Below are positions 1-20,792 of a stretch of 20,792 bases of DNA, one piece after another. Within the stretch, counting starts at the first letter, position 1. Each line of letters begins with the position of its first letter. The translations under genes and the position numbers were made by a program. Under the pieces are notes generated by a model. It was given only the letters and a program-made list of their open reading frames with translations. It made no database searches and was not told the origin of the DNA. Source of the DNA: a virus; the IMG/VR virus record IMGVR_UViG_3300042472_000684, positions 1 through 20,792 of that record; one strand, given 5' to 3'.

Positions 1-455
1 ATCCAATCAATCAACGGATAAATGTAAGGTTTCGATTTGTCGTTACTATTTACCACGTTATTGAGAGTCCATGTAATAGATTCATCACCGTATAATTGTC
101 CTACCGTAGTATCGCCTAATAATGTATTTAAATCACTATTGCCAGAAGTAATTGACAAGTTGTAATATCCGTTTTCGAAACTAGAAATTACAGCCGTTCC
201 ATTTGATACAATTTCAACTCCATTCTCAATATATGTAGCGCTTAATTTTCTATATGGTATTTTTGTAGCGCTATTGATTAAATGTGAAAGCTCCAAAGCT
301 ATCTTGTTATTTTGTGTAATCGGTACTTTTATTGTGTTTGAAAACGAGCTATTTCTATTCTGTAATTCACCAATATTATTAGCACTAAAAGATATTCCAA
401 TAGGTGTGCTATCCGATAGTTCTAATAACTTATCATTTATATACAGCTCTCTCAT
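1..455 (-). CDS. Phage structural (tail-type) protein, N-terminal part, runs off the left edge
   Basis: A minus-strand frame opens with ATG at 455-453 and stays open to base 1: 151 complete codons with no stop, so the gene continues outside the window. It starts MRELYINDKLLELS and later has GELQNRNSSFSNTIKVP. I associate this kind of opening with a long hypothetical structural protein in Bacteroidetes phages that sits downstream of the tail genes; that is recollection, not a search. No signal peptide or membrane segment is visible. The start overlaps the previous gene's stop as ATGA, the usual coupling in this operon. Role in the tail or baseplate is inferred from position only. Confidence 0.75.
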   Translation of the reverse strand, partial: MRELYINDKLLELSDSTPIGISFSANNIGELQNRNSSFSNTIKVPITQNNKIALELSHLINSATKIPYRKLSATYIENGVEIVSNGTAVISSFENGYYNLSITSGNSDLNTLLGDTTVGQLYGDESITWTLNNVVNSNDKSKPYIYPLIDW

Positions 456-916
456 CGTACTTGAATATTGATATTAGGTAAATCAATCTGAATTTCAAAT
501 ACATTTCTTATCTGCGAAGATTGGTACAGTTTAAACGATCCTTTATTTACCCTTACATTTAACCATTTAGCGCCTTCTGATTCCCATGTTTCTGGATTGC
601 TCAACATTTCAACTGCAGGAGAATACAATATAGTTTTTAAACCTTCGATATCTTCAGCGTCAATTAAAGAATTTACAATTATAACGTTATTCGCATTATT
701 TGTAAGTTCAAATACATCTCCCCTAGAATTTTCTAGTAATTGATTTGTAACCTTAAACGAACCTCCTTCCGAAGTATCTAATTGTTTAACGTTTACTTTA
801 TTAAAAAGCCAGTGTTCACGACCTCCCAAAGTATTCATCCATGATAAAAACACTGGATAACCTACGCATTCCCTATATACTTTTATTGTTTTTACTTCTG
901 TAATTATAGCAGGCAT
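452..916 (-). CDS. Hypothetical phage structural protein, 154 aa
   Basis: The gene encodes 154 residues with no membrane segment and no motif I can assign to an enzyme. Near the N-terminus it has YRECVGYPVFLSWMNTLGG; the longer upstream protein (928-2028) has a comparable phrase FVGYPFSLNFIYSD. This hints that the two neighbours share a beta-rich structural fold; that is inference from short similarity. It starts 11 bases after the stop of the upstream gene, and its TGA overlaps the next ATG. It lies in the late block after terminase, so a tail or tip component is the most economical guess. Confidence 0.75.
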   Translation of the reverse strand: MPAIITEVKTIKVYRECVGYPVFLSWMNTLGGREHWLFNKVNVKQLDTSEGGSFKVTNQLLENSRGDVFELTNNANNVIIVNSLIDAEDIEGLKTILYSPAVEMLSNPETWESEGAKWLNVRVNKGSFKLYQSSQIRNVFEIQIDLPNINIQVR

Positions 917-927
917 ATTTAATATTT

Positions 928-2028
928 TTATTCGCGATTATAAGGACCTCTAAAAACAAAAGGCATAGTAACTGGCGAGAAAATTTCGAAAGGTAAAAAT
1001 ACTGATTCAGAATATTCTTCATCCCAGTGTACAGGACTCCATGTGGTTACGGTGTTAGATTCTAACCATACATCGATAGTATTAACACTTGAAGTATAAC
1101 CTTGCTTCAACATTAATCTATTTGAATAACCCCTAGAATTCATGTTTAATAAATCCGTTGTACTTGCTATTTGAGTGCCGTTTAAATTCTTTGTAACTTC
1201 TCTTTTACGTATTTCTATATTTTCTAAATTGTCAGAGTAGATGAAATTCAAAGAGAATGGATAGCCTACAAAATAAGTAGGTTTTTTAAAAACGCTTTGA
1301 AACTTTGCTTTGTCGGTTCTTGTGTTGTCAATCGTAGGTACATAAGTAGCCATATTTTCGCTGTATGATTCCTGTACTTGTTTTGTTGCATTGACCCAAT
1401 AGAATAGATTTACATTTGATAAAAGAGTAAATGGATTAGTTTCTTTACCATCAAATACTTCCCTCCATGTAATATTAAACTGGCTCCCCTCTCCGATTTG
1501 TTTTTGATTTAAAACGTCATACTTAAAATCATTCTTGAAGATACATTTCGTTTGTAACCATTCCTGTACATTTACTTTTATTTCTCCTTTGTCGTTATCA
1601 GTTACTTTAGTTGTACCTATGAATTCAAAGGTGTTAGTAGCGTCTACAGCATAGATATTTACCTCTAAATAATAGCTTGAATAAGAGTCTTTTAATAATA
1701 AAAAACCACCATTTAAAGTATTGTTTGAAATCTTTTCAATCACTAAAACTTTAGATTTTATTGTTATAACCTTTGCAGTGTATTTCACGCCATTAACTAT
1801 ATATGTAATGTTTTGATTTACTTTTAAAACTGTTGGAAGTAATCCGTCAAAATATAAGTCAGTGCATGGGTTAAATTTTAAGTTAGCAAAGTAGTTTGAA
1901 GGAATAGCTTTTATAACTTTAAAATCTTGACGCTGAAATTCAAAAGTAATAGATTGATGGACAGCATTCCACTTACTTTTTTTAGTCTTAATATCCCTTT
2001 GCGGTTGCTTAATTACTACTACTGACAT
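928..2028 (-). CDS. Hypothetical phage structural protein, 366 aa
   Basis: This is the largest complete gene after the terminase in the structural block. The protein is rich in beta-prone, Asn/Thr/Ser-heavy sequence and has no Walker, metal-binding or membrane motif. It contains VGYPFSLNFIYSDN around two thirds of its length, resembling a phrase in the next protein. The start ATG lies within the end of the upstream gene (20-base overlap). Size, composition and position in the tail cluster suggest a virion protein such as a tail tube, tip or fibre-associated component. I do not recognise the family with confidence. Confidence 0.75.
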   Translation of the reverse strand: MSVVVIKQPQRDIKTKKSKWNAVHQSITFEFQRQDFKVIKAIPSNYFANLKFNPCTDLYFDGLLPTVLKVNQNITYIVNGVKYTAKVITIKSKVLVIEKISNNTLNGGFLLLKDSYSSYYLEVNIYAVDATNTFEFIGTTKVTDNDKGEIKVNVQEWLQTKCIFKNDFKYDVLNQKQIGEGSQFNITWREVFDGKETNPFTLLSNVNLFYWVNATKQVQESYSENMATYVPTIDNTRTDKAKFQSVFKKPTYFVGYPFSLNFIYSDNLENIEIRKREVTKNLNGTQIASTTDLLNMNSRGYSNRLMLKQGYTSSVNTIDVWLESNTVTTWSPVHWDEEYSESVFLPFEIFSPVTMPFVFRGPYNRE

Positions 2029-2479
2029 TCGTTACTATGTTTTCTATTGATACGTAATATTGATTTGCTAGTAAATTTAACAAATAATTTATTCTTTGAG
2101 GTGTCAAAATAGGGTCAAAGATATTATTGCCACCACCACGTTGCCAAAGCAAGGTCCCGTTAACGTGAATTGATTTAGAAATAGCCCAACTTAATTGCTC
2201 TTTTGTAGGTATTATTCCGTTCTTTTTTGCTTTTGGTGTAATGCCTTTTTCATCAATCCATTTACGAATAATTTGCTGTAATGTTGGACTTCCTGTTCTT
2301 GCATTTGCTGAGGTTGGTTTACGACCATCGATTAAAACTCTTATAAATGGACTAGCTGAAATTGTTAACGTATCGTCGGTATATTCCGACTCAATAGAAC
2401 TAGCAAACCTACCGCTAACTTTTTGAAGTTCCGGAATAATCGTATCGGTAAATTGCTTAAATATTTCTTCATTTGTCAT
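2009..2479 (-). CDS. Putative tail-completion/connector protein (HK97 gp10-like position), 156 aa
   Basis: I chose ATG at 2479-2477 rather than the TTG three codons upstream because it forms a TAATG overlap with the previous gene, matching the neighbours. The protein has RVLIDGRKPTSANARTGSP, then a helical IIRKWIDEKGITPK, then LSWAISKSIHVNGTLLWQRGG. An LxxGRxPT stretch followed by an AIAKSIHxxGT-like stretch is a layout I associate with Bacteroidetes phage proteins annotated as HK97-gp10 or tail-completion proteins. That is recollection and not a profile match. The protein is soluble and mixed alpha/beta, and would act in head-tail joining or tail assembly. Confidence 0.7.
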   Translation of the reverse strand: MTNEEIFKQFTDTIIPELQKVSGRFASSIESEYTDDTLTISASPFIRVLIDGRKPTSANARTGSPTLQQIIRKWIDEKGITPKAKKNGIIPTKEQLSWAISKSIHVNGTLLWQRGGGNNIFDPILTPQRINYLLNLLANQYYVSIENIVTNVSSSN

Positions 2480-2922
2480 TATTCGCAAACACTATCTTCA
2501 TTAATCATTCTCAAATTAAACGGCATCATAATACCACTCATATTTGTATCGAATAAGTTTTGAACCTGTACACATTCACCAACCGTAAATTCAGTTACAT
2601 AATCCGTTTTATTATCTAGTAATATTTGAAATTCACGTTGCGCATTTTCAGCTAATATATATACATCCTCTTTTTGACTTGCCGAGTCATCCAATTGTGA
2701 TTTAAACAAGAACAATGCCGTGCAAATATAGTTACGTTGATAAGCTCCTGTTGAGGTTACAACTGGTTTATACTTCATAGGCATATCTAAGTAAACACAT
2801 GGGAGTAATTGTTCATCTGCCATTACGTTTTGGAAGTCAGATTCAGCATGTAAAAACGTGTATGTCTTACTATTTGAATTCATTACAGATACAACATCTG
2901 CTATTAATTGTCTTATTGTCAT
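2479..2922 (-). CDS. Hypothetical neck/tail protein, 147 aa
   Basis: A soluble 147-residue protein that starts with a helical segment (MTIRQLIADVVSVMN) and continues with alternating beta-type segments. Length and position, just upstream of a gp10-like protein and downstream of a probable tail chaperone, suit a tail-terminator or connector protein of a long-tailed phage, but no signature residues prove it. It overlaps the upstream stop as ATGA and its own TAA overlaps the next ATG as TAATG, so it is tightly coupled on both sides. Function is inferred from context only. Confidence 0.7.
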   Translation of the reverse strand: MTIRQLIADVVSVMNSNSKTYTFLHAESDFQNVMADEQLLPCVYLDMPMKYKPVVTSTGAYQRNYICTALFLFKSQLDDSASQKEDVYILAENAQREFQILLDNKTDYVTEFTVGECVQVQNLFDTNMSGIMMPFNLRMINEDSVCE

Positions 2923-3581
2923 TTTTCTTTTATTATTTCTGAATAGTTTTTCTCAAATTTACTACTTATATTCATTCTAAATAGAATTAAAAATATCAAA
3001 TTGTAAGGTAATAACTCAACTTCCCTATGTGTATATTTGTAATCCTTAGCAATTAGGTCAATAGTATTAAAATCCCCTAATTGATTAAACATATCTATAC
3101 CCGCTCTTTTTTGTTCTTCTGTTGTACTAGATTCAAGTGCATTATTATCACGTTCAACTATTGCGTTTATACTTTCTAATAGGTACAAATAAGCCCCGTA
3201 AACGTCTTCTATGTTATCCTGTAATATGATTTGTTCATCTATATCACTATAGACGCTTAAAATCTTTGTAGGACTATCTAAATTTGTAAACGCTTGTATC
3301 TTCTTTTCAAAGGTACACTCACCAATATCACTCGGTAATTGAACACCATTATAAAAATCTAGTTTTTCTAGTGTTTCAAATGGATTTTCCTGCAGGAACT
3401 CGATGTAAGGTACTATATCATTCAAGTCAATAAATACCTGTTCATCTATTGTCAAACCTGTCAATCGTTCTATAATTTCACTTTCACTAGCATCCTTAAA
3501 GAAGTCTATATCACTGCATTTAATATCCCTCCATGAAGTTGGAATAGTGAAGTCTTTTAGTTTAGTTTTAAATCGTATCAT
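2919..3581 (-). CDS. Hypothetical protein, possible tail-assembly chaperone, 220 aa
   Basis: The N-terminus reads FTIPTSWRDIKCSDIDFFKD and is followed by EIIERLTGLTIDEQVFIDL. This pattern (a beta strand with PTSW, then a short helix measuring a 'level', then ERLTGL) resembles the Bacteroidetes phage proteins often considered tail-assembly chaperone-like. The C-terminal half is acidic and helical (LIAKDYKYTHREVELLPYN), also usual for that group. It starts as an ATGA overlap with a 46-codon gene just upstream. Assignment as chaperone is a moderate-confidence family impression. No ribosomal frameshift product, as seen for lambda G/GT, is evident. Confidence 0.7.
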   Translation of the reverse strand: MIRFKTKLKDFTIPTSWRDIKCSDIDFFKDASESEIIERLTGLTIDEQVFIDLNDIVPYIEFLQENPFETLEKLDFYNGVQLPSDIGECTFEKKIQAFTNLDSPTKILSVYSDIDEQIILQDNIEDVYGAYLYLLESINAIVERDNNALESSTTEEQKRAGIDMFNQLGDFNTIDLIAKDYKYTHREVELLPYNLIFLILFRMNISSKFEKNYSEIIKEK

Positions 3582-3718
3582 TTTACTTTAAAACTAAGTC
3601 GTTTTTTTTCTTTGTGTTTTCTTTTTATTGAAACTACACCATCTTTTATTAAAACATCTTCCATATTAACTAAAAAAACTTTATTAGCTAAATTATACTT
3701 GTCATTACATTCTTTCAT
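3578..3718 (-). CDS. Small hypothetical protein, 46 aa
   Basis: A 47-codon frame fills most of the gap between the terminase and the 220-residue gene. It starts MKECNDKYNLANKVFLVNM and ends in a very basic tail (IKRKHKEKKRLSFKVK). Its ATG is 7 bases below the terminase stop and its TGA overlaps the next ATG as ATGA, the arrangement used throughout this operon. This exact fit is the main reason to call it real. Function is unknown; the basic C-terminus could bind nucleic acid, which is speculation. Confidence 0.6.
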   Translation of the reverse strand: MKECNDKYNLANKVFLVNMEDVLIKDGVVSIKRKHKEKKRLSFKVK

Positions 3719-3725
3719 AGTCTTA

Positions 3726-5036
3726 TCATTCTCTTATTAATCTACTTCTAGGTGCTTTTGCTTTAGGTTTTAACTCAAAGTAATACCTCATCATTATGCT
3801 GTCCCAGTGGTCAGGTGACCGACCTATATTCGCTTTAATTACGTCCTTTGAAACTATCCCTAATCTTGTATCTTTGTCAATCTCTTTTTGTTTGACTTGC
3901 TCCATTTCTTCACTTACTAAATCTCGAATAGTACCGTTAGAATTCAATTCACCACATTCTCTATTTTGTATTTTTTTAGCCATCAAAATAGAACATTGAC
4001 TTTTTAGATTTTCGTAATTTTCACCATTCAAAGCACGACTATTATTTACAAAACCTTCACATTTTAGCATGTCGACCAAACCACCACCAACTCCATCTTC
4101 ATCTGCTATGGTGTAACTATTCGAGATTGAATATTTAGCTTGCAATCTTCTTGATTCGTCCCTTGCCTCGGTAATAGTGTTTTTATCAAAGGTAACAACA
4201 TCGATACAAACCCATTCATTCCACACTCTGAATACTGTACTATCTTTACCTTTCCTAGCTACGTCAATAGTCAAATAATACTTACCATTTGATTTTAAAT
4301 GTACCGGATTGAAATAGTCTATAATAGCGTCCATTTCAATTAATGTACTAGGATCGTCGTCGTATTCCCAGTTTCCATAATATAACCGTTCTTTTGAATT
4401 ATTATCTAATTGCAATAATGATTTTAAGTAACTAGGGTGTAAATGTGGGTTATCTTGTGGTAATGCTTGTATAAATTTTCTGTATGGTTTTATCGTTCCA
4501 TTTTTTGATGGTTGGTAAAACTCTTTGTAAGTCCAATTTTTAGCAGGATTAAGAGTACCTAACATCTTTGGTAGTAGATTATATTCGTTTAGTTTATATC
4601 GTATCCTAGACTTAACTATTTGCCATGCCTTATACACTAACTGGTTGCACTCATCTATAAAAGCTCCTGTTATTTCCAAAGAACCTAGACTATCATAATT
4701 GGGATCACTTGGATATAAGAATAAATCTTTTAGTATTATTTCACTTCCATTCGACCAATAGATAACATTTGATTGAGCATTGTAATTAAACTCATTCCCT
4801 ATATCTAATTTACCAGCTAATTCAAAGAATGTGTTTAAAGTAGTTTCTTTTAAAGTCTTTAATTTTGATCTACCCATTAACCATCTAGTCCCTGGATAGT
4901 TTTGACACATTGAGATTAACCATAAACATCCAAACGCTGACTTACCACCTCCTGCTGCTCCACCATAAAGTACCTCTTCAGTAGTTATATCGTTTAAATA
5001 ATAAGTGGCGTGTTCCTGTTTAATTAGTAGTTTCAT
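3726..5036 (-). CDS. terL: Terminase large subunit
   Basis: This is the ATP-driven motor and nuclease that cuts concatemeric DNA and packages it into the prohead. Seen: Walker A GGAAGGGKS at residues 25-33; Walker B AFIDEC at 125-130 with D128 and E129; a coupling-motif-like LGTLNPAKNW at 159-168; and an RNase-H-like nuclease domain opening at YYLTIDVARKGKDS with D258, then ADEDGVGGG (D312/D314), and finally SPDHWDS (D409/D412). At 436 residues it is typical and complete. It overlaps the small subunit by 17 bases. Family membership is secure; the headful or cos mode cannot be told from the sequence. Confidence 0.95.
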   Translation of the reverse strand: MKLLIKQEHATYYLNDITTEEVLYGGAAGGGKSAFGCLWLISMCQNYPGTRWLMGRSKLKTLKETTLNTFFELAGKLDIGNEFNYNAQSNVIYWSNGSEIILKDLFLYPSDPNYDSLGSLEITGAFIDECNQLVYKAWQIVKSRIRYKLNEYNLLPKMLGTLNPAKNWTYKEFYQPSKNGTIKPYRKFIQALPQDNPHLHPSYLKSLLQLDNNSKERLYYGNWEYDDDPSTLIEMDAIIDYFNPVHLKSNGKYYLTIDVARKGKDSTVFRVWNEWVCIDVVTFDKNTITEARDESRRLQAKYSISNSYTIADEDGVGGGLVDMLKCEGFVNNSRALNGENYENLKSQCSILMAKKIQNRECGELNSNGTIRDLVSEEMEQVKQKEIDKDTRLGIVSKDVIKANIGRSPDHWDSIMMRYYFELKPKAKAPRSRLIRE

Positions 5037-5298
5037 TCGGATTTATTCCACTTCCTAAATTTATAACATTCTGTAATTTTTCACCCATAGAAGTAATATC
5101 GGTTTGTTGTTTTGGTTTACCATACATATATTCAAAGAACATTTTAATAGCCCAATCCTTACCTAAATCTATTGCTTCTGACAGCTTCATAAATGCAGAC
5201 TCTTCCAAAGGGGAAAGTTTCTGAATTAGATTTTGTTCCTCTGCTTTTCCTTTTCTTCCTCCGTTAGAATGTCCTCCGTTATTTTTTCTTTTATCCAT
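5020..5298 (-). CDS. terS: Terminase small subunit-like protein, 92 aa
   Basis: A small basic protein directly upstream of terL. The N-terminus carries GGHSNGGRKGKAEEQNLI, then LSPLEESAFMKLSEAIDLGKDWAIKMFFEYMYGKPKQ. I associate this GGRxGKAEE / SPLxxxA / FFEYxYGKPKQ pattern with short terminase small subunits in Bacteroidetes phages. Such proteins recognise the packaging site and regulate terL. The gene begins a new transcription unit: a hairpin, a -7 box and a palindrome lie directly upstream. There is no Shine-Dalgarno sequence before the ATG, only an A/T-rich stretch. Confidence 0.8.
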   Translation of the reverse strand: MDKRKNNGGHSNGGRKGKAEEQNLIQKLSPLEESAFMKLSEAIDLGKDWAIKMFFEYMYGKPKQQTDITSMGEKLQNVINLGSGINPNETTN

Positions 5299-5306
5299 AA
5301 TTGAAA

Positions 5307-5332
5307 AAAATTGAGTTCAATTTTCAAATATA
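5307..5332 (-). promoter_or_regulatory. Putative late promoter and palindromic operator upstream of terS
   Basis: Reading the minus strand, TATATTTG at 5332-5325 matches the Bacteroidetes -7 element TAnnTTTG. It is followed at once by a palindrome with 8-base arms (AAAATTGA/TCAATTTT, centre of two bases, 5307-5324) located between the presumed start site and the terS ATG. No clear -33 TTG is seen at the right distance, so the promoter may need an activator. The palindrome is a candidate operator or a short leader hairpin. Confidence 0.45.
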
Positions 5333-5335
5333 CAA

Positions 5336-5367
5336 CAATCCCCCGAATAATAATACACGAGGGATTG
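5336..5367 (-). terminator. Hairpin between the frameshifted gene and terS, probable terminator
   Basis: CAATCCC at 5336-5342 pairs with GGGATTG at 5361-5367. In minus-strand RNA the stem extends by a U-G wobble and two more pairs, giving about ten pairs around a loop of about 12 bases. The U-tract after it is poor (the next bases are TTGTATATTTG), so termination may be partial. It separates the upstream recombination operon from the packaging operon. Confidence 0.5.
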
Positions 5368-5373
5368 AATGAT

Positions 5374-5645
5374 TTATACTTTTTGAATTTTCCATGCTTG
5401 AACCGTTGTATAGAATACTCCTGGTTCTTTTTTAGATTCGTTTGATTTTAGATTATAATCTACTTCAACAACATCCCCTATTTGATTGTATTTTAGAATG
5501 TTATCTACTTTCTCTTGACCAAACACTTCAAAGTTACAACTTTTAATTGCTCTGCTCCCTTAAAAGCGTTCAAGTCATCAACTTTAATTTTCACTTTGTT
5601 CGGTAGAACAGCAATTACCTCACCATTTACTTTAGTTTCTTCCAT
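5374..5645 (-). pseudogene. Frameshifted OB-fold-like (DUF3127/ssDNA-binding-like) gene
   Basis: The ATG at 5645-5643 forms a TAATG overlap with the upstream stop and opens MEETKVNGEVIAVLPNKVKI, but this frame stops at 5505 after 46 codons. The -1 frame then continues as CNFEVFGQEKVDNILKYNQ, GDVVEVDYNL, ESKKEPGVFYTTVQAWKIQ and stops at 5374. The whole unit is 272 bases, one short of 91 codons. Adding one base, for example in the CCC at 5557-5559, gives a continuous 90-residue protein. Strand-rich sequence with F-E-V, GD-V-V-Y and Y-T-TVQAWKI resembles DUF3127-type OB-fold ssDNA-binding proteins (family impression). No canonical -1 slippery heptamer is present at the join, so a mutation or sequencing error is likelier than programmed recoding. 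Confidence 0.65.
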
Positions 5646-6358
5646 TAGATTATATTTTTAATGTCTTCAATTTCTTTGACTTCAATTTCAATATGTCTTC
5701 CTTCAAATAGAATTGGAGCAGCGCGATTCATAAAAAATTGATAGACCTCTCCCGTCCTTTTCAAGTTCTTCAAAAAATCTTCAAGGTCTTTTTGAGTATT
5801 TATAAATTTAAAAAACAATTTATTCTCAAAAGTTGGACGTGTATTTATGCTATTTATATTGAAATTGGCATTCATAAAGTCGTAACCATCACTAATTACA
5901 TATCCATCTTTTTGTAAGTCTGTTTTTAGTCTGACTAAATAATCTTCTTTAATTCCATTGAAGTATATTAATGGGACAAATCTATCATTATTAGGAATTG
6001 TTTTGGTTCTGTTTTTACTCCACTTTGTTTTTAGAAGCAAAACTATTTCCTTCAACAACTTAATTTCTGTTTTATGTTCAACCTCAATAATGAATATTCT
6101 GTCGTGAGGTTCAGTATTAAGAGCTGTTTTGAAAAATAGTTTATTCAGGTTCTTTAATTGCTTTTCCTTAGATACTATTTCAATATATGCAGACTTGAAT
6201 ATTAACTTCTTTCCATCGGCTATGATTTTATCAATTTCATTTTTTAAAACTAATTCGTCGGTAACTGGATTGTAAATGTATTCTTTTCCGTTAATTATAC
6301 ACGCTCCATAATGTCGAACTATGGATAGTTGGGAGTGTGATATATTAGATAGTTTCAT
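5645..6358 (-). CDS. Hypothetical protein, 237 aa
   Basis: A soluble, Lys/Ile/Asn-rich protein of 237 residues without recognisable catalytic motifs, signal peptide or membrane segments. The central part has FIIEVEHKTEIKLLKEIVLLL and later KDLEDFLKNLKRTGEVYQFFMN, suggesting mixed alpha/beta domains. It overlaps the upstream MazG-like gene by 14 bases and the downstream frameshifted gene by one base (TAATG), so it belongs to the same operon. I do not recognise the family. Context between nucleotide metabolism and packaging genes gives no firm role. Confidence 0.7.
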   Translation of the reverse strand: MKLSNISHSQLSIVRHYGACIINGKEYIYNPVTDELVLKNEIDKIIADGKKLIFKSAYIEIVSKEKQLKNLNKLFFKTALNTEPHDRIFIIEVEHKTEIKLLKEIVLLLKTKWSKNRTKTIPNNDRFVPLIYFNGIKEDYLVRLKTDLQKDGYVISDGYDFMNANFNINSINTRPTFENKLFFKFINTQKDLEDFLKNLKRTGEVYQFFMNRAAPILFEGRHIEIEVKEIEDIKNII

Positions 6359-6638
6359 CCTTTATAAATGTTACGTTTAAAGTTTGTCCTTTGCGGTCTT
6401 TTATTTCGTTGTATGCACATTCTAAACAAGTATCTAAATCAAATCCTAGTTGTTCCGCTAGTATGATAAGAACTACGTTAATATCTCCTAGTGCGTCAAT
6501 TTGTTCTGCTTTGTTTCCTTTCAACATCGCGTTGCTTAATTCACCTACTTCCTCCACTAGCTTCATAAATTGTTTAGGTGCAAAGTCTGGATTCAATAAT
6601 CCTTTTGGTTTTGCCCATTCTAAAATTTTATTTTTCAT
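6345..6638 (-). CDS. MazG-like nucleotide pyrophosphohydrolase, 97 aa
   Basis: Enzymes of this all-alpha NTP pyrophosphohydrolase superfamily hydrolyse (d)NTPs to the monophosphate and pyrophosphate with Mg2+. The metal-binding pattern is visible: EEVGE at residues 29-33 (E29, E30, E33), then D48 and D52 in DALGD, with the helical FDLDTCLECAYNEIKDRKG that ends such domains. Length is right for the single-domain MazG-like group common in phages, where it may clean the nucleotide pool or lower host (p)ppGpp; which one applies here is inference. It overlaps the RlpA-like gene by four bases (ATGA). Confidence 0.88.
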   Translation of the reverse strand: MKNKILEWAKPKGLLNPDFAPKQFMKLVEEVGELSNAMLKGNKAEQIDALGDINVVLIILAEQLGFDLDTCLECAYNEIKDRKGQTLNVTFIKDETI

Positions 6639-6949
6639 ATTTTTTTAACTTTTATTTCAATTCTACCTTGTTTTAAATCTGCAATTTTTTTAAATGCTCC
6701 CTCACTTAAATCAATGTTTTTATCTTTGAAACTTCCTGTATCGTTTACTTTAACTATTACCGATTTACCATTATCTACGTTGGTAATTTTAAGTCGTGCA
6801 CCTAACTTAAAATGATTGGAAGCGCATGTCATTTTATTCTTATCAAATACATCTCCAGACTTTGTAAAGTTACCATGAAACGAACCACCATACCAAGTGC
6901 AAGTAAAAGAAGTTAAGCAATAAAGACACATAATTAATAAGTATTTCAT
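6635..6949 (-). CDS. RlpA-like double-psi beta-barrel protein, exported, 104 aa
   Basis: The N-terminus (MKYLLIMCLYCLTSFTC) is a short signal peptide; Cys17 could be lipidated but the lipobox is imperfect. The mature part shows the RlpA/DPBB pattern: TWYGGSFHGNFTKSGDVFD (residues 18-36), TCASNHFKLGARLKITN, then VIVKVNDTGSF and a final IDLSEGAFKKIA. RlpA proteins act in the envelope on peptidoglycan, some as lytic transglycosylases; here the barrel is complete but there is no SPOR domain. A phage copy could help lysis, entry or envelope remodelling (inference). It sits between an ATGA overlap upstream and the MazG-like gene downstream. Confidence 0.88.
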   Translation of the reverse strand: MKYLLIMCLYCLTSFTCTWYGGSFHGNFTKSGDVFDKNKMTCASNHFKLGARLKITNVDNGKSVIVKVNDTGSFKDKNIDLSEGAFKKIADLKQGRIEIKVKKI

Positions 6950-7179
6950 AATCCTTTTATTTTATCAATTTGTTTGTGAATGTTTTTTGTAATGTAGATA
7001 TAATTATCACTTTGCTTAATATCCATTACGCTAGTTAGCTCTTCCACGTTCGCTTCGATTAACTTCATTTGCTCTTTATTCCTTTCTACAAAGATATTAT
7101 CTTCAGGAAGTTGCTCTAGTATTTCTAACATGACCTGCTGGAGTACTAATACTTGTGTGACTGATTTTATTATATTCAT
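6946..7179 (-). CDS. Hypothetical helical protein, 77 aa
   Basis: The 77-residue product is predicted by eye to be almost wholly helical, with a hydrophobic-heptad start (VTQVLVLQQVMLEILEQL) and later charged helices ending in NIHKQIDKIKGL, so it may form a coiled coil or small oligomer. There is no signal peptide, because the first helix contains charged and polar residues. It is coupled on both sides by ATGA overlaps. I do not recognise the family. Confidence 0.65.
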   Translation of the reverse strand: MNIIKSVTQVLVLQQVMLEILEQLPEDNIFVERNKEQMKLIEANVEELTSVMDIKQSDNYIYITKNIHKQIDKIKGL

Positions 7180-7325
7180 TTTGTTATTTTTATAAAATTT
7201 TCTTTAAAAGATTCAAGGCTTAAAACTATGTCAAGTCCTTTTTGTGGTCGTACACGAATAAAACCGTTACCCATTAATAATAGGGTAACGATTGAATTGT
7301 CGCGCTTATCTATATACCTATCCAT
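7176..7325 (-). CDS. Small hypothetical protein, 49 aa
   Basis: An open frame of 50 codons starts MDRYIDKRDNSIVTLLLMGN and continues GFIRVRPQKGLDIVLSLESF. The start overlaps the end of the YqaJ exonuclease gene by 8 bases, and the TGA overlaps the next ATG as ATGA, so the frame exactly bridges two genes. The mixed beta-strand sequence is compatible with a small folded protein. Function is unknown. Confidence 0.6.
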   Translation of the reverse strand: MDRYIDKRDNSIVTLLLMGNGFIRVRPQKGLDIVLSLESFKENFIKITK

Positions 7326-7923
7326 GTATTTTCTTATAATATTTTAAAAATTTATCGCAAAATTTATCTATTCCTTGCGAAGTTTCGTTTAGTTCTTCCT
7401 GTAGTTCTTCCCTTGTTATTCTCTTTATCCACATCGGACGGCTTTTAAAACGATCATCAAATGAAATAAAATCTAACCATTCCAAAGATTTATTTACCAA
7501 AAATGCCATTTGAACCTGATACTTATAATCGTTTGGTATTTTATCCTGTAGAATATATTTTACGTGAGTTTCAGTGTTCGTACATTTAATTTCGATTGCA
7601 CCTTTGCGATTAGGTGTAAATCCATCTGTTGAGTAACCTATATAATCATTATCATGCGATAAACAAAAACCTAATTCCTCAATCTCTATGCCTTTTACTT
7701 CTTTGTAAATGTCCCTTGCAATAGGTTCCAGGTCTTTACCTCTTTGCATCGCTGCATTAACATAATTTACTTCTACCTCTTCCGAATCTATTTCAGCTAT
7801 CATTTTATAAACGAGTGGTAAATTATCGCTTTTAAAGACTTCTTTTAATCGAGTGCCTGTAATCTTACCTAAACGTAATTTTAACCACTCTAAACTACCT
7901 TGTTCTACGTGTACCTCAATCAT
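7318..7923 (-). CDS. YqaJ-family phage exonuclease (PD-(D/E)xK)
   Basis: This family (lambda Exo/YqaJ) degrades one strand of duplex DNA 5' to 3' to expose single strands for an annealing partner. Seen in order: WLKLRLGKITGTRL (residues 13-26), QRGKDLEPIARDIY with E66, YIGYSTDGF with D100, AIEIKCTN with E111 and K113 (the D..ExK core), then YKYQVQMAFLV containing the usual Q. At 201 residues it is the normal length. The annealing-protein gene directly upstream overlaps it by ATGA, so the pair is probably made in balance and works as a two-component recombinase. Confidence 0.9.
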   Translation of the reverse strand: MIEVHVEQGSLEWLKLRLGKITGTRLKEVFKSDNLPLVYKMIAEIDSEEVEVNYVNAAMQRGKDLEPIARDIYKEVKGIEIEELGFCLSHDNDYIGYSTDGFTPNRKGAIEIKCTNTETHVKYILQDKIPNDYKYQVQMAFLVNKSLEWLDFISFDDRFKSRPMWIKRITREELQEELNETSQGIDKFCDKFLKYYKKIHG

Positions 7924-8468
7924 TTTACTTGCTGTTTAATTTTACTAATATCTATTTTTTGTAATACAGAATCTCCGCTATAATTCAAAGAATCTTTCCT
8001 GTTTAAGTTAGCTCCGAATATTGCGCCTAAATGGTCGCACGCATCCTTAACTGCTACAGTCTTGGCAATTGGTAAAGCCATCGTTACGGCTCCTTTATTT
8101 ACGTTTGACATATCCATTTTTAAAGAGCCCGAATCTTTTTGAGTTTGTAATTCTTGAGCTCCTACTCCATCGTGAAACATCATTTCGCTAGTCACTGGGT
8201 GTAAATAGTGAACTCTAACAGTAACCTCAACGGCATTCATTAACATTCCTGTTTTTAAAACTTCGATTTTATAAGTCTTAAAAATCTTTTGAAGTAAGTA
8301 TTCGATTTTATCAATTGGAAGATATTTGTACCCTCTAACAAATGGATGGTCTTTTACCCATGAAGCGGGTGGATTTGTATTTACAAGTGTTAAGAAAGCG
8401 TCTTTCTTTTGTGTTATTTCCACATCCGAAAATAACTCTTGTAAAGTTGGTAAGTTATTTGTTTCCAT
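7920..8468 (-). CDS. Rad52-like single-strand annealing protein
   Basis: The product matches the layout of Rad52/Rad22-type phage recombinases: YKYLPIDKIEYLLQKIFKTY (N-terminal strand and helix), a beta sheet with AVEVTVRVHYLHP, then HDGVGAQEL, and the late helix ALPIAKTVAVKDACDHLGAIFG (residues 131-152), which corresponds to the Rad52-family A..A.T.A.K.A...LG.....N pattern. Such proteins form rings that anneal complementary single strands. Partnership with the downstream YqaJ exonuclease (ATGA overlap) supports the call. The alternative is another annealing-protein family (RecT/Erf); the C-terminal helix favours Rad52-like. Confidence 0.8.
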   Translation of the reverse strand: METNNLPTLQELFSDVEITQKKDAFLTLVNTNPPASWVKDHPFVRGYKYLPIDKIEYLLQKIFKTYKIEVLKTGMLMNAVEVTVRVHYLHPVTSEMMFHDGVGAQELQTQKDSGSLKMDMSNVNKGAVTMALPIAKTVAVKDACDHLGAIFGANLNRKDSLNYSGDSVLQKIDISKIKQQVK

Positions 8469-8655
8469 CTTCTATTAAAATATTAAATAATTCTTGCTCA
8501 CTAAATTGTCCTAATAAAATATCTAGGATATCTAAACCTACAGCAATCTGCATCGGTTTTGTATTTACTTCGTAGTTTACTAAATATCCTATACGTTTTA
8601 CTTTTTTAAGGACAAGCTCTCTGCTGTCATTTAAATCTGCTACTATTTTACTCAT
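8455..8655 (-). CDS. Hypothetical protein, 66 aa
   Basis: A 66-residue soluble protein: an N-terminal helical stretch (NDSRELVLKKVKRIGYLVNY) and a hydrophobic C-terminal helix pair (LDILDILLGQFSEQELFNIL). It overlaps the annealing-protein gene by 14 bases and the upstream small gene by ATGA. I see no catalytic motif. Position at the head of the recombination pair might indicate an accessory or regulatory role, which is inference only. Confidence 0.65.
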   Translation of the reverse strand: MSKIVADLNDSRELVLKKVKRIGYLVNYEVNTKPMQIAVGLDILDILLGQFSEQELFNILIEDGNK

Positions 8656-8804
8656 AATTTTACTAGTTTTAAAACGTTTAATTTCTCTTGAATAAATGGT
8701 GTAAGGCTTGGATATTTATCTAGTGCCTTAGTGTACATAATTTCCATTTCTTGGATGGTTAGCATTAACTCATCGTACTTTCTTGCTTTCTCTTCAGTTG
8801 TCAT
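8652..8804 (-). CDS. Small hypothetical protein, 50 aa
   Basis: A 51-codon frame starts MTTEEKARKYDELMLTIQEM and goes on MYTKALDKYPSLTPFIQEKL. It is ATGA-coupled on both sides (stop at 8652 against the next ATG; start at 8804 against the previous TGA), which makes it almost certainly translated. The N-terminal half is a charged amphipathic helix, likely a coiled coil, and the MTxEEKARKYDE opening is common among tiny phage proteins of Bacteroidetes. No function can be assigned. Confidence 0.65.
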   Translation of the reverse strand: MTTEEKARKYDELMLTIQEMEIMYTKALDKYPSLTPFIQEKLNVLKLVKL

Positions 8805-9010
8805 AATATATGTGCTTTTAAAAGTTCTATTACTAATTTTTGTCCTTTAACGAAATCACTATCGATATTTATTCCGTTAATGATTCTGTCGAAATCGTTA
8901 ATTAATCTTACTAGACTTTCTAGTTTTGACTTGTCGTTTACTAATTTGCTTTCTCCTGTTGCGTAATTAGTTTTAAACTCTGCTTTTAAATTGGGACTTG
9001 GGTAACTCAT
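8801..9010 (-). CDS. Hypothetical protein, 69 aa
   Basis: The first gene of the recombination operon, preceded by 61 A/T-rich bases that carry a promoter-like -7 box and a palindrome. The 69-residue product (MSYPSPNLKAEFKTNYATGE..., then an acidic helical LVRLINDFDRIINGINID) has no recognisable motif. The ATG at 9010 lacks a Shine-Dalgarno. It ends in an ATGA overlap. Being first in an operon next to a possible operator could suit a regulator, but no HTH is visible. Confidence 0.65.
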   Translation of the reverse strand: MSYPSPNLKAEFKTNYATGESKLVNDKSKLESLVRLINDFDRIINGINIDSDFVKGQKLVIELLKAHIL

Positions 9011-9034
9011 AATTCAAATATTAAATTGTTTCTA

Positions 9035-9063
9035 CAAATATAAGGTTTATTATTGTAACAATA
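9035..9063 (-). promoter_or_regulatory. Putative promoter with overlapping palindromic operator
   Basis: On the minus strand TATATTTG (9042-9035) matches TAnnTTTG, with a TTG at 9061-9059 separated by 16 bases, slightly short of the usual Bacteroidetes spacing. The -33 region lies inside the palindrome TATTGTAACAATA (9051-9063; 6-base arms, single central base). This arrangement suggests a repressor site that would block the -33 contact. It would drive 9010 and the following recombination genes. Confidence 0.5.
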
Positions 9064-9071
9064 TTACATTT

Positions 9072-9389
9072 TTATAATATATTTTCAATTAATTTCATTA
9101 TTGTATCATAACTTTCTATATCTGAATGAATTATATTACCATAAGTTATTCCTTTATTTTTTTGTAAACAGATTGCAGATGTATTTTGTTGGTTTAATTC
9201 GTCAATTCTAAACTTTTGTAATGGCTTTAAAGTATCCTTTATTTCCTTTGATTCAATAAATATTGATACTCCATTCTTAATACAATGTAAGTCAGGGATA
9301 CCATTCTTGTTTGTTTTGATTAGGTTAATTACGAACCAACCATTTTTCTCAAATGTGTTTTTAATTTTCGTTTGGAATGCTGATGCCAT
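9072..9389 (-). CDS. VRR-NUC domain nuclease, 105 aa
   Basis: VRR-NUC proteins are compact PD-(D/E)xK nucleases of phages and repair enzymes, some resolving branched DNA. Seen: NGWFVINLIKTNKNGIPDLHCI with D33, then SIFIESKEI with E46 and K48 (D...ExK), then LKPLQKFRIDELNQQNTSAICL, which is the usual helix and strand finish. 105 residues is a standard stand-alone size. It follows a SNF2-type helicase with a TAATG overlap, a pairing seen in many phages, implying joint action on branched or stalled DNA. The substrate cannot be read from the sequence. Confidence 0.88.
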   Translation of the reverse strand: MASAFQTKIKNTFEKNGWFVINLIKTNKNGIPDLHCIKNGVSIFIESKEIKDTLKPLQKFRIDELNQQNTSAICLQKNKGITYGNIIHSDIESYDTIMKLIENIL

Positions 9390-10600
9390 TATATTAGTTT
9401 CTTAAATTGTGATTCTGTAAAGTTTTTTTTCTGTTTTACAACACTATGAATTTTCTCAGTTAGTGAACCTTTACCATAAATAAAATATACATCGTTTTCT
9501 TTACGTGAGATTGTGGTAAGTCTATCAATCGATTGTATGTAATTTGTACCGCTGAATCCAAAGTTATAAAAAACTAAACAATCTGCTGCACTTAAATTAA
9601 TACCCATCGCAGAACTATACTGCTGGCCTATGTAGTGCTTATCGGTAGTATTAAATTCCTCGATTGATGTAGTATGGTTTGGAAACGCAAATTGTAATAA
9701 ATGAAATTCCTCGATATAATAGTAAAATATCGCTAGTTTTTTACCTTTAAAATGTTCCGCTATAAACAAAGCTTTCGAATCATCTAATATCATAGAGTTA
9801 TTTGATTCAAATTTAACAGTACCACTTTCTAGTTGGTGAATCTTTGACATCATTTTTGTTCCCGTATCTGCTAAAATAACTTCTTTCTTGCCCTCAACTA
9901 CAAGGTCTTTTTTTAGCTTATCAATTATCTTTTTATTACAGGAATCAAAATATATTACTTTCTCGTTTACTTTACTTTCAAATCCAGCATTTTCTTGAGT
10001 AAACTTTAAAATGTATGGTTGTATAACTAAATCAATTAAATCAATCTTAGCTGCTGAATAATCGTTTACAGTCCCGTAGCTAACATATTTTAGTGTTGGC
10101 TGTGTAAACACCTTACTCCAGGCGTAGAAGTTCTTATATTGACTAAATGGACTATAAGCGCTTAAATAAAATTGATGGTACACTTGTGAATAAGATTCTG
10201 ATGCCATAGTTCCTGAAAGCAATATCAATGGAATTCTTGAAAAACGTGCTTTAAATTCCTTTGCTTTATTACTTGGCTTTGGGAAGGATGCCATTCCATG
10301 TGCTTCATCTTGCACAACTACATCAAAATCATTATCCTTAATCTTAGAAAGTGATTCGTTATTGATAACAACTAGGTCAAATGTATATCCAAAGTCATTA
10401 TAATCGTTTTGAATAGAAGTAATAGCTTTCTTTTTAGTTAGAAATAATACTTTCTTTGCTCCGTATAGTCTACACGTTTCTAATGCTGTTGCTGTCTTGC
10501 CAGTTCTGACAGAGAAATTTAAATACACTATCTTTTTTTCTCGTAGTATATCAACTGCTTTATTGGATAGGTCAAGCTGGTAATCTCTTAAAATCTTCAT
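9389..10600 (-). CDS. SNF2/DEAH-type helicase, 403 aa
   Basis: A superfamily 2 ATPase. Motif I is SVRTGKT (residues 30-36), motif II DEAH (98-101), motif III LSGTMA (128-133), and motif VI QSIDRLTTISR (356-366). Short overall length and the Q-x-x-x-R pattern fit the small phage SNF2-like helicases that translocate on duplex DNA. The gene stands one base after the methyltransferase C-terminal fragment and overlaps the VRR-NUC gene by one base. Likely role: remodelling forks or recombination intermediates for the nuclease (inference from pairing). Confidence 0.9.
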   Translation of the reverse strand: MKILRDYQLDLSNKAVDILREKKIVYLNFSVRTGKTATALETCRLYGAKKVLFLTKKKAITSIQNDYNDFGYTFDLVVINNESLSKIKDNDFDVVVQDEAHGMASFPKPSNKAKEFKARFSRIPLILLSGTMASESYSQVYHQFYLSAYSPFSQYKNFYAWSKVFTQPTLKYVSYGTVNDYSAAKIDLIDLVIQPYILKFTQENAGFESKVNEKVIYFDSCNKKIIDKLKKDLVVEGKKEVILADTGTKMMSKIHQLESGTVKFESNNSMILDDSKALFIAEHFKGKKLAIFYYYIEEFHLLQFAFPNHTTSIEEFNTTDKHYIGQQYSSAMGINLSAADCLVFYNFGFSGTNYIQSIDRLTTISRKENDVYFIYGKGSLTEKIHSVVKQKKNFTESQFKKLI

Positions 10601-10601
10601 G

Positions 10602-10913
10602 CTATTTTTTTATAAATGAGAATATGTGTTCAATTATTGGAAGTGTCCAACCATCGCCAAGTAGACTACCAGCTTTTCTATCACTTAATATATCACAATA
10701 ATTATCAGAAAAACCTTGTAAACGGCACATCTCTATTTTATTTACCAATCTTACATACTCACCTGTATAAGCATATAGGTTATTATTTGATTCCATTAAA
10801 CAAGGTGATTTTCCTTTAGTAACTCTGCCTCTTCTTGTTGTGCTTGTAGGAAAACTTAAATCTAAACAATCATTTTCGGTTACTATATCATAACCTTTAT
10901 TCGTTTTTTTCAT
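10602..10913 (-). CDS. C5-cytosine DNA methyltransferase, C-terminal fragment (motifs IX-X)
   Basis: This 103-residue frame holds the end of a C5 methyltransferase: SPCLMESNNNLYAYTGE, then VRLVNKIEMCRLQGFSD (motif IX-like, with R55 and the E..RLQGF run) and the motif X-like LLGDGWTLPIIEHI, where an Asp (D87) stands in for the usual Asn. It has its own ATG, which overlaps the N-terminal fragment by 17 bases, so the two could be co-translated as subunits as in split enzymes like M.AquI (known precedent). Removing one A from the A7 run at 10904-10910 would fuse both into one protein of roughly 338 residues. Confidence 0.8.
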   Translation of the reverse strand: MKKTNKGYDIVTENDCLDLSFPTSTTRRGRVTKGKSPCLMESNNNLYAYTGEYVRLVNKIEMCRLQGFSDNYCDILSDRKAGSLLGDGWTLPIIEHIFSFIKK

Positions 10914-11613
10914 ATACTAAAATAACCATTGAGGGAGGTCTTTTTAATAGCATTTTTTGCCAATTATTAAAGTCTTTTACTTTATGCCTACCTACTTTTT
11001 CAATCAATCCTTCTGTTAAACAATTTGATTTGTTTCTTTCAGTTGTTCCACTCGTCAATATATCCTTAAACATTATACCTCTATCTTTGGGCTGTGGTAT
11101 ATCTGTAACTAAATCAAACATAGTTTCCTTAGTTCTTATATTACTCCAATAATATCTATCACGTAATTGTGCTACAACTAATTTTGAATTGATACGTACA
11201 GGATAAACACCTAAAGCTCTCGACATAATGCCTACATCTAATTTACTTGCACTACCTACATTTTCTTGTAGGAATAATACATTAGGATTAAGTGACTTGA
11301 TATGATTTAATATGTCTACAAATGTAAAAAACAAACTAGACTTCTTACCATTTATTCCAGCACGTTTACCTGCTGCACTTAAATCTTGACAAGGTGATCC
11401 GCTTAATATCAAATCAATGCTTTTCCAATCAATATCCCATTCTTTCCACTTAGTCACATCCCCAACTTGAATAGTGTCAGGGAAATGGTGTTGTGTCAAT
11501 TCTATAGCATAAGGCTTTATTTCACTTGAATAATATTTATTTACTTTTATTCCGACATTTTCTAAGGCTTGTCTACCTGTATTCATTCCGTTAAATAGGC
11601 TAACTACGTTCAT
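10897..11613 (-). CDS. C5-cytosine DNA methyltransferase, N-terminal fragment (catalytic motifs)
   Basis: The protein methylates carbon 5 of cytosine using S-adenosylmethionine. Seen: motif I SLFNGMNTG (residues 5-13), motif IV GSPCQDLS with catalytic Cys75, motif VI LQENV (E117, N118, V119), and motif VIII QLRDRYYWSNI (Q149, R151, R153). The frame ends after VILVYEKNE, before the C-terminal motifs, at an A7 run. The missing motifs IX and X are in the next frame. It is therefore either a natural two-subunit enzyme, a phase-variable gene or a frameshift. It overlaps the upstream small gene by 14 bases. Role: likely protection of phage DNA from host restriction. Confidence 0.88.
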   Translation of the reverse strand: MNVVSLFNGMNTGRQALENVGIKVNKYYSSEIKPYAIELTQHHFPDTIQVGDVTKWKEWDIDWKSIDLILSGSPCQDLSAAGKRAGINGKKSSLFFTFVDILNHIKSLNPNVLFLQENVGSASKLDVGIMSRALGVYPVRINSKLVVAQLRDRYYWSNIRTKETMFDLVTDIPQPKDRGIMFKDILTSGTTERNKSNCLTEGLIEKVGRHKVKDFNNWQKMLLKRPPSMVILVYEKNE

Positions 11614-11788
11614 ATTTTTTAATTAAATAATTTAAATGTCTTTTAACGCTTTCTAAGTCTTTTAAAACAAAATTAAGCTTTCCTATTGACTCCAACCTTT
11701 CAGGATATTTATCTATAATTTCTTGCATTGAATTGCTTACTTTATAAATTTCTGCATCTATTATTATATTACTTAGCTTTCCATCCAT
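11600..11788 (-). CDS. Small helical protein, 62 aa
   Basis: The product is 62 residues with a charged helical C-terminal half (LNFVLKDLESVKRHLNYLIKKYERS) that looks like a coiled coil. It overlaps the gene on either side by 14 to 16 bases, and is one of two similar-sized helical proteins between the SF3 helicase and the methyltransferase. A faint shared pattern with its neighbour (IIDKYPERLESI versus IIAKYRDSIEWI, both followed by a longer helix) hints at an old tandem duplication, which is only an impression. No function recognised. Confidence 0.65.
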   Translation of the reverse strand: MDGKLSNIIIDAEIYKVSNSMQEIIDKYPERLESIGKLNFVLKDLESVKRHLNYLIKKYERS

Positions 11789-11982
11789 TCTTTTGCTTCT
11801 ATTTTAGTGTCGTACATAATTATATCCTTTCTAATCAATCCAAGTCTAAATATTGATTCTTGTAAACTATATATTAAATCTATTCTATTTGGATGATTTT
11901 CTTTTATCCATTCAATTGAATCTCTATATTTAGCTATTATAGAGTCTATCTTTTTAATTGCTATTATGCTATCTATTGTCAT
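11773..11982 (-). CDS. Small helical protein, 69 aa
   Basis: I prefer the internal ATG at 11982-11980 (MTIDSIIAIKKIDSIIAKY) over an in-frame ATG at 12009, because it makes the ATGA overlap with the SF3 helicase stop that is standard here; the longer version would add nine residues. The protein is a string of amphipathic helices, with IEWIKENHPNRIDLIYSLQE in the middle and an acidic end. It could be a coiled-coil partner of the next small protein. Function unknown. Confidence 0.65.
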   Translation of the reverse strand: MTIDSIIAIKKIDSIIAKYRDSIEWIKENHPNRIDLIYSLQESIFRLGLIRKDIIMYDTKIEAKEWMES

Positions 11983-13415
11983 AATCCTTGTAATTGTGGT
12001 GAATCCCATATATCCTTTTGCTCTTCATTATTATAACTTTTACTAGCTTCAAACATGATCTTTGTAATACCTCCAGCTGTTGTTGTGTGGTATTTAATTC
12101 CGTAGTGTTTAGCATAGGACTTCAAACCAATGGTTAAGCTATTTTGTTTATACCACTTTCTTAATTCAGGATAAGCGTTTAAAAAGTTATCATAGATGGT
12201 TTTTACATTTACCCATTCGTTGTTTGGAATGGAAGGTATAAAGGTATGTAATTCAGCGCTTATTTTATCAATTAGCTTTCTAATCTCTAAATTCTTTGTA
12301 TTACTTCGAACCAATCCGTGATTTAAATATTTACGTAAACATTCCATCATGTAATTATCAAACCTTGCCCACTCTTCATTATCCCAATCGTTAAATAATT
12401 TATTACCAAAAAACATTTCAGGAGTGTAATCTGCATTAAAAAACGTTGACATTTCAACTTCAAACTTCCTAGCTTCATGACTACCGCCATCACCTTTGAT
12501 AGTGTAGTTAGTTGTAATTATAATCTTTGGGGATTCCTCAACACTTAAACGGATAGCATCCTTGCCTTTATATTCTATACAAATACCCTCCGTAATTACA
12601 CTGAATAATGATTCAAAGCTAAAATTCCTTTCAACGTCGTCAAATACCAATATTTGGCAGTCAGTAGATACATTTTGATAAGGAAATGATTTATTAAAAG
12701 TAAACGTTTTTCCATCCAAAGACTGCACATTTTTAATTTGTTTTAAGGCATTCCAAATTAATCCCTTACCACTTCTTCCGTTTGGATTGTCGCTTATCAT
12801 TTCATCGTTAAATATGATAGCTCTATTGTTTGAATTAGTCTTATATGAATGAAGTAAGTAACCTAAAACAGATTGCAAAGTGTTGTAACGTTCTACATCT
12901 TCACCGCTTACTTTCCAAACAAAAGTTCTAAATTGTGATTGGTGATGGTCTGCTTCAATAAAATCCCTATCTATAACTTGTTTCTTCCAAATAGAAATAT
13001 TTACATCTTTATAATCTATTATTTTACGTTCGTTTTTTGTAATGTTTACGATGCAATTATTGTAAAAAAAGTAAGCATTATCTTTATCGTCTTTCATTAC
13101 TTGAATTTCTTTTGTAGAAATCATAGAAAGAAAGTCCCGTTTGAAATACTTAAGGTTGCCACTCATTAAATTGTAAACGCCTATACCTAAATCGTTATCT
13201 TCAACATAATTTAAAATAAAGTCTTTTAAATCGGTTTCATCTTTAATCTCTAAAAATATCCCATTCTTTTTTATAATGTTAAACGTACTATTTGCATTTG
13301 GTTTGTTTTTAAAATAGTCATGTTTTTCTAAAAACTTTTTAAAAAGGTAGTTATTAAGGTCAATTTTCCCGTTCTGGTTTACGGACCAAAACGGCATTAA
13401 ATTATTATCATTCAT
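11979..13415 (-). CDS. SF3/D5-like replication helicase, 478 aa
   Basis: The central ATPase core shows NPNGRSGKG (Walker A, residues 210-218, K217), ILVFDDVERN (Walker B, D259/D260), KIIITTNYT (motif C, sensor N303) and HEARKFEV with R316 as possible arginine finger. These are the hallmarks of superfamily 3 / phage D5-type helicases that unwind DNA at the origin. The N-terminal 200 residues are not recognisably a primase (no zinc finger or DxD seen), so priming may come from the host or an unrecognised domain. The C-terminal part resembles a winged-helix tail (VKTIYDNFLNAYPELRKWYKQ). It is the only obvious replication protein in the window. Confidence 0.88.
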   Translation of the reverse strand: MNDNNLMPFWSVNQNGKIDLNNYLFKKFLEKHDYFKNKPNANSTFNIIKKNGIFLEIKDETDLKDFILNYVEDNDLGIGVYNLMSGNLKYFKRDFLSMISTKEIQVMKDDKDNAYFFYNNCIVNITKNERKIIDYKDVNISIWKKQVIDRDFIEADHHQSQFRTFVWKVSGEDVERYNTLQSVLGYLLHSYKTNSNNRAIIFNDEMISDNPNGRSGKGLIWNALKQIKNVQSLDGKTFTFNKSFPYQNVSTDCQILVFDDVERNFSFESLFSVITEGICIEYKGKDAIRLSVEESPKIIITTNYTIKGDGGSHEARKFEVEMSTFFNADYTPEMFFGNKLFNDWDNEEWARFDNYMMECLRKYLNHGLVRSNTKNLEIRKLIDKISAELHTFIPSIPNNEWVNVKTIYDNFLNAYPELRKWYKQNSLTIGLKSYAKHYGIKYHTTTAGGITKIMFEASKSYNNEEQKDIWDSPQLQGL

Positions 13416-13433
13416 GGAATAATTACAAAAATA

Positions 13434-14447
13434 CTAAAATAAAGTTTCTTGTTTAGCAACTTTTTTAAATCTTTTATCAGCTAGTGATAAATTTATTTTA
13501 GCCTGTTTAAAGTAACTATCTTTTAACTCTATACCGATTGCTTTACGACCCATAGAAACAGGACTATAAACCTCGCTACCTACGCCCATAAAAGGAGTTA
13601 AAACAACTTCGTTAGGATTAGAATATAGTTCAATAATTCTATCTATAACATCTAATTGTAACGGATGCACATGTTTTTCGTCATCTTCCTCTTTACTATC
13701 TCTAAATGGTAAAACGTTATCAATTCTAATATCGTCCCAAACAGAACTAGCGTAACGTTGCCATATATAATGATTCAACTTTGTAATTTTATTATCTTCA
13801 TTTATTGAGTTTAAATGTTCCCATAATTCTACTTCGTTAAAATTTGTATTATTTGCATTATTCCAAGCTCTTACAATATTTGGTAAAATTGGAACCTCAC
13901 CAGCATAATGATTAATTCCGAACTCATGTGTTACGGGTACTTTGTTTTCACCTTTTTTAGTAAATACTAGTACATAGTCAGGCATTGCAGTAAAACATTT
14001 TGTAGAATCTTCAACTATAAATTTGTGCATTAAAGACTGTACCATTGTTCTCATTCTAACCTTTAAAGGCTCTTTCCAAATTGTTATACGGTTTCTATAC
14101 TCAAAGCCATATTTTTGATGAAGTCTAACAATCTCATTCGGAAAGTCCCATAATCTACATGTATTGTCAAAAACATCTGTACAGTGTACTGCGGTTATAC
14201 GTCCTGGTTTTGTAACTCTTGAAATCTCTTTAATTAAAAATTCATATTGTTGTAAAAATTGCTCTTTACTTTCACAATTAGAAAAATCGTTTTCACTACT
14301 TGAATAATTGTATAATCCTGCAAATGGAGGTGAATACACTGATAAATCTATTGATTCGCTTTCTAATGTAGGCATTACTAACATACAATCTGAGTTAAAA
14401 ATACTATAATTGTCTGTATGTACTTGGTCTTTTACTTTGTTTTCCAT
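13434..14447 (-). CDS. Beta-class amino DNA methyltransferase (N4-cytosine or N6-adenine)
   Basis: Order of motifs is IV then I, with the target-recognition region between, which defines the beta group: YSPPFAGLY (residues 38-46, the SPPF catalytic motif) and LTPFMGVGSEVYSPVSMGRKAIGIEL (FMGVG SAM-binding motif around 286-290, with E307). An SPPF motif is common in N4-cytosine enzymes, but N6-adenine is also possible. 337 residues is full length. It sits two bases after a SNF2-type helicase, and the pair is likely co-expressed. Probably modifies phage DNA against host restriction, or works with the helicase. Confidence 0.9.
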   Translation of the reverse strand: MENKVKDQVHTDNYSIFNSDCMLVMPTLESESIDLSVYSPPFAGLYNYSSSENDFSNCESKEQFLQQYEFLIKEISRVTKPGRITAVHCTDVFDNTCRLWDFPNEIVRLHQKYGFEYRNRITIWKEPLKVRMRTMVQSLMHKFIVEDSTKCFTAMPDYVLVFTKKGENKVPVTHEFGINHYAGEVPILPNIVRAWNNANNTNFNEVELWEHLNSINEDNKITKLNHYIWQRYASSVWDDIRIDNVLPFRDSKEEDDEKHVHPLQLDVIDRIIELYSNPNEVVLTPFMGVGSEVYSPVSMGRKAIGIELKDSYFKQAKINLSLADKRFKKVAKQETLF

Positions 14448-14449
14448 GA

Positions 14450-15817
14450 TTATAAAAATTTAGGTTTAATAATTTCTTTGTTAAATTCTTTTGTTACGTG
14501 TTCAAATGAACGATTTACATTTTCAGTTAGGTTTTTATGTAACTGGATTGCTTTTTGTGTTTTTTGTTGTAATGCTTCTAATACCCTTGTTTGACCATCG
14601 GATATAACCATATCAATAGTTACATCTTTTGTTTGTCCAAACCTCCAAAAACGCCTTATTGCTTGGTAATATTGTTCGTATGACCATGTAGGAAAAAATA
14701 CAGAATGATTACAGTGTTGCCAATTTAACCCCATTGATGTCATTTTGGCTTTTGTAATTAATCTTTTAATTTCACCATTTGCAAACGCTAATAGTATTTC
14801 TTCTTTCTTATCTATACATTGACTACCTATTATTTCTACAGCATCTTTATCCATTGACTTAAGAATAGAACTTTCATTATTTGTATTACACCAATACACC
14901 GAAGTTTTACCGCTTGCTAATTCTATAGCTTTTTCGCATCTACTTTGTTCTGTTTGCTTTTGTTCGTGTCTAATTTCATTAAAGTTTTTAGCTACTATAT
15001 TAAACATTTGTAATTGACCATCTATAGATATTTGATTAGTATTTTCTACTATATGCTTATTAATAATCAATTCAGGTAAATTATAACGGTCATTTGAAAA
15101 ACCTAAATCGCTAGGCATCTTTGCCATAATTGACCATTGATTAACCCATGCGAAAAAATCCTTTTCAGCGTGTGGTTTTAAATAAAACTTTTCACCTATA
15201 TTACGATTAGTTGAGTCTACAGCATTGTTATTTTGTTTAAAAAACTTCCCTAACATATCCATGTATCCCATATATCCCAAAGCTTCGGATGAGGTTCCAA
15301 GTTCTATAAAATCATTTGGACTAGGTGTAGCTGTACTTAAAAATCTATATGGTATTTTTTTAACAAATGTTGTAACTTCTTGTTTTATTTTACCATCGAA
15401 ATTTTTTAATATAGAACTTTCATCTAATATTACGCCCTCAAACTCATTACTATTAAAGTAGTGCAATCTCTCGTAATTACATACAACTATTTTCTTTGTA
15501 TGCTTGCCGTCTTTTGAATATTCAATATCATCTATGCCTAGTTTATTAGCTTCTAAAATGAACTGAAAAGCAACTGCCAAAGGTGTTAATATTAATACTT
15601 TTTTATTAGTATGGTTTACTATATTTTGAGCTAGTGATAATTGTACTAATGTTTTTCCTAAACCAGTATCTAAAAAAACCGCTGAACGACCTTTTAAAAT
15701 AGCTTTCTCAATAACATGCTTTTGAAAATCAAATGCTATATCTGGAATGTAATTAGCTTTAAATCCAAAGTTACCTATTGAATGCTTTTTGTTTTCTATA
15801 AATTCTTTATAATCCAT
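14450..15817 (-). CDS. SNF2/DEAD-like helicase paired with the methyltransferase, 455 aa
   Basis: Superfamily 2 motifs are complete: FLDTGLGKT (motif I, residues 48-56, K55), LDESSIL (motif II, D132/E133), STATPSP (motif III, 161-167), a C-terminal domain with ITKAKMTSMGLNWQHCN, and QAIRRFWRFGQ (motif VI, 385-395). QxxRRxxRxGQ is typical of SNF2-type translocases. It has no nuclease domain visible, so it is not a restriction enzyme on its own. Its start overlaps the upstream stop as TAATG and its end lies two bases from the methyltransferase. Confidence 0.9.
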   Translation of the reverse strand: MDYKEFIENKKHSIGNFGFKANYIPDIAFDFQKHVIEKAILKGRSAVFLDTGLGKTLVQLSLAQNIVNHTNKKVLILTPLAVAFQFILEANKLGIDDIEYSKDGKHTKKIVVCNYERLHYFNSNEFEGVILDESSILKNFDGKIKQEVTTFVKKIPYRFLSTATPSPNDFIELGTSSEALGYMGYMDMLGKFFKQNNNAVDSTNRNIGEKFYLKPHAEKDFFAWVNQWSIMAKMPSDLGFSNDRYNLPELIINKHIVENTNQISIDGQLQMFNIVAKNFNEIRHEQKQTEQSRCEKAIELASGKTSVYWCNTNNESSILKSMDKDAVEIIGSQCIDKKEEILLAFANGEIKRLITKAKMTSMGLNWQHCNHSVFFPTWSYEQYYQAIRRFWRFGQTKDVTIDMVISDGQTRVLEALQQKTQKAIQLHKNLTENVNRSFEHVTKEFNKEIIKPKFL

Positions 15818-16086
15818 TATACTATTATTAAATTATCTACTCTATTATTAAATATGTTTTTATCTATTCTATACACTCGTTTAAATGATTCAGATATAAA
15901 TTTACGTGCTACTTCGGATGCTAAAAATATATCCTTTCGTTTTGAATTGTTTTCTAGTGTCAAAGTTACCTTAGATTTATACTCATTACATTTTAAAGTT
16001 TTCAATACTTTACCAGTTTGATTATTACGAACTCTCCCAAAATTTGATATTTCGTAATGTTCAATTAATTTTTTCCACTCTTCCAT
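15817..16086 (-). CDS. NUMOD4-type protein with degenerate HNH region, 89 aa
   Basis: The N-terminal part MEEWKKLIEHYEISNFGRVRN matches the NUMOD4 motif (a DNA-binding module of homing endonucleases). The C-terminus VYRIDKNIFNNRVDNLIIV aligns with the HNH stretch v-H-I-D-x-N-x-x-x-N-x-x-x-N-L, but has Arg where the His is expected and stops right after it. No AP2 module follows. It is therefore a truncated or decayed homing endonuclease, or a DNA-binding remnant retained in the operon. The start is at the end of a repeat shared with 16825-16855. Confidence 0.75.
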   Translation of the reverse strand: MEEWKKLIEHYEISNFGRVRNNQTGKVLKTLKCNEYKSKVTLTLENNSKRKDIFLASEVARKFISESFKRVYRIDKNIFNNRVDNLIIV

Positions 16087-16115
16087 AATTATTTTGATTT
16101 ATATTTTTCATATGC
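16085..16115. repeat. Direct repeat copy A (31 bases, about 29/31 identical)
   Basis: Matches copy B (16825-16855) with two differences by eye. In both copies the minus strand encodes the same end of an AP2-type homing endonuclease (LAYEKYKSK or AYHAYEKYKFK, then stop) and the start codon of the next gene. It marks the border of a duplicated endonuclease tail. Confidence 0.7.
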
Positions 16116-16142
16116 TAAATATACATTCTTTGGGCTTGCCAT
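16089..16142 (-). pseudogene. C-terminal scrap of an AP2/HNH homing endonuclease
   Basis: An in-frame fragment reads MASPKNVYLAYEKYKSK and stops two bases before the next gene's ATG. Its last residues match the end of the HNH/AP2 protein at 16829. It is a 17-codon remnant with the rest of the gene missing and should not be taken as a working gene. It shows that a second HNH-AP2 gene once stood here. Confidence 0.5.
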
Positions 16143-16165
16143 TTAAGTTTAAGAGTTAAAAATGC

Positions 16166-16330
16166 TTATGAATAGGTATCAAAATATCCATCTACTTGGT
16201 CGTGTTCATCAATACTTGATAGCCCATATTTATCTGCCATGGTTTTGAAAATTAATCTTTCAGCAGCTTCTTATATTTCTTTTAATTCATCCAACCTTTC
16301 AGTTTTCCACTTTCTTCCTGCACCTTTCAT
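16166..16330 (-). pseudogene. Small hypothetical gene with an in-frame TAA
   Basis: From ATG 16330 the frame reads MKGAGRKWKTERLDELKEI, then a TAA at codon 20 (16273-16271). The same frame continues EAAERLIFKTMADKYGLSSI, DEHDQVDGYFDTYS and stops at 16166. Both parts have convincing protein-like composition and no frame change, so this looks like one nonsense mutation in a 54-residue protein. It follows the 164-residue gene after one base. The alternative is that the second half restarts at an internal ATG. Function unknown. Confidence 0.5.
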
Positions 16331-16331
16331 C

Positions 16332-16826
16332 TTATTTCTTTTTAATTATTAAACATCCATTTTCATCTAATAGATTTCTTGTCATAAAAACAGGTCTACC
16401 ATTTTTATCATTACCAAAACCATATTCAATTGTTTCAATCTCAACATCCCATTCAGTTTGTTGTAGTGATTCTTTAAAAACAGCAAAAGTCGGTTCATTT
16501 TGTACATGAAAAAACGCTAATTGTAACTCATCCTCACTAAACTTCTTATCGCCAAGAATTTCAAGTGCTTTTTGGAATCCCGCTTTAAAAGAGCTTCTAC
16601 TATCAAAATTCCTAGTTATTTGTATTAAGCTAGTATTTTTATTTTCAGGATAAATTTCATTAACCAAATCATCCAAATCATAACCATTTTTTATTTCGTC
16701 ACAATTTTTCCTGGATAACCTTTCTGCACCTAATTCTTTGATGAATGATTCATCTGTAGTTGCAATTGCAAGTTCTTCACCATCTTTCATTAGATAGTAT
16801 TCATTGTTTTCTAATTGTAGTTTCAT
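16332..16826 (-). CDS. Hypothetical protein, 164 aa
   Basis: A hydrophilic, intact protein beginning MKLQLENNEYYLMKDGEELA. It carries SRSSFKAGFQKALEILGDKKFSEDELQLAF in the middle and a C-terminal part including QQTEWDVEIET and DENGCLIIKK. I have an impression of similar proteins (MKLQLENxxYYLI..., ...F..GYNKALELLGDKKFSE...TEWDVEI) in Flavobacterium and crAss-like phages, none with known function. Acidic strands followed by a helical hairpin suggest a small regulatory or DNA-mimic-type protein, but this is not shown. It is the only intact gene between two endonuclease relics. Confidence 0.75.
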   Translation of the reverse strand: MKLQLENNEYYLMKDGEELAIATTDESFIKELGAERLSRKNCDEIKNGYDLDDLVNEIYPENKNTSLIQITRNFDSRSSFKAGFQKALEILGDKKFSEDELQLAFFHVQNEPTFAVFKESLQQTEWDVEIETIEYGFGNDKNGRPVFMTRNLLDENGCLIIKKK

Positions 16827-16855
16827 AATTATTTAAATTTATATTTTTCATATGC
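16825..16855. repeat. Direct repeat copy B (31 bases, about 29/31 identical)
   Basis: See copy A at 16085-16115, 740 bases away. This copy lies at the end of the HNH/AP2 gene. Recombination between the two would delete the 164-residue gene, the nonsense pseudogene and the endonuclease scrap. Confidence 0.7.
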
Positions 16856-17083
16856 GTGGTATGCCAACAATTCACAATTAAATAATCCTAAATGATAGTT
16901 CTTTTTATTAATGCTTATTTTTGCAGTCCATTTATTTGCTTTTTTATCCCAACTTACTCCTTTATATTGACTTGAATATTTGCCTTGAGTTTTATACGCA
17001 TTAAATCTAGTTGTTACAATTTGTAAGTTTTCAACTCTGTTATCTAATTTGTCATCGTTTATATGATCGATTACTAACTTCAT
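16829..17083 (-). CDS. HNH/AP2 homing endonuclease, C-terminal part, 84 aa
   Basis: Reads KLVIDHINDDKLDNRVENLQIV (HNH core: D6-H7, N15, N19), followed by RFNAYKTQGKYSS and an AP2-type DNA-binding module SQYKGVSWDKKANKWTAKIS...YHLGLF ending LAYHAYEKYKFK. An intact family member would also have an N-terminal NUMOD4 and the first catalytic His. Here the reading frame extends upstream in the same phase (VHQLVAEAFLNHIPNG) without a start codon and meets a TGA at 17162. The ATG at 17083 is therefore probably internal and the gene is truncated. Homing endonucleases of this type cleave DNA to spread themselves; activity here is doubtful. Confidence 0.7.
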   Translation of the reverse strand: MKLVIDHINDDKLDNRVENLQIVTTRFNAYKTQGKYSSQYKGVSWDKKANKWTAKISINKKNYHLGLFNCELLAYHAYEKYKFK

Positions 17084-17209
17084 TCCGTTTGGGATATGAT
17101 TTAAAAATGCTTCAGCAACTAATTGATGTACTGTTCTAGTTATTCCAATGCTGTTTTTCCATCATAATTTGTTTAAATGCAAAAAGCCATCTTCAAAAGG
17201 TGCCTGAGA
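17084..17209 (-). pseudogene. Upstream remnant of the HNH endonuclease with in-frame TGA
   Basis: In the same frame as the 84-residue HNH/AP2 part, the minus strand reads KNSIGITRTVHQLVAEAFLN down to 17084, a TGA at 17164-17162, and upstream of that QAPFEDGFLHLNKL. V-H-Q-L-V-A-E-A-F is the standard first half of an HNH_3 domain and contains its first catalytic His (codon 17128-17126). The TGA could be a CGA to TGA change. A TAA lies further upstream and no NUMOD4 module is found, so the gene is 5'-truncated. Confidence 0.55.
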
Positions 17210-17260
17210 AAACCTTTATCGGATAGCTTTTTAATAAATTCTTTTATGAAGTTCTCAGGC
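17181..17260 (-). ncRNA. Possible structured leader RNA with competing pairings
   Basis: In minus-strand RNA starting near 17263, GCCTGAGAA (17260-17252) is an exact complement of TTCTCAGGC (17210-17202). The second element also lies in the loop of a short hairpin AAAGGT/ACCTTT (17217-17212 with 17201-17196). So either a long-range 9-bp stem or a loop-to-upstream pseudoknot can form. An additional AAAAAGC/GCTTTTT match (17232-17226 with 17187-17181) also crosses the long-range stem. The structure is read by eye with no folding calculation, and part of the region overlaps the endonuclease remnant. Confidence 0.4.
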
Positions 17261-17269
17261 TTCGGTGTA

Positions 17270-17277
17270 CAAATATA
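17270..17277 (-). promoter_or_regulatory. Promoter -7 box TATATTTG before the replication region
   Basis: The minus strand reads TATATTTG at 17277-17270, fitting TAnnTTTG, placed just upstream of the structured leader. A good -33 TTG at 17 to 23 bases is not evident. It is the best candidate start for the transcription unit that carries the endonuclease relics, helicases and methyltransferases. Confidence 0.4.
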
Positions 17278-17374
17278 AATCAAATATTCTTTACTTGGTT
17301 TACTTATTTGAAAAAATATCGTTATTTATATTGATTATAAATAAAAAGTAGAAAAGGTATAAAATTTTTTGAAA

Positions 17375-17667
17375 ATGTAGAAAGTTGTACGTTTTGTAAC
17401 TTGTTGATAATTACCAAACTAGAGAAAGTTGTAAAACTTTGAAAATCATAAAACGTTGATAATCACCGAAAGTAATGAAAGTTTTGCAAAAATTCACTTT
17501 TTATTTTTTTTTATTGTTTTAACGCAATATAGGCAAAATACTTTCTACATTTCATTACTTTCGGTGATTATCAATAACTTAACCTGTTTTCAAGTTTTTC
17601 AAGTTTCATTTAAATCTTTGATAATCAATATTGATTTTAGAACGCGAAGTTTTACAAGTTTCTACAT
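17375..17667. repeat. Large, nearly concentric inverted-repeat region, candidate replication origin
   Basis: No convincing gene is seen between the terminator at 17668 and the leader at about 17277. An outer arm ATGTAGAAAGTTGTA (17375-17389) matches, inverted with one mismatch, 17653-17667. An inner perfect 25-base arm lies at 17456-17480 and 17550-17574. The two dyads share nearly the same centre (about 17515 and 17521). Short words recur: TTGATAATYA four times (17404, 17456, inverted 17565-17574, 17618), ATGTAGAAA three times, and AGAAAGTTGTA twice (17379, 17423). A 12-base palindrome ATCAATATTGAT sits at 17624-17635. Iteron-like words and a dyad beside a helicase operon suggest an origin; a decayed mobile element is the alternative. 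Confidence 0.6.
17456..17574. repeat. Perfect 25-base inverted repeat with 69-base A/T-rich spacer
   Basis: The arms are 17456-17480 and 17550-17574, identical when one is inverted, beginning TTGATAATCACCGAAAGTAA. The spacer (17481-17549) is very T-rich on the plus strand and carries a palindromic TTTTGCAAAA at 17482-17491. Flanks extend imperfectly (ACTTTGAAAA on one side against ACTTGAAAA inverted on the other). Confidence 0.85.
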
Positions 17668-17699
17668 AAAAAAACTCCTACCATTTACGATAGGAGTTT
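17668..17699 (-). terminator. Strong intrinsic terminator of the small-gene operon
   Basis: In the minus strand AAACTCCTA (17699-17691) pairs with TAGGAGTTT (17680-17672) around a ten-base loop, and T7 follows at 17674-17668, partly overlapping the stem end. This is a textbook intrinsic terminator, placed just past the stop of the last small gene at 17738. Confidence 0.85.
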
Positions 17700-17737
17700 A
17701 CACGTTTTATTTTTATGTGAAGATTTTCCGATTTTCT

Positions 17738-17854
17738 TTACACGTTTTTTAGATATAGTTCAACAAATTTTTCGATTGTTAATCCAATGTAATTTTCGCC
17801 GTTGTCCCTAAAGAACTTGAAGAAGTCAATTAGTAAATCCTTTTCTGTCATCAT
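17738..17854 (-). CDS. Small hypothetical protein, 37-38 aa
   Basis: Two consecutive ATG codons (17854 and 17851) open MMTEKDLLIDFFKFFRDNGE, then NYIGLTIEKFVELYLKNV and a TAA just above the terminator. The FxxFFRDNGExxIGLxIE-FV-YL pattern is familiar to me from tiny Bacteroidetes phage proteins of unknown role. It overlaps the upstream zinc-ribbon gene by about 29 bases and is the last gene of the operon. Confidence 0.7.
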   Translation of the reverse strand: MMTEKDLLIDFFKFFRDNGENYIGLTIEKFVELYLKNV

Positions 17855-18020
17855 ATATTTTATATTCATAATCTAACCATATATCAAAACTACTTTTAAA
17901 ATTACAGTAAGGACATTCAATTGTATCTCCTTCCATTATATTACGTTCGTATTCGTGTGGTCTATCTGCGCATGATTTACATCCACATGACAATTCTTTA
18001 TTGCAATTTGGACACGTCAT
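17826..18020 (-). CDS. Zinc-ribbon-like protein, 64 aa
   Basis: MTCPNCNKELSCGCKSCADR carries a CPNC knuckle, then a CGCKSC cluster, and later IECPYCNFKSSF. The CxxC pairs suit a two-knuckle zinc ribbon. The start overlaps the upstream stop as ATGA. Small zinc-ribbon proteins of phages often bind nucleic acid or host enzymes; here that is inference. Confidence 0.75.
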   Translation of the reverse strand: MTCPNCNKELSCGCKSCADRPHEYERNIMEGDTIECPYCNFKSSFDIWLDYEYKIYDDRKGFTN

Positions 18021-18244
18021 CGTTTAAAAAAATTAAATATTATTTGCGTTTTTGTTGCTTGAGTAAATGTAAATTTACCTTCTATTCGATGCGTAAATCC
18101 TTTGTCGTTTAAGTTACGTTTAAGACTGCAAAATCTGCATTCGATAGTCTTACCCTTATTTGATTTTAATTGATATTTAGAATAGTCTCTATGGTACATT
18201 ATAAGTGGTAATCGTTTACCACACGTGAAACAATATTTTTTCAT
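18017..18244 (-). CDS. Zinc-finger-like small protein, 75 aa
   Basis: I start it at ATG 18244 (MKKYCFTCGKRLPLIMYHRD) because a longer in-frame version from 18301 would overlap the upstream gene by 53 bases, whereas this one begins four bases after that stop. It has CFTCGK and later IECRFCSLKRN, two CxxC pairs making a probable zinc ribbon, and a basic C-terminus (THRIEGKFTFTQATKTQII). It neighbours a second zinc-ribbon gene with an ATGA overlap, so the two may act together. Role unknown. Confidence 0.7.
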   Translation of the reverse strand: MKKYCFTCGKRLPLIMYHRDYSKYQLKSNKGKTIECRFCSLKRNLNDKGFTHRIEGKFTFTQATKTQIIFNFFKR

Positions 18245-18248
18245 AGTC

Positions 18249-18434
18249 TTAATACTCTTTAAATATACTTCCAAATTCATTTTTAGATTGTTTCGCGGCA
18301 TTTAATCCTCTTTCATACGCTTCTAGTAATTTTTCTAATTCCATTTCTTTGGCTTGTTCAGCTATTTTTTCAGCTTTATCAGTCCACATAATATTAGGCT
18401 CTAAATGCTCTAATAACCACTCTACTGCTGTCAT
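18249..18434 (-). CDS. Hypothetical helical protein, 61 aa
   Basis: MTAVEWLLEHLEPNIMW is followed by a long charged helix (KAEKIAEQAKEMELEKLLEAY) and ends IFKEY. I recall many Bacteroidetes phages having a 'MTAVEWLxxQL...AKxMEkxQIxxAY' protein of unknown function; this fits it well. It is coupled by ATGA to the upstream gene. Confidence 0.75.
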   Translation of the reverse strand: MTAVEWLLEHLEPNIMWTDKAEKIAEQAKEMELEKLLEAYERGLNAAKQSKNEFGSIFKEY

Positions 18435-18658
18435 AATTTATTATTTTCTAAAATTTCTAACATATCTTTAATCATTGCGACAACTAAGTCTCCATTCATA
18501 AAGTTTTCACCATATCCTTTTTTAATCATTTGTTGGATTATTTCGTCTAATTCTTTTTTTTTAATTTCTTCTAAAATAATTTTTTCTAACTCTGGAGTCC
18601 AAATACCTTGACTTCCTAATCCAAACCTTAAACCATCAATTATTATTTTTTTTTTCAT
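18431..18658 (-). CDS. Hypothetical protein, 75 aa
   Basis: Begins MKKKIIIDGLRFGLGSQGIW and continues with acidic, Lys/Glu-rich helices (TPELEKIILEEIKKKELDEI). It is soluble with no recognised motif. ATGA overlaps on both sides tie it to neighbours. A homopolymer T9 is used near its start (the codons for KKK). Confidence 0.65.
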   Translation of the reverse strand: MKKKIIIDGLRFGLGSQGIWTPELEKIILEEIKKKELDEIIQQMIKKGYGENFMNGDLVVAMIKDMLEILENNKL

Positions 18659-18966
18659 ATTCTACAAAATTTTACAGCATTATTATAAATCTGACGTTCG
18701 CTTTCACTTAGTTGTTCATAGGTACAACTAAACCCATTTATCATTTCTTGTTCTGTTGCGTACGCTTCATTCTTGCAACCGATTACGGCACGATTAGAAC
18801 GCTTTGCTAGTTCCTTTTCTAGGCGTATTTTAGCTTGTATCTCGCATTTAAATACTTTCGTCGCACGTTTGTTTAACTCGTTTAAAATAGTCACGTTAAA
18901 AGGCTGTTTATGTAGTCTATTTGTAAGCGTTTCTGTGCTTAACTTTCTTGCGTAATCTGGAGCCAT
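18655..18966 (-). CDS. Hypothetical protein, 103 aa
   Basis: MAPDYARKLSTETLTNRLHK with Arg/Lys-rich helices through residue 65 (AKIRLEKELAKRSNRAV), then a Cys-containing, acidic C-terminus (EQLSESERQIYNNAVKFC). The basic first half might bind nucleic acid. No profile is recognised. It starts inside the end of the HTH gene (28-base overlap). Confidence 0.65.
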   Translation of the reverse strand: MAPDYARKLSTETLTNRLHKQPFNVTILNELNKRATKVFKCEIQAKIRLEKELAKRSNRAVIGCKNEAYATEQEMINGFSCTYEQLSESERQIYNNAVKFCRI

Positions 18967-19208
18967 TTTATTTTAGTTTTTAGTTTAATTGGATATAAAT
19001 TTCTATGTATGTGATAAGCAAATAAATGTTCTATATCTTGGTCAATTTCTAGTTTTTTATTTCTCCAAACGTTTTGTCTATTTAGATTTACTATTTCACA
19101 TATTTCAGGAATAGATTTACCTTGCATTGTTAGTACCTTAATCGCTACCCGTTTCATTTGTACCCATTCGTAAAGGTTGGGTATTTCTTTATTAAAATAA
19201 TGTTTCAT
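18939..19208 (-). CDS. HTH DNA-binding protein, probable regulator, 89 aa
   Basis: Residues 23-50 (IKVLTMQGKSIPEICEIVNLNRQNVWRNK) form a helix-turn-helix: a helix, the KSIPEICEI turn, and recognition helix NLNRQNVWR. This kind of motif occurs in small phage repressors, activators and transposase-like regulators. The rest of the protein (basic, His-rich) is unrecognised. It is ATGA-coupled to the upstream gene, in the early-type operon. A target might be one of the palindromic operator-like sites in the window; that is speculation. Confidence 0.7.
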   Translation of the reverse strand: MKHYFNKEIPNLYEWVQMKRVAIKVLTMQGKSIPEICEIVNLNRQNVWRNKKLEIDQDIEHLFAYHIHRNLYPIKLKTKIKWLQITQES

Positions 19209-19444
19209 ATTAATAATTTAAAATCAAAATCTTGTAATTCGTTATCTATTAAAATTGAATATCCTTTATATTTACATTCTTCATTAAAGCATGATAAAAC
19301 AACTTCAGGCATAAAATCAAAAAATAATAAAATAAGCATGTTCCTATTCATAATTAAATAATCAAAATCACCTCGCAAATAACACCTATGTAATTTTTCA
19401 TCTATTAATTTTTGAGCTTTATATTTTATATCAAAATTTTCCAT
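19205..19444 (-). CDS. Hypothetical protein, 79 aa
   Basis: I use ATG 19444 (MENFDIKYKAQKLIDEKLHR); a TTG 27 bases upstream would add nine residues and is less likely. It has a hydrophobic stretch LILLFFDFMPEVVLSCF and a Cys pair CFNEEC (not a CxxC), so it may be membrane-associated or have a compact metal site; neither is certain. It overlaps a 25-codon membrane peptide on the upstream side and ends in an ATGA overlap with the HTH gene. Confidence 0.6.
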   Translation of the reverse strand: MENFDIKYKAQKLIDEKLHRCYLRGDFDYLIMNRNMLILLFFDFMPEVVLSCFNEECKYKGYSILIDNELQDFDFKLLI

Positions 19445-19508
19445 AGATACTAAAACAAGTTCCGATTCCAATCACTATAATTACCAAAATTACTCTCGCT
19501 AAACACAT
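19431..19508 (-). CDS. Possible tiny membrane peptide, 25 aa
   Basis: ATG 19508 to TGA 19431 encodes MCLARVILVIIVIGIGTCFS and ends IYGKF. The LARVILVIIVIGIGTCF run is a single transmembrane helix. It starts two bases after the stop of the gene above (19511) and overlaps the start of the gene below by 14 bases, so it fits the operon layout. At 25 codons it could be chance. Confidence 0.4.
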   Translation of the reverse strand: MCLARVILVIIVIGIGTCFSIYGKF

Positions 19509-19510
19509 AC

Positions 19511-19651
19511 TTAAAGGCTTGTATAATATTGTATACGATCCTGTGGAAAAACTTTCTTTTTTGCATCTTTTAATCTTTTTTTAATTTTACGTTCTTCTTC
19601 AATGTGGCTAATTACCCAGTAAATTGCACCACCTAATACTAATTCAATCAT
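19511..19651 (-). CDS. Small membrane-anchored protein, 46 aa
   Basis: ATG 19651 opens MIELVLGGAIYWVISHIEEE, a short hydrophobic helix (ELVLGGAIYWVISHI) followed by a highly charged coil (RKIKKRLKDAKKKVFPQD). This is a single-pass membrane protein with a basic cytoplasmic tail. Too small for a known holin family, it may act as an accessory or inhibitor peptide. A small hairpin separates it from the upstream gene. Confidence 0.6.
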   Translation of the reverse strand: MIELVLGGAIYWVISHIEEERKIKKRLKDAKKKVFPQDRIQYYTSL

Positions 19652-19669
19652 TTTGATATGTTTTAAAAT

Positions 19670-19689
19670 GTGCGTTAACTAAGTCGCAC
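19670..19689 (-). terminator. Weak hairpin between small genes, possible attenuator
   Basis: GTGCG at 19670-19674 pairs with CGCAC at 19685-19689 around a ten-base loop. In the minus strand it is followed by ATTTT, a short U-tract. It could partly reduce read-through between the first and later genes of the small-gene operon. Confidence 0.35.
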
Positions 19690-19700
19690 CCCTTATTTTT

Positions 19701-19943
19701 TTAATTTAATCCTGTTTCAATTTTTAATAATTCTAATTTTATTTGTAAATTTTTATAGTTAGCTATAGCCTTATCAAAAGTTTCAAAGTTTTTACCATAT
19801 GTTCTTCTATAATTACATATTTTATTTACATTAATGTAGTTACTATTTCCTTTAACAACAATTACTTCGTATTTAGTGTTTGAAATTGTAAACTCGTAAC
19901 CTGTGTAACTTGTTTTTTTGTCTTCTGATAAAATCGTTTTCAT
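19701..19943 (-). CDS. Hypothetical protein, 80 aa, first gene of the small-gene operon
   Basis: Reads MKTILSEDKKTSYTGYEFTI, then KYEVIVVKGNSNYINVNKIC and a basic C-terminal helical part. Beta strands first and a helix last make a small alpha/beta protein likely. It has the best Shine-Dalgarno-like sequence of the window (AAGGA seven to eight bases before ATG). The promoter with flanking direct repeats lies directly upstream, so it should be the first product of this operon. Function unknown. Confidence 0.7.
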   Translation of the reverse strand: MKTILSEDKKTSYTGYEFTISNTKYEVIVVKGNSNYINVNKICNYRRTYGKNFETFDKAIANYKNLQIKLELLKIETGLN

Positions 19944-19951
19944 ATTTTCCT

Positions 19952-19986
19952 TATTTGTTTTAACAAAGATATACTATTTGTTTTAA
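19952..19986 (-). promoter_or_regulatory. Promoter flanked by direct repeats
   Basis: The minus strand has TATCTTTG at 19971-19964, fitting TAnnTTTG. On each side lies the same 12-base word TATTTGTTTTAA (plus strand, 19952-19963 and 19975-19986), one upstream and one downstream of the -7 box, 23 bases apart. Two equal sites around the -7 box, two DNA turns apart, are typical of operators for a repressor. Confidence 0.6.
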
Positions 19987-20015
19987 TAAACAGTACTTTT
20001 TAATACATTTTATTT

Positions 20016-20046
20016 AAAAAAATAGCACGATATTTCTAAAGTGCTA
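20016..20046 (-). terminator. Intrinsic terminator after the endolysin gene
   Basis: In the minus strand TAGCAC (20046-20041) pairs with GTGCTA (20028-20023) around a 12-base loop, followed by T7 (20022-20016). It ends the lysis operon eleven bases past the peptidase stop. Confidence 0.75.
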
Positions 20047-20057
20047 GTTTTCAATAG

Positions 20058-20468
20058 TTATTTAATTACTAAAACTTGCTTTCTATTTTTGTTTTTATTG
20101 TAGGAAATATGAATCCACGAAAAATTATGTTCATTTATCACTTGATCAAAGTCTAAATTATCTTTTATAAAATCAAATAGTTTTTTGTTTTCAGCTATAC
20201 TCCCAGCGTCAATATCGATGGCTTTACCTAATCTATGTTGGGAAGTTTTAACTCCGCCTACAGCCTTATTTAACGCTTCATTTCTAAAAAATGAATTAAT
20301 CCTAATAGGCTTTGCATACCACTCTCGCAAAGGTTCAAAAACTAATTCAGCAACCAAACGCATATTTTCCAATTCAATAGGATTAGGAATGTTTTGTATT
20401 CCTCTATTCGCAGCCGTTGGTGACTGCGTAGCTTCTATGTATGTAATGTGTTTACTTATTTTCTCCAT
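20058..20468 (-). CDS. M15-type peptidase endolysin
   Basis: Metallopeptidases of the M15A/VanY-like group cut peptide bonds of peptidoglycan. Seen: residues 56-59 RINS with SFFRNEALNKAVGGVKTSQH giving His78, then GKAIDID with D85, then FDQVINEHNFSWIHISY with catalytic Glu/His region around E113 and metal ligand His120. The 136-residue length is the single-domain phage form with no signal peptide, so a holin is needed. The holin-like gene is directly upstream (TAATG overlap) and a terminator follows. Alternatively it could be a virion-associated lysin, but this location favours lysis. Confidence 0.92.
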   Translation of the reverse strand: MEKISKHITYIEATQSPTAANRGIQNIPNPIELENMRLVAELVFEPLREWYAKPIRINSFFRNEALNKAVGGVKTSQHRLGKAIDIDAGSIAENKKLFDFIKDNLDFDQVINEHNFSWIHISYNKNKNRKQVLVIK

Positions 20469-20647
20469 TACTCAACAGCTAAATGAGAGATTGACTTAAC
20501 TGTTGCTCCGATTGTAAGTAATACACCTCCTACCATTGGAAGTGGAGTCACTAATACACCTCCTACGATTGTAAGTGCTACACCTACTTTACCAACTTTT
20601 ACCCAAAACTTAGGACGCGGTGCTTTAATTCTGTCTAATAATTTCAT
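20468..20647 (-). CDS. Small holin-like membrane protein, 59 aa
   Basis: MKLLDRIKAPRPKFWVKVGK is followed by a hydrophobic, Gly/Val-rich stretch (VGVALTIVGGVLVTPLPMVGGVLLTIGA) long enough for two short transmembrane helices, and a short C-terminus ending HLAVE. I recall MKLLDRIKAPTPKFF-type small proteins next to peptidases in Bacteroidetes phages, usually thought to be holins. The DNA for the two hydrophobic halves carries a repeated unit (about ACACCTCCTAC-ATTG), so the second helix probably arose by duplication. Overlaps the endolysin start as TAATG. Confidence 0.75.
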   Translation of the reverse strand: MKLLDRIKAPRPKFWVKVGKVGVALTIVGGVLVTPLPMVGGVLLTIGATVKSISHLAVE

Positions 20648-20648
20648 A

Positions 20649-20792
20649 TTATTGATTTAAAATGTTACCTATTTCGTTTGTTTGTTGTTTAAATTCATGA
20701 TAATTAAAATCTTCATGGATACTATCTTTAACAAAATCTAACCCTATGTAAGCCGTAAATTGACCATTTTTAAAAACTGGACAAGCGACAAC
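20649..20792 (-). CDS. C-terminal end of an unknown gene, runs off the right edge
   Basis: Open from the right edge to a TAA at 20651-20649 with 47 sense codons. It contains VVACPVFKNGQFTAYIGLDF, a strand pattern resembling sensor-like or GAF-type endings, then a polar tail (FNYHEFKQQTNEIGNILNQ). Its stop lies just above the holin-like ATG, so it belongs to the lysis operon. It might be a larger membrane protein of the lysis set, but the N-terminal part is missing, so no call is made. Confidence 0.65.
   Translation of the reverse strand, partial: VVACPVFKNGQFTAYIGLDFVKDSIHEDFNYHEFKQQTNEIGNILNQ

Follow-up and report, generated by a model that had tools for sequence, protein, structure and literature searches.

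What does the palindrome-rich interval ahead of the SF3-helicase operon of this phage do, and which of its parts have relatives kept? The initial annotation of the window (the whole 20,792-nt stretch of DNA analysed here) described a large nested palindrome with recurring words, offered it as a candidate replication origin and named a decayed MITE-like element as the alternative. The window's main genes all lie on the minus strand, where the order from 5' to 3' is terminator (17699-17672), word array, promoter box, leader and operon. The features needed first are the following:

17672..17699, minus strand: predicted intrinsic terminator of the upstream operon (12-bp stem, loop of 4, T-run)
17300..17667, no strand assigned: AT-rich dyad/word array with repeats, candidate origin or operator array, at the same place in L043-L057
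17375..17389, plus strand: outer inverted-repeat arm ATGTAGAAAGTTGTA
17653..17667, minus strand: partner outer inverted-repeat arm
17456..17480, plus strand: 25-nt arm, unchanged in L046 at the aligned place
17550..17574, minus strand: 25-nt arm, differing at at least 2 positions in 7 of 7 aligned relatives
17481..17549, no strand assigned: A/T-tract core, conserved on its operon-distal side (minus strand, TGTAGAAAGTATTTTGCCTATATTGCGTTAAAACAATAAAAAAAAATAAAAAGTG)
16829..17083, minus strand: HNH-AP2 homing-endonuclease remnant (PF13392, PF00847), first gene after the leader
11979..13415, minus strand: SF3 helicase (phrog_28855; DUF5906 in relatives), with a C-terminal winged helix modelled

The palindromic architecture is present as first reported. 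The perfect 25-nt inverted repeat lies exactly at 17456-17480/17550-17574, the enclosing 15-nt repeat (17375-17389/17653-17667) is in place with a 93% match, and the words said to recur do so: TTGATAATYA occurs four times in the region and five times in the window, and all three window copies of ATGTAGAAA and both of AGAAAGTTGTA fall inside the region. The longest perfect inverted repeat was 14 in 200 dinucleotide shuffles of 17300-17700, against 25 in the real sequence, and 11-16 in shuffles of the whole window (n = 5); the palindromes and repeated words far exceed chance. Additionally, 17424-17607 aligns to its own inverted orientation at 68%, and the region, folded as single-stranded DNA as had been proposed, gives a strong fold (z = -8). 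The surroundings are likewise as described, with a terminator-like hairpin on one side (17672-17699, minus strand) and the helicase about 4 kb downstream on the other, and the statement that no gene lies inside holds apart from a sole open reading frame, a 98-codon plus-strand frame running opposite to the coding direction.

Comparison with relatives separates the parts of this array that are kept from those that are not. With the SF3 helicase as query, 41 loci were recovered from IMG/VR, and an alignment-based helicase scan gave 491 relatives, 80 of which were kept. Upstream of the SF3-helicase operon the array holds its position in about a dozen relatives (L043-L057), among which the flanking genes are exchanged on both sides (an exonuclease with a 72-aa gene, PAPS reductase, HNH, methylase/helicase). 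Conservation in the aligned relatives is good across the minus-strand left half and in the A/T core, and the right half is rewritten, so the proposed alignment of homologous regions bears out the words and the core but not the perfect 25-bp palindrome: no aligned relative has the perfect arm pair, and when the 25-bp stem was tested on eight sequences, 59% of cells were paired and covariation was not in excess. A cruciform conserved through its stem was also considered, and was rejected on the lack of covariation in relatives. Judged by these alignments, the conserved part of the array is the words and core rather than the perfect palindrome. Five of seven relatives, including L046, have TTGATACTCATAGAAAG at the site where the window has TTGATAATCACCGAAAG, and the remaining two (L052, L050) are also unlike the window there; since the window version matches the opposite arm, the comparison suggests that the perfect palindrome is recent and arose by copying of one arm onto the other. 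In L203 the locus appears to lie in the opposite orientation.

The MITE-like alternative is very improbable. Terminal inverted repeats would suit such an element; however, the window holds no second copy, 50,697 phage records hold none, and 11 viral contigs carry the arm sequence, almost all of them placed by leader fitting at one and the same locus. As far as these collections reach, the alternative is excluded, dispersed copies having been found in none of them.

An origin of replication is a possibility to be taken seriously, to which we give somewhat less than an even chance. The winged-helix SF3 helicase or a partner would bind the dyad/word array, the A/T tract would unwind, and the leader RNA described below would simply be the leader of the adjacent operon. 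Repeated words and an AT-rich core beside a replication gene form the layout of an iteron origin, and the array stays beside the helicase operon though its neighbours have been swapped. The structure model of the helicase has a winged helix at its C-terminus and models the SF3 ATPase core poorly; its best fold matches are poxvirus D5/E5 and the SaPI5 primase-helicase, at E 0.017 or worse. The window helicase has 478 aa and is without the N-terminal primase part of its 778-801-aa relatives (L058, L060). There is a precedent in pRN1, for whose type of primase/SF3/winged-helix replication protein the reported origin is a large stem-loop of 100 bp (PMC4234260). The likeness lies in a large stem-loop near the gene for such a protein, with a 21-nt stem and 58-nt loop in pRN1 (PMC4234260) against 25 and 69 here; the one in pRN1, however, is downstream of the gene and has a structurally conserved stem, whereas the present one is upstream and its exact stem is not kept in relatives.

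The cumulative GC-skew profile proposed as a check gave a divided answer. In G004 (36.5 kb, end-repeated) the minimum falls at 3526, on the element, where gene direction also switches; in G005, G006 and the window all genes run one way and the skew is monotonic, tracking the genes. As a test of origin function GC skew was therefore rejected, being confounded with gene direction. This, a 25-bp stem that relatives do not maintain and the weak upstream dyads of distant relatives speak against the origin claim.

More tentatively, the array may be an operator region, in which a regulator on the repeated words would control the promoter behind them and, in L054/L055, also a divergent recombination-operon promoter. 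In these two the upstream genes are divergent, with the ERF annealing protein first, a left-facing TAACTTTG box and a flip in the sign of GC skew, and the words stand in both orientations at 100-300 bp or less from the promoter. However, the array exceeds the usual length of an operator, a neighbouring repressor gene is not conserved, and most relatives are without the divergent operon. The array is a candidate origin or operator region, with evidence that does not decide between the two, and origin function is plausible.

Between the dyad and the operon, just outside the interval initially annotated and missed there, lies the strongest conserved feature nearby, a leader RNA on the minus strand at 17180-17263 (17180-17277 including its box). 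It was found by comparing flanks, where a TATATTTG box is followed by interleaved stems whose sequence changes and whose pairing stays constant. Its predicted parts are:

17270..17277, minus strand: TATATTTG, Bacteroidota-type -7 promoter box
17180..17263, minus strand: kissing-loop leader RNA, whole, about 85 nt
17248..17263, minus strand: hairpin P1 (GAAG/CTTC), whose loop holds S1a
17252..17260, minus strand: S1a, GCCTGAGAA
17180..17233, minus strand: hairpin P2 (12 bp) with inner stem P3 (17212-17217/17196-17201) and a terminal T-run (17181-17185)
17202..17210, minus strand: S1b, TTCTCAGGC, in the P3 loop and complementary to S1a

The order in the leaders is a -7-like box, P1, an AU-rich linker, P2/P3 ending in a U-run and the first start codon, and the loops of P1 and P3 are complementary over 7-9 bp. 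In the window GCCUGAGAA is complementary to UUCUCAGGC, a word with only these two sites in the window, and when the window strand is left to fold freely in a thermodynamic model, P1 and P2/P3 form and each S1 word lies in a loop. P1 has only 4 bp here, and the window leader matches the covariance model weakly (20.5 bits, E 1.5), although it is still the window's best match and in the right place. The box resembles the Bacteroidota -7 consensus; read by eye, TAnnTTTG precedes 15 of the 19 leaders found without a box anchor, and in the scan of 61 further relatives, which was anchored on the box, its frequency is partly a matter of construction. No conserved -33 element was seen among the leaders, and a sigma-70 promoter scan, at chance level, was discarded.

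Conservation of this leader extends well beyond the close relatives. An architecture scan with no promoter anchor recovered this structure ahead of the helicase in distant relatives, and 50 kb of shuffled sequence gave nothing. The scores of 26 leaders, 53-75, all exceed those of the 20 shuffles made of the leader in question. In an alignment of 11 relatives made by MAFFT on sequence only, 99% of cells are paired and 21 of 28 pairs have changed on both sides, with a covariation of 0.66 against 0.24 in shuffles (0 of 500 reaching it) and 0.05-0.17 when slid; the loop-loop helix alone is 100% paired, with six of its eight pairs changed on both sides. By our own count about 42 of the 61 further helicase relatives have a convincing leader, many of the others having little upstream DNA. 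The 50 distinct leaders carry 41 different S1 words, and their carriers share only 40-60% helicase identity. TTTT stands at the edge of P2 in 48 of the 50, some U-runs being weak (e.g., L078), and an ATG follows P2 within 2-29 nt in all 50; judged from N-terminal sequence, the first gene is often a primase or helicase. No Rfam family was matched at gathering score, with only chance-level matches at a lenient threshold, and searches of open-access papers brought up no description of such an RNA. As measured in these alignments, the covariation suffices for defining a new RNA family, widely conserved and, as far as Rfam and the open-access literature go, previously undescribed.

In host genomes the covariance model gave a single credible match, which lies on a short contig, plus a chance match among 200 genomes of a family; among helicase loci in genome collections one leader was found, in an Ignavibacteria MAG contig. 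No convincing leader was found at the Cytophagales MAG and Psychroflexus helicase loci or in the named phages MW202828.1 and Leef_1.

Some leaders have the loop word a third time, as S1c. In 10 of 51 leaders a stretch of S1a 6 nt or longer is found again in the 40 nt that follow P2, compared with 1.5% of mismatched leader/downstream pairs; for a stretch of 7 nt or longer the figures are 6 of 51 and 1 of 2468 mismatched pairs. The independent cases number fewer than 10, since L046, L143 and L164 share one related cassette and L117/L122 another. S1c mostly abuts the start codon (CATCCAC-ATG in L131; also L122, L060, L046, L143, L164, L118 and L119). The window leader has no S1c, so this start-codon component does not apply to it.

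Taken together, these observations lead us to read the intergenic region, with a probability of roughly 0.55, as a replication-operon control region in which the leader is a self-pairing transcription attenuator beside the candidate origin or operator array. A stem with a U-run stands between the predicted promoter and the first gene, as in attenuators, and three features suggest attenuation: the U-run behind P2, the pairing of the loops and the position immediately ahead of the start codon. The leader RNA probably sets how strongly the replication genes switch on; promoter, termination, pairing in cis or trans and regulated read-through are all predictions from sequence. P2/P3 would serve as an intrinsic terminator, so that most transcripts would end as short leader RNA and a fraction would read into the operon. 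S1b, in the terminator loop, could pair in cis with the S1a of its own leader or in trans with that of a second one; in the fifth of relatives that have S1c, this copy at the start codon would be a further possible partner. Such pairing would couple primase/helicase expression to the amount of leader RNA, and hence to phage copy number, with negative feedback and possibly superinfection immunity as the outcome. At the word array the SF3 helicase or a partner protein might assemble to start replication, or the array might be an operator for the adjacent promoters; array and leader are linked by position only, and the origin and attenuator explanations are mutually compatible.

In the seven closest leaders S1 changes at a rate of 0.30, against 0.15 at unpaired sites and 0.00 in P1 and P3, and one phage contig (L072) carries two leaders, at 8939 and 14237, with different S1 words. 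Words that change faster than their scaffold, and two different words in one genome, point to base-pairing specificity.

Two other readings of the leader have to be weighed. It is unlikely to be a stand-alone trans-acting small RNA or an origin primer RNA instead of an attenuator: a complete, predicted promoter-RNA-terminator unit does adjoin the candidate origin, but a start codon 2-29 nt behind it in every case fits a leader, and S1c sits at start codons. Still less probable is a leader that binds a protein altering RNA polymerase or the ribosome, by antitermination of the HK022 put type or by translational repression. Such binding could explain the AU-rich linker near AAAGAAATTATTA (17234-17247 in the window), which is the best-conserved unpaired sequence across leaders; the loop-loop words, however, vary freely with compensation, and loop sequence is not conserved.

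Several known systems resemble the attenuator as read here. Replication-protein leaders of IncB/IncI-type plasmids form loop-loop pseudoknots; as in these, two leader segments kiss ahead of a replication gene and the loop words are changeable, whereas here no counter-transcribed antisense gene was identified and a U-run follows the second hairpin. The packaging RNA of phi29 has complementary loops in one RNA that could pair between molecules, and intermolecular pairing is equally conceivable here, but location, terminator and leader position differ and no phi29-type packaging system was seen. In the immunity of satellite phage P4 (CI RNA, seqA/seqB/seqC), an upstream word, a leader word and a downstream word are described ahead of the primase/SF3-helicase operon, in whose untranslated leader premature termination has been proposed (PMC4825925). 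All leaders here have a leader word complementary to an upstream word, and 10 of 51, the window not among them, a complementary downstream word too. Unlike in P4, the complementary word lies here in the loop of an intrinsic-terminator-like hairpin that kisses another hairpin loop, and the phages with the leader appear to be ordinary tailed phages; the likeness to P4 is one of layout, and CI-type processing and immunity would be conjectural here. Given the P4-like order of words before a primase/SF3-helicase operon, our leading guess is negative feedback or immunity; the pairing partner in the cell and the effect are both part of that guess.

A bolder form of this guess, which we consider doubtful, is a new class of RNA self-recognition in Bacteroidota phages, in which every phage has a loop word of its own: the leader of a resident or replicating phage would pair with nascent leaders bearing the same word and shut the replication operon, and the words would define incompatibility or immunity groups. 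The leader is a candidate replication switch for a large uncultured phage group, apparently of Bacteroidota (491 helicase relatives in one scan), a host phylum in which phage gene control is little known. Should the words work in trans, the sequence would reveal the immunity groups. The loop words permit direct tests by breaking and then restoring the pairing.

The gene content behind the leaders adds some minor observations. L046, L143 and L164 have closely similar leader cassettes despite strongly differing helicases, which suggests that the leader has been exchanged horizontally among them. An endonuclease of NUMOD4/HNH type is repeatedly the first gene behind the leader (L046, L054, L060, L072 at 14237, L164). 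In the window the first ATG behind the leader encodes MMEKQHWNN and then a stop, and the HNH-AP2 gene (16829-17164, minus strand) looks decayed, its HNH frame being without the usual N-terminal part; leader and HNH together resemble the L072 cassette at 72-75% identity.
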